Assembly: GCF_026013965.1 (NCBI RefSeq)
Contig: NZ_CP110341.1
Location: forward strand, 3,534,001 to 3,598,000
DNA from: Brevibacterium sp. JSBI002
Lineage (GTDB): Bacteria > Actinomycetota > Actinomycetes > Actinomycetales > Brevibacteriaceae
Direction: 5' to 3'
Length of the DNA stretch: 64,000 nt
Shown here: positions 1 to 64,000 of the stretch, in pieces
Layout of the letters: the number at the start of each line of letters is the position of its first letter
How positions within the stretch are numbered: position 1 is the stretch's first letter
The notes under the pieces: generated by a model
Told to the model about the DNA's origin: nothing
What the model saw: only the letters and a program-made list of their open reading frames with translations
Database searches by the model: none
Made by a program: the position numbers and the translations under genes

Positions 1-77
1 TCGAACGCGTCGAGATCGAGGACGGCGGTGGGTGCACAGCTGACTTTCAGCGCACGCCGGAGTCCACTCGAAACCAT
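1..77 (-). CDS. N-terminus of a divergent gene cut by the window edge
   Basis: An ATG at 77 on the minus strand opens a frame that runs off the left edge after 25 codons. The end of this stretch reads A-P-T-A-V-L-D-L-D-A-F, which resembles the first strand of alanine-racemase-like (fold III PLP) domains, where a T-P-x-x-V-x-D-L-D-A pattern is common; this identification is weak. The start is supported by a TAGACT box 7 nt upstream (complement of 85-90), the leaderless arrangement seen at many other starts here. It is divergent from the dehydrogenase at 127. Confidence 0.45.
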   Translation of the reverse strand, partial: MVSSGLRRALKVSCAPTAVLDLDAF

Positions 78-126
78 ATTCGGTAGTCTAGCCTGCGATG
101 ACCTACGTCACAGAAAGAGGAAGCCG

Positions 127-1728
127 ATGAGAACCGAGACCACCGCACGCACCTCCGAAGCAAGCGCGGCCGGGACCCCGTCCGCGCATGTCACCGCGGC
201 GCTGCGGGACTTCCTCGACACCGATCCGTACGCCGATGCCTCCGGTTCGGGCGAGGTGATGCGCGGAGTCGAGCCGTTCACCGGGCAGGAGGTCGACAGG
301 TTCGCCCGGAACACTCCCGACGATATCGAGGCTGCCTACGCCACCGCGCGCATTGCCGGCGAGTCGTGGGCCGCCCAGTCGGTTCAGCACCGCACGAAGG
401 TGCTCACTCGACTGCATTCCGCTCTGGTCCGGAATGAGGATCTGCTCCTCGACATCATTCAGTACGAGACTGGCAAGGCCCGCATTCACGCCTATGACGA
501 GATCCTCGATACCTTCAATGTGCTCCGCCACTACGGGGTGATGGCCGCCCGCTATCTGCGGCCCGAACGTCGACGCGGAGCCATCCCCGTGCTCACCCGG
601 ACCGAGGTCACGCGCACCCCGCTGGGCGTGATCGGTTTCATCACCCCGTGGAACTACCCACTGACCCTGGGTGCGACCGACCTGTTCGCGGCCCTGACCG
701 CCGGCAACGCCGTCGTCCACAAACCCGATTCGACGACGACGCTGACCTCGGTGTTCATGCGCAGGCTGGCGATCGCCGCCGGCCTGCCCGCCGAGGTGTG
801 GCAGCTCGTGCCCGGACCATCGTCCGAGGTCGGGCCCGCGCTCATGGCCGGTGCCGACGGAATCTCCTTCACCGGGTCGACGACTGCTGGGCGGTCGATC
901 GCCGCCGAGGCGGGGCAGCGTCTGCTCCCCGCCGCGCTCGAGCTCGGAGGCAAGAATCCCCTGATCGTCGCCGCCGATGCGGATCTGGAGAAGGCCGTCG
1001 AAGGTGCCGTGCGCGGATCGTTCTCCTCGGCCGGGCAGCTGTGCATCTCCATCGAGCGCATCTACGTCCACGAGGACCTCCATGAGACCTTCTGCGCCCA
1101 TTTCGCCGAGGCGGCCCGCGCCTACCGCCTCAGCGCCGCGTTCGAGTACGGCCCGGATATGGGCACCCTGGCGGGACCGAAGCAGCTCGAGACGATCACC
1201 AATCATGTCGAGCAAGCACGCAGCGCCGGTGCCACGGTTCTCGCCGGCGGACATCCGGTGCCCGATCTCGGCCCCTACTTCTACGCCCCGACAGTGCTTA
1301 CGGATGTTCCTCCTGAGGCGGAGCTGCGTCGGGAGGAGACCTTCGGTCCCGTCGTCTCCGTCTATTCGGTGCCGTCGGATGCCGCGGCGATCGCTGCCGC
1401 CAATGACAGCGACTACGGACTCTCGGCATCGGTGTACTCACGCTCCCACGGGCGTGAGATCGCGCGGCAGGTCGAGGCCGGAATGGTCAACATCAACGAG
1501 GTCTACCCGGCCAGCTGGGGATCCATCGACGCACCGGCCGGCGGAGTCAAGGCCTCGGGCATGGGCCACCGGCACGGCCCTGAGGGCCTCCACCAGTTCA
1601 TGCACTCGCACACGATTGCGGAGCAGCGCCTCCACCCGATCGCGCCGGCCGGTCCTCTCGATCAGGCGAAGTTCGCGAAGGCGATGACCGGGGCGCTGCA
1701 AGCCATGCGGTCCCTGCGCATGAAGTAG
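127..1728 (+). CDS. gabD2: Succinate-semialdehyde dehydrogenase-like aldehyde dehydrogenase
   Basis: A 533-residue member of the NAD(P)-dependent aldehyde dehydrogenase superfamily. The P-W-N-Y-P motif of the Rossmann fold, the E-L-G-G-K motif with the general base E272 and the nucleophile C306 in G-Q-L-C-I-S are all present. The C-I-S-I-E-R context and the N-terminal extension fit the actinobacterial GabD2 type of succinic semialdehyde dehydrogenase, which feeds GABA or 2-oxoglutarate carbon into succinate. The substrate is inferred from family resemblance only. The ATG at 127 is chosen over an upstream in-frame start because AGAAAGAGGAAG lies just before it. It appears to be a single gene, followed convergently by the penicillin-binding protein. 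Confidence 0.85.
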   Translation: MRTETTARTSEASAAGTPSAHVTAALRDFLDTDPYADASGSGEVMRGVEPFTGQEVDRFARNTPDDIEAAYATARIAGESWAAQSVQHRTKVLTRLHSALVRNEDLLLDIIQYETGKARIHAYDEILDTFNVLRHYGVMAARYLRPERRRGAIPVLTRTEVTRTPLGVIGFITPWNYPLTLGATDLFAALTAGNAVVHKPDSTTTLTSVFMRRLAIAAGLPAEVWQLVPGPSSEVGPALMAGADGISFTGSTTAGRSIAAEAGQRLLPAALELGGKNPLIVAADADLEKAVEGAVRGSFSSAGQLCISIERIYVHEDLHETFCAHFAEAARAYRLSAAFEYGPDMGTLAGPKQLETITNHVEQARSAGATVLAGGHPVPDLGPYFYAPTVLTDVPPEAELRREETFGPVVSVYSVPSDAAAIAAANDSDYGLSASVYSRSHGREIARQVEAGMVNINEVYPASWGSIDAPAGGVKASGMGHRHGPEGLHQFMHSHTIAEQRLHPIAPAGPLDQAKFAKAMTGALQAMRSLRMK

Positions 1729-1789
1729 GGAGCGCGGCACCGTCGGGCACGGCCCAGTTGATGGGTGGAACTGAACTCGGCGGTGGTAC

Positions 1790-3772
1790 TCAGTTGACGT
1801 TGTCGAAGAATTCGCGCGCCACCGGCACGGCCGCCTCGGCGCCGAATCCGCCGTCTTCGACAAGCACTGCCACGGCCAGGTCCCCTTGAAATCCGGCGAA
1901 CCATGAATGAGTGCGCGGCGGGGTCTCGTCGCCGTATTCGGCCGTTCCGGTCTTACCGTGGACCGGATCGCCGGGAACGTCCTTGAGCGCGGTGGCGGTG
2001 CCCTCGGTGACGACTGCGCGCATCATCGCCGAGATCTCCTTCGCTGCGTCCGCGTCGAGCGTCGGGGCATCGCCGTCGCTGCCGTCGCCCGCAGCCTGGC
2101 TGCCATTGCCGGTGCCCTTTCCTGCACCCTGGCCGCCCCCGTCGCTTTTCGCCTCGTCGAGCGCCTCACCGAGGACGAGCAGCGGGGTGACCGTTGCCCC
2201 CGCCTCCACCGAGGCGGCCATCGTCGCCACGGACAGCGGGCTCGCCTGCACCTTGCCCTGACCGATCATCTGAGCGGCGTGGGTGACCTCGTCATCGTCG
2301 GTCGGCACCGAGGCCATCTTCGCGCCTATGGCCGAGGCGTCGCCGAGCATGCCGAGTTGGGCGGCGGCGTCGGCCACCTCGTCGCCGGTGACCTTGTCGC
2401 CGGAGGAGACGAATGCGGTGTTGCAGGAGTGGGCGAAGTCGTCGGCGAAGATGACGGTGCCGAGCACTTCGTCTTCGGCGTTCTTGAAGCTCTTGCCCCC
2501 GATGTTCGCGGTCTTCGGGCAGTCGATGTCATCGTCGGGTCGCACCCCTGCGTCGAGGAGTGCCAGACCGGAGGCGATCTTGAACACCGAGCCGGGAGCG
2601 TACTGGCCGCTCAGCGCTCGGTCCCAGGCCGCTCCTTCCGGGTCGTGGTTGGCCACGGCGAGCACGTGGCCGTCGCTGGGGCGGATCGCGACGACGGCGG
2701 CCGGCTTCTTCGCCGTCGCTGCCGCCTTGTCCGCGGCGGTCTGGATAACGACGTCGAGGGTGGTCTCGACGTCGTCGCCGTCCTTCGCTTCGAAGGCATG
2801 CAGGCTCGTCAGCTTCGTCTTTCCGCCTTTGTCGTTCGTCGAATCACCCTTGACGAAGACTTCGACGCTGCCCGGTCCGCTGAGACGGGAGTTGAAGGTA
2901 TTCTGCAGACCGGTGCGACCGACGATGTCGCCGGCGATGATCTCACCCCTGGACTTCTCGATGTCATCGGCGCTGGCCGGACCGGCCGAACCGAGGGTGG
3001 CCTGAGCGAACCCGCGGGACCGAGTCAGGGTCTGGGTATCCTCGGTGAACAGCACTCCAGGAAGATCGTGGATGGCGTCCTTGACCGACTTGTAGTCGTC
3101 TTCGCGCAGTGTCACGACGGGGACGAGCTGGTTGACTTCGGCGTCATCGACGGACTTCTCGAGGTCATCGGCGTCGAGGTCGAGGGAGTCGACACCGTCG
3201 TTGAGTCCGCTGACGAGTCGGCCGATGGTGTCGGATTCGAGCCGGATCGGGTGGACGCCGATGTCGATGACCTTCCCCTCCTCCATAAGCACTTCATCAT
3301 CGGCGCCGAGGATCTTCCCTCGTCCGCCGGGATTCGCGCGCAGAGCGAAGCTGCCGCCCTTTCCGAGCTTCGGGTGGATGGCTTTCTCCGTGAGATCCGC
3401 CCACCAGAAGAGCCCGTTCTTCTCCAGCGGCAGCTGGGAACTGTACTCCCAGGACTCTCCGTCGTTGTTCGCCCACGTCCAATCGAGGGTGGCCACGGTC
3501 CGACCGTCCGCCTCGGTGATGTCGTCGACGGTGACCGACCGCAGGTCGACTCTCGTGCCCAATGCCTTCGTGACGCGGTCGAACAGGCCCTGAGCGAGAT
3601 CCTTCTCATGCCAGATGTCCGAGCTCAGCTGTTCTTCGGCGAGGTCGTGGGCCGCCGCCTCGGCGGCGGAGGACTTCGTCATCGGCAGCCGGAAGAGAGC
3701 GAAGACTCCGGCTCCGGCGAGCAGCACGAGGACGAGGGCGACGGTCAGCCAGTCCCGGGACTTCTTCGACAT
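1790..3772 (-). CDS. Penicillin-binding protein, MecA_N/transpeptidase type
   Basis: A 660-residue bitopic penicillin-binding protein with transpeptidase but no glycosyltransferase domain. After a short cytoplasmic stretch there is one membrane segment (about residues 8-28), an NTF2-like MecA_N domain (about 40-150), a PBP dimerisation region, then the catalytic domain with S395-x-x-K398, S449-C-N451 and K607-T-G. All three active-site motifs are intact, so it should cross-link peptidoglycan outside the membrane. A Gly/Ser-rich insert occurs near residues 550-570. The start at 3772 is preferred over 3808 because GGAGGA sits 7 nt before it. MecA_N-type PBPs are often low-affinity for beta-lactams; that property is not readable here. 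Confidence 0.88.
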   Translation of the reverse strand: MSKKSRDWLTVALVLVLLAGAGVFALFRLPMTKSSAAEAAAHDLAEEQLSSDIWHEKDLAQGLFDRVTKALGTRVDLRSVTVDDITEADGRTVATLDWTWANNDGESWEYSSQLPLEKNGLFWWADLTEKAIHPKLGKGGSFALRANPGGRGKILGADDEVLMEEGKVIDIGVHPIRLESDTIGRLVSGLNDGVDSLDLDADDLEKSVDDAEVNQLVPVVTLREDDYKSVKDAIHDLPGVLFTEDTQTLTRSRGFAQATLGSAGPASADDIEKSRGEIIAGDIVGRTGLQNTFNSRLSGPGSVEVFVKGDSTNDKGGKTKLTSLHAFEAKDGDDVETTLDVVIQTAADKAAATAKKPAAVVAIRPSDGHVLAVANHDPEGAAWDRALSGQYAPGSVFKIASGLALLDAGVRPDDDIDCPKTANIGGKSFKNAEDEVLGTVIFADDFAHSCNTAFVSSGDKVTGDEVADAAAQLGMLGDASAIGAKMASVPTDDDEVTHAAQMIGQGKVQASPLSVATMAASVEAGATVTPLLVLGEALDEAKSDGGGQGAGKGTGNGSQAAGDGSDGDAPTLDADAAKEISAMMRAVVTEGTATALKDVPGDPVHGKTGTAEYGDETPPRTHSWFAGFQGDLAVAVLVEDGGFGAEAAVPVAREFFDNVN

Positions 3773-3848
3773 GGGACCATCCTCCACCGAGGCCCCCTCG
3801 ATGTCCATTGCTTTGTGCCGAGACCGGCGTTACGTCGGTCCATGGCCG

Positions 3849-3908
3849 ATTGTTGGGTCGATCCACCGCGGTTTCGGCGTTCAGAACGCCGTGGATCGAC
3901 CCAACAAT
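3849..3908. repeat. Large perfect-stem palindrome (element C)
   Basis: Arms at 3849-3866 and 3891-3908 are perfectly complementary over 18 bp (ATTGTTGGGTCGATCCAC and its complement). A second small hairpin (GGCGTT 3876-3881 with AACGCC 3885-3890) sits inside. It lies between the response-regulator stop and the PBP start. There is no T-tract, so it is not a typical intrinsic terminator. Size and shape match the A and B palindromes elsewhere in the window, but the sequence is unrelated. Confidence 0.75.
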
Positions 3909-3912
3909 GCTT

Positions 3913-4005
3913 GCGGCGTCGGTCACGTGCGCGGTGACAGAGCGATCAGCCCGCGGCGTCGGTCACGGCCGGCTGCTCGCGCACGTAATCCGCGATCAGC
4001 CCGCG
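3913..4005. repeat. Short imperfect tandem duplication at the regulator 3' end
   Basis: GCGGCGTCGGTCACG occurs at 3913-3927 and 3953-3967. GCGATCAGCCCGCG occurs at 3942-3955 and 3992-4005. The second copy of the latter contains the stop codon of the response regulator, so part of that gene's tail has been duplicated into the gap. Confidence 0.6.
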
Positions 4006-4730
4006 TCGGGGACGACGGTGTATTCGAGGACGGGGCGACCGGCCGAACCGTATCGGGGACGACGTTCGAGCATCCCGGCGTCGGCCATGGATTCGAGGTA
4101 GCGGCGAGCGGTGACTCGCGAGACCCCGAGCCCTTCGGCCAGCTCTGCTGCGGACTGGCCGGGATTCTCATCGAGCAGGCTCTTCACCTCGGCCTGGACC
4201 GCATCGGGCACGCCCTTCGCGGTCGCCGCCACGGTGTGCGTGCGCAGGGCCGAGATCGCTTTGTCGACCTCGGTCTGGGTGACCTCGCCGTCGTTCGAAT
4301 CCCCGCCGAGGCGGTTGCGGAAGGACGAATACGCCTCGAGTTTGGATTTGAAGACGGGGAAGGTGAAGGGCTTGATGATGTACTGGGCGACGCCGTAGGA
4401 CAGAGCCTCCTGCACGATCTGCATATCCCTGGCAGCGGTGACCGCGATGATGTCGACGTCGACGCGTTGGCCGCGGATAGCGCGGCAGACCTGCAGCCCG
4501 TGCCCGTCGGGCAGATTCATATCGAGGAGGACGAGGTGGACGCCGGAGGGATCGAGTCCGTAGATCTGACCTGTGAGAGCAGCCATCGCCTGAGTGGCAT
4601 TCTTCGCCACTCCGGCGACGTGATAGCCGTCGATGCGGTCGATGTACTTCGCGTGAGCACGGGCGGCGACCACCTCATCCTCGACGACGAGCACACCGAT
4701 GCTCGATTCAGGCGCAGTTGTGTCCGACAT
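3996..4730 (-). CDS. Response regulator, CitB/DcuR (CitT) family
   Basis: A 244-residue two-component regulator. The N-terminal receiver carries the acidic pair E17-D18, phosphoacceptor D70 in L-L-D-M-N-L-P and the lysine of I-I-K-P near residue 120. The C-terminal part (about 180-230) is a winged-helix-like DNA-binding region (S-A-A-E-L-A-E-G-L-G-V-S-R-V-T-A-R-R-Y), typical of regulators paired with CitA/DcuS kinases that respond to citrate or C4-dicarboxylates. The partner kinase lies directly upstream on the same strand, about 110 nt away. The start ATG is 6 nt after TAGACT, suggesting its own leaderless promoter. The ligand is not deducible. Confidence 0.88.
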   Translation of the reverse strand: MSDTTAPESSIGVLVVEDEVVAARAHAKYIDRIDGYHVAGVAKNATQAMAALTGQIYGLDPSGVHLVLLDMNLPDGHGLQVCRAIRGQRVDVDIIAVTAARDMQIVQEALSYGVAQYIIKPFTFPVFKSKLEAYSSFRNRLGGDSNDGEVTQTEVDKAISALRTHTVAATAKGVPDAVQAEVKSLLDENPGQSAAELAEGLGVSRVTARRYLESMADAGMLERRPRYGSAGRPVLEYTVVPDAG

Positions 4731-4842
4731 GCTGCCAGTCTATCTTCACCCGTTTGACAGCGTCCCGGATCGTGTTGCAGTCCCGTCACATCCGGTTCCG
4801 GTCCACCTGGGCGGTGCCGGCATCACCGGCGATCACCCGCCC

Positions 4843-6762
4843 CTATCCGACCTGCCCGTCGCCGGACTGACCGGAACCCGACCGGCCTGCCCCGGTCCGA
4901 CCCGCATTCCCCGGGTCGGGCAGCCACACCGTGAGCACTGCGCCCTTGAATCGGTCGCAGTCCTCCCCGTGGCCCTGCACGTCGACGGCTCCCCCGAGGC
5001 GGCGGATCGCCTGCACGACCAGGGACAGCCCGACCCCGCGGGTGCCCGTCTGCTGGCGACCCTGTCCCTGGTCGGTCTCGACGCCATCGTGCTTCGTCGA
5101 CCAGCCGCGCTCGAAGATCGCGTCGAGGTATTCCTCGTCGATTCCCGGGCCGTCATCGCTGACCTCGATCGTGAATCCGCCGGGACCGCCGGAGCCGGAG
5201 AGTTCGACATGGACTCTCTTGTCCTCGGGCAGTACGTCCTGCCTGCTCAGGGCGTCGAAGGCATTGTCGACGAGGTTGCCGAGGATCGTTGCGAGGTCGC
5301 GATCGTCCCCGCCGAGGTTGCCCGTGAGGTCCGCGGTGTCCACCGTCATCTCGATGCCCACCTCGGCGGCTTGGGCGATCTTCGACAGCAGCAGCGCCGA
5401 GAGGACGGGATGGTCGAAGGTCATCGACCCGTCACCGTTGACCCGGTTGAGATCGTCGATGTCCTTGGCCGCGAAGTCGATGGCCTCGTCGACGTGCCCG
5501 GTCTCGAGCAGGGACACGACCATGTGCAGCCGGTTCGCGTATTCATGGGTCTGCGCGCGAAGGGAATCGGAGAAGGAGCGCACGGAGACGAGTTCGCCGG
5601 AGAGCTCGGCCAGCTCCGTGTGATCGCGCATGGTCACGACCCACGTGTCGCTGGCCGCCTCGGTGGGCTGCTGATTGACGACGAGGACACGGTCGTCGGT
5701 GTAGTGGATCTCGTCACGAGCCCACCGTCCGGAAGCGAGCAGATCGTGCAGCGCCTCGGGCAGGTCGAGTTCGCGCAGCGGCATCTCCTCCGCCGAGGTG
5801 GGACCTGAGTCAGCATCGTCGCCGGCGGGCGGCATGCCCAGCAGTTCGCGGGCCTCGGTGTTGATGAGCACGATCCCGCGGGCTCGGTCGACGAGCAGCA
5901 GTCCTTCGGAGACGGCCGTGAGCACGGAGGAGTAGAAGTCGAGCATGCTGCGCAGCTCGTCGGCACCGTAGTCACCGGTGACCCGGCGCAGTCCCCGCGA
6001 TGTCACCCAGGACGAACCGATGCCGAGGACGAGGGTGAGGACGGCGATGCCGATGAGCCATTTGCCCTGCGCCAGGAAGCCTTCGCGGACCGAATCGGCG
6101 GAGCTGCCGACGATGACGGCGCCGACGACGGTGTCCGACCTCAGTCCGTCGACGCCGACGTGTTCGGCGTAGACCGGGGTGACGACGTACATGGTGCCGT
6201 CGGCCGGGCCGCCGTCGTTGATGAAGCGCACGGTCGACCTGCCATTCTGCAAGGCCTGTCCGTCGACGGCCTGGGCCAGCTGGTCGATGGAGTCCTCGGG
6301 AATCTTCCCGGAATCCGCCGAGGCGGTCTTCGCTTCCAGCGCCTGCTGGCGTCCGGGTGAGCCCAGGGTCGGCGGCGTGAGGAGGAAGTCGATGGGCACG
6401 ACCGCGGCGATGTCGAAGCCGTATTGGCTGATGACGTTGTCCAGCAGCGTCTGAACGTCGTCGCGGGATTCGGAATCGAGGTAGTCGTCCTGGCCGACGT
6501 CACCGGTTCCGACGAGGCCCAGTGACATCGAGATGTTGTCCGCGGCCGACCGCAGCAGGTCCTGTTCGCGCTTAGTGTTGAGTTGGGAGAGCTGAAGGTA
6601 GAGCAGACTCGTCGTGAGCACCATGATGCCCACGAGCATGATCGAGTTCGCGAACATGATCCGCCCGGCCGCGGAGAGGCGGACCCACCGACTCAGGCGA
6701 CCCACCGGTCCGGCGGGCCCCTTCGACAGCACGGTGCGCTTCTTCTTCGGCATGGAATCCAT
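4843..6762 (-). CDS. Sensor histidine kinase, CitA/DcuS family
   Basis: About 639 residues. A membrane segment near residue 35-60, an extracytoplasmic sensor domain of about 170 residues, a second segment (L-I-G-I-A-V-L-T-L-V-L-G-I-G), a PAS-like cytoplasmic domain, then a SpoOB-type dimerisation helix with the phosphoacceptor in R-A-Q-T-H-E-Y-A-N-R-L-H. The ATPase domain has an N box (N-L-V-D-N-A-F-D-A-L), G1 box (D-D-G-P-G-I) and G2 box (G-T-R-G-V-G-L-S-L). This architecture belongs to the citrate/C4-dicarboxylate kinases and it precedes the matching regulator. The exact start is uncertain: 6762, 6753 and 6810 are all possible and none has a strong ribosome site. Confidence 0.87.
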   Translation of the reverse strand: MDSMPKKKRTVLSKGPAGPVGRLSRWVRLSAAGRIMFANSIMLVGIMVLTTSLLYLQLSQLNTKREQDLLRSAADNISMSLGLVGTGDVGQDDYLDSESRDDVQTLLDNVISQYGFDIAAVVPIDFLLTPPTLGSPGRQQALEAKTASADSGKIPEDSIDQLAQAVDGQALQNGRSTVRFINDGGPADGTMYVVTPVYAEHVGVDGLRSDTVVGAVIVGSSADSVREGFLAQGKWLIGIAVLTLVLGIGSSWVTSRGLRRVTGDYGADELRSMLDFYSSVLTAVSEGLLLVDRARGIVLINTEARELLGMPPAGDDADSGPTSAEEMPLRELDLPEALHDLLASGRWARDEIHYTDDRVLVVNQQPTEAASDTWVVTMRDHTELAELSGELVSVRSFSDSLRAQTHEYANRLHMVVSLLETGHVDEAIDFAAKDIDDLNRVNGDGSMTFDHPVLSALLLSKIAQAAEVGIEMTVDTADLTGNLGGDDRDLATILGNLVDNAFDALSRQDVLPEDKRVHVELSGSGGPGGFTIEVSDDGPGIDEEYLDAIFERGWSTKHDGVETDQGQGRQQTGTRGVGLSLVVQAIRRLGGAVDVQGHGEDCDRFKGAVLTVWLPDPGNAGRTGAGRSGSGQSGDGQVG

Positions 6763-6877
6763 TGTGCCACCCGCCCAGCCGCCGTCTGCCTGATCGGGCC
6801 GGGAGGTCATTCATCGGGTTCAGAGGGCCGGCTGGGTCATTCCGCCTGGTCAGTCAGCTGTGGTCGGCCTGCCGGGT

Positions 6878-8791
6878 TCAGAGCGCCAGGCTGATGGGCC
6901 CGGCGGGGACCGCGGAGCACACGAGCACCTCGTCGTTCTCGACGCGGGCGGCCGGCTCGATCGGGTAGAGCACGGACCCGGCGGCCAGGGGCACCGAGCA
7001 GGTTCCGCAGGATCCGCCTCGGCAGGAACTCGGCGAGCAGAATCCGCGCGCTTCCAAGGATTCGAGCAGGGTGCCTTCCTTCGGTTCCCAGACGAAGCTC
7101 GTTCCCGAATTCTCCAAGGTCACCTCGGCGGGCGAACACGCGGCGATGGCCTCGCTCATCCCCGTGTTCGGAGAGGCGAAGGTCTCCTGGTGGACGGCGG
7201 GAACGCCGGCCTCGTCCGCGGCGGCGAGCACGGCCGCCGTGAAGTCGCGGGGTCCGCAGACCATGACGTTGTCGCAGCCGGCCACCCAGTCGACGAGTTC
7301 GCGGTGGCCGGGTCGACCGGCCGTCGCGGTGTCGCGGTGGTGGGTCTCGACTGGCACTCTGCCTGAGTGGGCACGGTCCTGCAGCCTGTTCCACAGGCAT
7401 GCGGTGCGGTGGTCGCGGTCGACGTGGAAGAGTCGGATCCGTTCAGTGGCGGGCAGGTCGGCCAGACCGTCGCTGCGCAGCAGACCGAGGCTCGGGGTGA
7501 TGCCGATTCCCGCGGTGATCAGGGCCGTTGTGCCGCCGAAGACGCGGGAGGCGGTCATGGTTCCGTGTGGGCCTGAGGTGAGGACCCGCTGCCCTTCTTC
7601 CAGGGAGGCCATGGCGCGGGAGCCCTTGCCCTGGGTGCGTACGGCGATGCGGACGATGTCGTCGTCGACGTCGGTGATCGTATAGGTCCGCCAGAACGGT
7701 GCGCCGAGGTCGAGGTGGACGCGCAGGTTCGTGCCCGGTTCGTCGAATTCGCGGATCCAGCCGAGATCGTCGCGCAGGGCCACCTCGACGATGTCGTTGC
7801 AGATCTGCCGGCGGCCGACGACGGTCATGAAGCGCGGAGTTCGTGCGACCTTGACCAGTTCCCGCGGGGCCGGGCCTTCGACCGTGATCTCGTCGCCGGC
7901 CGCGACATCGCCGGTCTCGAGGATCTGCCCGTAGATTCCGCAGTGCAGATGGCCGCAGGCGGAGTTGAGCAGCCGCGGAACGTTGACGTCGACCTCGGTG
8001 GTCGTCGGGTTGACGGTCGTCGCCGGGCAGCGTTCGATCGTCGAACGGATCGCCAAGCGCACGCCGCCGAGGCGGATGATCGAACCGATGAGCGCGAACT
8101 CCTCGAACGGAGCGAGTCCGTCGACGAGGATGTTGCCGCGGAACCGCAGCGGGTCGAGCTCGGCTGCGGGAGTGGCCGGGTCGTCCTGGACGCTCGCGTC
8201 CGCCGAGTCGGCCACCGTCGGACTCGTCGCCTCAGCGCTCAACCCGAGGGCCGCGCGGCCCTCGTCGGTATCGGCGATCGCGGCGACCGTCGCGGGGTTG
8301 ATGAGCGAGATTCCCGAGCGCTGCGAGTCGAACATCCCCTGATCGGCGACGGCCAGGCAGCGCGGGAATGTACCCTGCGGGGGTATCCGCTCGGAGAGGA
8401 AACTCGCCGAGGCGGCCCTGCCCTTTTCATCGTCCGTGGAGAAGCACGTCGATTCCCCCGTCGGGGCCGTGAGGGTCACGGTCGCGGAATCATCGTCGGC
8501 CGCTTCGGCGGGGGCACTCCGGCCATCCGGATCAGGTCCGGGCACGGATTCGGCGTCGACCGCCTCGGGGAGGGTCGCTGCGACCTGCCACTTCTGCAGG
8601 TCGGTGTCGTTCTTGAGCACGGTAAAGGCGGAGTACGAGTGCCAGGCATCGGCGGGTACGTCGAGGCTGCCGTTCGTGAACGCCGCGATCCGGTCGCCGC
8701 GGATTCCGCGGTCCTTGATCACCCGAGCTTCGGTGAGTTCCTCGGCGGGGAATCCCTTGACCGGGAACCGGAACAGTCTGGCAACACGCAT
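6878..8791 (-). CDS. MOSC - FAD/NAD reductase - [2Fe-2S] ferredoxin fusion protein
   Basis: A 637-residue fusion. The first half is a MOSC N-terminal barrel plus MOSC domain (V-K-G-F-P near the start; R-C-P-A-T-T-V-N-P in the core), interrupted by an acidic Ala-rich stretch. The middle is a ferredoxin-reductase-like FAD and NAD binding unit (G-T-T-A-L-I-T-A-G-I-G-I-T-P; V-C-G-P-R-D-F). The C-terminus is a plant-type ferredoxin with the C-x4-C-x2-C pattern in C-S-P-S-S-C-R-G-G-S-C-G-T-C and a distal cysteine. MOSC proteins handle Mo-cofactor-related sulfur transfer or N-hydroxylated compounds; the fusion supplies its own electron path from NAD(P)H. The substrate is unknown. The ATG at 8791 begins the conserved M-R-V-A-R-L-F-R-F-P-V-K-G start; a GTG at 8818 is the alternative. 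Confidence 0.8.
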   Translation of the reverse strand: MRVARLFRFPVKGFPAEELTEARVIKDRGIRGDRIAAFTNGSLDVPADAWHSYSAFTVLKNDTDLQKWQVAATLPEAVDAESVPGPDPDGRSAPAEAADDDSATVTLTAPTGESTCFSTDDEKGRAASASFLSERIPPQGTFPRCLAVADQGMFDSQRSGISLINPATVAAIADTDEGRAALGLSAEATSPTVADSADASVQDDPATPAAELDPLRFRGNILVDGLAPFEEFALIGSIIRLGGVRLAIRSTIERCPATTVNPTTTEVDVNVPRLLNSACGHLHCGIYGQILETGDVAAGDEITVEGPAPRELVKVARTPRFMTVVGRRQICNDIVEVALRDDLGWIREFDEPGTNLRVHLDLGAPFWRTYTITDVDDDIVRIAVRTQGKGSRAMASLEEGQRVLTSGPHGTMTASRVFGGTTALITAGIGITPSLGLLRSDGLADLPATERIRLFHVDRDHRTACLWNRLQDRAHSGRVPVETHHRDTATAGRPGHRELVDWVAGCDNVMVCGPRDFTAAVLAAADEAGVPAVHQETFASPNTGMSEAIAACSPAEVTLENSGTSFVWEPKEGTLLESLEARGFCSPSSCRGGSCGTCSVPLAAGSVLYPIEPAARVENDEVLVCSAVPAGPISLAL

Positions 8792-8875
8792 AATTCGATT
8801 GTAGGAGCCGGAGAACACGTCAGGGTCAGGGTGAGAGCAAACGCACAGCCGCCTCGGCGAGGGTCGATCTTGATT

Positions 8876-8894
8876 TATACCCTATAGGGGTATA
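8876..8894. promoter_or_regulatory. CsoR-type operator overlapping the csoR promoter
   Basis: TATACCCTATAGGGGTATA is an interrupted inverted repeat with the TACCC...GGGGTA pattern known for CsoR operators. It ends 10 nt before the csoR ATG. TTGATT at 8870-8875 and TATACG at 8891-8896 could be the -35 and -10, so repressor binding would cover the promoter. No second copy occurs before copZ, implying one copper-induced transcript. Confidence 0.75.
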
Positions 8895-8904
8895 CGGTGT
8901 GATC

Positions 8905-9198
8905 ATGACTGAGCAACATGGATACACCCCGCAGAAGGACGCTCTCGCGCGGAGGATGAAGCGGATCGAAGGTCAGGTCCGCGGCATCGGGAAGATGATC
9001 GATGAGGACAAGTACTGCATCGACATCCTCACCCAGGTCTCCGCCGCGACAGCCGCGCTGCACGCGGTCTCCATCAACCTCCTCGAAGAGCACATCGCTC
9101 ACTGCGTGGTCGACGCCGCCTCATCGGGCGACGACGAAAAAGCGCGGAAGAAGGTCGAAGAGGCATCAGCCGCCATCTCCCGACTCATCAAGAGCTGA
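8905..9198 (+). CDS. csoR: Copper-sensing transcriptional repressor CsoR
   Basis: A 97-residue all-helical repressor of the CsoR/RcnR family. The Cu(I)-binding triad C38, H63 and C67 is complete, and the family signature R-R-M-K-R-I-E-G-Q-V-R-G-I is present. Known members release DNA when they bind Cu(I). It is first gene of csoR-copZ-copA and has the operator immediately upstream. The -10 candidate lies so close to the ATG that the mRNA is probably leaderless. An in-frame GTG at 8899 is an alternative start. Confidence 0.95.
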   Translation: MTEQHGYTPQKDALARRMKRIEGQVRGIGKMIDEDKYCIDILTQVSAATAALHAVSINLLEEHIAHCVVDAASSGDDEKARKKVEEASAAISRLIKS

Positions 9199-9284
9199 GC
9201 GGAGGGCCGCGTCCGCCCGACTGGGGTGCGACGACGCCTGAGGCTCTGACATCGGGAAGCACTCACAGCTGATAGGAGAGCACA

Positions 9285-9497
9285 ATGACGACCACCACCA
9301 TCACCGTTTCGGGAATGACCTGCGGACACTGCGAAGCCGCTGTCAAGGAAGAGCTCGGCGCACTTGCGGGCGTCTCGGACGTCGCGGTCGACCTCAACGC
9401 CGGGGGCGATTCCCCGGTCACGATCACCTCGTCGGCTGCACTCGACGATGCGGCGATCCGTGCCGCCGTCGATGAGGCCGGCTACGAGGTGAAGTGA
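9285..9497 (+). CDS. copZ: Copper chaperone CopZ
   Basis: A 70-residue single heavy-metal-associated (HMA) domain with the Cu(I)-binding motif G-M-T-C-G-H-C near the N-terminus. Chaperones of this type hand Cu(I) to the matching P-type ATPase, here the next gene. A good ribosome site (AGGAGAG) precedes the ATG. The stop codon shares one base with the copA start, indicating coupled translation. Confidence 0.93.
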
Positions 9498-11818
9498 TGC
9501 CTCGCGAGCTCGAGCTCGACATCACGGGCATGACCTGCGCGTCGTGCTCGGCGCGGATCGAGAAGAAGCTCACCCGCCTCGACGGGGTCACGGCGGAGGT
9601 CAACCTGCCGCTGGAGACCGCGCATGTGGTCATCGACTCCGAACTCAGCGACGACGACATCACCGCCGCCGTCGAGAAGGCCGGCTACGGTGCCACGGTG
9701 CGCAGCCCCGTCGCGGGCGGTGCCGGTCCGGAGATCGTCGACTACGATCCCCGCCACCTGCGGCCGCGCCTCATCGGCTCCCTCATCCTGGCCGTGCCGA
9801 TCGTCGCGATCTCGATGGTCATGAGCTGGCACTTCACCGGGTGGCAGTGGATCGTCGCGATCCTCGCCCTGCCGGTCGTCACCTGGGGTGCGTGGCCGTT
9901 CCACTTCGCGGCGTACAAGGCCGCCCGCGGTGGATCGACGACCATGGACACCCTGGTCAGCGTCGGCATCACCGTCGCGAGCCTGTACTCGTTCTTCACG
10001 CTGGGTCGGGCCGTCGCCGACGGTCACGGCTGGGCGATTCCCGCCGAGTACCACGTGTGGTTCGAAGCGGCCGCGGCGATCACGGTGTTCCTGCTCATCG
10101 GCAAGCTCACCGAGGACCGGGCGAAGAGCCGGGCGACGGCTGCGCTCAAGGCGCTGCTCGACCTCGGCGCGAAGTCCGCGACCGTGCTGCGCGACGGAGC
10201 CGAGGCGGAGGGCGCCGCCGCTTCGGACGGTGCCGCCGCGAATGACGGCCGTGTCGAGGTGCAGGTGCCGATCGATGAGCTGACCGTCGGCGATGTCTTC
10301 CTCGTCCGTCCCGGCGAGAAGATCGCCACCGACGGTGAAGTGCTGAACGGTCATTCGGCCATCGATGAGGCGATGCTCACCGGCGAATCCGTGCCGGTCG
10401 AGGTCGGCCCCGGAGATTCCGTCACCGGAGCCACGATCAACACCTCCGGTGTCCTCGAGGTCCGTGCCACCCGTGTGGGTGCGGACACGACGCTGGCGGC
10501 CATGGCCGATCTCGTCTCCCGTGCGCAGAACGGCAAACCTGCCGTGCAGCGACTGGCCGATCGGATCTCGGCGGTGTTCGTGCCGATCGTCTTCGGCATC
10601 GCCATCCTCACCCTGCTCGTCTGGGGCTTCGCCACCGGCGACTGGGCGGCGGGACTGCATGCCGCGCTCACCGTGCTCATCATCGCCTGCCCCTGCGCCC
10701 TGGGCCTGGCCACGCCGACGGCTCTCGCGGTCTCGTCGGGGCGCGGATCCCAACTGGGCATCCTCGTCTCCGGGCCCGAGGCACTGGAGTCGACGCGGTC
10801 GATCGATACGGTCGTCCTCGACAAGACCGGCACCCTGACCACCGGCGTGATGAGCCTGACCGGAACCGAGCTCTCGCCTGAAGACTTCGATGTCCTGGCC
10901 CGATTGGAATCGCGCAGCGAACACCCGATCGCCCACGCCATCGTCGACGCCGCACCCGAGATCGTCGGGTCGGGTTCAGCGGGAGCTGCCGCGACCGGGA
11001 CTGTCCCAACTGAGCCGAGCTCGATGGGATCGGCCGAGGATTCGGCCAGGGCCGCCTCGGCGAGGTCGGTCGAAACCGCGACCGGGTCATCGGTCACGGA
11101 TTTCGAGAACATCGCCGGCGGCGGACTGCGGGCCACGATCGACGGCGCCGAGGTGCTCGCCGGTCGCCCTGATCTGCTCCGGGAACGCGGAATCGCGGTC
11201 GACTACCCGACCGATTCGATTCCGCGTGGGGCCACGATCGTCGCACTGGCGATCGACGGTCAGTTCCGCGGGTTGAGCTTCGTCTCCGATGGAGCCAAAC
11301 CGACGGCCAAGGCGGCGATCGACGAACTGCATTCGCTGGGACTGAGCACCGTGCTCCTGACCGGGGACAATGCTCAAGCCGCCGAGGTGGTCGCCGAGGC
11401 TCTCGGGATCACCGAGGTCCGCGCGGATGTCCGCCCGGAAGGCAAGGTCTCCGTGGTCAGCGAACTGCAGGGGCAGGGCCGGGCCGTGGCCATGGTGGGC
11501 GACGGGGTCAACGACGCCGCCGCACTGGCCGGTGCCGATCTCGGCATCGCGATGGGGTCGGGCACGGATGCGGCGATGGCGGCTTCGGATGTCACCATGG
11601 TCAAGTCCGATCCACAGCAGATCCCGCAGGCGATCCGACTCTCGCGCCGAACCTTGGGGCTCATCAAGGGCAACCTGTTCTGGGCCTTCGCCTACAACAC
11701 GGCAGCGATCCCGATCGCGGCGTTCGGTCTGCTCGACCCGATGATCGCCGGTGCAGCGATGGCGTTCTCGTCGGTGTTCGTCATCCTCAACAGCCTCCGC
11801 CTGCTGCGCTTCAAGTAG
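9497..11818 (+). CDS. copA: Copper-exporting P1B-type ATPase CopA
   Basis: A 773-residue P1B-1 ATPase that pumps Cu(I) out of the cytoplasm. In order: an N-terminal HMA domain (C14-x-x-C17), eight predicted membrane helices, the actuator T295-G-E-S, the membrane metal site C398-P-C400, the phosphorylated D442 in D-K-T-G-T, the S-E-H-P motif of the nucleotide domain and the hinge G-D-G-V-N-D (D669). An Ala/Ser-rich low-complexity insert of about 45 residues follows the S-E-H-P motif, and another short one precedes the TGES domain; both are probably surface loops. It overlaps copZ by one base. Confidence 0.95.
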
Positions 11819-11947
11819 GCACGGCGGGGCGGACGAGCATCCACCCCTCGGGTGCGACGGAGCTGCGGCGGAACCCGACGCACTTCCACCCCTCGACCGC
11901 ACAGCGGCAACCGACAAGCTGCCACTCCCTCGACCTCGAGCATCCCC

Positions 11948-12001
11948 CACTGAGAGCGCCATAACCCCCTGCTCCTGCACGGCTTTAAGGCGCTCTCGGT
12001 G
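11948..12001. terminator. Possible bidirectional terminator hairpin
   Basis: Arms at 11948-11960 and 11989-12001 (GAGAGCGCC core) pair over 13 bp with one mismatch, separated by a 28-nt loop. It lies between the converging copA and small membrane protein genes. The long loop and lack of a T-run keep confidence low. The rest of the gap 11819-12099 shows nothing recognisable. Confidence 0.35.
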
Positions 12002-12099
12002 TCTGATGCCTCAGCCGGTGTAGGAAGTGACACTCCCGCGAGGGTCTGCCGCAGGAGACCAAGACGGCGTCCGGCGTCTCAGCGCAGGACTGGGGCGTC

Positions 12100-12381
12100 T
12101 TACCTCATGACCGGGTAGGACTGGTTCTGGTTCTGCGTATCCTTGCGCATCACCCAGTTGAGGTAGCTCGTGAAGCCCGACACCAACACAAATGCCGCTC
12201 CGGCGTAGATGAACGCGTAGCCGAAGGCGCGGCCGTCCTGCCAAGCTCGGGTGACGATGATCGCGAGGACGAGAGTGACGATTCCGCAGACGGCGCCGAC
12301 TTTGATCGCGTCCTTGTAGGACACCGTGCTGGTGGGCTTGCCGCCTGTGGACTTCTTCTTCGGGGTGTTCGTGGGCGCCAT
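12100..12381 (-). CDS. Small two-helix membrane protein of unknown function
   Basis: About 93 residues: a Lys/Thr-rich N-terminus, then two hydrophobic segments (V-C-G-I-V-T-L-V-L-A-I-I-V and G-Y-A-F-I-Y-A-G-A-A-F-V-L-V) and a polar Asn/Gln-rich tail. I do not recognise a named family. The ATG at 12381 is preferred because TAGAAT lies exactly 7 nt upstream, the leaderless arrangement; an in-frame ATG at 12390 would fall inside that box. Confidence 0.65.
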   Translation of the reverse strand: MAPTNTPKKKSTGGKPTSTVSYKDAIKVGAVCGIVTLVLAIIVTRAWQDGRAFGYAFIYAGAAFVLVSGFTSYLNWVMRKDTQNQNQSYPVMR

Positions 12382-12640
12382 GCCGCTCATTCTACCGGTC
12401 CGACCTGAGAGCAGTCCCATCCTGTGGGCGAGATCAAATCTCGGTCGACCCCAACTGGAACTTCGATTCCACCGGCACCGAGGTGGGCCCCGCCGACCGT
12501 CCGTCCCAAGCACCCAGGTGGCCACAAGACGCCTTGAAACCGGCGGACGACACGACGGCAGGTGGATCCGACGACGGCGCTGAGCCCTCTGCGCCGATGA
12601 TCAGGTGGACTACAGGCTCGGAACAGGCAAAAATAAGGAT

Positions 12641-13402
12641 GTGCCCGTGACTGTCAGACGCGCCTCAGGGGAGGCGCTGCGCTCATTTCACTCCAGCCAG
12701 GCCCCGCCTGGCCGTGAATCATGTGCAGACACCACTGCAACGACGACCACCGCCGCAGACATCGCAGCCGTCGGCCCCGGCCCCCTCGACATTCCTCACT
12801 CGGCATCCCCCCGTTACACCCTCCGTACCGTCACCGCACTCATCCTCGCGGGGGTCATGATTCTCACCGTCACAGCATGCGGGCCCGATCGCGGGCTCAA
12901 GGTCTCCCCCGAGGGCAACCCCTCCCCCTCGCTCTTCGCCCCCAATACCGAAGCCGCCGGCCAGGCGAACGAACCGTTTTCGCTCGACGAGGTCCGCAAA
13001 GCCATCGAATCGTCCTCGGGAGTCGCCGTCACCGGCAGCGCCACGGAGACCGCCAAGGTCGTCGCCGACTGCAAAGACTGCCTGAAGTTCGCTTCTCCGT
13101 TCCTCAGCGGTGAACAGAAGTTCCAGCTGGTCACGGTGGCCAATCCCAAACAGCGGAATGAGATCATCGCCGGCGCTGTCATCAGCGAACAGAGGGGCGA
13201 GCCCCGCCTCGAGCTCATCGCCACCGGCAATCAGCTCAAGGTCAGTCCCGGCAGAAATGGGACACTGGTGGTGCAGGAGGCCATGTTCGCTGACGGGGAC
13301 AAAGCATGCTGCCCCTCCGGCTGGTCGGTGCAGGTGTTCCGCCTGCACGACGGTAGGTTTGAACCAGGTCAACGCTTCACGCGGCTTAATGGAGAAACGT
13401 AA
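12641..13402 (+). CDS. Putative lipoprotein ahead of a two-component system (CseA-like position)
   Basis: About 253 residues. An unusually long N-terminal cytoplasmic tail (about 65 residues) precedes a hydrophobic segment ending in L-T-V-T-A-C-G, which reads as a lipobox. The mature part has two C-x-x-C-like pairs (D-C-K-D-C and A-C-C-P). No domain is recognised. Its stop overlaps the ATG of the response regulator by one base, so the three genes form an operon. In Streptomyces the lipoprotein CseA precedes CseB and CseC, an envelope-stress system; the matching order here suggests an analogous role, inferred from organisation only. The start is uncertain (GTG 12641 or 12647). Confidence 0.6.
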   Translation: MPVTVRRASGEALRSFHSSQAPPGRESCADTTATTTTAADIAAVGPGPLDIPHSASPRYTLRTVTALILAGVMILTVTACGPDRGLKVSPEGNPSPSLFAPNTEAAGQANEPFSLDEVRKAIESSSGVAVTGSATETAKVVADCKDCLKFASPFLSGEQKFQLVTVANPKQRNEIIAGAVISEQRGEPRLELIATGNQLKVSPGRNGTLVVQEAMFADGDKACCPSGWSVQVFRLHDGRFEPGQRFTRLNGET

Positions 13403-14367
13403 TGCACATAGTTCTGGTCGAGGATGACGAGGTCATCCGCGAAACGACGCAGATCGGACTCGAACGCTTCGATTACACGGTCTCGGCATTTGCCGACGGC
13501 CGCGAGGGGTACGAGTTCGTCTCCGCCAACGGCGCCGACGTCCTGCTTCTGGATCTCATGCTGCCGACGATGAACGGTGCGTCCATCTGCCGTGCTGTGC
13601 GCGAGCGTTCGACGATCCCGATCATCATCATCTCCGCCCGTTCCGATGCCATCGACATCGTCCAGGCGCTCGAGGCCGGAGCCGACGACTACCTCACCAA
13701 ACCCTTCGACATGCAGGTGCTCAACGCCCGCATCCGCGCGGTCGTCCGCCGATTCATCACCACCGGCACCGACCGGTTCGGCTATTCCCCCGCCCCCGAG
13801 ACGGACGAGCATCACGAAACCGTCATCGGTCCCGGCGGCATGGTCACCGGCGACGGCATCCCCGAGGTCCTCGGCGCCAGCCCCGGAATGGACACCCGGG
13901 ATCGACTGCGAGCGCAGCTCGAATCCGATGACACCTACCTCGGTGCCGGTGGGAAATTCACCACCGCCCCCGAGGCGGATGACGACGAAGAGGCGATCGG
14001 CGGCACCGGGGTTCCACCCCGCCCCAACGGCTCGCCCACAGTGGCCCAGGAGTCGTCCGGCTCCGACGGCGGGCTGGGTCCGTTCCGCACACGACTGGGA
14101 TCCCTCGTCCTCGACACCGGTCGGCTGACCGTCGAGGTCGACGGGGAGGAAGTCCACCTCACCCCGACCGAGCTGCGCGTCCTCCTGCTGCTGACCGAGC
14201 AGCCCGAACACGTGTACTCCCGGGAGAAGATCGCGTTCACGGTATGGGGATACGAATGGGCCGGTGACTCCCGCGTCGTCGACGTTCACATCCAGCGCCT
14301 GCGGAAGAAGATCGGGGCGAACATGATCGAAACCGTTCGCGGATTCGGTTACCGCTTCGCAGGCTGA
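13402..14367 (+). CDS. OmpR-family response regulator with a long acidic linker
   Basis: 321 residues, about 90 more than typical for the family. The receiver has E7-D8-D9, phosphoacceptor D51 and the K-P-F motif; the winged-helix domain starts near residue 222 and ends in the usual G-Y-R-F form. Between them is a linker of roughly 95 residues rich in Gly, Pro, Asp and Glu. The ATG overlaps the lipoprotein stop and the kinase begins 4 nt after its end, so it is the middle gene of a three-gene operon. CseB is the nearest well-known comparison. Confidence 0.88.
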   Translation: MHIVLVEDDEVIRETTQIGLERFDYTVSAFADGREGYEFVSANGADVLLLDLMLPTMNGASICRAVRERSTIPIIIISARSDAIDIVQALEAGADDYLTKPFDMQVLNARIRAVVRRFITTGTDRFGYSPAPETDEHHETVIGPGGMVTGDGIPEVLGASPGMDTRDRLRAQLESDDTYLGAGGKFTTAPEADDDEEAIGGTGVPPRPNGSPTVAQESSGSDGGLGPFRTRLGSLVLDTGRLTVEVDGEEVHLTPTELRVLLLLTEQPEHVYSREKIAFTVWGYEWAGDSRVVDVHIQRLRKKIGANMIETVRGFGYRFAG

Positions 14368-14371
14368 TCGC

Positions 14372-15658
14372 ATGTCGCTGCGCTGGAAGATCTCTCTGCT
14401 CATCGTCGCCTCGGTGATCATCGCCGTGCTGTCGTGCTCGATCGTGCTGCGCCAATCCGCGGCCCGAGCAGAGGACGACCGGATGCGTTCGACCGTGACC
14501 GAGCAGCTGACGAACGCGACGGCCATCTTCTCCGAAACCGGAGTGCTCACCCTCAATGCCCGCATCGATGATCCGGAGCTGCCCAAGGAAGCGCGCAAGT
14601 CCGCGCTCAAGGGCCAGAGCGTGACGATCCGGTCCGAGGTCGACGGTGAGGAGATCGTCTGGGCCGCCGCCCCGATCGAGGTCGGTTCGCACACCCAGGT
14701 GATCTCCGTGCGCGCCTCGACGAAGGACAGCCAAGAGCTCATCGGCCGCATCGATCAGGCGCTGCTGGTGGGCATGATCGGCTCCGCCCTCGTCGTCGGC
14801 GGCGTCGGATCGATCGTCGCCGGCCGAATCTCCCGCAGGCTCACCCTCGGCGCTCAGGCCGCCAGGAAGATCGCCGCCGGTGACACGACGACGCGCATCG
14901 CCGACGTCATCGACGAATCCGATCAGGAGGTGTGGGCCTTCGCCACGGCCGTCGACACCGCGGTGGCCCGCCTGACCGAACGCATCGACTCCGAGCAGCG
15001 CTTCACCGCGGACCTCGCGCACGAGATGCGCACCCCGCTGACCGGTCTGGTCAACGCCGCCAACCTGCTCGAAGAGGATTCCCGCCCGGCCGAACTCGTC
15101 AAGGACCGGGTCGTGCGCATGCAGGTCCTCGTCGAGGATCTCCTCGAGGTCTCCCGTCTCGACGCCGGCCGCGCCAACCCCGAGTTCACCCGCGTCGACG
15201 TCGATCAGGCGATCCGGTCCCTGCTGGGCACGATGGAAGCTTCGGGCGCCCTCGCCGGCCATCAGATCGATACCCATCTGGCGGCACTGAATTCGACGCT
15301 GGTCACCGATGTCCGCCGTTTCGAGCGCATCGTGTCGAACCTGCTCGTCAACGCGATCAAACACGGCGGAGATCCCATCCGCTTGGAGACGAGCACGCGC
15401 ATCATCGTCGTCACCGACTCCGGTTCCGGCTATCCGCCGGACATCGTCAACACCGGCCCGACCCGCTTCGTCTCCGCCGGCGGCGGCGGAATGGGCCTCG
15501 GTCTCGTGATCGCGCAGGGACAGGCTCGCCTGCTCGGCATCAAGCTGGTCTTCAGTAACGACCCCGTAACGGGAGGCGCGCGAACCGAGGTGATCTTCCC
15601 CGACGAGGAAGCCCAGGAACGCGCGCTCCGGCAGTACATCGAGAGCCGATCCGAATGA
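14372..15658 (+). CDS. Sensor histidine kinase, OmpR-partner type (CseC-like)
   Basis: 428 residues. Membrane segments near residues 7-27 and 130-150 enclose a short extracytoplasmic sensor of about 100 residues. A HAMP-like region follows, then the dimerisation helix with H217 in D-L-A-H-E-M-R-T-P-L, then an ATPase domain with N box (N-L-L-V-N-A-I-K-H-G) and G2 box (G-G-G-G-M-G-L-G-L-V). The ATPase domain looks compact, with a short D-S-G-S-G G1 box. It is the partner of the preceding regulator. Confidence 0.87.
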   Translation: MSLRWKISLLIVASVIIAVLSCSIVLRQSAARAEDDRMRSTVTEQLTNATAIFSETGVLTLNARIDDPELPKEARKSALKGQSVTIRSEVDGEEIVWAAAPIEVGSHTQVISVRASTKDSQELIGRIDQALLVGMIGSALVVGGVGSIVAGRISRRLTLGAQAARKIAAGDTTTRIADVIDESDQEVWAFATAVDTAVARLTERIDSEQRFTADLAHEMRTPLTGLVNAANLLEEDSRPAELVKDRVVRMQVLVEDLLEVSRLDAGRANPEFTRVDVDQAIRSLLGTMEASGALAGHQIDTHLAALNSTLVTDVRRFERIVSNLLVNAIKHGGDPIRLETSTRIIVVTDSGSGYPPDIVNTGPTRFVSAGGGGMGLGLVIAQGQARLLGIKLVFSNDPVTGGARTEVIFPDEEAQERALRQYIESRSE

Positions 15659-15708
15659 TTTCGCCGAGGCGGCCCTCAACGCGATTCAGCGCTCTGACCT
15701 GGCATGAA

Positions 15709-15739
15709 GCTGGGTTCCCGAGGTTCTGCTGAACCCGGC
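15709..15739. terminator. Possible terminator after the kinase gene
   Basis: GCTGGGTTC at 15709-15717 can pair with GAACCCGGC at 15731-15739, with one G-T pair and a 13-nt loop. It lies about 50 nt after the stop. No T-run follows, so this is tentative. Confidence 0.3.
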
Positions 15740-15805
15740 CTGAACATCGGCTGGCCGCCCGCGAGTGCGACTCATCACCAAAATATGACAGGTTCTATAT
15801 ATTCC

Positions 15806-15823
15806 CGTTACACTTTTGTGATG
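15806..15823. promoter_or_regulatory. Possible regulator site before the VanY-like gene
   Basis: The gap before 15884 is locally AT-rich. CGTTACACTTTTGTGATG contains GTTAC and GTGA half-sites that loosely recall sites of actinobacterial cell-wall regulators such as MtrA. A similar reversed pattern (TGTAACTTTCACGG) lies in the gap at 56118-56296 before the SipW-type substrate gene. The assignment is speculative. Confidence 0.25.
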
Positions 15824-15883
15824 TTGTATTGAAGTCGTCGAAACCTCGACGGTCTTCGACGAGTCACAGTCACACGGAGAGTT

Positions 15884-16950
15884 ATGTCAGAGTCATCATC
15901 GACCACAGAACCAACGGTGCGTCGACGGGATCTGCACAGGCGTCGCTCATCGTCCCCGTTCTCACGCGCACGCACCTCGTCGCGCAGCACCGGGACACCG
16001 GCCGCGCCCGCATCCACTGCATCCGCTGACTCTTCGGCCGAGTCACTGTCGCCGAGGCGCGCAGCGATGGCCGCCGAGGCTCAGGCCGCTCAGGCCTCTC
16101 CCCGTCGTGCCGCAATGGCTCGTGAAGCAGCCGCGGTCCCCACGACCTTCGGCTCACCGTCTGCCTCGTCTGCCCGTCGGGTCAGCGCAGGAGCCGCCGA
16201 GAGCCGCGGGTCCGATGGCGCGCTGCTCAAGTCCGTGCGCAAAAGCAAGGTGCGGACCGCCTCGACTCTGGCTGCCGTCTCCGTGGCGGGTGCCGCCACC
16301 GCAGTGACCATGCTGGTCAACAACCTCAGCGGCGGTGCCGAGGTCAAGACCGACCCGACCGCCGCCGGTGAGCCCGCCGCCATCAACGCTGAGAAGGTCA
16401 ACGCCGACGTCCCCGAGGTCAAGGGGAAGTCGTCGATGGAGATCGGCGTGCCGAGCGCCAAGCAGAAGAAGGTCGAAGCTGCGTCCGCGCGGTTGAGAAG
16501 AGCGCCCTGCCTGGCTGCGATGAAAAGCAGAACTTCGATCAGTCCGCCGGCAACGGCGAGCTGCCCGACGAGTGGCTGTGCGACCTCGGCAAGGAAGACC
16601 ATCGACTCCGCGCCGACGCCGCCGTCTCCTTCGCGAAGATGAACGCCGCTTACAAGAAGGACACCGGCAAGGAACTCGAGATCACGGATTCCTACCGCGA
16701 CATGGCCGGACAGCTCTCGGTCGCGGGCCGGAAGCCGGGACTGGCCGCCAAACCGGGCACCTCACTGCACGGTTGGGGCATCGCCCTCGACCTCGGCGGC
16801 GGAGTCGCCAACAAGACCGGAGCCTGGAACTGGCTCGTCGAGCACGGAGACGAATACGGCTGGGAGAACCCCGACTGGGCCAAGGCCAGCATGTACGAGC
16901 CGTGGCACTGGGAATACACCCCCGCCCGCGACTCGATTCCCGGCAAGTGA
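15884..16950 (+). pseudogene. VanY-like D-Ala-D-Ala carboxypeptidase (M15), frameshifted
   Basis: The first frame gives an Arg/Ser/Ala-rich cytoplasmic tail with two S-P-R-R-A-A-M-A repeats, a membrane anchor (A-A-V-S-V-A-G-A-A-T-A-V) and the start of an extracellular part. At about 16484-16492 the homologous reading moves to another frame, continuing V-E-K-S-A-L-P-G-C-D-E and then the M15 core: S-Y-R, the zinc H and D of L-H-G-W-G-I-A-L-D, and E-P-W-H-W-E-Y. One missing base in TCCGCGCGGTT (TCCGCGGCGGTT would restore the frame) explains it. All catalytic residues are intact after the shift, so the break may be a sequencing error rather than decay. An intact product would trim peptidoglycan stem peptides. 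Confidence 0.7.
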
Positions 16951-16954
16951 TCGA

Positions 16955-17554
16955 TCAGCTGCGCAGCGCCCGTCCGTAGCGGCGGCGGTAGATGATCTGA
17001 GCGAGCCGGACGAACGGTTCGCCGAGTCTCCAGATGCCCAGACCCGCCCGCGAGACCGATCTCAGAACGAGGAAGACCCTGTCATCGGCGGTGCGGATGA
17101 GGATGAATGACTCCTCTCCGGTGATCGGATGTCCCGGCTTCGTGCCATAGGTGAATCCGCACCGGCCCTCCTCTTCGAAGACGTCGATGACGCGTGAAGG
17201 CTCAGGCAGTCGGAAAGGTCCGAGGCGCACACGGATCGTCGGCTCCTGACCCCGCTCCACACGAGGCGGCCGACCAGGTCTCACTCCATCCGCGCGAGCG
17301 TCGGCCTCGGCCGTCGTCTCCGCTCCGCCCGCTCGACTGACAGCGTCCGTACTTCCATCGACTTCGATGTCGAAGCCGCTGCGGATCTTGACCTCCCAGT
17401 GCAGTAGCTCATCGGCGCAGCGCTCGAACATGTCTGTCCCGTGGCCGACGAAGTACGCGGATTCGAAGTGACGGTAGCCGTCGGGACGTTCCAGCCACCT
17501 CGGCGAGAGGGGATGCGTCAGCGTCTCCGGGCGCTCCTGTGATTGTTCGGCCAT
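16955..17554 (-). CDS. DUF1990 family protein
   Basis: 199 residues resembling the DUF1990 family: an N-terminal W-L-E-R-P-D-G-Y region and a C-terminal F-T-Y-G-T-K-P-G-H-P-x-x-G-E-E-S-F signature, as in actinobacterial and plant UPF0548 proteins. An Ala/Arg-rich insertion of about 30 residues lies near the middle. Function unknown. TAGGTT sits exactly 6 nt before the ATG. Its end nearly abuts the VanY-like stop, so the two converge. Confidence 0.75.
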   Translation of the reverse strand: MAEQSQERPETLTHPLSPRWLERPDGYRHFESAYFVGHGTDMFERCADELLHWEVKIRSGFDIEVDGSTDAVSRAGGAETTAEADARADGVRPGRPPRVERGQEPTIRVRLGPFRLPEPSRVIDVFEEEGRCGFTYGTKPGHPITGEESFILIRTADDRVFLVLRSVSRAGLGIWRLGEPFVRLAQIIYRRRYGRALRS

Positions 17555-17722
17555 GCCTCCAACCTAACGGACTCGAACCGTCAACCGAACGGACTCGGAC
17601 TGTGGGACTCACAGTCCGGACGGTTGTGCGGCGTCGACCGAACGGTTACGTATGATGCCAACAACAGCGGACCTCAATCGAATGTCCGCTCAGCATCTGA
17701 GCCAGGATCAAAGGAGAACCAC

Positions 17723-18175
17723 GTGCGCACAATCAACGGCATCGACGAGATCGAATCGCTCATCGGGCAAGGGCTCGGCTCCTCCGAGTGGATGACGATG
17801 GATCAGGACGCCATCAACACCTTTGCCGACGTCACCGGCGACCACCAGTGGATCCACGTCGACGAAGCGCGCGCGGCCGAAGGTCCCTACGGTGCGACGA
17901 TCGTCCACGGATTCTTCACGCTCTCGCTCATCCCGAAGTTCTCCACCGAGGTCTTCACCATCGAGGGCGTGTCGATCCGCGTCAACTATGGACTGAACAA
18001 GGTCCGGTTCCTTCAGCCCGTCGTCGTCGGCTCCCGGCTGCGCGGAACCATCAGCGTCAAAGACGTCATCCGCGGTGACAAGGGCACCCAGGTCATCCTC
18101 GAGCACACGATCGAGATCGACGGCGAGGACCGCCCCGCATGCGTCGCCGAGGTGGTCACCCTCCTCGTCGAGTGA
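17723..18175 (+). CDS. MaoC-like (R)-specific enoyl-CoA hydratase domain protein
   Basis: 150 residues forming one hot-dog-fold MaoC domain. The hydratase signature with catalytic Asp and His is present in F-A-D-V-T-G-D-H-Q-W-I-H-V-D, followed by Y-G-x-x-I-V-H-G-F-F-T-L-S. Members hydrate 2-enoyl-CoA in beta-oxidation or fatty-acid synthesis; the exact acyl substrate is unknown. The start is a GTG with AAGGAGAACC before it. It stands alone between a divergent DUF1990 gene and the A1 palindrome. Confidence 0.88.
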   Translation: MRTINGIDEIESLIGQGLGSSEWMTMDQDAINTFADVTGDHQWIHVDEARAAEGPYGATIVHGFFTLSLIPKFSTEVFTIEGVSIRVNYGLNKVRFLQPVVVGSRLRGTISVKDVIRGDKGTQVILEHTIEIDGEDRPACVAEVVTLLVE

Positions 18176-18227
18176 ACGACCGCGACAGGACCACCCGCAC
18201 TATTGAGTATCCGCCGTCTGACGGAAG

Positions 18228-18287
18228 GATAAGTGTGCGCAGATTGCCCATTTCCAGCTCGAAAATGGCAACCTGCGCACACTTATC
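18228..18287. repeat. 60-nt near-perfect palindrome, copy A1
   Basis: The left arm begins GATAAGTGTGCGCAG and the right arm ends with its complement. The arms pair over about 25 bp with one mismatch and one bulge, around an AGCT centre. It lies between two converging genes and differs from copy A2 (19488-19547) at only a few positions. Both copies read in the same direction. Confidence 0.85.
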
Positions 18288-18353
18288 TCTCGCCGAGCGG
18301 CACCGCGGCCGCACCACGAGAAGGCCAGTCGGACGAAATGGCGCGACGCATAC

Positions 18354-19364
18354 TCAGATCAGGCCACCCGCACGCAGGTGGTGAGCGATCAGGCCGCAGA
18401 TCTCCGCCATGTCTGAGTCTTTGGATACTCGGATGACCGTCCACCCTTCGGCCTGGAGAGCTGAGATACGGCGATTGTCCTCGGCGAACTGCGTCGGCGA
18501 GCTGCGATGATGATCGCCTTCGTACTCGATGGCAAGCCTGATCGACGGATAGCCCATGTCCGGGTGAAGCAGCGCGCCGATGAGTGAGCACATGACAGCC
18601 GGATGGACCACAGGTTCAGGCAGTCCTGCGTCGATGAGCCGCAGTCGCAGCTTCGTCTCCGGTGGAGAATCGACATCGTCCCGCACCAGCCCGAGTGCGC
18701 GTTCAACTGTGAGACGTCCTCTCACTCGGCGGCGGGAGGCGATTTCAGCGCGGATTTCGTCGATCGCCGTCAACGGTCCCCCGTGCCATCGGCCGACCGC
18801 GGCGTCCCCGAGCACTACGAGCTGCTCCACGGTCAGCACTCGCGCAAGTTCGATGAAGAGCTGTGCCGCCGAGATGAGCGTCAGGCCGAAGTAGTTCTCC
18901 GACCGCAGCCATTCGTACCGATGGAAGACGACGTTCGTCCGTCGCTTGGTCGGGCCTTTGTCTTCACGAGCCACGTGCACCCGAGTGTCGGCGTTCGACG
19001 GCACCGGCAATCCATACAACTTCGCCGCAGTGACACCGCAAGCAACGACACCAGTGTCGATGCACACCAATCCCGTCAGCTTCACTCGTTCGTCGATCCA
19101 CTCGGCGTCCGCCCAGGTCGGAGCGACAACCCGTGTCGAAGGGTCAGTTTCAATCCACACGCCGTAGCCGAGCTGCTTGTACTTCCGCTCATCGTCCAGC
19201 GCGCGGCGCGTGATTCCCCGCGATACTCCCTGCGCACGCGTGAACGGAATCGCGGCGGTCATGAGCTGACGCGGTTTCTCCGTCCAGGGTCGGACCCGAA
19301 GCTTCCGCAGGTTGGCCGGCTGAGCAGTGGCGAGAGACTGCTGCGCCGGTGCCCGATTGTTCAT
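18354..19364 (-). CDS. DUF559-like (Vsr/restriction-endonuclease-fold) protein
   Basis: 336 residues. The N-terminal two-thirds is an unassigned region that resembles the N-terminal part of many actinobacterial proteins of this group. The C-terminus has the DUF559-type nuclease-fold pattern: S-P-P-E-T-K-L-R near residue 235, I-R-L-A-I-E-Y-E-G-D-H-H-R near 280, then F-x-x-D-x-x-R and G-W-T-V-I-R-V. The E...E-Y-E-G-D pattern could be the catalytic acidic cluster of a PD-(D/E)XK-like enzyme. Activity is unproven. The gene is bracketed by two direct 60-nt palindromes. The ATG lies 6 nt after CATTCT, a weak leaderless match. Confidence 0.7.
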   Translation of the reverse strand: MNNRAPAQQSLATAQPANLRKLRVRPWTEKPRQLMTAAIPFTRAQGVSRGITRRALDDERKYKQLGYGVWIETDPSTRVVAPTWADAEWIDERVKLTGLVCIDTGVVACGVTAAKLYGLPVPSNADTRVHVAREDKGPTKRRTNVVFHRYEWLRSENYFGLTLISAAQLFIELARVLTVEQLVVLGDAAVGRWHGGPLTAIDEIRAEIASRRRVRGRLTVERALGLVRDDVDSPPETKLRLRLIDAGLPEPVVHPAVMCSLIGALLHPDMGYPSIRLAIEYEGDHHRSSPTQFAEDNRRISALQAEGWTVIRVSKDSDMAEICGLIAHHLRAGGLI

Positions 19365-19487
19365 AGGCAGAGAATGCCTCCGCCGCGGCGAAGACGGCCA
19401 GTGGTGATTTCACGCCTGTGGACAGAGCCTGGTTGTCCACAGGCCAACTGCGCGCGAGTCGCCGCGTCCGCGCTGCAGGAAAGCGGA

Positions 19488-19547
19488 GAAAAGTGTGCGC
19501 AGATTGCCCATTTCCAGCTCGCAAATGGCAATCTGCGAACACTTATC
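19488..19547. repeat. 60-nt near-perfect palindrome, copy A2
   Basis: Second copy of element A, same orientation as A1 and 1,260 nt away. Its arms contain AAGTGTGCGCAGATTGCC and a near-complement with one changed base. It lies 123 nt before the nuclease-fold gene and 73 nt after the end of the trehalose-phosphatase fusion. No T-run follows the stem. The rest of the gap 19365-19620 holds nothing else I recognise. Confidence 0.85.
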
Positions 19548-19620
19548 GCTCAAGAGCGGCGGCTGGAGCCCGCGCCTCGTGGTCGCGCGGACAAAGTCGG
19601 CTGGGGAGGGCCGCGTTGCC

Positions 19621-22266
19621 TCAGCTCGGGCGGTGGGCGTCGAGCTGTTGGGCGACGCGGATGTAGCCGAGGTGTGAGTACGCCTGTGGGTGGTTGCCCA
19701 GGTGCATCTCGGCGACGGGGTCGTATTCCTCCGACAGCAGTCCGGTGGGCCCGAGCAGATCGTCGACCTGCCGGAACAGATCCCAGGCGTCGTCGATGCG
19801 GCCGACCTTGATGAAGGCTTCGATGAGCCACGTCGTGCAGATATGGAATCCGCCCTCGAGCCCGGGCAGTCCGTCATCATAGCGGTAGCGGAACACCGTC
19901 GGGCCGACTCGCAGCTCGCGTTCGATCGCGTCGACGGTGGACACGAACCGCGGATCGTCGGCGTCGAGCAGTCCCGAGAGCCCGACGAACAGGGCTGCCG
20001 AGTCCAGGTCCGTCTCACCGTAGGCGACGGTGAATGCCCCGACTTCCTCGTTGTAACCATGCGTGAGCACATCGTGGGCGATCTCCTCGCGCAGCTGCCG
20101 CCACGCACCGGGCGGCTCCCGATCGAATCGGTCCGCGATCCGCAGCGCCCGATCGACCGTCACCCAGCACATCACGCGTGTGTACACGTTGTGCTTCGGT
20201 GCGCGCCGGGCCTCCCAGATCCCATGGTCGGCCTCGAACCACCGTTTGCCCACGGCCTCGACCATCTGACAGGTGAGCGTCCAATAATCCTCGGGCAGCT
20301 CGCCGAGGTGGTCGCTGAGTTCGTCGAGGAGCTCCGTGACCGGGCCGAACACATCGAGTTGGACCTGATGTTCGGCTGCGTTGCCGACCCGCACCGGCCG
20401 TGATCCGGCGTATCCGGGCAGGTGGTTGAGCACCGCCTCGGTGGTCAGGGCCGAACCGTCGACGGCGTAGAGCGGATGGAGCTGTTCGGGTGAGACCGTG
20501 CGCTCGAGGATGCCCGACAGCCATGAGAGGAAACCTTCGGCCTCACCGGTGGAACCGAGGGCGAGCAGGGCCCGGACGGTCATCGACCCGTCGCGCAGCC
20601 AGGTGTACCGGTAGTCCCAGTTGCGGACGCCGCCGATGCCCTCGGGCAGGGAGGTGGTGGGAGCCGCGAGAACCCCACCGGTGGGTTCGTGGCACAGGGC
20701 GCGCAGGGTGATCGCCGACCGGATGACCTCTTCACGGTGGTGACCGGGCAGAGTCAGTGACTCGACCCAGTTCGTCCAGAAGTTCAGGGCGCGTTCGCGC
20801 ACATGGTGCTCTCCGCCGGTGGCCATGTATCCGGCGTCGCCCGTGCCCGTCCCGCAGGCGAGGACGAGGACGACGGATCCGCCGGGCTGCTGCGAGGGGA
20901 CGACGGTCGCCTCCGCGGTGTGGGAGTCGCCGTTCTCGACGATGTCGAAGTCGATTCCGGGGGCGTAGAGTTCGATCGGCTCCGCAGTGCCGAGCACCGC
21001 CACACCATCATCGGTCCTGGTCATGCGGGTGGGAACCGTGGCGTAGTCGAGCCTGGGGGCGAAGCGGATGCGGGTCGGGGTGTCGCCGGCGAGCACGCGG
21101 ACGACGATCGTGTCGTCGCTGTGCCCGTCGACGGGAGCGAGGTAGTCGACACAGCTCAGTCCAGCCCACCGGGTCTCGAGCAGGGTCGAGTTCCCGAGGT
21201 ATCGCTGGGTCAGCGGGGCGGCCCCGTTGGCCGGTGCCACGGCGAAGAATCCGGCCGCCTCGGAGCCGAGAATCTCGGAGAACATCGACGCCGAGTGCGG
21301 CAGGGGGTGCGGCATCCAGCAGATGCTGCCGGTGGGGTCGATGAGCGCGGTCGACTGTCCGTTGCCGATGAGGCTGTGCCGCTGGATCGGGGTGGCGCGG
21401 CGGCCGAAGAGCCAGGACTTGCGCAGCTCGAACAGGGCACTGAGGACGGTGGAGACCTCGGCCGGTGAGTCCAGCCGGAAGTCGGCGTGAGTCGGTGCGG
21501 TCTGAGTTCCGACCTTGAGCCCGAGGTCATCGGCGCCGAGGGTTTCGAGAGCGAACTCGTCGGCGGTGTCATCGCCGATGAAGACGACGGCTTCCGCCCC
21601 TGTCTGACTGCGCAGACGGGTCAGCGCGTCGGCCTTCGACGACGGTACGACGGACAGGTCGATGACCTGCTTGCCGCGGGTGGGGTGGATCGGGTGGGCG
21701 TCGGCGAGCTTCTCGACGGCGGCTTCGATCTCCCGCCGGTCGGTCTCGTCGAGTCCGCGCAGGTGCACGGCCGCGCCCGTGGTCTTGTGCTCGATGACGT
21801 CGCGCGGCAGGGCGCGTGTGAGGTCGGCGCGGAAGTCGGCGAGGACCGCCCGCTGCTCTTCGGTGAGCGTGTCGATGGTGAATGTGTCGGTCTCACCGCC
21901 GTGGGACCCGAAGAGGTGGACCTCCCTGGGCAGGCGCGACATCGCCGCGAGGTCGCGCAGGCTGCGACCGGAGATCACGCCCGCCGAGGTGGACGGCAGC
22001 AAGGCGAGCGCGCGCAGTGAATCGACCGAGCTCTCCAAGGGAAAGGCCTGGCTGGGAACGTCGACGATGGGGGCGATCGTCCCGTCGTAGTCGGTGGCCA
22101 CCAGCAGGGAGGGGGAGCGTGAGAGCGCGAAGAGGCGACGGAAGAGGACCGGGTCGAGTGCTCTGCTCGCTTCGGCCAGGTCGCCCAATAGTTCGGAGGA
22201 CCTCACCGAGGCGGCGATGGTGGCCAATCGGGATTCGGTTGCGCTCTCGTGCTCGACAGTGCTCAT
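19621..22266 (-). CDS. otsB: Trehalose-phosphatase (OtsB) - GH15 glycoside hydrolase fusion
   Basis: 881 residues. Residues about 40-270 are a HAD-type trehalose-6-phosphate phosphatase with the nucleophile/acid pair D59-x-D61-G-T and the late G-D-D-T-A-D-E motif. From about residue 285 the protein is a GH15 glucoamylase/trehalase-like domain: G-N-G-Q-S-T-A-L-I-D start, Y-T-W-L-R-D-G in the (alpha/alpha)6 barrel and L-L-S-E-E-Y-D-P, which carries a candidate catalytic glutamate. Actinobacterial GH15 proteins include acid trehalases, so one polypeptide may both make and split trehalose, or trim a related glucan. The start has GAGGTGAG before it. The HdeD-like gene lies 35 nt upstream on the same strand. 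Confidence 0.85.
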   Translation of the reverse strand: MSTVEHESATESRLATIAASVRSSELLGDLAEASRALDPVLFRRLFALSRSPSLLVATDYDGTIAPIVDVPSQAFPLESSVDSLRALALLPSTSAGVISGRSLRDLAAMSRLPREVHLFGSHGGETDTFTIDTLTEEQRAVLADFRADLTRALPRDVIEHKTTGAAVHLRGLDETDRREIEAAVEKLADAHPIHPTRGKQVIDLSVVPSSKADALTRLRSQTGAEAVVFIGDDTADEFALETLGADDLGLKVGTQTAPTHADFRLDSPAEVSTVLSALFELRKSWLFGRRATPIQRHSLIGNGQSTALIDPTGSICWMPHPLPHSASMFSEILGSEAAGFFAVAPANGAAPLTQRYLGNSTLLETRWAGLSCVDYLAPVDGHSDDTIVVRVLAGDTPTRIRFAPRLDYATVPTRMTRTDDGVAVLGTAEPIELYAPGIDFDIVENGDSHTAEATVVPSQQPGGSVVLVLACGTGTGDAGYMATGGEHHVRERALNFWTNWVESLTLPGHHREEVIRSAITLRALCHEPTGGVLAAPTTSLPEGIGGVRNWDYRYTWLRDGSMTVRALLALGSTGEAEGFLSWLSGILERTVSPEQLHPLYAVDGSALTTEAVLNHLPGYAGSRPVRVGNAAEHQVQLDVFGPVTELLDELSDHLGELPEDYWTLTCQMVEAVGKRWFEADHGIWEARRAPKHNVYTRVMCWVTVDRALRIADRFDREPPGAWRQLREEIAHDVLTHGYNEEVGAFTVAYGETDLDSAALFVGLSGLLDADDPRFVSTVDAIERELRVGPTVFRYRYDDGLPGLEGGFHICTTWLIEAFIKVGRIDDAWDLFRQVDDLLGPTGLLSEEYDPVAEMHLGNHPQAYSHLGYIRVAQQLDAHRPS

Positions 22267-22301
22267 CTCACCTCGGGTGTCTCGGTTGGCTCGGGTGCCG
22301 G

Positions 22302-23033
22302 TCAGGGCTCTTTCGTCACGGGGGTGTCGTCGTCCGGATCGTCGGGATCACCGGAATCATCGTCGTCGGTCGCCTCGGCGGGGGTGTCGATCTGTTCGGG
22401 CAGGGCACCGAGCTTGGCCAACTGGCGGCCCTTGCTCAGGCGGGAATAGCCGCCGATGATGAAGATCACGCCGGCGATGAGGGTCGCCGCTCCCGTGAAG
22501 CCGAGGATCGACAGGGCCTCCATGCCGTCGCCGAAGACGAGGATGATGCCGAGCAGGACGTGGACTCCGGAGGCGATGAGGAAGTCTGAGGCCATGGGCT
22601 GGGACCGCAGCTGCCGGTAGGCCCAGAATTCGAGAGCGCCGTGCAGGAGGGCCCAGATACTCAGGGCCGCGCGCAGTTCGGCGGGTTGGTCGGCGAGGAA
22701 GAGGAAGACGATGGCCGGGATCGCGATGACGGCCTGTCCGAAGATCGCGGTGCGCACGTTCAACGGCGAGCGCACGGCCTGGAAGACCAGGGCCAGGGCG
22801 AAGAGGATGAGGTAGCCGATCGCGAGGTGGTCGACGACCTCGGTCGGCAGGCTCAGCTGCAGCGGATTGCTCGAATCGCGGGGCCAGAAGACGGTGACGA
22901 TGCCGAAGGCGACGCCGAGGATTCCGCGCACGACCATGGGCCAGCCGAGTCGACTCGCGGCGGCGATGGCCTGCGGGGCGGCTTCGTTACGCGGGGTTGC
23001 GGATTCGGTGCGCGGCTCTTCGGTACTCATCAC
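22302..23033 (-). CDS. HdeD-like (DUF308) membrane protein
   Basis: 243 residues with six hydrophobic segments between about residues 30 and 205, arranged as in the HdeD/DUF308 family of acid-stress membrane proteins, and a strongly acidic C-terminal tail rich in Asp and Pro. TAGACT stands 6 nt before a GTG at 23033, with an in-frame ATG directly after it; the GTG is taken as the leaderless start. It lies just upstream of the trehalose-phosphatase fusion and may be co-transcribed with it. Confidence 0.75.
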   Translation of the reverse strand: MMSTEEPRTESATPRNEAAPQAIAAASRLGWPMVVRGILGVAFGIVTVFWPRDSSNPLQLSLPTEVVDHLAIGYLILFALALVFQAVRSPLNVRTAIFGQAVIAIPAIVFLFLADQPAELRAALSIWALLHGALEFWAYRQLRSQPMASDFLIASGVHVLLGIILVFGDGMEALSILGFTGAATLIAGVIFIIGGYSRLSKGRQLAKLGALPEQIDTPAEATDDDDSGDPDDPDDDTPVTKEP

Positions 23034-23121
23034 GGCACCAGTCTAGGTCGCCAGCCTGAGTCTGTCCGGTCAGCATCGGTTCAGGGGCGAGCTGGTGGCG
23101 TTTCTTCGCACTGAATGCATT

Positions 23122-23135
23122 TACGTAATTACGTA
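23122..23135. promoter_or_regulatory. Perfect 14-bp palindromic operator before the ArsR-type gene
   Basis: TACGTAATTACGTA covers the position expected for the -35 of the downstream gene, whose -10 candidate TATCGT is at 23143-23148. A symmetrical site here suits a dimeric ArsR-type repressor and suggests autoregulation. Confidence 0.65.
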
Positions 23136-23154
23136 GTTCCTGTATCGTCGAAGC

Positions 23155-23775
23155 ATGGAATCAGTACCGTCGGCAGAAGATCGTCTCTCCGCTCTCGAAC
23201 AGCGAGTCGCCGAGCTCGAGGCTGTGGCCAAGGGGCCGCAGGGGGCTGCGGCAGCTCAGAAGGACGTGGGCGAAGCGCCGTCGGCTGGAATGGAGTCGCC
23301 AGCATCGTCCGGCGCTGCGGACTCGCCTGCAGAGCCGAGCGAATCGGGATCCGCCCTGCCGGGCGACGCTGAGACGTTTTGGGCGCTGCATGGGCTCGTC
23401 GACCGCCTCGGCGAGGACGGCGGAGTGACCTACACCGGGTACACCACTCCCCCGGGCGGCAGCGGTCCCGTGGCGTGGCAGATGGGTCTGAGCAGTGCCG
23501 GGCTGGCGCAGATCGATTTCGCCGAGGCGGCCGGATCCTTGGCAGCCCTCGGCCACCCGGTCCGCCTGCAGCTGCTCCAGGCGATCTATGAGGGCACGAG
23601 CACCGTGGCCGAGCTGGGCAAGGACGAACGGTTCGGCACGTCCGGGCAGATCTATCACCATGTGCATGCTCTCGCCGGCGCCGGCTGGTTAGAGAGCGCC
23701 CGCCGCGGACATTGGCGTGTGCCCGCTCAGCGAGTCGTTCCGCTGCTCACCCTCGTCCTCATCGGCACCCACTGA
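23155..23775 (+). CDS. ArsR-type winged-helix regulator
   Basis: 206 residues. A short coiled-coil-like start (A-L-E-Q-R-V-A-E-L-E), an Ala/Ser/Pro-rich linker, then a winged helix near residues 125-185 (L-G-H-P-V-R-L-Q-L-L-Q-A-I and I-Y-H-H-V-H-A-L-A-G-A-G-W-L). No metal-binding cysteines are seen, so it likely senses a small molecule or protein partner. TATCGT lies exactly 6 nt before the ATG. It is the first gene of a probable three-gene unit with the serine hydrolase and a membrane protein. Confidence 0.82.
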   Translation: MESVPSAEDRLSALEQRVAELEAVAKGPQGAAAAQKDVGEAPSAGMESPASSGAADSPAEPSESGSALPGDAETFWALHGLVDRLGEDGGVTYTGYTTPPGGSGPVAWQMGLSSAGLAQIDFAEAAGSLAALGHPVRLQLLQAIYEGTSTVAELGKDERFGTSGQIYHHVHALAGAGWLESARRGHWRVPAQRVVPLLTLVLIGTH

Positions 23776-23862
23776 CAGGACCTCTCGCCGGCGGGCCACT
23801 CGCCCGCCGCGCGACCCGAACCCGACCACCACACATTCCACCCCTGCTGACCAGGAGGAACG

Positions 23863-25014
23863 ATGACCGCCATCGACAATCACCGCACACCTGCGACTGC
23901 GGGACGGCTACCTCGGCGCATGGGGTTTGCCCTGCTTGCCGCCGCACTCACGGCCGCCGTGCTCGCGGCGATCACCCCGTGGCCGCGCGGTTTCCAGGGT
24001 ACGCCGACAGGGGACGCCGAGCTCATGAGCGAACTCGAAGACGCACTCGGCAGCCGGCATTGGCAGCACGTGGCCGCAGCCCGCACAGACGGCGACGAAG
24101 TGACCTTTGCGGGCACCGGAGCCGATGAGCACACCGAATTCGAGATCGGATCGATCACGAAGACGTTCACGACCGCCCTCTTCGCCGATGCGATCGATCG
24201 AGGCGAGGTCGAGGCGGACACCAGCCTCGGCGAGGTGTGGCCGGAGCTGGAGGGGAAGGTCGCCGAGGTGACGCTCGAGTCGATTGCGATGCAGCGGTCG
24301 GGGCTGCCCTCCCAGAACCCCGCACCGAGCTTCAGCGACGGGGTGATGACCATGCTGTCGAACTACGTCCACACCGACCCCTACCGCGGGGATGCCGCGG
24401 ACATCGTCGCCAGTCTCAACGACGTGGAGGTGGGCGAGCCGGAGCCCGAGTATTCGAACTATGGGTTCGCCGTCCTCGGCCAAGCCGTCGCCGAGGTGGC
24501 CGGGTTGAACTATTCCGACCTCGTCCGGTCTCGCCTCACCGAACCCTTGGGAATGAAGGAGACGTTCGTCCCGGACTCCGCCGAAGGCCTGACCCACGGG
24601 TTCACGGCCTCCGGGCTGCCGGCCGCGCCGTGGACGATGGGCGGATCCGCGCCCGCGGGGTCGATCCGGTCGACGACCCATGACCTGTCGATCTGGCTGC
24701 GTGCCGTGAGCGACGGAACCGCGCCCGGCGCCGAGGCGGCAGAACCTCGAACGGAATTCGAGGATGACCGCATCGGCTGGGCGTGGTTTACGACGACGCA
24801 TGGCGGCTCGACCATCACCTGGCACAACGGCGGCACCGGCGGCTACCGGTCGTACCTCGGATTCGACTCGAAGTCCGGGAAGGGCGTCATCGTGCTGGCG
24901 GATTCCGCGAACTGGGTCGATGCGGCCGCGACGCTCATCTCGAAGCCGGCCGATACCGAGGCAGCCGACAGTGCACGTAGGGATTCCGCTGCGAAGTCAG
25001 GAACACAGTCATGA
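23863..25014 (+). CDS. Serine beta-lactamase-like hydrolase (class C/Pfam beta-lactamase fold)
   Basis: 383 residues with an N-terminal membrane segment (F-A-L-L-A-A-A-L-T-A-A-V-L-A-A-I), so the enzyme is anchored or secreted. The three motifs of the fold are present: S97-I-T-K100, Y197-S-N and H321-N-G-G-T-G-G. Members range from beta-lactamases to esterases and D-amino-acid peptidases; the substrate cannot be told. AGGAGG precedes the ATG. The ATGA overlap with the next gene shows a shared transcript. Confidence 0.85.
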   Translation: MTAIDNHRTPATAGRLPRRMGFALLAAALTAAVLAAITPWPRGFQGTPTGDAELMSELEDALGSRHWQHVAAARTDGDEVTFAGTGADEHTEFEIGSITKTFTTALFADAIDRGEVEADTSLGEVWPELEGKVAEVTLESIAMQRSGLPSQNPAPSFSDGVMTMLSNYVHTDPYRGDAADIVASLNDVEVGEPEPEYSNYGFAVLGQAVAEVAGLNYSDLVRSRLTEPLGMKETFVPDSAEGLTHGFTASGLPAAPWTMGGSAPAGSIRSTTHDLSIWLRAVSDGTAPGAEAAEPRTEFEDDRIGWAWFTTTHGGSTITWHNGGTGGYRSYLGFDSKSGKGVIVLADSANWVDAAATLISKPADTEAADSARRDSAAKSGTQS

Positions 25015-25385
25015 GTCCCGAAACCGTCTCCGCGATTGTCGGCGCAACCCTCATCGTGTGGGGTGCGTTCACAGCGTGGCGAGCTCACCGCGCGACGACG
25101 CGGATCGGACTGCTGTCTGGAATGGTCTCGGCTGCCGTGTTCGTACTGCTCATCCGGCTCATCACGCCCTTCGGCAGTTGGCACGACTGGTTCGTGTGGG
25201 TGTGGCTGGCGGCAATGCTTGCCATCATCGTCGGTGCGTGGAGGGCCGCACTCGTGTGGCCGGATCTGCCGTGGCGGGCGGAGGATGCGACGACGCGCCG
25301 GACCGAGGCGAGCAGGCTCGGCTTCGAAGCGCTGCTCGCGCTGATATGTGCCGGAGCCTTGGTCCTGCCCGGATTCCTTCTCTGA
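25011..25385 (+). CDS. Four-helix membrane protein of unknown function
   Basis: 124 residues with hydrophobic segments near 5-22, 32-50, 58-76 and 106-123. It overlaps the serine hydrolase by 4 nt (ATGA), so it is translated with it. No known family recognised. A role as partner of the hydrolase in the regulator-hydrolase-membrane protein unit is an inference. Confidence 0.7.
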   Translation: MSPETVSAIVGATLIVWGAFTAWRAHRATTRIGLLSGMVSAAVFVLLIRLITPFGSWHDWFVWVWLAAMLAIIVGAWRAALVWPDLPWRAEDATTRRTEASRLGFEALLALICAGALVLPGFLL

Positions 25386-25468
25386 GCTAGACCTGCGAGG
25401 GGCGCGCCGCTCCCGTCGACGCCGAACACTGGCCAGTGGAACCGACGCCCACTGCCTGCCTGTGAGCC

Positions 25469-25927
25469 TTATTTGCCCTTGACGGTCAGCGTGCCGCCGC
25501 TTTCGGAGACCTCGTACTTCGGCAGCGGCTCCTCGGCCGGACCGGAGATCACCTCTCCGGTGGTCACCGAGAAGTTCGAGGAATGACACGGGCAGATGAT
25601 GGCCTCCTCGGTGATACGAGTGACCTGGCAGCCCTGGTGGGTGCACACCGATGAGAACGCGAAGAACTCGCCTTCCTTCGGCTGAGTGATCACGTAGGTG
25701 TCCTCGATGACGGTGCCGGATCCGACGGGCACGTCGGAGGCCGGCAGTTTCGAGTCCTTCGTCGGCTCCGCCTCCTCGTCGGACGAACACGCCGAGGTGG
25801 CCGCCACCGAGCCGCCGATGACCGCCACCGTTCCGGCCACGCCTGCTGTCTTCATCACACGTCGCCGGGTCGGATCCGCTGGTACGGTCGATTCGACTTC
25901 GGCGGGGCTGTTCGGGGTCGTCGTCAT
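25469..25927 (-). CDS. Tat-exported Rieske [2Fe-2S] lipoprotein
   Basis: 152 residues. The N-terminus has R21-R-R followed by a hydrophobic stretch and T-S-A-C47, a twin-arginine signal with a lipobox-like end. The Rieske fold has C95-x-H97 and C112-x-x-H115 as cluster ligands with C100 and C114 placed to form the usual disulfide. It resembles soluble Rieske proteins that serve as periplasmic-side electron carriers. No cytochrome genes are adjacent, so the partner is unknown. AAGGAGC before 25927 fixes the start. Confidence 0.88.
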   Translation of the reverse strand: MTTTPNSPAEVESTVPADPTRRRVMKTAGVAGTVAVIGGSVAATSACSSDEEAEPTKDSKLPASDVPVGSGTVIEDTYVITQPKEGEFFAFSSVCTHQGCQVTRITEEAIICPCHSSNFSVTTGEVISGPAEEPLPKYEVSESGGTLTVKGK

Positions 25928-26139
25928 CGGAATCTGCTCCTTCTCGCGGGTGCGCACAATCCGCCATGCCGCCAACCGACATGGACTCGTAGGTTCCAGC
26001 GTACAATCGCAGTCGGTTCACCGCCTGCATGCACCTGTCAGGATGGAATGGCACCGGACCGATCCTCGGACGATCGGGGCGATGGGCGCGGTGGGCCGCC
26101 TCGGCGAGGGACGATTGCGGACGAAGAAGGGGTGCGGCA

Positions 26140-27351
26140 GTGGCAGACGAAACGGCGGCAGCACACCGGCGGCGCCCGGAATCGCGCATCGCGACGGGAT
26201 GGGGCCTGGCCGCCTCGGTGTACGTGTTCACCGTCGTCATGATGGGCACCACCCTGCCCACGCCCCTCTACCCGCTCTATGAGGAGCGGTTCGGGTTCGG
26301 CACCGCTTTCACCACTCAGCTCTTCGCGATCTACACGGTCGGGGTCATCGGCGCGCTCATCATCTTCGGTCGGCTCTCCGACGGACTGGGGCGACGGCCG
26401 GTGCTCAGCCTCGGGGTGATCTTCTCGATCGCCTCGGCGGTGCTCTTCCTCATCGGATCCCACATCGGCCTGCTGCTGACCGGCCGAATCCTGTCCGGTC
26501 TGGCCGCGGGGATCTTCACGTCGACCGCCACCGTCACCGTGCTCGAGAACGCGCCCGCCGGGCGCGAACGACTCGCCGGATCCTTGGCCACGGCGGCGAA
26601 TATGGGCGGGCTGGGACTCGGGATCCTGTCCTCCGGACTGCTCGCCCGCTTCGCCCCCGCTCCCCTGCTCACGCCGTTCCTCGTCAACGCGCTCATGCTC
26701 GTCATCGCCGGCTTGGCGCTCATCTTCGTGCGGGACCGGACGCGCGGCGGGGCGGCGGCTGTGCGGTTGCAGCTGCCGGGGATTCCTGCCTCGGCGAAGC
26801 GCATGTTCCTGGCCGCCTCACCTGGGGCGATCACCGGCTTCTCGGTGTGCGGGCTGTATTCGGCGATCGCGCCGAGCTTCATCGGGCAGACCCTGCACGT
26901 GACGTCGACCGCGGTCACGGGCGCCGTCGTGTTCCTTCTCTTCGGCGCCTCGGCGACGGCGCAGGTGCTGCTGCGCGGGTTGAGTGACCGTCGGCTCATC
27001 ATCGGCGGGACCGTGACCATGATCGTGAGCATGGGGGCTCTCGTATGCGCGCTCATGGCGGGGTCGCTGCCGGTGCTCATCGCCTCCGCAGCGTTAGCCG
27101 GTGCCGGGCAGGGGCTCGTGTTCATGACCGGGATGCGTGCGATCACCGCGGTGACCGCGCCAGAGCACCGCACCGAGGCGACCACCTCGTACTTCATCCT
27201 CGCGTACGTGTTCATATCGGTGCCGGCGATCGGTGCCGGATTCCTCGCCGCCGAGGTGGGGCTGGCGAATGCGACCGTCGTCTTCGCCGTCGCAGTGGCC
27301 GTGGTGTGCGTGTTTGGACTCGTCGCGGCACGGAGGTTCGCGGGCCGTTAA
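26140..27351 (+). CDS. Major facilitator superfamily transporter
   Basis: About 403 residues with 12 predicted membrane helices. The MFS signature between helices 2 and 3 (G-R-L-S-D-G-L-G-R-R-P) is clear. It resembles drug/proton antiporter-type exporters of the DHA1 group. GTG 26140 is chosen because upstream in-frame sequence is Arg/Gly-rich and unlikely to be translated. No neighbour indicates the substrate. The gap before it (25928-26139) contains one copy of the GCCGAGGCGG motif near 26095 and no other recognisable site. Confidence 0.83.
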   Translation: MADETAAAHRRRPESRIATGWGLAASVYVFTVVMMGTTLPTPLYPLYEERFGFGTAFTTQLFAIYTVGVIGALIIFGRLSDGLGRRPVLSLGVIFSIASAVLFLIGSHIGLLLTGRILSGLAAGIFTSTATVTVLENAPAGRERLAGSLATAANMGGLGLGILSSGLLARFAPAPLLTPFLVNALMLVIAGLALIFVRDRTRGGAAAVRLQLPGIPASAKRMFLAASPGAITGFSVCGLYSAIAPSFIGQTLHVTSTAVTGAVVFLLFGASATAQVLLRGLSDRRLIIGGTVTMIVSMGALVCALMAGSLPVLIASAALAGAGQGLVFMTGMRAITAVTAPEHRTEATTSYFILAYVFISVPAIGAGFLAAEVGLANATVVFAVAVAVVCVFGLVAARRFAGR

Positions 27352-27425
27352 GTATGGGATTGCCGGGTGCTGTGGGCTGTCTCCGGTGGAGGTTCGGGTC
27401 AGTGACGTGAACTAGGGTGGGAGCC

Positions 27426-29261
27426 ATGACCTCCGCAGCCACGACATCCGCCCTCGATGTCCTCCACGATGTCTTCGGCTATGAGGAGTTCCGGGGTCAG
27501 CAGGCGGCCATCGTCGACCAGGTCGTCGGCGGCGGGGATGCGGTCGTGCTCATGCCCACCGGCGGCGGAAAATCCCTGTGCTATCAGATCCCGGCCCTGG
27601 TCAGGCCTGGTACCGGCGTGGTCATCTCCCCGCTCATCGCACTCATGGCCGATCAGGTCGCGGCACTGGAGAACCTCGGCGTGCGGGCGGCCTATCTCAA
27701 CTCATCCCTCGATTTCGAGACCGCCCAACAGGTCGAACAGCAGCTGCTCGCCGGAGAGATCGACCTGCTCTACCTCGCGCCCGAACGCCTCGTCCTGCCG
27801 CGGACCATGCGACTGCTCGAGCAGGCACAGATCTCCCTGTTCGCCATCGACGAAGCCCACTGCGTGTCCCAATGGGGACATGACTTCCGCAGCGACTATC
27901 TGGGACTCGGCGTCTTGGCCGAACGATTCCCCGATGTCCCACGCATCGCCTTGACAGCCACGGCCACGCCGGCCACCCACGCCGAACTCACCGAACGCCT
28001 CCACCTCCAGGACGCCGAGCACTTCGTCGCGAGCTTCGACCGACCCAACATCACCTACCGGATCGAACCGAAGGCCTCGGCGAGATCGCAGCTGCTCAAC
28101 TTCATCAGCACAGAACACCCCGGGGATTCCGGCATCGTCTACTGCTTGTCCCGGCGCGGAGTCGACCAACTGGCCGAAGCGCTCGTCGCCCGCGGCCTCA
28201 CCGCTCTGCCCTATCACGCGGGGCTGCCTTCCGAGGTACGCGCGGAGAACCAGGCGAGATTCCTCCGCGAGGACGGCATCGTCATGGTCGCCACGATCGC
28301 CTTCGGCATGGGCATCGACAAACCCGATGTCCGCTTCGTCGCCCACCTCGATCTGCCTCGATCGGTCGAGGGCTACTACCAGGAGACCGGTCGAGCCGGC
28401 CGTGACGGACTGCCCGCGGACGCGTGGATGGTCTACGGCCTCGGCGATGTCGTCTCCCAACGTCGACTCATCGAATCCGGCGAGGGCGACCAGGTGTTCA
28501 AACGCCGCCAGATGGGCCACCTCGATTCGATGCTCGCCCTCTGCGAGACCGTCGACTGTCGACGTGTGCAGCTGCTGCGGTACTTCGATGAGGATTCCGC
28601 ACCGTGTGGCAACTGCGATACCTGCATGACACCCCCGGTGACCTGGGACGCGACCGTGGCCGTGCAGAAGCTGCTGTCGGCCGTCATCCGGCTCGACCGG
28701 GAACGCGGGCAGCGCTTCGGTTCGGGCCAGGTCATCGACGTGCTGCGTGGCAACGACAACGACCGTTCCCGGGCCTCGGACCATGCGAGCCTGAGCGTCT
28801 GGGGCGTCGGCGACGACCTGTCCGAGAACCAATGGAAGACCGTCATCCGCCAGGTGCTCGCCCGCGGACTCCTCGACTCCCATGGCGACTACGGAGTGCT
28901 CGTGGTCGGTGAGGCGGCCGGCCCCGTCCTGCGGGGAGAAGAGGAGATCTCACTGCGCGTCGACCCGGTGAAGAAGTCCGGAGGCAAGAAGGCCGGATCA
29001 AGTCGCCGGGGCGGCCCCGAGGTCGAGCTCGACCCCGCCGATGCCTCCCTGTTCGAGGCCCTGCGCTCCTGGCGCGGAGAGCAGGCGAAGGAGCAGGGGG
29101 TGCCCGCCTATGTCGTGTTCCCCGATGCCACGCTCTACGGCATCGTCGAGGTCAAGCCGACGACGATCAGCGAACTCGGTCAGGTCAGCGGAGTGGGTCT
29201 GAAGAAGCTCGACCGCTACGGCGATTCCGTGCTCGAGGTGCTCGCCGCCCAAGCAGGCTGA
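27426..29261 (+). CDS. recQ: ATP-dependent DNA helicase RecQ
   Basis: 611 residues. Helicase domains with Walker A (P-T-G-G-G-K49-S), D142-E-A-H, and motif VI (Q-E-T-G-R-A-G-R-D-G), then the RecQ zinc-binding cysteines (C-R-R-V-Q-L-L-R-Y-F and C-G-N-C-D-T-C), an RQC winged helix and a C-terminal HRDC domain (about 530-605). This is the complete bacterial RecQ layout, a 3'-5' helicase in recombination and fork repair. TAGGGT lies 7 nt before the ATG. Confidence 0.95.
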   Translation: MTSAATTSALDVLHDVFGYEEFRGQQAAIVDQVVGGGDAVVLMPTGGGKSLCYQIPALVRPGTGVVISPLIALMADQVAALENLGVRAAYLNSSLDFETAQQVEQQLLAGEIDLLYLAPERLVLPRTMRLLEQAQISLFAIDEAHCVSQWGHDFRSDYLGLGVLAERFPDVPRIALTATATPATHAELTERLHLQDAEHFVASFDRPNITYRIEPKASARSQLLNFISTEHPGDSGIVYCLSRRGVDQLAEALVARGLTALPYHAGLPSEVRAENQARFLREDGIVMVATIAFGMGIDKPDVRFVAHLDLPRSVEGYYQETGRAGRDGLPADAWMVYGLGDVVSQRRLIESGEGDQVFKRRQMGHLDSMLALCETVDCRRVQLLRYFDEDSAPCGNCDTCMTPPVTWDATVAVQKLLSAVIRLDRERGQRFGSGQVIDVLRGNDNDRSRASDHASLSVWGVGDDLSENQWKTVIRQVLARGLLDSHGDYGVLVVGEAAGPVLRGEEEISLRVDPVKKSGGKKAGSSRRGGPEVELDPADASLFEALRSWRGEQAKEQGVPAYVVFPDATLYGIVEVKPTTISELGQVSGVGLKKLDRYGDSVLEVLAAQAG

Positions 29262-29292
29262 ACCGCCTCGGGCCCCTCAAACTCCCTATTTG

Positions 29293-29348
29293 CTACCTGA
29301 CGGCGGCCCAGCAACCTGGCGCGAGGTTGCTGGGCCGCCGTCGGGTAG
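29293..29348. repeat. 56-nt palindrome, copy B1
   Basis: Two 25-bp arms, the left beginning CTACCTGACGGCGG, pair with one mismatch around a 6-nt centre. It lies between recQ and kynureninase. It is the most symmetrical of three related copies (see 30730 and 31587). There is no T-run on either side. Confidence 0.85.
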
Positions 29349-29412
29349 TTCTGAGGCGGTAGCCTGGAATGCAGACGAACCCACCGGTTCCCTCACCACG
29401 TGGAAGGCGACG

Positions 29413-30726
29413 ATGACGACCCCTGACCGGACAGCCACCTCGGCGAACTCAACTGGCTCCCCGAGTTCAATCACCCGCGCGGACTGCAAACAACGCGATG
29501 CGAACGATCCTCTGCGTGATTGCCGCGAGGAGTTCCTGCTCCCGGAAGGCACGATCTATCTCGACGGGAACTCTCTCGGCCCGCGCACAAAGGGAGCCGC
29601 AGAACGCGCCCAGGAAGTCATCACCGACGAATGGGGCACCGGCCTCATCGGGTCATGGAACACCGCCGGCTGGTGGGATCTGCCGGCAAAGCTGGGTGAG
29701 AAGGTCGCCGGGCTCGTCGGCGGCGGGGCCGGGTCGACCGTCGTCACGGACACGACGTCGATCAATCTGTTCAAGGCCGCCTCGGCGGCGCTGAAGATGC
29801 AGGCCGAGGACTCCTCGGACCGGCGGGTCATCCTCACCCAGCGGGAGAACTTTCCCTCCGATATCTACATGCTCGAAGGATTGGCCGAGCAGCTCGGCGA
29901 CGGATACGAGGTCCGCCTCGTCGACGATGAGGAAGTCACCGCAGGGTTCCCGACCACGATGTCCGACGAGGTGGCCCTCGTCGTCCTCACCCATGTGAAC
30001 TACCGGACCGGTCGGCTCTTCGATATGGGCACGACCACCTCGGCGATCCATTCCGGCGGAGCCATGGTCATCTGGGACCTGTGCCATTCGGCCGGTGCTC
30101 TGCCCATCGATCTGGCCGGAACCGGGGCGGACATGGCGATCGGCTGCACGTACAAGTTCCTCAACGGCGGACCCGGGTCTCCCGCATTCATCTGGGTCGC
30201 CGAGGCGCTGCAGAACCGATTCAGCCAACCTCTGTCGGGGTGGTGGTCGCATGCGCAGCCCTTCGATATGGCCCCGGACTACCGGCCGGCCGACGGTATC
30301 CGCCGCTACCTCACCGGAACGCAGGGAATCCTGTCGATGTCCGTGGCAGAGCTCGGCCTCGACATCCACTCGCGGGTGGATATGGAACAGGTCCGGGAGA
30401 AGTCCCTGGCCTTGTCGGACCTGTTCATCGACCTCGTCGATGAGCGTTTGGCCGATCATCCGGTCGAGGTCGTCACCCCACGTGAGCACGCCCATCGCGG
30501 GTCTCAGGTCTCGATCCGGCATCCGGAGGGGTTTGCGGTGATGAGCGCGCTCATCGAACGCGGAATCATCGGCGACTACCGTGAGCCGGAGGTGCTGCGC
30601 TTCGGTCTGACTCCGCTCTACATCGGGTTCACCGAGGTGTGGAACACCGTCGAGGCCCTGCGCGACATCCTCGACAACCGACTTTGGGACACCCCGGCGC
30701 ACAAGGTCCGCGGCGCCGTCACCTAA
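29413..30726 (+). CDS. kynU: Kynureninase
   Basis: 437 residues, a fold-type I PLP enzyme that splits kynurenine to anthranilate and alanine in tryptophan breakdown. Seen here: Y-L-D-G-N-S-L-G-P near the start, F-P-S-D-I-Y, W-D-L-C-H-S-A-G-A, the PLP lysine K248 in Y-K-F-L-N-G-G-P-G-S and W-W-S-H. GGAAGG lies before the ATG at 29413; upstream in-frame sequence runs through the B1 palindrome and is rejected. No other kyn gene is in the window. It lies between palindromes B1 and B2. Confidence 0.93.
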   Translation: MTTPDRTATSANSTGSPSSITRADCKQRDANDPLRDCREEFLLPEGTIYLDGNSLGPRTKGAAERAQEVITDEWGTGLIGSWNTAGWWDLPAKLGEKVAGLVGGGAGSTVVTDTTSINLFKAASAALKMQAEDSSDRRVILTQRENFPSDIYMLEGLAEQLGDGYEVRLVDDEEVTAGFPTTMSDEVALVVLTHVNYRTGRLFDMGTTTSAIHSGGAMVIWDLCHSAGALPIDLAGTGADMAIGCTYKFLNGGPGSPAFIWVAEALQNRFSQPLSGWWSHAQPFDMAPDYRPADGIRRYLTGTQGILSMSVAELGLDIHSRVDMEQVREKSLALSDLFIDLVDERLADHPVEVVTPREHAHRGSQVSIRHPEGFAVMSALIERGIIGDYREPEVLRFGLTPLYIGFTEVWNTVEALRDILDNRLWDTPAHKVRGAVT

Positions 30727-30729
30727 CTG

Positions 30730-30784
30730 CTACCTGACGGCGGCGCAGCAACCTGGCGCCAGGTGTCTGGGCCGCCGTCACCTG
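30730..30784. repeat. 55-nt palindrome, copy B2
   Basis: Begins CTACCTGACGGCGGCGCAG just after the kynureninase stop and ends 17 nt before the MOSC gene stop codon. Its two arms are less symmetrical than in B1. The asymmetries (GCGCAG in one arm, CACCTG at the end) are shared with B3. Confidence 0.85.
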
Positions 30785-30801
30785 CGTTGGGACGTGACCG
30801 C

Positions 30802-31566
30802 TCAGGTGTCCGGAGCCGCAGAGGTTTCGGCAGAGGTTTCGATGACCTCGGCGTTGACGCCGAAGTACGGTTCACCCGCCTCATTTCGCGGGCGGTTGGC
30901 GGCAAGCGTCTTGAGCAGATTGCTGCCCCGCTCCCCAGTGATCGGGTCGAGATCGAGGATGGCACACCGCGCAATCGGATCCCCGATCCGCACACGCAGA
31001 GCGCCGACGTCCGGCACGTTCACCGTCACCTCCCGGCCTCGCCAAGTCTCTTCGATGAAGGGTTCGTCCGTGTCGAGGACGAGGGTGGCACGGAAGCGGG
31101 CGGCCTCATCAAGCAGCTCGTGGTGACCGGATCGATCGGCGAGTTCCCTCATCGAAGCAGTCGTGACGATCGACAGGCCAGCTCCGTAGATCACGTCTCC
31201 ACGATGTGCTTGGGCCAGCCGCACCGGCTTTCCCAGCCACGCGGAGGCGAGCGCCGAATGCGGACCGTCAGTGAGTTCGAGGTCGACCGGCCGCTTCCAG
31301 TAATTGCAGGTCAGGCGCTCACCCGAGCCGACTGGCACCCCAGAGGTAGAGCGCCCGTCGGGCAGGGTGATCGTCAGCATGTCGTCGACGAGTGAGGTGG
31401 TCATGCGGATGAGCCGAGGATTCTGCACGGTCTTGAGCACCTGTCGTCGTTCGACATCGACGAAGCAGAACTCACGATCGCCGACCGGTCCGTGAACGTC
31501 GACGGCGGCTCCCGGTCGGGCCTCGTGTCGTGTGCCTTTGACGTGGGCGAACCCGAGCGATGGCAC
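30802..31566 (-). CDS. MOSC domain protein
   Basis: About 254 residues with a MOSC N-terminal beta-barrel region (F-A-H-V-K-G-T-R-H near the start) and a MOSC core (V-D-L-E-L-T-D, V-R-L-A-Q). The conserved MOSC cysteine is not obvious: the end reads D-P-I-A-R-C-A-I-L-D-L-D-P-I-T-G, which supplies a likely equivalent Cys. Function in Mo-cofactor-linked sulfur or N-hydroxyl chemistry is family knowledge only. A GTG at 31566 is taken as start because upstream in-frame sequence is the B3 palindrome. The gene is enclosed by B2 and B3 in opposite orientation. Confidence 0.75.
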   Translation of the reverse strand: MPSLGFAHVKGTRHEARPGAAVDVHGPVGDREFCFVDVERRQVLKTVQNPRLIRMTTSLVDDMLTITLPDGRSTSGVPVGSGERLTCNYWKRPVDLELTDGPHSALASAWLGKPVRLAQAHRGDVIYGAGLSIVTTASMRELADRSGHHELLDEAARFRATLVLDTDEPFIEETWRGREVTVNVPDVGALRVRIGDPIARCAILDLDPITGERGSNLLKTLAANRPRNEAGEPYFGVNAEVIETSAETSAAPDT

Positions 31567-31586
31567 ACTGAATTCCCGCGCAGAAG

Positions 31587-31641
31587 CAGGTGACGGCGGC
31601 CCAGATACCTGGCGCCAGGTTGCTGCGCCCCCGTCAGGTAG
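31587..31641. repeat. 55-nt palindrome, copy B3 (inverted relative to B2)
   Basis: Read on the minus strand it starts CTACCTGACGGGGGCGCAG and follows B2 almost base for base, so B2 and B3 are inverted around the MOSC gene. Its outer end overlaps the last codons and the TGA stop of the MFS gene at 31634. Confidence 0.85.
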
Positions 31642-32917
31642 TAATTGGGGCATGTGGGTTGCGCCTTCCTGTGATGGCGTAGGTGCCGATGGCCACCGCT
31701 CCGATGGCCAGGACCGTGCCGCCGATGATAACGGCTCCGGGAATTGTGGCGATCGTGCCGAGCACTCCCACGGTGACTCCGGAGAAGGTCTGCATCCCCG
31801 GCCCGAATGTCGCATAGGAGCCGATGACGCGGCCGCGGATCTCCGGCGGCGCTTCGAGTTGGATGATCGCCATCCCGGTCGACTCGGCGGTGATCTTCGA
31901 GACTCCGGCGATGACGAGCATGATGACGGCCAGCCACAGGTGCGAGGTCAGGGCGAAGAACAGAGAGCTGATGCCCATCGCCGCGGCGGCCAGTGCCGCG
32001 GCAGCCGGAACGGCCTTGATCCACCCGGTCGCCTCAAGCCCGAAGCCCCCGAGCACCCCTCCTGCACCCATGGCGAAGAGCAGCACGCCATAGGTGAAGT
32101 CACTGTCCCCGCCGACCGGATTGAGGATGTCGCCGAACACCGGCATCGCCGTCTGCAGCACCGCCCCGATCGTCGTCGAGGCGAGCGCGGCCAGCAGCAG
32201 CATGCCGACGATCGCGCGATTGTGGCGGACGTCGATGAGCACCCGCAGCGACTGGATGAGAGTCGTCCGCGCGGTGCGCACTCCTCCGCTGCGCAGATGC
32301 CCGGTGAAGGGGGTGCGGATGAGGAAGATCGTCAGCGGCAGATAGAAGACGATGTTGATGAAGATGCCCCACGTGGCACCGACCCCGAGCAGCAGAGCGG
32401 AACCGACGACGGGACCGAAGAGGATGCCGAGGCTGCGGAACGTCGCATTGAGCCGGACAGCGCTCGGCAGCTCCTTCCGATCGACGAAGTCATGGAGCAT
32501 CATCTGTTCGGCCGGACCCCACAGACATCCGGCCAGGCCATGGATGACGAGCAGCACGCAGGCCTGCCACAACTGCAGAGAGTCCGTGAGGAAGAGGATC
32601 CCCCAACACAGGGACACGACCATGAACATGATCTGTCCGATCTGGATGAGGCGGCGGCAGTCGAAGCGTTCGGCCAGAGACCCGGCATAGACGGACAGGA
32701 GCAGGAAGGGCAGCCAGTGGCTGATGAGCTGGAATCCGACGAGCGCCGGGGATTCGAACTTCTGCCACAGCACCCAATAGGTGATGACGTGCTCGATATT
32801 GTCGCCCATCATCGCCGTGCCCGATCCGATCAGATAGGGCGCAGTCTTCCAACTGCGAAGCACGCTGAAACGGCGCGGACCGGCGGCACCGCCGTTGTCC
32901 TCGGAGAAATCGCTCAC
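31634..32917 (-). CDS. MFS exporter, DHA3/MFS_3-like
   Basis: 427 residues, 12 predicted helices, with L-A-E-R-F-D-C-R-R between helices 2 and 3. It resembles MFS_3 (enterobactin-exporter-like) proteins. The last three codons and stop are provided by palindrome B3, suggesting the element landed at the gene end. The start is GTG with GAGAAT 6 nt upstream. Divergent from the isochorismatase-like gene. Confidence 0.82.
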   Translation of the reverse strand: MSDFSEDNGGAAGPRRFSVLRSWKTAPYLIGSGTAMMGDNIEHVITYWVLWQKFESPALVGFQLISHWLPFLLLSVYAGSLAERFDCRRLIQIGQIMFMVVSLCWGILFLTDSLQLWQACVLLVIHGLAGCLWGPAEQMMLHDFVDRKELPSAVRLNATFRSLGILFGPVVGSALLLGVGATWGIFINIVFYLPLTIFLIRTPFTGHLRSGGVRTARTTLIQSLRVLIDVRHNRAIVGMLLLAALASTTIGAVLQTAMPVFGDILNPVGGDSDFTYGVLLFAMGAGGVLGGFGLEATGWIKAVPAAAALAAAAMGISSLFFALTSHLWLAVIMLVIAGVSKITAESTGMAIIQLEAPPEIRGRVIGSYATFGPGMQTFSGVTVGVLGTIATIPGAVIIGGTVLAIGAVAIGTYAITGRRNPHAPITT

Positions 32918-33012
32918 TCGCCTATTCTCACACCCGCGGGAACGCGCCGGCGCCGACCTCTTGTCTGCTGGGAACGAGGCGAGGACAATGATCCTTGATC
33001 AAGGAGGATCAT

Positions 33013-33582
33013 ATGTCCACAGCTCAACCGCCGACGTCCGCCCGCCCGAACTCCGCCCTTGTCGTCATCGACGTCCAGAACGGCGTCATGCAAGCCAGTT
33101 GGAACTCCGAATCGGTCATCTCCACGATCTCTGATCTCGTCGAGCGTGCCCGGGACACCGGCACCGAGGTGGTCTGGGTCCGGCACAGCTCCGGTGAGCT
33201 GCCGATCGATTCCCCGCAATGGCAGATAGTCGACATGCTGTCCCCCGCCGACGGCGAATCCATCGTCGAGAAGACTCACGGAAATACCTTCGAGGACACG
33301 GACTTCGAGGAGGTGCTCTCCGGGAAGGACGTCGGCCACCTCGTCGTCACCGGTGCCCAATCTGATGCCTGCGTGCGCTCGACCATTCATGGCGGATTCG
33401 CTCGGGGCTACGACGTCACCCTCGTCACCGACGCCCACACCACCGAGGATCTCACCGAGTGGGGCGCTCCCCCACCGGAGCAGGTCGTCTCCCACACGAA
33501 CCTGTACTGGCAGTTCGAATCCGGTCCCGGACGGCAGGCACGGGTCCAGGAGTCGAGCGAGGTCGACTTCGCCAGACCGTGA
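33013..33582 (+). CDS. Isochorismatase-family cysteine hydrolase
   Basis: 189 residues. The catalytic triad of the family is visible: D20 in V-V-I-D-V-Q-N-G, K87 in V-E-K-T-H-G and C120 in S-D-A-C-V-R-S-T. The presence of the cysteine groups it with nicotinamidase-like and other amidohydrolases rather than true isochorismatases. AAGGAGG lies 5 nt before the ATG. Substrate not identifiable; no siderophore or NAD genes nearby. Confidence 0.88.
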   Translation: MSTAQPPTSARPNSALVVIDVQNGVMQASWNSESVISTISDLVERARDTGTEVVWVRHSSGELPIDSPQWQIVDMLSPADGESIVEKTHGNTFEDTDFEEVLSGKDVGHLVVTGAQSDACVRSTIHGGFARGYDVTLVTDAHTTEDLTEWGAPPPEQVVSHTNLYWQFESGPGRQARVQESSEVDFARP

Positions 33583-33626
33583 TCGACCCCGCTCCTGCAG
33601 CTCCGCAAGTCTGCCATCATTGAGGC

Positions 33627-34049
33627 ATGAGTGAAGACATCCGCAGCATCGAACTGACCCGCATCGCCGAAAACCACTACCGCGCCACCGCCCCAAGCGG
33701 AGCAAGCATCGAATTCGGTCGCGGCGAGGGCCTCATGACCCCCGTCGAACTGCTCCTGGCCGCCGTCGCCGGCTGCTCGTCGATCGACGTCGACACCGTG
33801 ACCAGCCGTCACACCGAACCGACGAAGTTCGACGTCACCGCGACCGCAGACAAGATCGACGAAGACGGGGCCTCCCGTGTGGACAACGTCCACCTCGACT
33901 TCGATCTCGCATTCCCCGACGACGAGGAGGGCCGGAAGGCCGATGCCCGCATCGAACGCCTCGTCGGGCTCTCCCACGACAAGTACTGCACGGTCTCCCG
34001 CACCGTCGAACACCCCACGAAGGTCGACTTCAGCATCCGTCGCGACTGA
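33627..34049 (+). CDS. OsmC-family protein
   Basis: 140 residues with the two redox cysteines of the OsmC/Ohr fold in V-A-G-C-S-S-I-D and D-K-Y-C-T-V-S. Such proteins reduce organic peroxides, although the YhfA-like branch to which this short sequence is closer is less well characterised. The ATG is 6 nt after CATCAT and 44 nt after the isochorismatase stop. Confidence 0.85.
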   Translation: MSEDIRSIELTRIAENHYRATAPSGASIEFGRGEGLMTPVELLLAAVAGCSSIDVDTVTSRHTEPTKFDVTATADKIDEDGASRVDNVHLDFDLAFPDDEEGRKADARIERLVGLSHDKYCTVSRTVEHPTKVDFSIRRD

Positions 34050-34113
34050 CGTCGCGATTCGTCATGGCAGTTCCTTCGCCGAGGCGGACCGCCGTTCCGT
34101 ACAGACGTGACCC

Positions 34114-34974
34114 TCAGCTTTCGGCGAGCCGCTTCTTCTCGACCTCGACGTCGAAATCGGCGGCCGGCCACTGCGGGTCGATGTCGACCAGGGCATCGAG
34201 CAGCAGCCGCTGCACGGCCAGCCTGGCGTACCATTTCCGGTTCGCGGGCACGACGAACCACGGTGCCGCCTCGGTGGAGGTGCGGTCGAAAACGACCTGA
34301 TAGGCGTCCATGTAATCCGGCCACAGGAGTCGTTCGTCGACGTCACCCGGGTTGTACTTCCAGTACTTGTCCGGCCGTTCGAGGCGTTCGGCCAGACGCT
34401 CTTTCTGCTCGTCCGGAGAGATGTGGAGCATGACCTTGACGATCCGGACTCCCGCCGCGATCAGTTCGGCTTCGAAGTCGTTGATGGCGGTATAGCGGCG
34501 CTCGATCTCGGTCTCGTCGGCGAGTTCGCGAACGCGGCCGATGAGCACATCCTCGTAGTGTGAGCGGTCGAAGACTCCGATCATGCCGGGCCCGGGTACG
34601 CGCGGTCGGATGCGCCAGAGGAAGTCGTGGGCGAGTTCCTCCTCGGTGGGTTTCTTGAAGGCGGCGAGTTCGACGCCCTGCGGATCGACGGCACCGACGA
34701 CGTGTCGGACGATTCCGCCTTTGCCGGCTGTGTCCATGGCTTGCAGGACGAGGAGGACAGCAGGGCCGGAGTCGTCATCGTGATGGGCGGCGAACAGACG
34801 CTCCTGCAGGTCGCCCAGTTCAGCGGACAGCGCCTCGAGGTCCTTCTTCCCGCTCTTCTTGTCCCCGTCGTAGCCGGGAGTGGATTCGGGATCGACCTCG
34901 CCGAGGCGGAATCCCTCCCCGGCGCGCAGAAGTGGGGCGGGGGCGGTCGTCCAGTTGCTCGTCGGCTCACTCAT
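34114..34974 (-). CDS. Polyphosphate kinase 2 family protein
   Basis: 286 residues with one PPK2 domain: Walker A-like A-M-D-T-A-G-K-G-G near residue 85, lid module F-D-R-S-H-Y-E-D-V-L and P-A-N-R-K-W-Y-A-R-L near the C-terminus. PPK2 enzymes phosphorylate nucleotides with polyphosphate. The single domain and the lid sequence suggest the class that acts on AMP and/or ADP, but class assignment needs alignment. It faces the OsmC gene. Confidence 0.9.
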   Translation of the reverse strand: MSEPTSNWTTAPAPLLRAGEGFRLGEVDPESTPGYDGDKKSGKKDLEALSAELGDLQERLFAAHHDDDSGPAVLLVLQAMDTAGKGGIVRHVVGAVDPQGVELAAFKKPTEEELAHDFLWRIRPRVPGPGMIGVFDRSHYEDVLIGRVRELADETEIERRYTAINDFEAELIAAGVRIVKVMLHISPDEQKERLAERLERPDKYWKYNPGDVDERLLWPDYMDAYQVVFDRTSTEAAPWFVVPANRKWYARLAVQRLLLDALVDIDPQWPAADFDVEVEKKRLAES

Positions 34975-35033
34975 GCGTTCATCTTTCCAGGTGGGGATGG
35001 CCGCGTCTATACCGATGAGTCACCGGTGAACGC

Positions 35034-35873
35034 TCACCGCCTCGGGCCTTGATGAGGCGGCTGAGGTCCGTCGATGCCCGGCAACGGGTTCTCATTCGTC
35101 AGTCCGCGCTGGAGCCTGTCCTCCAGGTACCTCTGGTAGGCCGCATCGCGTTCGCTCGCAGTCTTCTGCGGCTTCGGCTTGTCGATGACATTCCGCAGCA
35201 CAGCCAAAACCGACAGCACCGCCAGACCGGACAATGCCACGGCCACCCAGATCATCGTGGCGAGCAGGCCCGGCGGATTGTCGAAGACCTGCACACCGGC
35301 GAAGAAGATGAGGAAGGCGAATCCGAGATACGGCAGCAGCAGCCACAGCGCGACTTTGTAGCCGCCGATCATCATCGGCATCATCATGCACGTACTCCAC
35401 GCCATGCCGCCGATGAAGAAGAGCAGAACGAGGAAGAAACTCGCCGGATCGGCGTTGAGTTCCGCCGCCACCGCTCCGGGAACGGCCCGCTCGCCGAGGA
35501 AGAACGGCCAGACCAGCGCCACCAAAGTGACGATCACTGCGGAGCCGACCACGCCGAGGAGAATCATCGGGATGAGACCCTCACGCCGGAACCCGTCGTC
35601 CGGTCGTTTGTGCTCCATGAACAGGAATGGGAAGAAGAAGGCGAGGCCTGCGGCACAGATTCCCATCCACATCGCATCCGCTTCGATGATTTCGAAGTCG
35701 TTGCCGACCATCAGCCCCGTCGAGGCGAGCCAGATGAAGAAGGTGAAGAACAGCGCCCCGAACAACGAGACCCCGAGGACGCGCACAAAATCACGCGTCC
35801 ACGTCGGTACCGGCTTCTCCTCGCGCAATGGAAGCGGCCCCGACGGGGGCGGTCCGGCTGGTGTCTCACTCAT
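35034..35873 (-). CDS. Multi-pass membrane protein of unknown function
   Basis: 279 residues, Pro-rich cytoplasmic start, about seven hydrophobic segments (near residues 35-55, 70-90, 105-128, 145-165, 170-192, 210-230) and a polar tail with A-Y-Q-R-Y-L-E-D-R-L. A Met-rich turn (T-C-M-M-M-P-M-M) lies in the fifth segment. No family recognised. The ATG at 35873 lies 6 nt after GACGAT. Confidence 0.7.
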   Translation of the reverse strand: MSETPAGPPPSGPLPLREEKPVPTWTRDFVRVLGVSLFGALFFTFFIWLASTGLMVGNDFEIIEADAMWMGICAAGLAFFFPFLFMEHKRPDDGFRREGLIPMILLGVVGSAVIVTLVALVWPFFLGERAVPGAVAAELNADPASFFLVLLFFIGGMAWSTCMMMPMMIGGYKVALWLLLPYLGFAFLIFFAGVQVFDNPPGLLATMIWVAVALSGLAVLSVLAVLRNVIDKPKPQKTASERDAAYQRYLEDRLQRGLTNENPLPGIDGPQPPHQGPRR

Positions 35874-35977
35874 GATTTCATCGTCGCACAAGCACGGGCG
35901 ACTGATACCGGTCTCGGTGTTTCAGATCCCCCACCGCGAACGTCAACCGGTCAGACACCGTCCCACAGGCCACGCCT

Positions 35978-36670
35978 TCAGTCCGGTTTGCGGAACACCG
36001 ACGGCAGCTTCTTCTTCACCCGTTGCCCGGTGTCCCGGTACGACCATTGCCGCATCGGCTGCGGCACCCGCCATTGCAGCTTCCAGGCGAGCATGCGGAA
36101 GCCGAAGGCGGCGGCCGCGATGATCAGGGAGGCGATGGCACCCAACAGTCCGGTCACCTCGGCGATGATCGTCAGCCCCGAACCGAACAGCGCGGGGATG
36201 AGGTAGAGGTCGGTGCCGCGGAAGATCGCCGGATCCTCACTGGCCACGGCATCGCGCATGAGTCCGCCGCCGCACGCGGTCAGCGCACCCATGAGCAGCG
36301 CCGCCGGATAGTTCGTCCCGGCGGCGAGCGCGATCGTCGTGCCGGTGACGCTGAAGAGGCCGAGGCCCATCGCGTCGAAGGCGACGATCCAGATCCGTGC
36401 CCGGGAGATGTGGGAGCCGATGATGTAGATGAGCAGGGTCGCAATCACCGGCGGGGCGAGGTAGATCGGTTGGCCGATGGCGTTGGGCACCCGGTCGAGG
36501 AGCACATCGCGGATCATGCCTCCGCCGATGCCCGTCATCGTGCCCAGCACCAACCCGCCGGTGATGTCGAAATTGCGTCGCGCGGCCAGCAGCACTCCGG
36601 AGACTGCGAAGACGAAAGTGCCGGTGAGGTCGAGGGCGAGGAACAGGATCTCCTGCAAGTTCATCTCCAC
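35978..36670 (-). CDS. Trimeric intracellular cation (TRIC) channel family protein
   Basis: 230 residues made of two tandem three-helix UPF0126 repeats plus one extra helix. Each repeat contains the glycine-rich signature (G-I-G-G-G-M-I-R-D and A-C-G-G-G-L-M-R-D). Bacterial members form monovalent cation channels. GTG 36670 has AGGGGAG at good spacing; ATG 36664 is the alternative start. Single gene. Confidence 0.85.
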   Translation of the reverse strand: MEMNLQEILFLALDLTGTFVFAVSGVLLAARRNFDITGGLVLGTMTGIGGGMIRDVLLDRVPNAIGQPIYLAPPVIATLLIYIIGSHISRARIWIVAFDAMGLGLFSVTGTTIALAAGTNYPAALLMGALTACGGGLMRDAVASEDPAIFRGTDLYLIPALFGSGLTIIAEVTGLLGAIASLIIAAAAFGFRMLAWKLQWRVPQPMRQWSYRDTGQRVKKKLPSVFRKPD

Positions 36671-36806
36671 CTCGGCTCCCCTCGTCGCTCCGTGCCCGGC
36701 CCGGTGCCGAGCGTCCTACCAGCCACTGTAATCCGCTTCGACATCCAGTGAGCCATTTGTCTGGTGTCCCGTTCCCCATCGCCGAGGCGGCCGCTAGGCT
36801 GAGGAG

Positions 36807-37679
36807 ATGACGCAGCCGACGCTCATCCTCGTCCACGGCGCTTTCGCCACTTCCTTCTCTTTCGCCCCGCTGCAGGCCGAACTCGCCTTCCACGGAGTGC
36901 GCTCGGCTGCGGTTGACCTGCCGGGTCACGGTTTCGCCGCCACCTTCCCGCTCGGGTATCAGGCGCCTCAGGACCTTGCCCGGTTCACCTCGGAGCCGGG
37001 ATCGATCAGGGGTGTGACCGTCGAGGACAATGTCCGGGCTCTCACCGAGGCGGCCGCCCGTGCCAAGGAGCACGGACCGGTGGTCATCGTCGCCCACAGC
37101 CGCGGCGGGGCCACATTGACCGCCTTGGCGAATGCGCATCCGGAACTCATCGACCACATGGTCTATGTCTCCGCATGGGCACCGGTGGACCTCCCGGCCG
37201 CCGAATACAATGCCGAACCTGAAATGAAGACCGTCGACAATGCGGCTCTCGCCCGGGCCCTGGCCGGTGATCCCGGGCAGCTGGGTCTGCTGCGCTGCAA
37301 TTTCCGCCAGGCCGACCCGGTGGTCCTCGACGGCCTGAAAGCACTCTTCTGCGCCGACGTCGGCGATGACGAGTTCCGCATCTTCTTGGGCTCTCTCCAG
37401 CCGGATGAGAACCTCGACGCGGGAGGCCCCGAACACCGGGCGCAGGCGGGCACGTGGGGGACGATTCCGCGCACGTTCGTCCGCCTCGGCGAGGATCGAA
37501 GCCTGCCGACCGCGATGCAGGACCGCCTCATCCGCGAAGGCGATGCGCTCACCCCGGACAATCCCTACCGGGTGCGCACACTCGCGTCGTCCCATGTGGG
37601 ATGGCTGATCCACCCCGCCGAGGCGGCCGTGCAGTTGGCGCAGATCGCCGCCGAGGTTGCCGCGGAGTCCGACAGGTAA
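36807..37679 (+). CDS. Alpha/beta hydrolase
   Basis: 290 residues. Oxyanion-hole H-G-A-F near residue 10, nucleophile elbow H-S98-R-G-G, an acidic residue in L-G-E-D-R, and H263 in S-S-H-V-G-W-L-I-H-P. The overall pattern resembles salicylate esterase/hydroxynitrile-lyase-like hydrolases. Substrate unknown. Both TAGGCT at N6 and GAGGAG directly precede the ATG. A GCCGAGGCGG motif lies immediately upstream of that box. Confidence 0.85.
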   Translation: MTQPTLILVHGAFATSFSFAPLQAELAFHGVRSAAVDLPGHGFAATFPLGYQAPQDLARFTSEPGSIRGVTVEDNVRALTEAAARAKEHGPVVIVAHSRGGATLTALANAHPELIDHMVYVSAWAPVDLPAAEYNAEPEMKTVDNAALARALAGDPGQLGLLRCNFRQADPVVLDGLKALFCADVGDDEFRIFLGSLQPDENLDAGGPEHRAQAGTWGTIPRTFVRLGEDRSLPTAMQDRLIREGDALTPDNPYRVRTLASSHVGWLIHPAEAAVQLAQIAAEVAAESDR

Positions 37680-37696
37680 AGCGCGAGTGCGAACTG

Positions 37697-37731
37697 AAGA
37701 GGCCCGACCGTGACAGTCGGGGCCTCCTCTT
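37697..37731. terminator. Bidirectional intrinsic terminator
   Basis: GAGGCCCGAC at 37699-37708 pairs with GTCGGGGCCTC at 37716-37726 with one bulged base and a short loop. A-rich sequence precedes it and CTCTTC follows. It separates the converging hydrolase and Ohr genes. Confidence 0.75.
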
Positions 37732-37754
37732 CGTCGGCGAGCTGAGAGGCGAGT

Positions 37755-38258
37755 TCAGCTGAGCTGAAAGTTGTCCGGGTTCTTGTAGGGTTCGATCTCA
37801 ACCACCGGGGCGCCCTTGCCCATCAGCAGTTTGGAGATGGGGCAACGAGCGTGCGCACGAGCAGCGTACTTCTCGGCGTCGGTGTCCGAGACCCCTTCGA
37901 TGGAGATGAATGCCTTCGGGGTGAAGTAGAAGCCGTTGCCGGAGGGTTCGTTGTGCAGCTCGACCTCGACGCGCACGCGTGAGAGCGCTTCGATCTCATT
38001 GACCGCGAGGACGACCTTGAGCGTTTCGCCGAGGCACGTCGACCAGGCCATGGCGAGGAACTGTTCCGGGTTGTTGCCTTCTTCGACCCGTGAGGTCGGG
38101 GCCGTAGGCAGGGTCTGGCCGTCTTCGACGCGCACCTCACCAGAGGTGCCGCCGAGGTTCTCGACCTTCGCGGTGTAGATCGGCGCACTCGGGCTCTTCG
38201 GCTCATCCGCGTCTCCGGTCGGAGCCTGCGGCTGAGCGTATCCGGGTTTCTCAGTCAT
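37755..38258 (-). CDS. Ohr/OsmC-type organic hydroperoxide resistance protein
   Basis: 167 residues, with a 25-residue polar extension before the Ohr fold. Both peroxidatic and resolving cysteines are present (A-W-S-T-C-L-G-E-T-L and A-R-C-P-I-S-K-L-L), matching the Ohr pattern better than the OsmC protein at 33627. It should reduce organic hydroperoxides with lipoylated partners. TAGCAT lies exactly 6 nt before the ATG. Confidence 0.87.
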   Translation of the reverse strand: MTEKPGYAQPQAPTGDADEPKSPSAPIYTAKVENLGGTSGEVRVEDGQTLPTAPTSRVEEGNNPEQFLAMAWSTCLGETLKVVLAVNEIEALSRVRVEVELHNEPSGNGFYFTPKAFISIEGVSDTDAEKYAARAHARCPISKLLMGKGAPVVEIEPYKNPDNFQLS

Positions 38259-38332
38259 TGCACCATGCTACGACAGGCACGCAACAAGGTCACTGGCGTT
38301 TCAGTGAATGGTCAGTGACAAAACCCGCAGAC

Positions 38333-38359
38333 CCATCCGCCGCCCCGGTGGCTCCGAAT
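38333..38359 (+). promoter_or_regulatory. SigK-type promoter for the sulfite-oxidase-like gene
   Basis: CCATCC at 38333-38338 and CCGAAT at 38354-38359 are separated by 15 nt. These hexamers match those reported for mycobacterial SigK promoters. The ATG at 38367 lies 7 nt after the -10, so the transcript is probably leaderless and the ATG at 38358, inside the -10, is not the start. Confidence 0.75.
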
Positions 38360-38366
38360 GATCACT

Positions 38367-39974
38367 ATGAATCGGAAAACCCGTGCAACCCACCCTTTCC
38401 GCGGCACGTCGGCAGGCATCGTCGCCGCAGTCATGATGTTCGGCCTCGCCGACCTCATCGCGCGTGCCTTCACCCCGAGCGCGGCACCCCTGCTCACCCT
38501 CGGTCAGGCGATCATCCCACTGGCTCCCCCGGCAGCGATCAAACCCGTCATCGCCCTCTTCGGCGACAACGACAAACTGGTCCTCGTCCTCTCCACCGGG
38601 CTCGGGGCGCTCGTTCTCGCCGGGCTCATCGGAGCCCTGGCCGCCTCCCGCCGGCGTCTGGCCACGGCGCTGCTGATCGTCGCCGGTCTCGTACCCGCCG
38701 TCGTCATCATCCTGCGCCCCGAGGCGGGCGTCCTCGACATCATTCCCACGCTCATCGGCATCGCGGCGGGAGTTGCCGTCTTCGTCGTGCTGCTGCACCT
38801 CGGGGTACCTGAAACCCCCGCCGAGGCGGCCGACCGTGCCGATACCGCGCGCAGTATCGCGCCCGGTTCACGGACGTCGGATCCTTCACGAACTTCGGAT
38901 CCGCTCAGCCGCCGCCGCTTCTTCGGCCTCGCCGGAGCCGTCGGCGCCATCGGAGCCGTCACCATTGCCGCTGGCCAGACCGTTGTCTCGCTGACACAGG
39001 ACGCCGGAGCCGCAATCGCCAAACTGGTTCTCCCCACCCCCGCGAAGAAGGCGGCAGCGATCCCGGCGGCCGCGAGCACCGACGTCGACGGCACAGCCCC
39101 CTTCGTCACCGAGGCGAAGGACTTCTACCGCATCGACACGGTGCTCTCACCACCGGTCATCGACCCGGAACAGTGGTCCCTGCGCATCCACGGCATGGTC
39201 GAGGAGGAGGTGACCCTGACGATGGATAACGTCCTCGGCCTGCCGTTGGAAGAACACCACATCACTCTCACCTGTGTGTCCAATCCCGTCGGCGGGGACC
39301 TCGTCGGCAATGCGACCTGGCTCGGATATCCCGTGCGCGACCTGCTCGCCCGAGCACGCCCGAACTCGCAAGCCGATATGGTTCTCTCTCACTCCTTCGA
39401 CGGATTCACCGCCTCGACCCCACTCGGTGCGCTGACCGATGACCGCGCCGCCCTGTTGGCGGTGGGAATGAACGGCGAACCACTCACCCCGATCCATGGC
39501 TTCCCCGCCCGCCTCGTTGTTCCCGGACTCTACGGTTTCGTCTCCGCAACGAAATGGGTGACCGAACTCGAGGTCACCCGCTTCGATGAGAAGACCGCCT
39601 ATTGGACCGACCGCGGGTGGGACGAGAAGGCCCCCATCCTCGTCGCTTCCCGCATCGAGGTGCCGGGGCCCTTGGCCAAGGTCGCTGCCGGGGACCTCCG
39701 GGCCGGCGGCACCGCCTGGGCGCAGCATTCAGGGATCGAGCGCGTCGAGGTCAAACTCGACGACGGCGAATGGACGCAGGCGGATCTGGCCGAGGAGGTC
39801 ACGGTCGACACTTGGCGACAGTGGAGGGCCGAATTCGCCGAGGTGGCCGCGGGCTCACATACCCTCACCGTGCGCGCAACGGACAAGGACGGCACAGTGC
39901 AGACAGCGAAACGTCGGGATTCCATCCCGAACTCGGCCACCGGGCATCACCACATCCAATTCCGCGTCGAATGA
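38367..39974 (+). CDS. Membrane-anchored sulfite-oxidase-like molybdopterin oxidoreductase
   Basis: About 535 residues. Four hydrophobic segments within residues 15-150 form a membrane module, then an S-R-R-R-F-F-G-L-A-G twin-arginine-like motif and another hydrophobic stretch lead to a sulfite-oxidase-type Mo-cofactor domain (about 235-420). The Mo-ligand cysteine is C303 in L-T-C-V-S-N-P-V-G-G. A C-terminal Ig-like dimerisation domain ends the protein. The catalytic part should be outside the cell. It shares a promoter type with the fasciclin gene and belongs to the SigK locus. Confidence 0.85.
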   Translation: MNRKTRATHPFRGTSAGIVAAVMMFGLADLIARAFTPSAAPLLTLGQAIIPLAPPAAIKPVIALFGDNDKLVLVLSTGLGALVLAGLIGALAASRRRLATALLIVAGLVPAVVIILRPEAGVLDIIPTLIGIAAGVAVFVVLLHLGVPETPAEAADRADTARSIAPGSRTSDPSRTSDPLSRRRFFGLAGAVGAIGAVTIAAGQTVVSLTQDAGAAIAKLVLPTPAKKAAAIPAAASTDVDGTAPFVTEAKDFYRIDTVLSPPVIDPEQWSLRIHGMVEEEVTLTMDNVLGLPLEEHHITLTCVSNPVGGDLVGNATWLGYPVRDLLARARPNSQADMVLSHSFDGFTASTPLGALTDDRAALLAVGMNGEPLTPIHGFPARLVVPGLYGFVSATKWVTELEVTRFDEKTAYWTDRGWDEKAPILVASRIEVPGPLAKVAAGDLRAGGTAWAQHSGIERVEVKLDDGEWTQADLAEEVTVDTWRQWRAEFAEVAAGSHTLTVRATDKDGTVQTAKRRDSIPNSATGHHHIQFRVE

Positions 39975-40002
39975 CGGTCCCTCCGCGGCCGCCTCGGCGA
40001 AG

Positions 40003-40018
40003 GAAATCTTAAGATTTC
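40003..40018. promoter_or_regulatory. Perfect 16-bp palindrome upstream of the fasciclin promoter
   Basis: GAAATCTTAAGATTTC is fully symmetrical and AT-rich in a GC-rich background. It ends 12 nt before the SigK-type -35 and begins 12 nt after a GCCGAGGCGG motif copy. It may be an operator for an additional dimeric regulator. Confidence 0.5.
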
Positions 40019-40030
40019 TTCCCCATCCAC

Positions 40031-40057
40031 CCATCCGAACCCGACACCACACCGAAT
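40031..40057 (+). promoter_or_regulatory. SigK-type promoter for the fasciclin gene
   Basis: CCATCC at 40031-40036 and CCGAAT at 40052-40057 with a 15-nt spacer, the same spacing as at 38333. A second CCATCC at 40023 is too distant. The leader to the ATG at 40135 is about 70 nt and holds a strong ribosome site (AAAGGAGAAG). Confidence 0.78.
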
Positions 40058-40134
40058 ACCCAGTACACAGCGAGCAATGGAGACCACTTCACAGCTGTGG
40101 GTTCATCCGCATCACTGTTTAAAGGAGAAGAACA

Positions 40135-40827
40135 ATGAAGACACTGCTTCGCACACGCACCGCCACCATCCTCTCGGCCGGCGCCATCGGCCTTCTGGCT
40201 CTGAGCGGCTGCGGAATGGATTCCGGTTCCGGCGGGGAGGAGTCCGGTTCGGAATCGGGCAGCTCCGAATCTCAGCCCGCTGACACGGGCGAGTCCGAGA
40301 TGCCCGACGAGTCCGGCGACTCCTCGATGGCCGATTCCGACCTCGTCGGCAAGGGCTGCTCGACCTACGCGGAGGCGAACCCCGACGGTGCCGGATCTGT
40401 CGAGGGCATGGGTCAGGATCCTGTCGCCACCGCCGCCTCGAACAACCCGATGCTCACGACCCTGACCAAGGCTGTCTCGGGCAAGCTCAATCCCGATGTC
40501 GACCTCGTCGACACCCTCAACGGCGACGAGTTCACGGTCATCGCCCCGGTCGACGACGCCTTCGCCGATGTGCCGAAGGACGACCTCGACGCCCTGGCCA
40601 AGGATTCGGATCAGCTGACGAAGGTGCTGACCTACCACGTCATCCCCGGTCAGCTCTCTCCCGATGAGATCGCCGGTGAGCACGAGACCGTCGAGGGTTC
40701 GAAGGTCAAGATCTCCGGTGAGGGCGAGGACATGAAGTTCGACGATGCCGGACTGGTCTGCGGCGGAGTCAAGACCTCCAACGCCACGGTCTACATGGTC
40801 GACTCCGTGATGATGCCGAAGAAGTGA
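40135..40827 (+). CDS. Fasciclin-domain lipoprotein (MPT70/MPT83-like)
   Basis: 230 residues. Lipoprotein signal with L-S-G-C near residue 23, a Ser/Glu/Gly-rich acidic linker, then one FAS1 domain (about 95-230) with the typical [11 protein letters not shown] and Y-H-V-I-P-G motifs. In mycobacteria the MPT70/MPT83 proteins of this type are the main SigK targets. The promoter, the sigK-rskA pair directly downstream and the domain all agree. A terminator hairpin at 40865-40905 ends the transcript. Confidence 0.92.
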
Positions 40828-40864
40828 CCGGAGAGTCCACAGCGAGAGAACACCACGATGCAGT

Positions 40865-40905
40865 GGCCGGGAACCGATCAGCAGCAACAGGATCGGCTCC
40901 CGGCC
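40865..40905 (+). terminator. Terminator between the fasciclin gene and sigK
   Basis: GGCCGGGAACCGATC at 40865-40879 pairs with 40891-40905 over 15 bp with one mismatch and an 11-nt loop, followed by CTTTCGGTT. The remainder of 40906-41055 shows no SigK-type hexamers. Confidence 0.7.
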
Positions 40906-41055
40906 GCTTTCGGTTCCTCGCCGGTCCGGGCGGCTTCAGACGAACGTCGACTGACCGTTTCGGCAGCACACGCCCACACCACTGCGCCCACCCCGCTCGA
41001 CTCGCTCACCTGGGAAGGGTGTGATCGGCTTCTGCATGCATGGCATGATTGGGCA

Positions 41056-41631
41056 ATGAGTTCTGATCACCAGCCGGCGGATTCCGCCGATCCCGGCGGT
41101 GCCCTGCTGATCCGCATCGCCGAGGGTGACCGGTCCGCATTCGAAGAACTGTTCACCACTCATTCGCGCATCCTCATGGCCGTGATCGTCCGGATCGTCA
41201 AGAGCCGAACACTGGCCGAGGAGGTCCTCCAGGACTGCTTCACCGAAGTCTGGACCCGGTGTTCGGGCTTCGACCCGGGGCGCGGCAGCGGACGGGCGTG
41301 GCTGATCACCCTGTGCCGCAGGCGAGCCATCGACTGTGTGCGCAGCGTCCAGGCTCAACAGGACAGAGACTACGCGGACGGGCTCCGTGCCACCGCCGAA
41401 GCAGGCGACCAGGTGGAGCAGACCGTCATCGCCCGTGCAGAGTCGGACCGGACCGTCTCGGCTCTGCGGATCCTCCCGGATGAGCAGGCCGAACCGATCG
41501 TCATGGCCTTCTACCAAGGCATGACCCACACCCAGATCTCTGAGAATCTCCAGGTGCCACTGGGTACCATCAAGTCACGGATCAGGGACGGAATGAAGAA
41601 GCTGCGAGAAGAGTTGGAGGCAAGCCGATGA
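41056..41631 (+). CDS. sigK: ECF RNA polymerase sigma factor SigK
   Basis: 191 residues with sigma region 2 (about 20-90, L-F-T-T-H-S-R-I-L and A-E-E-V-L-Q-D-C-F) and region 4 (about 130-185, Y-Q-G-M-T-H-T-Q-I-S-E-N-L-Q-V-P-L-G-T-I-K). The SigK identity comes from similarity to that ECF group, the RskA-type anti-sigma gene overlapping by 4 nt and the fasciclin gene beside it. The ATG is 6 nt after CATGAT, a housekeeping-type leaderless start, and no SigK promoter precedes it, so it is probably not autoactivated here. Confidence 0.9.
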   Translation: MSSDHQPADSADPGGALLIRIAEGDRSAFEELFTTHSRILMAVIVRIVKSRTLAEEVLQDCFTEVWTRCSGFDPGRGSGRAWLITLCRRRAIDCVRSVQAQQDRDYADGLRATAEAGDQVEQTVIARAESDRTVSALRILPDEQAEPIVMAFYQGMTHTQISENLQVPLGTIKSRIRDGMKKLREELEASR

Positions 41632-42479
41632 GCGCAGATCGTGACTATCTGGCTGCCGGGCTGGCCCTCGGCGGGCTCAGCGACTCAGAACTCACCGAGG
41701 CTCAGGCGCTGGCCGATACCGACGCCGACTTCCGCGCCGAAGTCGCCGCCTATGCCGACGTGATGGCCGAAGCAGCCGAATCCGATGAGCCGGTCGAGGT
41801 CAGCTCGGTGACTCGAGAGGCGATTCTGTCGATCCCTGAGAGCCACCAGCAGGAGTCGCAACAGGAAACGTCCCCCGTTGCCGAGCCTGAGACCTCCGCG
41901 GTTGCTGCGGATGCCGACAGGGATGCACTGACCGCACCGACATCGCTCAGCGAGCATCGGGAGACCCGCCGATCCAACGCGCGCGCTGAGGACAGCGATG
42001 AGCTGCGGTCCGGCCGCGGTCCCTGGCTGCCCTGGGTGGCGGCCGCGGCGGCGATCGTCGTCGCCGCAGGTCTCGGTGCGACCGTCTGGCAGCAGAATCA
42101 GCGGCAGAACGAGCTGGAAGAGGACCTGGCCGCGACTCAGCAGCAGCTGGATGATTCCGCTCGTCTCATGGAGGCCAGCGATCTGCAGACGAACACCGCG
42201 GATATGCCGGAAGGCGGCACCGTCACCGTGTTCTCCTCCGAGAGCGAGCAGCTCATCCGTCTCAGTCCCAAAGACATCGGACAGCCTCCGGCCGGAAAGT
42301 CGATGCAGATGTGGGTCATCGGTGCCGACGGCCCGGAGAGCGCCGGTCTTATGTCGGGCGAGCCGGTGACCATCGCCGGGGAGAAGTTCTCCGCCGGCAG
42401 CGTCTTCGGCATCACCGTCGAACCCGAGGGCGGCTCGAAGCAGCCGACCACGGATCCGATCGTCGCCATCGACCTGTAG
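41628..42479 (+). CDS. rskA: Anti-sigma-K factor RskA
   Basis: 283 residues. An N-terminal anti-sigma domain (A-A-G-L-A-L-G-G-L-S-D), an acidic low-complexity linker, one membrane segment (W-V-A-A-A-A-A-I-V-V-A-A-G-L-G) and a C-terminal extracytoplasmic RskA domain (about 175-283). Known RskA is cleaved in the membrane to free SigK; the same is expected here. The start overlaps sigK in ATGA. Confidence 0.92.
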   Translation: MSADRDYLAAGLALGGLSDSELTEAQALADTDADFRAEVAAYADVMAEAAESDEPVEVSSVTREAILSIPESHQQESQQETSPVAEPETSAVAADADRDALTAPTSLSEHRETRRSNARAEDSDELRSGRGPWLPWVAAAAAIVVAAGLGATVWQQNQRQNELEEDLAATQQQLDDSARLMEASDLQTNTADMPEGGTVTVFSSESEQLIRLSPKDIGQPPAGKSMQMWVIGADGPESAGLMSGEPVTIAGEKFSAGSVFGITVEPEGGSKQPTTDPIVAIDL

Positions 42480-42522
42480 GGCCGCGAGGAGTAGGCTTCG
42501 TCGCACCGGCGAAGGAGCTGAC

Positions 42523-43110
42523 ATGTCCGATTTCGAGTGGGATCCGGAGACCTACCTGGCGCTCATGGCCGAGGAGATCCCCGATTACCCGCGCCTGCAG
42601 ACCGAGGTGGCAGCTGCGGCGGCCACCGGGGCACCGAGGTCAATCCTCGATCTGGGCGTCGGCAGTGGACTGACAGCACAGCGCGTCCTCGAGGCACTCC
42701 CGGAGGCCGAGCTGCTCGGCATCGACGCGAGTTCCGAGATGCTCTCCGCTGCCGAGTCGACCCTTGACCCGGAACGCACCCGGTTGCAGCTGGGCCGCCT
42801 CGAAGAATCATTGCCGAAAGGGCCGTTCGACCTGGTCATGTCGACGCTCTCCGTCCATCATCTCGACGGCCCCGGCAAGGCCGACCTCTTCGCCCGCATC
42901 GCGGCGGTGCTCGATTCCGGCGGGAGGTTCGTCCTCGGTGACCTCATCGTGCCCGCCGATCCGGCGGACGTCGTCACACCGATCGACTGGATCGACGACA
43001 CTCCCAGCTCGCTCGCTGAACAGCTGACCTGGCTCGCCGAGGTGGGGCTGTCCACCCGCGTGCACTGGCAGCACCGGGACTTGGCAGTCATCGTCGCGCA
43101 GAAGGACTGA
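42523..43110 (+). CDS. Class I SAM-dependent methyltransferase
   Basis: 195 residues with the SAM-binding motif I (I-L-D-L-G-V-G-S-G-L) near residue 41 and acidic loop L-L-G-I-D-A-S, then F-D-L-V-M-S-T-L-S-V-H-H-L typical of UbiE/Tam-like enzymes. Substrate unknown. GAAGGAG precedes the ATG. It follows rskA by 43 nt and may be read through from it. Confidence 0.85.
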   Translation: MSDFEWDPETYLALMAEEIPDYPRLQTEVAAAAATGAPRSILDLGVGSGLTAQRVLEALPEAELLGIDASSEMLSAAESTLDPERTRLQLGRLEESLPKGPFDLVMSTLSVHHLDGPGKADLFARIAAVLDSGGRFVLGDLIVPADPADVVTPIDWIDDTPSSLAEQLTWLAEVGLSTRVHWQHRDLAVIVAQKD

Positions 43111-43252
43111 GCGGGTCTCACCGACAGTCATGGATCGTGCCGCCTCCAGGATCTGTTCCGACCCGCACCTCCACCACCAGTGGGAGAGGGGACCCGCGAA
43201 CTCCTCACTGAGGCGGATGCCGACTGACCCGACAACTGTCTAAGCTGGAAGG

Positions 43253-44629
43253 ATGACGGAGAACGAGTCATCCACACGAACCACCAAGGGCGATGTCTAC
43301 ATCGTCGTTGCCTTGTCCGTGTCCTCGGTGCTCTTCGCCGTGCTCTACAGCGCCTCCAGCATTCAGGTCCTCGAAGCCCCCTTGTGGGCGTGCGCCCTTG
43401 CGTCAGTGCTTCTCACGGTCCCTCTGCTCTATCGCCGCCGTTATCCGAGTCAGAGCGCTACCGTCATCTGCCTCGTCTATTCGGTGGCGCTGGTCAACAG
43501 TGCCATGGAGATCGGTGTCTCGCAGATCATCCTGTTCCTGGGAATCTATTCGATCGGTCCGTGGCAGCGCAGTCGACGAGTGGCCTTCTGGTCGCGTCTG
43601 CTGCTGTGCATCGGTATGGCGGTCCTCTTCACGGTGTCGCTGACTGTCCTGTTCCGGACGCTCGGGGACTTCACCGTCCTGCAGTTCGCGGCTTCGGGCG
43701 GGGTGTCCTTCTTGACGAATGTCGCCTTCTTCGGTGGAGCGTGGGTCTTCGGCAACAGGGCATGGAAGCAACGCAGACTCATGGCCGATCTCCGAGCCGC
43801 CAATGACGAAGTCCGTGCACAGGAGAAGCAGCTGACCCGGCAGGCTCTCGATCTCGAACGGGTGCGCATCGCCCGCGAACTCCACGATGGGGTCGCCCAC
43901 CACATCGCCGGAGTCGGCATCCACGCCGCAGCCGCACGCCGCAGTCTCGAGAAGAACCCCGACAAAGCCAAAGAATCGCTCAGGGTCATCGAATCCTCGA
44001 CTCGCGAGACCGTCGACGAACTCCGCGCCCTCGTCTATACGCTGCGCGATACGGACTCCGCGACCGACAGCGCCGCCACAGCGGACGAAACGGCCGCGGC
44101 CGGCGACTGTACGGTCGACAGCGCAGCTGCGGCATCGACGAAAGGCAACCCCAGCCTCGGCGACCTTCCGGAACTCATCGAATCGGCCCGACGATTCGAC
44201 CAAACCGTCGAGTACGCAACGATCGGGAACCCTCGCCCGCTCACTCCGATCACCGAGATGTCGATCTATCGTGTCATCCAGGAATCCCTCACCAACTGTT
44301 CCCGCTACGCGGGCACCGGCGCCGAGGTGGCTGTGCGGCTGCGTTATGGCAGCACTGATCTTGAGGTCGAGATCAGCGATTCCCGCCCGGCAGGTGCGAC
44401 CGCGCCGGCGCAGTCCACAGATTCCCGATCTGTCACCGAGGGGCGCCCCGTGAGCGAAGGGCTCGGCCTCGGCATCGTCGGCATGAGGGAACGCATGACC
44501 GCTCTCGGCGGAAGCCTCGAAGCCGGCCCGAAGTCCCGCGGTGGATGGATCGTGCGCGCCCGCATCCCCTATCCGCGCAGCACTGCAGATCACTCGTCCC
44601 CCGATACTCCAGCGAAGGCATCCGCATGA
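43253..44629 (+). CDS. NarL-type sensor histidine kinase
   Basis: 458 residues. Five or six membrane segments in residues 15-170 with almost no extracellular loops, a coiled coil, a HisKA_3 helix with H211 in A-R-E-L-H-D-G-V-A-H-H-I, an Ala/Thr-rich insert and an HATPase_c domain with G-L-G-L-G-I-V-G-M. This design often senses membrane or intramembrane stress. TAAGCT is 6 nt before the ATG. It overlaps the following regulator by 4 nt. Confidence 0.9.
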   Translation: MTENESSTRTTKGDVYIVVALSVSSVLFAVLYSASSIQVLEAPLWACALASVLLTVPLLYRRRYPSQSATVICLVYSVALVNSAMEIGVSQIILFLGIYSIGPWQRSRRVAFWSRLLLCIGMAVLFTVSLTVLFRTLGDFTVLQFAASGGVSFLTNVAFFGGAWVFGNRAWKQRRLMADLRAANDEVRAQEKQLTRQALDLERVRIARELHDGVAHHIAGVGIHAAAARRSLEKNPDKAKESLRVIESSTRETVDELRALVYTLRDTDSATDSAATADETAAAGDCTVDSAAAASTKGNPSLGDLPELIESARRFDQTVEYATIGNPRPLTPITEMSIYRVIQESLTNCSRYAGTGAEVAVRLRYGSTDLEVEISDSRPAGATAPAQSTDSRSVTEGRPVSEGLGLGIVGMRERMTALGGSLEAGPKSRGGWIVRARIPYPRSTADHSSPDTPAKASA

Positions 44630-45297
44630 TCCGAGTCCTCCTCGTCGACGACCAGTCCATGGTTCGCACCGGCTTCCGCACGATCCTCGAAAGCGAGGTC
44701 GGCATCGCCGTCGTCGGCGAGGCCGAGAATGGGAAGATCGCCATCGACAAGGCACTCGAACTGTCCCCGGATGTCATCTGTATGGATGTGCAGATGCCGG
44801 TCCTGGACGGGCTCGAAGCGACAGAGGAGATCGTCCGCCGCGGCGCTGCCGGAGCCGTCCTCATGCTCACCACCTTCGACCGCGACGACTTCCTATTCCG
44901 GGCTCTCGCCGCAGGCGCCAGCGGATTCCTCCTCAAGACTGCCGAGGCCGAACAGCTCATCGACGCAGTCACCGTCCTGGCCGCCGGAGACGGACTGCTC
45001 TCCCCCGAGGTCACCCGCCGAGTCATCGAACGCTCCGTGTCCACCCCGGAACCGGCGGCACCGAGCGCGCCCGAACTCGCGCAGCTCACCGACCGTGAGC
45101 TCGAGGTGCTGCGGCTGATCGCGACCGGGGCCAGCAATTCCGAGATCGCCGACGGCCTCTTCGTCGGCGAAGCGACCGTGAAGACCCACGTGTCGAATCT
45201 GCTGTCGAAGCTCGGCATCCGCGATCGCATCCACGCGGTCATCTGGGCGTACGAGAACGGAGTCATAGCCATCGGTCAGCAGGACCGAATGCGATGA
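44626..45297 (+). CDS. NarL/LuxR-type response regulator
   Basis: 223 residues. Receiver with D8-D9, phosphoacceptor D54 in C-M-D-V-Q-M-P and a conserved lysine in L-L-K-T, then a GerE/LuxR helix-turn-helix (L-T-D-R-E-L-E-V-L-R-L-I-A-T-G). Partner of the kinase with which it overlaps. The next gene, a large LuxR regulator, might be a target, but nothing in the sequence proves it. Confidence 0.92.
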   Translation: MIRVLLVDDQSMVRTGFRTILESEVGIAVVGEAENGKIAIDKALELSPDVICMDVQMPVLDGLEATEEIVRRGAAGAVLMLTTFDRDDFLFRALAAGASGFLLKTAEAEQLIDAVTVLAAGDGLLSPEVTRRVIERSVSTPEPAAPSAPELAQLTDRELEVLRLIATGASNSEIADGLFVGEATVKTHVSNLLSKLGIRDRIHAVIWAYENGVIAIGQQDRMR

Positions 45298-45539
45298 GGT
45301 GGTCTGAGTCAGCCGCCTCGGCGAGGCGATCGTCCCTTTCGCCGCAGGCAGCGCATAACAATTTCGGGCAAAGAATTCTCCCCCATCGACAACGGGAGTA
45401 ATGTTGTTCACGTCGAGTCCCGAAAAGCGACTCGTCCCTCCCCACGGATACCCACCCTCCCATTCACGGTCACCCCCGGCGAACAGGACTGCGGCCCGCA
45501 CGGCTGCCCCGTTTCGCAGACCGGAAAGGCTGCACCCCC

Positions 45540-48218
45540 ATGCACAGTGTGGACAGTTTCGTCCCCGTCGACCCCGCCTATGACCGCCTCGTGCATCTGG
45601 CGCCGACGCGCAGCCGAGAATCGAACCAGATCCTCGATCTGCTCCGCTCCGGTCGCTCCGTCATCGTGGCCTGTCTGACCGGCGACGGTGCCCTGGATTT
45701 CGGACGTTCGCTGGCCGTTGCTCTTGGTCGTCCCGGTCAGACTCTGCTGCGGGTCGGTGCGCACACCTCCGCCGAGGAGGTCGCGGAGTTCGTCGGCGCC
45801 AGCAGGCTCGGCGGCGGACCGAGGATCATGAGCGGGGCTCACCTGCTCACGGACGACACCGCATCCGTGGTCGACCAGGCCCTCCACGTCTCGCGAGTAC
45901 CGATCGCCTACCTCGTCGATGGGGATTTTCTGCGTGCGGTTCACCAGGGCGGCAACAGTGTGCTCAAACAGATCGCCTTGAGTTGGAGCGCCGGGGAAAT
46001 CGATCGCATCGACCTGGCACCACTCACCGGCAGCGAAACCATGGCCCTGGTCGCGGGTCTGTCTGCAACGGCTCCGCTCGATGACCTGCAGCTGCGCACG
46101 CTGGCGGCGTTGTGCGGCGGCAGGCCGTTGGTCGCGGCAGATCTCGTCGCCTGGGCGGAGGAGGATCCCGATCGGGTGCCCCGTCACTACCCGCATGCCA
46201 GTTTCGGGGCTCCATTCTTCGGCACACGCGTGCTCTCGCGCCTTGCTCCGCTGTATCCGCGGATGCGGGAAACCACACTCATCGCTGCCCGCCGCCTCGG
46301 TGATCTCAGCCCCATGCCCACTCGAACGGCCAAACAGCTCTTCGGGGATGCGGTGGTGTCCCGACTCATCGACCTGCGTCTGGCCCGAGAGTTCGAGGTC
46401 AGTGGCCAGCTGTCCGTGGCTGTCTCGCCGCTGCACATCGATGCCATGGGCAACCAGTTCATCGGAGAAGCCGATTCCACGGACGAGGAGCAGTTCAATC
46501 GCCGTCTCGCAGTTCTGTGGAAGGCCGGCTACCCGGTCGGTGATGCCGCAGAGATCGCTCTGGCACGCCAGGTCATCGGCGAGGGCCGCGAGATCGACCG
46601 CTCCGATGTATCGCTCCTGCTGAAAGCGGCGCGCACGCTTAACCGCCTCGGCGATCCGACGGAAGCTTCGATCATGCTCCACATGGTCGAAGGACCGACC
46701 GGAAATGATGCGCCGATGCGCCTCGAATGGAAGCTGCAGACGATCACAGCTCGACTGCTGAGCGGCGATCGGACCGGTGCCGTCGAACTCGTCAGAACCG
46801 GTCTCGAGCACTGCCCGCCTGGTTTCGAACGCGAACCGGTTTGGTTCGAGCTGCTGTTCACCTCGGCCGCGACGCTCGCGGGAGAACCGGAATTGCCCCG
46901 CTGGTGGAAGGACCACCTGCGAAACGCATTGGACCCGGTCATTCCCGGAATCGCGAATCTCGTCACTTCGTTCGCCGGCAGCGGGATGACTCGTGTCGAG
47001 GACGCACGCGCGGTCGTCGATTCACCGTTGTCTCCGCATTCCCTGCGCTTCGCTGCATATGCGGCTCTGTGCCAGTATCACCTCAAGACCGACAATGCCG
47101 AGGCGCTCGCAGCCGCAGCCAAGGAAGGGTACGAATACCACGTCGAACTCACCGGCGCCAGCCCCACGTCACTCACGGGCTTCACCTACACCATGGCCTG
47201 GTACTTCATGGTCGGAGCGACGGTGAATTGCCTGTTGGCCGGAATCGAACCACAGCGATCGGAACTCATCACCCGCAAACTGCTCGAGGCGGCCAGCGGA
47301 GCCTCCACTCACAGCGGCTGGCAGCTGAATGCGACAGCATCCTGGTGCATCGGCATCCAACGCCTGCTCGACGGAGAGACCGATCTGGCCGCACGGGACT
47401 ATGAGGCCGTCGCAGCCACTGTCACCCCAGCACTGCTGGCGGTGGGATGGGGATTGCGCGACACCCTCGGACGGTGGCAACGCAGCAATGCGCCGTACTA
47501 TCGCCCGAGGTCGGGCGATGGCTCGATTCCGACGCAAGGCTATCGCTTCCACGATGGCTTGGCCGCCTTCCTGCTGGGTCCTGGTGCGTCGAATCCCGGC
47601 CCGACGCCTGCGTGGATGCATACCGTGTTCGCTCATGCGCGAGTCCTCGACGGCACCATCACCGCCGTCGAGGCGGTCCAGAGTCTTCCGGACGAATCCG
47701 CCGACCTGAATCTGCCCGGACCGCGTGCCGCACGTCGACATCTCGAGGCCTCGGCCGCTGAGGACGCCGAGGCGCTCCTGGCCGCAGGTCTGGAACTGCG
47801 GTCCGTCGGCTACCGGGGTGCCGCCCGCCATGCCTTCGCCGAAGCCAGGGCGCTGTTCCTCTCTCAGCGTCTCAGTTCCCGCGCACGGGTAGCCGGTGAG
47901 GGGCTCGGTGCTTTGCGCCAGCGAGCGGTCACGCCTCCGGAAGATCCGCAGCCGCGCGAGGACACTGCGATCTCCGATGCCGCAGCTCCTTCCGTCACTC
48001 TGACCGAACGAGAGCTCGAGGTGTGCCGGCTCGTCGCTGAAGGCCTGACGAATGTGCAGATCAGTCAGCGTCTCGTCCTGTCTGTGCGCACGGTCGAATC
48101 GCATGTGCTACAGGCGCGCGCGAAGCTCGGTGCCGAACGTCGCCGCGATATCCCGACGCAGATGCTCAAGCTCCGCGACACCGGACGGATCAATGCCGCG
48201 GGCCGCGCGCGGGCTTAG
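45540..48218 (+). CDS. Large LuxR-type regulator with degenerate ATPase region
   Basis: 892 residues. The C-terminus (about 815-880) is a LuxR helix-turn-helix (L-T-E-R-E-L-E-V-C-R-L-V-A-E-G-L-T-N-V-Q-I). The N-terminal 300 residues look like the STAND/LAL ATPase part, but the expected Walker A is replaced by A-C-L-T-G-D-G-A-L-D without G-K-T/S, so ATP use is doubtful. The middle is helical and repeat-like. No strong ribosome site; ATG 45540 is the best start. The last 29 nt overlap the sortase gene tail-to-tail. Position next to the pilus operon suggests it may control it. The 242-nt gap before it contains a GCCGAGGCGG motif and a possible -10 (TAATGT). Confidence 0.8.
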   Translation: MHSVDSFVPVDPAYDRLVHLAPTRSRESNQILDLLRSGRSVIVACLTGDGALDFGRSLAVALGRPGQTLLRVGAHTSAEEVAEFVGASRLGGGPRIMSGAHLLTDDTASVVDQALHVSRVPIAYLVDGDFLRAVHQGGNSVLKQIALSWSAGEIDRIDLAPLTGSETMALVAGLSATAPLDDLQLRTLAALCGGRPLVAADLVAWAEEDPDRVPRHYPHASFGAPFFGTRVLSRLAPLYPRMRETTLIAARRLGDLSPMPTRTAKQLFGDAVVSRLIDLRLAREFEVSGQLSVAVSPLHIDAMGNQFIGEADSTDEEQFNRRLAVLWKAGYPVGDAAEIALARQVIGEGREIDRSDVSLLLKAARTLNRLGDPTEASIMLHMVEGPTGNDAPMRLEWKLQTITARLLSGDRTGAVELVRTGLEHCPPGFEREPVWFELLFTSAATLAGEPELPRWWKDHLRNALDPVIPGIANLVTSFAGSGMTRVEDARAVVDSPLSPHSLRFAAYAALCQYHLKTDNAEALAAAAKEGYEYHVELTGASPTSLTGFTYTMAWYFMVGATVNCLLAGIEPQRSELITRKLLEAASGASTHSGWQLNATASWCIGIQRLLDGETDLAARDYEAVAATVTPALLAVGWGLRDTLGRWQRSNAPYYRPRSGDGSIPTQGYRFHDGLAAFLLGPGASNPGPTPAWMHTVFAHARVLDGTITAVEAVQSLPDESADLNLPGPRAARRHLEASAAEDAEALLAAGLELRSVGYRGAARHAFAEARALFLSQRLSSRARVAGEGLGALRQRAVTPPEDPQPREDTAISDAAAPSVTLTERELEVCRLVAEGLTNVQISQRLVLSVRTVESHVLQARAKLGAERRRDIPTQMLKLRDTGRINAAGRARA

Positions 48219-49209
48219 CCCTCTTCGTACGGGACTGCTCGGCCGCCTCGGCGGGGGTATCGGTCTCTGCCTTCTCACCCTTCGAGCGCACCGGACGCCC
48301 GGACCACCAGACGTAGATTCCCGCGGCCACGAGGCCTGCGGCCATGATGACGATCCACCAGGGGAACCCGGGCAGATCGGATTCGGCGAGCCCTGATTCC
48401 TGGTCGGCGGCCGGGGTCGGGTAGACGCGTTCGGCGGTGACGAGGATCCGCTGGGAGTTGATGCCCAGAGGCGTGCAGGTGACGAGGGTGACGAGGTCGC
48501 GGTCGGAGATCGTGCCCAGGGATTCGGTTTCGTCGGGGTCGACGACCTGGGTGCGCACCACCTGGTAGCTGAGCACCTGGCCGAAGGTCGTCAGTGTGAA
48601 ACGGTCGCCTTTGCCGACCTTGTCGAGGTTGGTGAACATGGTCGCCTCGGCGAGTCCGCGGTGGCCGGTGATGACCGAGTGGGTGCCGTCTCCGCCGACG
48701 GGCAGGCTCGTGCCCTCGAGGTGGCCGAGCCCTTTGAGCAGAGTGTCGTCGTCCGTGCCGTGGTAGACGGGCAGGTCGAGGTCGATGGAAGGGATGCGCA
48801 GACGCGTCATCACTCCGGGTCCGCCGTCGTCGAGCACATCCTCATACGCCGGAGCACCAGCGGACGAGATGCCTTTCCCGGACGGCAGACGGTGGTGCGA
48901 TTCCAGCTGCGCACCCGACTCGAGGGCCCGGTTGTACTTGTGGGCGAGCGCGATCTGACGAGCGTTCTCGGCCTTGTCGCCTTCGGTCACCCCGGCTGCG
49001 TTGTCGACGATCTTCGCCTGGTCGAGCTGAGAGAACCACGCTGCCGCACTCGGGTAGGTCCAGATGCCCAGACCGGTCAGGGCGATGAGCGCGATGACGA
49101 GGGAGAGAACAGGCACGCGCCAGCGGCGCCCGTCGGTGGACGGACGCCGCGTGGACGTGCCCGGCACGGCAGTCTGGGTGGGCTGCCTGCCGACAGGTGA
49201 GTGGGTCAC
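48190..49209 (-). CDS. Class C (pilus-polymerising) sortase
   Basis: 339 residues. N-terminal membrane segment, sortase fold with H183 in I-T-G-H-R-G, C245 in T-L-V-T-C-T-P and the arginine of N-S-Q-R, then a second C-terminal membrane segment, which is characteristic of class C sortases. The D-P-x-x-x-like lid sequence before the fold is not clear. It overlaps the pilin gene by 4 nt (GTGA) as last gene of the pilus operon, and its 3' end overlaps the LuxR gene by 29 nt. Confidence 0.92.
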   Translation of the reverse strand: MTHSPVGRQPTQTAVPGTSTRRPSTDGRRWRVPVLSLVIALIALTGLGIWTYPSAAAWFSQLDQAKIVDNAAGVTEGDKAENARQIALAHKYNRALESGAQLESHHRLPSGKGISSAGAPAYEDVLDDGGPGVMTRLRIPSIDLDLPVYHGTDDDTLLKGLGHLEGTSLPVGGDGTHSVITGHRGLAEATMFTNLDKVGKGDRFTLTTFGQVLSYQVVRTQVVDPDETESLGTISDRDLVTLVTCTPLGINSQRILVTAERVYPTPAADQESGLAESDLPGFPWWIVIMAAGLVAAGIYVWWSGRPVRSKGEKAETDTPAEAAEQSRTKRAKPARGPRH

Positions 49210-50588
49210 ACCTGGTTCTTACGGCGGTTGGCTGCGACGATGCCTGCACCACCGGCGATGAGCATGAGGCCGATTCCGGCGATCATCGCGAGCAGTTTGC
49301 CGTCAGCACCGGTCAGCGGCAGGTCGGGGTGGCCCTGCTGGGTGTTGGCGAATTCGTACTTGACTGCGGCAGCGGTCTCGCCGGCCTTCACGGTGACTTC
49401 ATTGATGCTCTCGTCGAGGATGTAGCCGGTCGGAGCCTTCGTCTCCTTGACCCAGTACTTCTTCTCGGTGACATCGTTGTTGCCGACCCACAGGGTGATC
49501 GAAACAGTGCCGTCAGCTGCGGTCTTCACCGAGGCGACCTTGTTCTGTCCGTCCTTGTCAGAGAAGATGTCGAACTCGGCGCCAGCCAGGGTGCGCGCTT
49601 TGTCGCCGGCGACGTGCTTGATGATCTGTAGCGAGCCCCAGTTGGTGCTCACTGCCGGGGTTTCGACGGACGAGTCGTTGGTGTTGACCAGCGCGGTGTT
49701 CTCGATGGTGCCGTCGCCCTGCGAGGTGACCTTCGTCGTGACGGTTGCAACGACCTTCTGCCCGGTCTCGAGCTTGCCGATGCCGGCTGCGGTGAAGTTG
49801 ATGGTGATCTTCTGACCAGCTTCATCGATCGTGTAGTCGGTGCCTGCGGTGAAGCCGGCGACCTTGGCTGAGACGAAGCTCAGACGTGGGTCGAGCTGGT
49901 CGACGATCGAGAACTTCTTGATGCCGTTGTTCGCGGCCGGAATCGGTGCGGTGATCGTCCAGTCGACGGTCTCACCGAGGACGGGCGCCGAGGGGTTCGA
50001 GACCTCCTTGGTCGGTTCCGTGTTGTTCACCGAGTTCTTCGGGTAGACGTTGACGTCGTAAAGCCACTTGCCGTTCGACTGTGCTAACGGCAGGGTGACG
50101 AGGAACGGGTCGGTCGTCGACGTCGCGTTCGTCGGAGCCTTGGTCTCTTCCACGAGGTAGAGGCCCAGCGGCAGTCCGCCGAAGGTCGCAAGTCCGCCGT
50201 TCGCGGTGGTCTTCGAAACACCGTTGCCCAGCGAGAATCCTCCACCCTTGACATCGGAGGCCTTGAGACCGCTGATGAGGTCCCAGCCTTCGGGGGTCTT
50301 GAGGTCGATGGTCTGGCCGTCCTTGGCCGTGACCTGCTTGACCGTGAACTCAGCACCGTCGAGTGGCTTGCCGAGGTTCGAGGTGTCGGTCTTCACCGAT
50401 CCGTCACCGCCGTCGGTGCCATAGGCGCCGTCGTACTTGTGGACGATGATCGAGCCGGTCTTTCCGGTGTCGATGTTGCCCACGTTGCTGTCGGCCTGCG
50501 CCGTGCCGGCCAGGCCGAGCACGCTCAGCGAGGCGATCGCGGCCACCGCGGTCAGACGCCGCAGAAGACCCATTTTCTTAACTTTCAT
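49206..50588 (-). CDS. Major pilin, SpaA/SpaH-type, LPXTG-anchored
   Basis: 460 residues. Sec signal peptide, pilin motif W-L-Y-D-V-N-V-Y-P-K184-N whose lysine is the cross-link acceptor, two or three Ig-like CNA-B domains, an E-box (Y-W-V-K-E382-T-K-A-P-T-G-Y) and the sorting signal L-P-L-T-G followed by a hydrophobic segment and R-R-K. These are all features of sortase-polymerised shaft pilins. GAAAGGG precedes the ATG. It is 10 nt after the tip gene. Confidence 0.93.
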   Translation of the reverse strand: MKVKKMGLLRRLTAVAAIASLSVLGLAGTAQADSNVGNIDTGKTGSIIVHKYDGAYGTDGGDGSVKTDTSNLGKPLDGAEFTVKQVTAKDGQTIDLKTPEGWDLISGLKASDVKGGGFSLGNGVSKTTANGGLATFGGLPLGLYLVEETKAPTNATSTTDPFLVTLPLAQSNGKWLYDVNVYPKNSVNNTEPTKEVSNPSAPVLGETVDWTITAPIPAANNGIKKFSIVDQLDPRLSFVSAKVAGFTAGTDYTIDEAGQKITINFTAAGIGKLETGQKVVATVTTKVTSQGDGTIENTALVNTNDSSVETPAVSTNWGSLQIIKHVAGDKARTLAGAEFDIFSDKDGQNKVASVKTAADGTVSITLWVGNNDVTEKKYWVKETKAPTGYILDESINEVTVKAGETAAAVKYEFANTQQGHPDLPLTGADGKLLAMIAGIGLMLIAGGAGIVAANRRKNQV

Positions 50589-50598
50589 TGTTTCCCTT

Positions 50599-52977
50599 TC
50601 AGTGCTTCCGGTTCCTGCGGCGCAGGCCCTTGAGAAGTGCGATGGCACCGGCGGCTGCGAGCAGTGCTGCTCCGCCGATGAGGTAGATCTGGCTTCCGGT
50701 TCCACCCGTGAGTGGCAGCGCCACCTGGGGCTTCTGCTCGTTGGTGTACGACCCAAGCTTCTTGTCGAGCTCGGACCCTGAGACCGTGAACGTGTGTGGG
50801 GTGTCGTCGAGGATGTATCCTGCCGGGGCCTTCTTCTCCGTCAGCGTGTAGTCGCCCCATTTGAGGCCGGTGACCGAGAATTTCCCTGCCACCGGGTCCT
50901 TGTCCTGACCGTTGCATTCACTCGCCGAGGCGGCTGCGCAGTCCTCGATGGTCAGTTCGGATCCGTCGGGTCCGGTGAGGGTCCACACCGATCCCTTGAG
51001 TGCGTTGCCGGATTCGTCGGTCTTGCCCCAGGTCACGGCGCCGGTCTTCGCGGTGTTCGTGATGGTGCAGGTGACGTCGTCACCGGACTTCAGGGTCACG
51101 GAGCTCTTGTCAGAGGTGACGACTCCGGAGCCGGAGGTCGGCTTGCACACCCAGTCGGAGGCCTCGTAGCCCTTCGGAGTACCCGCCTCGGACAGTGAGT
51201 ACTTGCCGGCCTTGACCTTAGCCTTCGTGACTTCGGTCGATCCGGTCTTGCCTTCGATCGTCTTGTTTCCTGAGGCGGTGTCACCGGCTGCCTTGAGTGT
51301 CCAGTCGGTGTCCTTGGCGGTGCCGGCGGCGGCCTTGTTGTCGACCTTCTTCACCAGGGTCAGCGCGGTGTCGCTGACCTTGTTGACGTAGGCGCAGTCG
51401 ACGTTGTCGCCCGGCTTGATTCCGGTGAGATCGGTGCTCTTGTCGCTGGTGAGCTTCTTCGTGTCCTTCGACCCGTCGAGATGGGTGATCTCGCAGGAGC
51501 CGCTCTTGAACTCGAAGCCGTCCTGCTGGGTTTCGGAGATCGCAACCGTGGCCCGGCCGGTGGTTTTCGAGAACTTCAGTCCCCACTTCGCGTCGCCGTT
51601 AGAGTTGGTCTTCTGTGTGGCAGCGGTGGGGTTTGAGGTCACCGAGTCAGTGGTGGCCGTCGCTTTCGCGCCAACTGTCCAATCCTTGCCCGGCTTCTTG
51701 TTCTCACCGTTCTCGTCGACGACGTCCTTATGGATCGAGACATTGGCGGTCAGTGGAGCATTCGTAATCGTGCAGACCACGGCGTCACCGGTGGTGGGAA
51801 TGGTCACCGTGCCCGAGGTTCCGGTACCGGCGGAACCCGAAAGTGCCTTGCCATCGACGGCGCACGAATAGGTGCTGGCGTAGTTGCCCAGGTCGGCACC
51901 TGTGGCAGCGGATTCGGAGAAGACAATCTCGGCGCCGCGCTTGGCGGGCAGTGGTCCGACGATCTCGTCCTGGATCCCGGCCTGAGTCCCAGTGGTTGTG
52001 GTGGCACCGAGTTCCGTGCTGCCCTGCTTAAGGGAGAGACCGAACTGATCGCTCGATTTCGCACGCCCGCCCTGCACGTCCTTCTGAAGAGTGATGGTCG
52101 CCGGCGAGGAGCACGACGCGAGGTCGGTGCTCGACCAAGATCCGCTGGCGAACGAATGCTTGTTCGACCAGTTGGGCATGTCGTAGCTCGTGATGGTGTC
52201 GCCGGTGCCGAGATACGCCTTGCCGGCGGCGTCGAAGGACACGCCATTCACATTGGAGTTCGTCGTGAAGCCCGCGGACTTCGACGAGGAGATGGTGCCG
52301 CCGTTTGCCTTCGCCAAGTTGGCCGAAGTCACTGAGAAGACGGTTGTTGTGGTTCCAGATCCCCTGACGATGAAGAGGTTGCCGTTGGTATCGAAGGCGA
52401 TGTCACCGTTGGCCGCGCCACCGGAGCCGGCGCTCGTATCGATGGTGCCCTTCAACGAGATGCTGTTGTCGGACGAATCGTAAGAGTACAGGCTAAACGT
52501 CGTACCTCCGCCGTTGAACCCGCCGAAATAGAAGGTGCCGGTCGACAGATCGACCGCACCGCCGATGAACTGGACACCGCTCCGGCTTTGTTTGGCTCCG
52601 GTTGATTTCCAGGACCCTGTCGAAGAATCGAATCGGTAAATCTCGACAGTCTGTGCCGAGTTTGTTCGTTCGTATGCATAAATGGGCGACCCACTTTCGC
52701 CGATTCCCAGCCCATTGAACGAAGTCACCGGCACATCGCGGTTGCGATCATCCTTCTTTGTGGCATAGTCACCGACGTTCTGCGAACCGGCAGAGGTAAT
52801 CTTACGCAGTTGCCCACCGGCCGACACCGAATAGACGACGCCGGGCTCGCAGCTGATCGACACCGGTGCCGCCTGGACAGGAGCGGCCGGCAGCACGATG
52901 GCACCGCCGGCGGCAACCAGGAGCACAGCGGTGAGTGCAGCCCACCAGGCGCGCACGCGCAGACCTAACCGGGTCAT
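50599..52977 (-). CDS. Pilus tip adhesin with propeller-like N-domain, LPXTG-anchored
   Basis: 792 residues. Signal peptide, an N-terminal region of about 290 residues with repeated F-x-G-G, Y-x-x-D and S-x-D-x-x-G units that suggests a DUF6923-like beta-propeller, then four or five prealbumin-like SpaA domains with paired cysteines (C-x-I-T-N), an E-box-like L-T-E-K-K-A-P-A-G-Y-I-L-D and the anchor L-P-L-T-G. It lacks an obvious pilin-motif lysine, which fits a tip protein. GAGGAATGT before the ATG. First gene of the pilus operon. Confidence 0.87.
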   Translation of the reverse strand: MTRLGLRVRAWWAALTAVLLVAAGGAIVLPAAPVQAAPVSISCEPGVVYSVSAGGQLRKITSAGSQNVGDYATKKDDRNRDVPVTSFNGLGIGESGSPIYAYERTNSAQTVEIYRFDSSTGSWKSTGAKQSRSGVQFIGGAVDLSTGTFYFGGFNGGGTTFSLYSYDSSDNSISLKGTIDTSAGSGGAANGDIAFDTNGNLFIVRGSGTTTTVFSVTSANLAKANGGTISSSKSAGFTTNSNVNGVSFDAAGKAYLGTGDTITSYDMPNWSNKHSFASGSWSSTDLASCSSPATITLQKDVQGGRAKSSDQFGLSLKQGSTELGATTTTGTQAGIQDEIVGPLPAKRGAEIVFSESAATGADLGNYASTYSCAVDGKALSGSAGTGTSGTVTIPTTGDAVVCTITNAPLTANVSIHKDVVDENGENKKPGKDWTVGAKATATTDSVTSNPTAATQKTNSNGDAKWGLKFSKTTGRATVAISETQQDGFEFKSGSCEITHLDGSKDTKKLTSDKSTDLTGIKPGDNVDCAYVNKVSDTALTLVKKVDNKAAAGTAKDTDWTLKAAGDTASGNKTIEGKTGSTEVTKAKVKAGKYSLSEAGTPKGYEASDWVCKPTSGSGVVTSDKSSVTLKSGDDVTCTITNTAKTGAVTWGKTDESGNALKGSVWTLTGPDGSELTIEDCAAASASECNGQDKDPVAGKFSVTGLKWGDYTLTEKKAPAGYILDDTPHTFTVSGSELDKKLGSYTNEQKPQVALPLTGGTGSQIYLIGGAALLAAAGAIALLKGLRRRNRKH

Positions 52978-53314
52978 ACATTCCTCATTTCGAAGTCGAG
53001 CAAGGTGTTTCAGCTCGCTTCGGGTCCCTGAGCGCGCACGACGAAGTGCGATCGATTTCGGGGATGGGGAGAGAGGAGCTGGTCGAACTCCTCCAAGCTA
53101 TGGAATCGCAGCCTCAACTTCATTGCTCAGACCCTGCCCTTCAGCAGTATTCGAGTAGTCCGCGACCATCTGAGTAGTTTCGGTTTCGACTACTCAGTAG
53201 TTAGCTTTTCAATTACAAAGACGCCGGCCCACCGCCGGCCTCCCCCGCAGGTAGAAGCTCGAATTCACCCTTAAGACTGATCCGCTGGCACCGGTCTCCG
53301 CATAGCGTTGAGAC
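52978..53314. other. Divergent intergenic region, pilus operon / ABC exporter
   Basis: This 337-nt gap carries the upstream regions of the pilus operon (minus) and the ABC ATPase (plus). Apart from the GAGTAGT operator array and the ATPase -10 (TAGCGT, 6 nt before its ATG) I see no gene or other recognised element. The part near 53190-53220 is AT-rich and is the likely pilus promoter. Confidence 0.5.
53152..53200. promoter_or_regulatory. GAGTAGT operator array upstream of the pilus operon
   Basis: CTGAGTAGT at 53170-53178 and its complement at 53189-53197 form a 9-bp inverted repeat with a 10-nt centre. A further CGAGTAGTC lies at 53152-53160, about 18 nt (two helical turns) before the first, in the same direction. 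The spacing suits a dimeric or multimeric activator such as a LuxR-type protein. Confidence 0.6.
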
Positions 53315-54200
53315 ATGATCACCTTGGAGAACATCAACCGCAGCTTCGGCGACAAACAGGTGTTGCACGATCTCAGCTTCAACATCGGCGATGGCAGGAT
53401 GACCGGTTTCGTCGGGTCGAACGGCTCCGGCAAGACCACGACCATGCGGGTCCTCCTCGGCGTGCTGGCCGCGGACTCCGGACGTGTCCTCGTCGACGGC
53501 AACCCCATCACCGCCGACCACCGCGGCGCGATCGGCTATATGCCCGAAGAACGCGGCCTCTATCCGAAGATGCCGATCATCGATCAGCTCGTCTACCTCG
53601 CCCGCTTCCACGGCCTCACCCGCCAGGCGGCGAAGAAGCGCGGCCTCGACCTCCTCGAACAGCTCGAACTCAAGGGGGAACCCACCGACACCCTCGAATC
53701 GGTCAGCCTCGGCAACCAGCAGAAGGTGCAGATCGCGGCGGCACTCATCCACGGCCCGCAGGCGCTCGTCCTCGACGAACCGTTCTCCGGACTCGACCCC
53801 GTCGCCGTCGACCGCACTCTGAACGTCCTCACCTCGTTCGCCTCCTCCGGCGCGCGTCCTGTTCTCCAGCCACCAGCTCGACCTCGTCGAACGCCTCGTC
53901 GACGACCTCGTCATCATCAATGACGGCCGCCTCGTCGCCGCCGGCACCACCACGGAGCTGCGCCGCCAACGCAGCCTGCCCGAATGGACGCTGCATACCG
54001 ATGCGGACCTCGGCTGGGTGCGCGGTCTGCCCGATATCTCCGTCGTCGAACTCGACGGCAATTGGGCCCGGTTCACCGCCCCGAATGCCGATGCCGCCGA
54101 GGCGGTCCTGCGCCACGCACTCACCGTGTCCTCGGTGACGTCGTTCGCTCCGCACGAAGTCGCCCTCAACCGTCTCTTCCAGGAGGTCACGCAGTCATGA
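53315..54200 (+). pseudogene. natA: NatA-like ABC transporter ATPase, frameshifted
   Basis: The first frame has Walker A (G-S-N-G-S-G-K-T-T), the signature S-L-G-N-Q-Q-K and Walker B (L-V-L-D-E-P-F-S-G-L-D-P). At about 53851-53856 (run CGCGCG) the homologous reading changes frame and continues V-L-F-S-S-H-Q with the H-loop, then the family's C-terminal extension to 54200, overlapping the permease start. One extra base accounts for it. Because everything else is intact and the permease is undamaged, sequencing error or very recent mutation are both possible. TAGCGT lies 6 nt before the ATG. Confidence 0.72.
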
Positions 54201-55339
54201 GTACCACCGATACGACCACCGCAGCCGACAGCACCCCCACAGCCCGCACCGCCACGAGCCGTGCCGGCTTCACCACCGCTATGGGGCTCGTCGTCGAACG
54301 CGAGATCATGGTCCGTCTCAAGTCGAAGGCCTTCATGGTCTCGACGATCCTGTCCATCGTCCTCTTCGGTGTCCTCGTTGGGGTCTCCGGGGCGCTGCCC
54401 TCACTGTTCTCCTCCACGGACGAGGTGGCGGTCACCTCGGCGGGGGCGAAAGCCATCGAAGGGATCGACGATGTCGAACCCGTCGCCGTCGCTGATGTCG
54501 ACGAGGCGAAAGCCCTCATCAACTCCGAGAAGGTCGAAGCTGCAGTCGTCGAGTCAGAGGATTCGCCGACCGGGGTTGCCGTCCTGTCGCTGCGGTCGGC
54601 TCCGGAGTCGCTCATCGGCTCACTCAGCCTCACCCCCGAGGTGGAGCTGCTCGACCCGGATGCCCCGGACCCGGTGCTCACCTACTTCATCGGGCTCGGG
54701 CTCGGGCTCGTGTTCTTCATGGCGGCGATGACGTTCGGAAACACGATCGCCTCGTCCGTGGTGGAGGAGAAGCAGTCACGGATCGTCGAGATCCTGCTCG
54801 CATCCACCTCGGCGCGGGTGCTCATGTTCGGCAAGGTCATCGCGTGCACGATCCTCGCCTTCGCGCAGATCGGGCTCACCGCCCTCGCGGTCCTTGCGGG
54901 CGCCGCCATCAGCGGAAACGACATGGTGTTGGGCAAGGTTGCCGAACCGATCGCTTGGTTCATCCCGCTCTTCATCGTCGGCTTCGTCATGGTCGCCGCG
55001 CTCTACGCGGCCGCCGCCTCGATGGTCTCGCGCACCGAGGATCTGCCCTCGACGAGCACGCCGATCATGATGCTCATCTTCCTGCCGTATATGGGCGTCA
55101 TCATCTTCTCGTCGAATGAAACGGTCATGGCGGTGCTGTCTTACATCCCGTTCTCGGCGGCGGTGGCCGTGCCGATGCGCGTCTTCCTCGGCACCATCGA
55201 ATGGTGGGAACCGCTGGTGTCCCTGCTCATCCTCATCGTCACCACGTTGCTCGCCCTTCTGCTGGCCACAAGGATCTTCGAGCGCTCGATCCTGAAGTCG
55301 GGTCCGAAGCTGTCGTGGGGGCAGGCGCTGAAGCGGTGA
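54197..55339 (+). CDS. natB: NatB-like ABC-2 permease
   Basis: 380 residues. One N-terminal membrane helix, a large extracytoplasmic domain (about 60-160), then five helices in the second half, as in NatB/ABC-2 exporters. V-V-E-E-K-Q-S-R-I-V-E-I-L-L is the coupling-helix region typical of this group. Known NatAB exports sodium; the substrate here is not established. The ATG overlaps the ATPase stop (ATGA). Confidence 0.85.
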   Translation: MSTTDTTTAADSTPTARTATSRAGFTTAMGLVVEREIMVRLKSKAFMVSTILSIVLFGVLVGVSGALPSLFSSTDEVAVTSAGAKAIEGIDDVEPVAVADVDEAKALINSEKVEAAVVESEDSPTGVAVLSLRSAPESLIGSLSLTPEVELLDPDAPDPVLTYFIGLGLGLVFFMAAMTFGNTIASSVVEEKQSRIVEILLASTSARVLMFGKVIACTILAFAQIGLTALAVLAGAAISGNDMVLGKVAEPIAWFIPLFIVGFVMVAALYAAAASMVSRTEDLPSTSTPIMMLIFLPYMGVIIFSSNETVMAVLSYIPFSAAVAVPMRVFLGTIEWWEPLVSLLILIVTTLLALLLATRIFERSILKSGPKLSWGQALKR

Positions 55340-55460
55340 CAGAGCGAGCATGTCTGAGATGTCGAAAGTTAACAGCTGAGCTCTAACATGTCCTCGACGG
55401 CGAATTTCAGTATCACCGATCCTGACAACATCGGCTGTCACAAAATGGCAGACTGGAAGC

Positions 55461-56117
55461 ATGTCCGAGAATTTTTCTGATGACGCCCGGTCGCCGGAGG
55501 TCGATCCGCCGCCGGTCAGCCGTCGACAGCGCCGTGAAGAAGAATTCGCGGACTCCCGCTCCCCCTGGAAGCGCCGATTGGGCATCGTCCTTCAGGTGGT
55601 CGCGTGGACACTGGCCGGCATCTTCGCGCTCATCATCGTGGTCACGGTTGTGGTGCCGAAAATCATCGGAGCAGAGCCGTTCACGGTGATCTCCGGATCG
55701 ATGGAGCCGACCATTCCGACCGGCTCGATCGTCGTGTCCAAGCATGCCGAAGCCGGCGAGGTCGCATTCGGCGATGTCGTGACCTATCAGCTGAAGTCCG
55801 GAGAGCCTCTGACAGTGACACACCGCGTCGTGGCGGTGGATGTCGTCGAAGGCAAAACTCGCTATCGGACCCAGGGAGATGCGAACAACGCCGAAGATCC
55901 CCTCCCTGTCCGCCCCCAACAGATCCGAGGAGTCGTCACTTACCACATTCCCTACGTCGGATACCTCGGCCAGTTAGTGCCGATGGGCAGCCGACAAACC
56001 ATCGCCACGATCGTCGGAGTCTGCCTCATCGGCTACGCAGTCATCATGTTGATCCGCAGCTTCATCGAGCATCGACGGACGAAACGCCCTTCATCTGACC
56101 CCGGTATCAAACAATGA
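55461..56117 (+). CDS. SipW-type signal peptidase I
   Basis: 218 residues. Cytoplasmic charged start, membrane helix (near 42-65), catalytic S80 in I-S-G-S-M-E-P-T-I and H121 in V-T-H-R-V-V in place of the usual lysine, and a C-terminal membrane helix. The Ser-His pair and the second helix define the endoplasmic-reticulum/SipW branch, which processes TasA-like fibre proteins. Two such substrates follow directly. The ATG lies 6 nt after CAGACT. Confidence 0.9.
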   Translation: MSENFSDDARSPEVDPPPVSRRQRREEEFADSRSPWKRRLGIVLQVVAWTLAGIFALIIVVTVVVPKIIGAEPFTVISGSMEPTIPTGSIVVSKHAEAGEVAFGDVVTYQLKSGEPLTVTHRVVAVDVVEGKTRYRTQGDANNAEDPLPVRPQQIRGVVTYHIPYVGYLGQLVPMGSRQTIATIVGVCLIGYAVIMLIRSFIEHRRTKRPSSDPGIKQ

Positions 56118-56296
56118 ACTCTGCGGTCAAGGTCACTCCTTTTTCGCACAATTTACATTGCCTGTTGTAACTTTCACGGCTACCATCATTCATGGATGCT
56201 GAATATGTGCACCATGGCGCAGGTGAAGTTCGGTAAGTGACTATTTGATGACTTCACGCGTCGACAACCACCCCTCCCGTACACACAGGAGCACAC

Positions 56297-56887
56297 GTGA
56301 AGAAATCAACGAAGGCACTCATCGCAGGCGGCATCGGCGTCGCTCTCCTCGTCGGCGGTGCCAGCACCGTCTCGTTCTGGACCGACGAAGCAGAAGGCGG
56401 CGACGGAGTCATCTCCTCTGGAACTCTCGACCTCGGCACCCCCGCCGGTGGTGGCTGGGAGATCAGCCACGAAGGCGACGGATCCGGCACAGCGACCGAG
56501 CCGGTGGCGTTCAACCCCGGTTCTGACCAGATCGTCCCCGGCGACATTCTCACTTACACGCAGTCGATTCCCGTCACCCTCGAAGGCGAGAACATCAAGG
56601 CTGAGTTCAACGGCAACCTTGATGTGACGCCTTCTAGCGCCGCTGATGCTGACGCGGCACTTGCCGAAGCCATCACGGCCCAGGATCTCGCGGCCAGCGG
56701 CCTGACTGACGCGACCGGAGGCCTCACCCTCGACGGCGAAACGCTCACCGGTGAAGGTGACGGCTCGGTCGAGGTGACGACCACGATCACCTTCCCGTGG
56801 GGAACCGAGGGTCAGTACAACGATGCCAAGCTAGGTGCACTCAACTTCGCTGTGGACTACACCCTCACCCAGGTCCCCGGCAACTGA
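56297..56887 (+). CDS. SipW-dependent-type signal peptide protein (TasA-like candidate)
   Basis: 196 residues. The start K-K-S-T-K-A-L-I-A-G-G-I-G-V-A-L-L-V-G-G-A-S-T-V-S-F-W-T-D is the alternate-type signal peptide in which a W/F-x-D/S follows the cleavage site, as in TasA and camelysin-like proteins. The mature part is acidic with a beta-rich Gly/Thr pattern and no LPXTG. GTG start with AGGAG before it. Predicted to be exported, cut by the peptidase at 55461 and to assemble or be displayed at the surface. Confidence 0.82.
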   Translation: MKKSTKALIAGGIGVALLVGGASTVSFWTDEAEGGDGVISSGTLDLGTPAGGGWEISHEGDGSGTATEPVAFNPGSDQIVPGDILTYTQSIPVTLEGENIKAEFNGNLDVTPSSAADADAALAEAITAQDLAASGLTDATGGLTLDGETLTGEGDGSVEVTTTITFPWGTEGQYNDAKLGALNFAVDYTLTQVPGN

Positions 56888-56975
56888 TCAACATCACCTT
56901 CAGGGTGGGTTCGGCTGTTTCGGACCCACCCTTCGACTCTTCCTCAATCCCCGTCTCTACCTGAGGAGTACGCAC

Positions 56976-57620
56976 ATGTCTCTCCGTCGCGCAGTGTTCG
57001 CTGCCGCAGCCGCCGCTGCGGCCGGCGCACTGCTCATCGGCGGCGGAGCGACGTATGCGGCGTGGTCTGATTCTGCAGAATCCGAAACTGCGAAGATCAG
57101 TGCAGGGAGTCTTGAGGCTGACATCTCTCAGTCGGGTCCCTCGGACGTGTCGTACGGTACGAATCCGAGTATCTACCCCAGTTCAGGCAGCAAGGGAATC
57201 ATCCCCGGAGTCCAGGCTCAACGGTGGACATACACAATCACGAACTCGACGAAGTCGGCGACCGCTGCAGTGGGGACAGTCGATATCGTCGGGTCTCCGT
57301 CGAACGACGATGACTACGCAGCTATGCGTTCCTATCTGCGCGCTTCCGCCACCATCGACGGCACGAAGAAGGTCATTCCCAGCTCCGCTTTCGGTTCCAG
57401 CGGGTTCTCCCACAAAATCGATCTCGGCAAGACTCTCAAACCCGGTGGCACGGCGACCTTCACTCTCGATCTGTCGATGCCGGCAACTTCGACGAACTCG
57501 GCAGGGAAGAAAGTCGACGTCGCCGTCGAACTTCTCAACCGCCGCAGCGCCAGCCTGGACGTCCAGTCCATCTTCACGATGAGAAACTCGCTACAGCTCA
57601 AACAAGCAGGCAAGCCTTGA
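56976..57620 (+). CDS. Second SipW-dependent-type secreted protein
   Basis: 214 residues. The signal region ends A-T-Y-A-A-W-S-D-S-A-E-S, with the W-S-D motif of SipW substrates. The mature part has a CARDB/TasA-like beta-sandwich feel (T-Y-T-I-T-N-S-T; G-G-T-A-T-F-T-L-D-L-S-M-P), a pattern common to TasA-family proteins. GAGGAG precedes the ATG. The stop overlaps the next start (TTGA). Confidence 0.82.
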   Translation: MSLRRAVFAAAAAAAAGALLIGGGATYAAWSDSAESETAKISAGSLEADISQSGPSDVSYGTNPSIYPSSGSKGIIPGVQAQRWTYTITNSTKSATAAVGTVDIVGSPSNDDDYAAMRSYLRASATIDGTKKVIPSSAFGSSGFSHKIDLGKTLKPGGTATFTLDLSMPATSTNSAGKKVDVAVELLNRRSASLDVQSIFTMRNSLQLKQAGKP

Positions 57621-58525
57621 CGCATCGCTTTCCGAAACCGACGACGCGTAAAGCGTGGATGGTCATGGCAATCCTTGCCGCACTTCTGCTGCTCGTCCCA
57701 GTGAGCGTAACGACGGCCTACCTCACCAGCCGAGCGACAGCGGGCCAGACCGCTGGCGGCGTCGGTCGCTGGTGCTCGGTTCCCAATCCGACGGAGCACC
57801 CTAATGTTTACCGGCTGAACGAATTCGACCGACAGAACTGGGGCGGATCAGAAGTGTCATATATGATCATCGTCCCTGTAGTCCGGAATGGAGAATTCGG
57901 CGCTGGCGGAGGGGACGGCCGGCTGGGGATTCGAACCTGGGCCTGCGACTCCAGCCGGTTGACTAACAACTCCAGTCTCAAGGTCACCGCGTGGCGCAAC
58001 GGAAGTGCATCGACGGACTTCACATGGTTGCCGCCGAAAAACGGTTCTGGACTTCCTTCTCGACGACTCAGTCCTGCTTCTGGCTTTGGGCAGATCATCA
58101 GCAAGCTTCATCGGAACGGCACCTCAGGCGGCACTCTGAAAGACAACGACAGACAGTTATACTCCTGGCTTCTGTCCTCAGGGCGCACAAAATCCGATCC
58201 GACGAAGGTTCCGCCTTATACAACCCTGACTCACAACTACGATGTCACCCCGGCCCCTACATTCGCCGCAGCGTTCAACGGGGACACCGGGAGCTCAAGG
58301 AAATTGACGAACAGTGTCCCGTACCGGGCTAACGCGTATTGGAAGGACGCGGGCACATGGACCGGCTCGTTCTTATCTCAGCCCACCGTTCAAACCGTGA
58401 ACCTCGCCCCATACGGCAATTATCTTTCAAGCTCCGACGGGCGTCAGGTCGAATGGGTAGTCATGGAATGGTGGGGCTCGACCACTCCAACCGATGACAT
58501 GGTGCTCGAGGTGTTCGTGGAATGA
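57617..58525 (+). CDS. Membrane-tethered extracellular protein of unknown function
   Basis: 302 residues. A hydrophobic segment near residues 14-36 ends T-T-A-Y-L-T-S-R-A, reminiscent of SipW-type cleavage regions but less clear. The rest is Ser/Asn/Thr-rich and beta-like, with two cysteines, and ends E-V-F-V-E. GC content is lower than its neighbours and codon use less biased, hinting at recent arrival. It overlaps the genes on both sides by 4 nt (TTGA, ATGA), so it is translated as part of the cluster. The TTG start follows from that overlap. Confidence 0.7.
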   Translation: MTHRFPKPTTRKAWMVMAILAALLLLVPVSVTTAYLTSRATAGQTAGGVGRWCSVPNPTEHPNVYRLNEFDRQNWGGSEVSYMIIVPVVRNGEFGAGGGDGRLGIRTWACDSSRLTNNSSLKVTAWRNGSASTDFTWLPPKNGSGLPSRRLSPASGFGQIISKLHRNGTSGGTLKDNDRQLYSWLLSSGRTKSDPTKVPPYTTLTHNYDVTPAPTFAAAFNGDTGSSRKLTNSVPYRANAYWKDAGTWTGSFLSQPTVQTVNLAPYGNYLSSSDGRQVEWVVMEWWGSTTPTDDMVLEVFVE

Positions 58526-59433
58526 GCCACCACACTGTTCGAGCCATCATGGCAGCAACAGCCGCATTCGTCCTCAGCTCGGTCCTCGCGACCTTCGCCC
58601 CCATCTCGGCAAGCGCCGATGGGCAGATCGTCGTCACCCGTCCCGATGGGAGCGCACCCGGCAAGCTCTTCACCGACCTCACCTTCGTGCCCGGCGACAC
58701 GAAGACAGAGAAGCTCGTCGTCTCGCAGACGACCGAAGCGGACGTCACGACCGGGATCCGGTTCGAATCCACCTCACCGCATGGCCCACTCCATCACTCC
58801 GCCGAGGTCACGATCAGCGGTTTCGGCGACTCTGTATCCTCACCCCTCGGCGAAGCACTTGATACCGAATCCCCATTCTGGCTCGGCACGCTCTCCCCAA
58901 GTGACAAGGAATCAATTACGATCTCCGTTCGCCTCCCCGAATCTGCAGGGAACGACACCAAGCGAGAACAAGCGCGATTCCGCGTCATCGTCACCGCTCA
59001 AGGCGATGGCGTCGGACCCACGCCTCCGCCGAAGGACTCCACGGCCGATTCCGACGACAGTGCATCGAGCAGTGCAGATGTCTCCGGCTCAGATCAGGAT
59101 GACGACTCTTCAGCAGACGGCGGCAGCGAAGCCACTGCCACTTCAGATTCGAAAGCGAACGCCGACGAGAGCACCGAGGCCGACGGCGGCTCAGGTTCAG
59201 GTGCTGATTCGGACGCTGGAAGTGGAAGCAGTTCAGACGCCGACGGCACAGATCGTGGCGAGTCAGACACAGCTGCGGACACAAACGCAGACTCAGATTC
59301 CGATGCCGACGGTTCGCTTCCGCGGACAGGCCTCGGGTCGGTGTCGGTGCTCCTCGTCGGTGCCGGACTGCTGCTCCTCGGCGTCCTTGCCGTCTCCATT
59401 GTGCGATGGCGCAGAGGCCGAACTGCGAGTTAA
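58522..59433 (+). CDS. LPXTG-anchored surface protein with Ser-Asp stalk
   Basis: 303 residues. Signal peptide, a globular domain of about 140 residues with F-V-P-G-D and beta-sandwich pattern, a stalk of about 100 residues rich in Ser, Asp, Gly and Ala, then L-P-R-T-G, a hydrophobic segment and R-W-R-R-G-R. It should be linked to the cell wall by a sortase other than the class C enzyme at 48190. Last gene of the cluster that starts with the SipW-type peptidase substrates; a plausible wall anchor for the fibre proteins. Confidence 0.85.
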   Translation: MSHHTVRAIMAATAAFVLSSVLATFAPISASADGQIVVTRPDGSAPGKLFTDLTFVPGDTKTEKLVVSQTTEADVTTGIRFESTSPHGPLHHSAEVTISGFGDSVSSPLGEALDTESPFWLGTLSPSDKESITISVRLPESAGNDTKREQARFRVIVTAQGDGVGPTPPPKDSTADSDDSASSSADVSGSDQDDDSSADGGSEATATSDSKANADESTEADGGSGSGADSDAGSGSSSDADGTDRGESDTAADTNADSDSDADGSLPRTGLGSVSVLLVGAGLLLLGVLAVSIVRWRRGRTAS

Positions 59434-59478
59434 CTCAGGCTTCACGTTCCCTCCACTCACCTTGTGTGAATGCTGAGT
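59433..59478 (+). terminator. Possible terminator after the LPXTG protein
   Basis: ACTCAGGCTTCAC at 59433-59445 can pair with GTGAATGCTGAGT at 59466-59478 with one bulge on each side and a 20-nt loop. Tentative. The sequence up to 59606 contains the phoA ribosome site (AAAGGA) and no other recognised element. Confidence 0.35.
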
Positions 59479-59606
59479 AGGTTGGAGGCCGTCTGCTCGC
59501 ACACGACGCTCACGCACTCGTCCGAGCCCTGCCTCCGGCACCGCTCGAATCGTCCCGACAACTCCGCTTCGGTGAGCGTCTGTGCACCTCAACGAAAGGA
59601 CTGCAC

Positions 59607-61400
59607 ATGGCCAGGACAACCCTGCGTCTCGCCGCGGCAACCGGCGCACTCAGCCTCGCACTCTTCGGATTCGCAAGCCCCGCCCAGGCTTCAGGAATCG
59701 ACGAACCCGGCGGAGCCCGCCAACTCGACGGGGACAACACCGACGCCATCCGCGACGCGGTCGAGGACTCCGGCGCGAAGAACGTCATCCTCCTCATCGG
59801 CGACGGCATGGGCGATTCGGAGATCACCGCTGCCCGCAACTATGCGAAGGGCGCCCACGGTCGCTTTGACGGTCTCGATGAGCTGCCCCTGACCGGCCAG
59901 TACACGACGTACGCGGTGGACAAGGACACCGGTAAACCGGACTACGTCACCGACTCCGCAGCGAGCGCGACCGGCTGGTCCTCGGGCACGAAGACCTACA
60001 ACGGGGCGCTCGGCGTCGACCGCAAGGGCAACCCGCACAAGACTCTCATTGAGATGGCCCGCGCCAAGGGCATGAAGACCGGCGACGTCTCGACCGCGGA
60101 GATCCAGGACGCGACTCCGGCCGCGCAGCTCGCCCACATCAGCCAACGCGGCTGCTACGGCCCCGAGGAGACGGCCAAGGACTGCTCTGGTGAGGCGCTG
60201 GAGAACGGCGGCCTCGGGTCGATCAGCGAGCAGATCCTCAATGCTCGCGCCGATGTCACTCTCGGCGGCGGTTCGGCCTCCTTCGAGCAGAAGGCCACCG
60301 CCGGCGATTGGAAGGACAAGACGCTGCGTGAGCAGGCGCAGGACCGCGGCTACCAGCTCGTCGACGACTCCGACTCACTCGATTCCGTCACCGAGGCGAA
60401 CCAAGATGCACCGGTACTCGGTCTCTTCACAGAGGGCAATTTCCCCGTTCGCTGGGAGGGACCGAAGGCCACCCACGGAGGCGGCACCGAACCGGCCGTG
60501 AAGTGCAAGAACAACCCGGAGCGCACCTCGGACGTGCCGAAGCTCGATCAACTGACGAACAAGGCCGTCGATCTGCTCGACAATGACAAGGGCTTTTTCC
60601 TCCAGGTCGAGGGGGCGAGCATCGACAAGCAGGATCACGCAGCCAACCCGTGCGGTCAGATCGGTGAGACCGTCGACCTCGACGAGGCGGTCAAGACAGC
60701 CCTCGACTTCGCGAAGGAGGACGGCGAAACTCTCGTCATCACCACCGCAGATCATGCTCACACCAGCCAGATCGTCAGCGCCGGTTCGGACACCCCGGGT
60801 CTCACCCGGACCCTGACCACCGCCGACGGCTCCGACATGACGATGAACTACGCGACCGCCGACGAAGAGGAGTCGCAGGGTCACACCGGCACGCAAATCC
60901 GCATCGCCGCCTACGGCCCGGGTGCGGCCAATGTCGTCGGACTGACCGACCAGACCGACATGCACCACACGATCGCCGACGGCCTGGGACTCGATCCCGA
61001 CGCCGAAGTGCCCGGCGACCCGGGCGACGACGCGAACGGCAACGACGACTCGAACGGATCTGATGACGCAAACGGCTACGACGATGCCGCAGGCTCGTCC
61101 GATGCCAGTGGCAACGATGGTGCGGCAGGCAGCGACGACTCGAACGGGTCCGAGGACTCCAACGGATCGTCCGATTCTGCCGGAGGCGGAGCGGACGCGA
61201 ACGGCGGAGACGAAGGCGGCGAAGGCAATGCATCGACCGGCGGCGGAGACGAAGGTCCGGGCCTGGCGGGCGGTGGCGGTGGAACCCTGCCGCGCACCGG
61301 CGTCGAGATCGGTGCGGCGATCTTCTTCGGCGTGGCCGCAATCATCGGCGGATCAGCCCTGATCCGCATGGCCAAGCGCCGCGGAATCCTCACCGCCTGA
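59607..61400 (+). CDS. phoA: LPXTG-anchored alkaline phosphatase (PhoA family)
   Basis: 597 residues. Signal peptide, then the alkaline phosphatase fold: metal-site D in L-L-I-G-D-G-M-G-D, nucleophile S117 in [24 protein letters not shown] and G-H-T-G-T. After residue about 470 comes a 90-residue Asn/Asp/Gly/Ser repeat stalk and L-P-R-T-G, a membrane segment and K-R-R. All metal and phosphate ligands I can check are present, so it should release phosphate at the cell surface. Typical PhoA lacks the stalk and anchor. A strong terminator follows. Confidence 0.93.
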
Positions 61401-61426
61401 CATAGCCCGACTGCGGCCAGACTGAC

Positions 61427-61467
61427 AACGGTGCCGGACGCTTCCCAGCGAAGCGTCCGGCACCGTT
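61427..61467. terminator. Strong intrinsic terminator
   Basis: A perfect 18-bp stem (61427-61444 with 61450-61467) with a 5-nt loop, followed by CGTCTTTCCC. It ends the phosphatase transcript. Confidence 0.85.
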
Positions 61468-61503
61468 CGTCTTTCCCACAGGTCGACCTGGCACAGTGGG
61501 CAC

Positions 61504-62079
61504 ATGGAACCCCTCGACTTCCCGCTGACCACCGACCGCTTGCGACTGCGCACCTACGTCGAATCGGATGCCGAGGAGCAGCTGCGGATCTTCTCCCGCG
61601 AAGACGTCGCCCAGTTCCTCCTCGAAGATCCCTGGACCGCCGAGGTGGCCCGGACCAAGGTCTCAGAACGCATCCCGAGAACGGGGCTCGAGACCGAATC
61701 CCGTGCCCTGGCCCTGGTCGTCGAAACCGCTGACGGACTCAAAGACATCGAGGGATCACGCGTCATCGGCGACATTGCGATCTGGCTCGACAACGACAGC
61801 GATGAGAAGGCGGAGGTCGGGTGGATCCTCGATCCCGCTGCCAGTGGTCATGGATTCGCCACCGAGGCGGCCATCGCCGTCCTCAACGTAGCCTTCGATC
61901 ACTACGGCCTCCACCGGGTGTTCGCGCAGATGGATGCTCGGAACACCACCTCGGCGAACTTGGCGAAGAGGATCGGGATGCGGCAGGAAGCGCACCTGCG
62001 CAAGGACTTGTGGTCCAAAGGCGAATGGACCGACACACTTGTCTTCGGGATGCTCTCCAGCGACCGGCACCAGGCGTAA
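61504..62079 (+). CDS. GNAT-family N-acetyltransferase (RimJ/RimL-like)
   Basis: 191 residues. T-D-R-L-R-L-R near the start, E-V-G-W-I-L-D-P and the acetyl-CoA loop G-H-G-F-A-T-E-A, then N-x-x-S-A-N-L-A-K-R-I-G-M, which match the Acetyltransf_3 (RimJ/RimL) group that acylates protein N-termini or small amines. Target unknown. The ATG is 6 nt after CACAGT. Confidence 0.85.
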   Translation: MEPLDFPLTTDRLRLRTYVESDAEEQLRIFSREDVAQFLLEDPWTAEVARTKVSERIPRTGLETESRALALVVETADGLKDIEGSRVIGDIAIWLDNDSDEKAEVGWILDPAASGHGFATEAAIAVLNVAFDHYGLHRVFAQMDARNTTSANLAKRIGMRQEAHLRKDLWSKGEWTDTLVFGMLSSDRHQA

Positions 62080-62256
62080 CCGATCCGCCACCACGCCGGT
62101 CCGAGCTGATTTTCTGAGATCTCCGCCTCTTTGTGTCACCCTCCGTAGTCGCCTGCCCCTCCGATATGAGACTCTGAGGTGGCCGCAGACGCTCCTTCCG
62201 GATCCAGAGGGCAAGCCGGTCACGGGCAGCCCACGAGAAGAGGACAGCAGACACCG

Positions 62257-63744
62257 ATGGCATCAGCCGACCACGACCGCACTGAGTCGCGTCCCACCGC
62301 CGAATCCACCGCCTCCACCGCACCCGTCGAAGATGAAGGCAACGCCGGTCTGAAGAGGGGCCTGACTGCCCGCCATATCCGGTTCATGGCGTTGGGCTCC
62401 GCCATCGGCACAGGACTGTTCATGGGTTCCTCGGAATCCATCCAAGCCGCCGGACCCGCCGTGCTGCTCGCCTACATCATCGGCGGAGCTGCCGTGTTCA
62501 TGGTCATGCGGGCACTTGGCGAACTCGTCGTCCGCCACCCCGTCTCCGGCTCCTTCGGCCAGTTCGCCTCCACCTATATCCACCCCTTCGCAGGGTTCCT
62601 CGTCGGTTGGACGTTCGCCTTTGAAATGGTCCTCGTCGCCGTCTTCGACGCCACCGCGATCGGCGTCTACATGGGCTTCTGGTTCCCGGATGTGCCCAAG
62701 TGGATCTGGGTGCTCGCCGTCGTGTTCTTCATCGCCGCGATCAATATGCTCGGCGTCAAGGTCTTCGGTGAGCTCGAGTTCTGGTTCGCACTCATCAAGA
62801 TCGCCGCGATCATCGCCCTCATCGTCGCAGGCGTAGGCATCATCATCTTCGGCTTCGGCATCGTCGACCATGACCAGATGGGGCCGCAGGCGCTGTTCCA
62901 CAACGGCGGCTTCTTCCCCAACGGGTTCTGGGGTCTGCTCTCGTCGTTCACCATCGTCATGTTCGCCTTCGGCGGCGTCGAGATCATCGGCGTCACCGCT
63001 GGTGAGGCAAAGAATCCGAAGCAGGTGATCCCGGCCGCGATCAACTCGGTGCCGGTGCGCATCCTCCTCTTCTACGTCCTCACCCTCGGCGTCATCATGT
63101 GCATCCTGCCGTGGAATCAGATCACCTCCGAGATCAGTCCCTTCGTGGCGATCTTCGACTCCGTCGGCTTCACCGCGGCCGCCGCCATCCTCCAGATCGT
63201 CCTCATCACCGCTGCCCTGTCCGCCATGAACGCCGATATCTTCGGCGCCGGACGGATGCTCCACGGCCTTGCCGAACAGGGGCAAGCTCCACGGTCCTTC
63301 GCCCGCACCTCCCGCAATGGCGTGCCGGTGATGACCGTGATCACGATGATCATCGCCCTCCTGGCCGGCGTCGTCCTCAATTACCTCTACCCCGATCAGG
63401 CGCTGTTCCTCCTCGGCGCGCTCGCGACCTTCGCCACGGTCCTCGTCTGGCTGATCATCCTCGTCGCCCATATCCGGATGAAGAAGGTGATCGCCGAGGA
63501 GGCCCGCCTTCCCAGCGAATTCCCTGTTCCGCTGTGGCCGGTGGGGTCGTGGGTGACGCTCGCGTTCATCGTCTTCATCGTCGTCATGATCGGGGTCGTC
63601 CCCGATTCCCGCCCGGCCCTGTGGGTCGGTCTGCTGTGGGTGGCGGCACTGTGGCTGTGCTACATCGCGTTCGTCCGCGGGCAGGGACGTCGGCCATTCG
63701 CGCTCACCGACCGCACCGAACCCATGGGCTCCGGAAGGAGCTGA
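62257..63744 (+). CDS. Amino-acid permease, AAT/APC family
   Basis: 495 residues with 12 predicted helices and the APC signature F-M-A-L-G-S-A-I-G-T-G-L-F near residue 47. The G-E-A-K-N-P-K-Q-V-I-P-x-A loop and overall length place it with the aromatic/proline/GABA-type AAT permeases. Substrate not determinable. GAAGAGGA precedes the ATG by about 12 nt. A GABA permease would fit the dehydrogenase at 127, but they are 60 kb apart and this is not evidence of a link. Confidence 0.88.
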   Translation: MASADHDRTESRPTAESTASTAPVEDEGNAGLKRGLTARHIRFMALGSAIGTGLFMGSSESIQAAGPAVLLAYIIGGAAVFMVMRALGELVVRHPVSGSFGQFASTYIHPFAGFLVGWTFAFEMVLVAVFDATAIGVYMGFWFPDVPKWIWVLAVVFFIAAINMLGVKVFGELEFWFALIKIAAIIALIVAGVGIIIFGFGIVDHDQMGPQALFHNGGFFPNGFWGLLSSFTIVMFAFGGVEIIGVTAGEAKNPKQVIPAAINSVPVRILLFYVLTLGVIMCILPWNQITSEISPFVAIFDSVGFTAAAAILQIVLITAALSAMNADIFGAGRMLHGLAEQGQAPRSFARTSRNGVPVMTVITMIIALLAGVVLNYLYPDQALFLLGALATFATVLVWLIILVAHIRMKKVIAEEARLPSEFPVPLWPVGSWVTLAFIVFIVVMIGVVPDSRPALWVGLLWVAALWLCYIAFVRGQGRRPFALTDRTEPMGSGRS

Positions 63745-63771
63745 CGACCCGGCTCGTGAGGTCGCTGCGAC

Positions 63772-64000
63772 TCACGGCGTCCGGCGGCGCAGCGTCAGCG
63801 ACCCGACGGTGACGGCTCCGACGATCCAACAGGCGATGAAGCCCACCCGCAGCCAGATGTAGGCATCGTCCTCACTGCCCGTCGACACCGCGACGTTGGC
63901 TGCTCCACCGTCCGAGTCCGAGGAGACTCAGACAGGACACCACAGTGGCGAGAACAGCGAAGGTGACCGTCGACGCAACAAGTCCAGTGAGCACCGCCAG
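63772..64000 (-). CDS. C-terminal part of a membrane protein, cut by window edge, frame uncertain
   Basis: On the minus strand two overlapping frames look coding. The first (from the edge) has a hydrophobic stretch L-T-G-L-V-A-S-T-V-T-F-A-V-L-A; it then meets a stop. A second frame, which runs Y-I-W-L-R-V-G-F-I-A-C-W-I-V-G-A-V-T-V-G, ends at 63772. They would join with a frameshift near 63925-63935. Together they look like two membrane helices with an acidic loop, perhaps the tail of a transporter subunit. Low confidence. Confidence 0.35.

Follow-up and report, generated by a model that had tools for sequence, protein, structure and literature searches.

Nuclease genes bracketed by private, dispersed palindromes in Brevibacterium and related actinobacteria: likely selfish or formerly selfish cassettes

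In Brevibacterium sp. JSBI002, a gene for a nuclease-like protein lies between two near-copies of one 60-nt palindrome, and the question raised by this locus is whether the gene and its palindromes belong together, and if so as what. The window, by which we mean the whole stretch of 64,000 nucleotides analysed here (from a genome of 3.74 Mb), contains the features collected in Table 1. A preliminary description of this DNA had reported the 2 palindromes in the same direction on either side of a DUF559-like gene, had noted that they lack T-tracts, and had suggested that palindromes and gene could be a self-propagating or domesticated unit.

Table 1. Positions, within the window, of the cassette, its surroundings and other palindrome copies
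Feature	Position	Strand	Basis or remark
Whole cassette, A1 + nuclease gene + A2	18228..19547	.	Occupied, lone-palindrome and palindrome-free versions of the site in 30 species
Palindrome A1, past the 3' end of the gene	18228..18287	.	One of 8 A-type places in the genome
Palindrome A2, upstream of the gene start	19488..19547	.	Fold and match to A1
Gene for 336-aa protein, AbiEi-like part + Vsr/EDxHD-like nuclease part	18354..19364	minus	ORF, Pfam, predicted structure, dN/dS
Residues 36-228, AbiEi-antitoxin-like part with N-terminal winged helix	18681..19259	minus	Predicted
Residues 233-335, Vsr/EDxHD-like nuclease part	18360..18668	minus	Predicted
MaoC-like dehydratase gene, outside the cassette, left site marker (anchor)	17723..18175	plus	Pfam
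Trehalose-phosphatase/GH15 gene, outside the cassette, site marker (anchor)	19621..22266	minus	Pfam
Third-type palindrome (CTACCTGACGGCGGCCCAGCAACCT...), three copies	29291-29351, 30727-30785, 31589-31643		Last two degenerate
Copy of the second paralog's palindrome (GATTGTTGGGTCGATCCACGG...)	3847-3908		90% identical to the copy beside that gene

The palindromes A1 and A2 are both imperfect, and are identical to each other at 56/60 positions; the gap to the gene is 66 nt for A1 (from the stop codon) and 123 nt for A2 (from the start). The single strands of both palindromes fold with energies of -20 to -26 kcal/mol (z-scores of -7.1 to -9.6 relative to shuffled sequences), and by eye neither is followed by a T-run on either strand, in agreement with the preliminary description. 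To score shared flank repeats, we compared the 400 nt on either side of a gene with each other and took their best match. The window gene scored 105, whereas control genes had a median of 22, with their 99th percentile at 32.4, so that the pairing of A1 with A2 is not due to chance and the reported bracketing stands. The same direction of the 2 palindromes held for the window and for genome G027; in G044 the pair matched better when inverted (89% vs 75%), and in G041 slightly so (78% vs 75%), the arm asymmetry that bears on direction having been judged by eye. A separate repeat was seen at 17560-17603, immediately upstream of the MaoC-like gene, where a 22-nt unit (CAACCTAACGGACTCGAACCGT) stands head to tail, with 2 to 3 copies in relatives; perhaps it is an operator.

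A pattern search recovered 28 copies of the A-type palindrome, 25 of them with a 36-nt centre, and an exact, idealised version of the palindrome had zero matches in the named genomes. The 25 copies that we aligned, from 11 genomes, could be superimposed without gaps over 64 columns; 4/29 copies were left out, one missed by the pattern and three with centres of 29, 38 or 39 nt. The arms paired in 87.6% of cells, 12/29 pairs had changed on both sides, and pairing fell to 27-42% when the partner was slid by 1-3 columns, these counts coming from related species and not from independent events. In most copies one arm appeared by eye to be one base longer, at the same position. Such pairing does not tell a DNA hairpin from a protein dimer that sits on the duplex, since either would keep the arms matched.

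The encoded protein is predicted to join an AbiEi-type DNA-binding part to a Vsr/EDxHD-type nuclease part (the names EDxHD and, below, HUH are taken from papers), and the best fold matches of its predicted structure were AbiEi, I-Bth0305I and Vsr-like proteins. Within the nuclease part, S233, E236, D269, E280, H286, D296 and R299 were invariant in 58 sequences, and dN/dS of the window gene was 0.15-0.18 relative to four orthologs. Pfam matched the protein to DUF559 and REase_MTES_1575 alone, both weakly, at 19.1 bits (gathering cut-off 20.6) and 26.2 bits (cut-off 38.2), respectively. Both matches are C-terminal, within residues 274-321, and both lie under the curated cut-offs. We saw no HUH/Y1 tyrosine transposase domain by Pfam or among the fold matches, no transposase domain of any kind by Pfam, and no AbiEii nucleotidyltransferase toxin beside the gene, whose neighbours are the MaoC-like and trehalose-phosphatase/GH15 genes. 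Rfam gave only matches far under gathering scores, and PADLOC nothing convincing. The closest named loci to the protein were all from Brevibacterium; plasmid homologs amounted to 5 records below 35% identity, and phage homologs to 1 unannotated metagenomic record at 29% identity.

We observed that bracketing is general, in Brevibacterium and beyond. Homologs at an E-value of 1e-10 were present in 55/57 Brevibacterium genomes, at 140 places in total, and 99/140 had a shared flank repeat at or above our threshold score of 33, self-complementary in 91 of the 99. By comparison, 33 was reached by 3/220 control genes, which came from the window and from 20 segments (20 kb each) of 13 genomes, and the top two of these controls were window genes with another palindrome of the same system alongside. 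This comparison bears out the suggestion that palindrome and gene form a unit. An initial batch, with one more distant paralog among its loci, gave 88/114 at the threshold, and flanks mixed between different loci reached it in 73/3000 cases. Palindromes were found upstream of 62/139 and downstream of 73/139 genes, vs 9/400 random windows, the latter not being limited to intergenic DNA. The remaining 41/140 genes lacked a shared flank repeat, some having a palindrome on one side or different palindromes on each. The four other paralogs of the window genome have palindromes of their own, different in sequence; two of these genes are clearly flanked on both sides, and at the other two one side is weaker.

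Bracketing was similar in a second branch, more distant within the family, where 40/50 loci (30 taken best-first and 20 chosen by hand) reached 33 and a few of the repeats were not palindromes. At another distant paralog, locus L423 of genome G000 (about 930 kb), we saw two-sided repeats containing GCCGAGAAACGGGCTGA that do not look palindromic. At the level of the order, homologs occurred in 133/198 genomes (15 of them Brevibacterium) and 49/72 genera. Among loci from other genera of the order, 13/15 passed the threshold, a few with tandem and not palindromic repeats; among named loci outside Brevibacterium 8/13 passed, from Arthrobacter, Paenarthrobacter, Microbacterium, Actinomadura and a MAG, and those that failed were both Curtobacterium and three Arthrobacter loci. 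These 2 sets may overlap, and loci outside the genus were judged by controls derived from Brevibacterium.

At the median, 164 nt lie between the upstream repeat and the start codon and 41 nt between the stop codon and the downstream repeat, a placement that would also suit an autoregulated gene, with palindromes that serve as operators and terminators bound by the AbiEi-like part, a nuclease active for example in defence, and no movement. Autorepression of the promoter by way of paired 23-bp inverted repeats is reported for AbiEi-family proteins (PMC7319586). We regard this explanation as unlikely, as one of the matched repeats lies past the 3' end of the gene, where an operator is needless, and as further evidence described below on gene-remote copies and lone-palindrome sites also tells against it.

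Each protein subfamily owns its palindrome. In comparisons of 88 loci, the palindrome was common to 88% of 144 pairs with at least 70% protein identity, 17% of 81 pairs at 60-70%, 3% of 80 pairs at 55-60% and a fraction of 0.00 (rounded) of 3523 pairs below 55%; the pairs are drawn from related species and are not independent events. This result bears on a second alternative, in which another enzyme, for example a RAYT encoded elsewhere, spreads the palindromes as REP- or MITE-like repeats, and the nuclease genes are passengers caught between them. The palindrome of the most distant paralog, which we call the third type, starts with CTAC and ends with GTAG, the GTAG end being present on both strands, and so resembles GTAG-tagged REPs (PMC3733652); the A type starts with GATAAG or GTTAAG and carries no GTAG or CGTC tag. 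Yet many unlinked subfamilies of one family, in other genera as well, each lie inside their own palindrome, whereas passengers should differ from one case to the next. We therefore consider this alternative very improbable.

The palindromes are also dispersed. The A type occupies 8 places in the window genome (15 two-strand matches) and occurs in 13/57 genomes of the genus, the palindrome of the second paralog occupies 20 places, and the third type at least 40, with 95-100% identity, 40 of 82 candidates having been scored. Two copies of each type bracket the cognate gene and the others are remote from it (6/8, 18/20 and 38/40, respectively), a distribution that operators of the gene would not account for. 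The third-type copy next to its gene is identical at 62/62 positions to three lone copies. By eye, 20 third-type copies are intergenic, many of them lie shortly downstream of a stop codon, and none of the 20 shows a target-site duplication around it. A terminator-like repeat unrelated to the gene, which had been named as the finding that would speak against an element, is therefore half of what we see: most copies are remote and many follow stops, yet each type also brackets its cognate gene.

Third-type candidates numbered 42-100 in the 15 genomes with a cognate protein of at least 84% identity, 13-42 in 4 genomes with a protein at 62-64%, and at most 11 in the other 38 genomes apart from one with 81, all being first-look candidates from related genomes that do not amount to 57 independent trials. 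The exception, G014 (70 contigs), has no close protein, which suggests that palindromes can outlive the gene. For the A type, copy number is unrelated to presence of the A-type gene: genomes with the gene had 15, 10, 10, 2, 1 and 1 matches and genomes lacking it 13, 13, 9, 6, 3, 3 and 2, and G036, with 13 two-strand matches, has no homolog at an E-value of 1e-10.

Two dispersed sites were considered as empty-site cases and set aside. At L355 the palindrome was present in 14/18 readable species, degenerate in 2 and absent in 2, and proved to be a conserved old copy. In the window, the gene at 29413-30726 (which we take to encode a kynureninase) and the next gene are flanked by copies of the CTACCTGACGGCGGCCCAGCAACCT type, the palindrome found on both sides of a distant paralog at about 797 kb; of these copies, the one at 29293 is among the 40 third-type places counted above. 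The copy downstream of the former gene was found in 15/30 species, shifted in one, and the copy upstream varies by species with a rearranged left flank, so that no clean empty site could be recognized there. Among the loci L352-L371 of G000, several CTACCTGACGG palindromes were seen by eye soon after stops and inside short C-rich/G-rich inverted flanks (e.g. CCCCAAT...ATTGGGG), which may reflect a target preference.

The interval between the MaoC-like and trehalose-phosphatase/GH15 genes was compared in 30 species, and its content varies among them: 10 species have a bracketed gene, 6 a lone palindrome and 14 neither. The bracketed gene is of the A type in 6 species and of an unrelated B type in 4, and the lone palindrome is A in 2, C in 3 and D in 1. 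Some of the 14 cassette-free species have a weaker hairpin of another kind, and hairpins with GACACTCGACCCGTTTCTC were noted at the site in several cassette-free species. On a tree of the flanking DNA, in which G041, whose row is long and half filled, has an unsure position, at least 12 changes of site state are needed. Sister pairs that differ in state include G044 (A gene) and G019 (lone A), and G024 (A gene) and G003 (lone C), both with full support, and G053 (A gene) and G032 (nothing), with moderate support. The lone site of G019 consists of the outer left flank of G044, one palindrome and the outer right flank of G044, the changeover falling within the palindrome; G036 compared with G027 reads in the same way, the left match there extending about 18 nt before the flanks diverge. 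Such lone-palindrome versions of an occupied site again argue against an operator function.

With one genome per species, lone sites fit either deletion between the palindromes or insertion into a lone one. We weighed a third alternative, that of an ordinary inherited gene lost through recombination between its flanking repeats, all presence and absence reflecting loss and none spread. Lone sites are the expected remnants of such deletions, and of 307 locus pairs whose proteins are at least 60% identical, 248 lie in the same surroundings, from which we conclude that movement of the cassette is rare. Nevertheless, by score thresholds 54/307 pairs lie in different surroundings (at least 5 of them borderline), neighbouring species carry unrelated palindrome types at one site (a B gene beside the A gene/lone A pair, and lone C beside an A gene), and the third type exists in its many near-identical copies within one genome. 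A history of loss alone is, in our view, distinctly unlikely.

In the aggregate, we consider it likely that the cassette is, or formerly was, a selfish element whose nuclease acts on its own palindrome. As to how it would work, we lean slightly towards a scheme in which the protein recognizes its own palindromes and cuts or nicks them, and in which lone palindromes receive a copy of the cassette through repair and occasionally lose it again. Two monomers would sit on the two arms, of about 22 bp each, so that their nuclease parts would meet above the middle of the 60-bp site. Breakage there, of one strand or of both, could be repaired from a palindrome-gene-palindrome copy, as the outer half-palindromes of such a donor match both broken ends; recombination between the 2 palindromes would leave a single one behind, and palindrome-only copies might spread as REP-like repeats and outlive the gene. 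Homing meets its main difficulty at the donor, where both sites stay intact, as the 62/62 match of the gene-side third-type copy to lone copies illustrates, and would be open to cleavage by a plain double-strand homing enzyme. The problem would be smaller if the protein nicked DNA or worked on single strands, or if its AbiEi-like part kept it tightly controlled. Also to be set against the proposal are the 41/140 unbracketed genes, the gene-less palindromes, the A-type copy numbers that are unrelated to the A-type gene, the old copy at L355 and the rarity of movement. Cutting of the cognate palindrome would be the key step.

REP-like palindromes for which no enzyme has been identified are a long-standing puzzle, and the Pfam description gives no role for DUF559-like genes. 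If the proposal is true, many actinobacterial palindromes and nuclease genes that now stand as orphans could prove to be one kind of element, and the genus would offer many natural protein/site pairs from which to learn how a protein reads a long palindromic site. Among the matches listed in our literature searches, some of them on neighbouring topics, we found no description of nuclease genes bracketed by palindromes; these searches covered titles and the openings of abstracts, with subscription papers thinly represented, and do not prove absence.

Several known systems share part of this arrangement. With the AbiEi antitoxin and Rv2827c the protein has in common the predicted fold of residues 36-228, and AbiEi is reported to bind paired inverted repeats (PMC7319586); it differs in having no adjacent AbiEii toxin, in its fusion to a nuclease, and in repeats that are two-sided and dispersed. 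From DUF559 and REase_MTES_1575 it is set apart by scores below the curated cut-offs, and the Pfam entries are silent on flanking palindromes. The EDxHD homing endonuclease I-Bth0305I resembles it in predicted catalytic fold, and the 60-bp site recalls the dimeric target of that enzyme, given as nearly 60 bp (PMC3943268). Unlike I-Bth0305I, our gene is not in an intron, intein or split gene, and its putative target, if this is the palindrome, is kept on both sides and not interrupted. The closest layout is that of REP/RAYT, or the REPtron, with its own palindromes on both sides of the gene, several private pairs and dispersed lone copies; moreover, one palindrome type has a one-base arm asymmetry (by eye) and another is nearly perfect, which recalls the two REP groups described in PMC8266576. 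Despite this layout we do not file the cassette as a REPtron, because the defining enzyme, the HUH/Y1 tyrosine transposase, is absent and an AbiEi-like plus Vsr-like protein stands in its place. We are evenly divided on whether these cassettes represent selfish elements of a new class, with a wide distribution in one actinobacterial order, in which AbiEi-Vsr nucleases home into their own dispersed 60-bp palindromes and each private palindrome co-diverges with its protein: a restriction-type counterpart of RAYT/REP.
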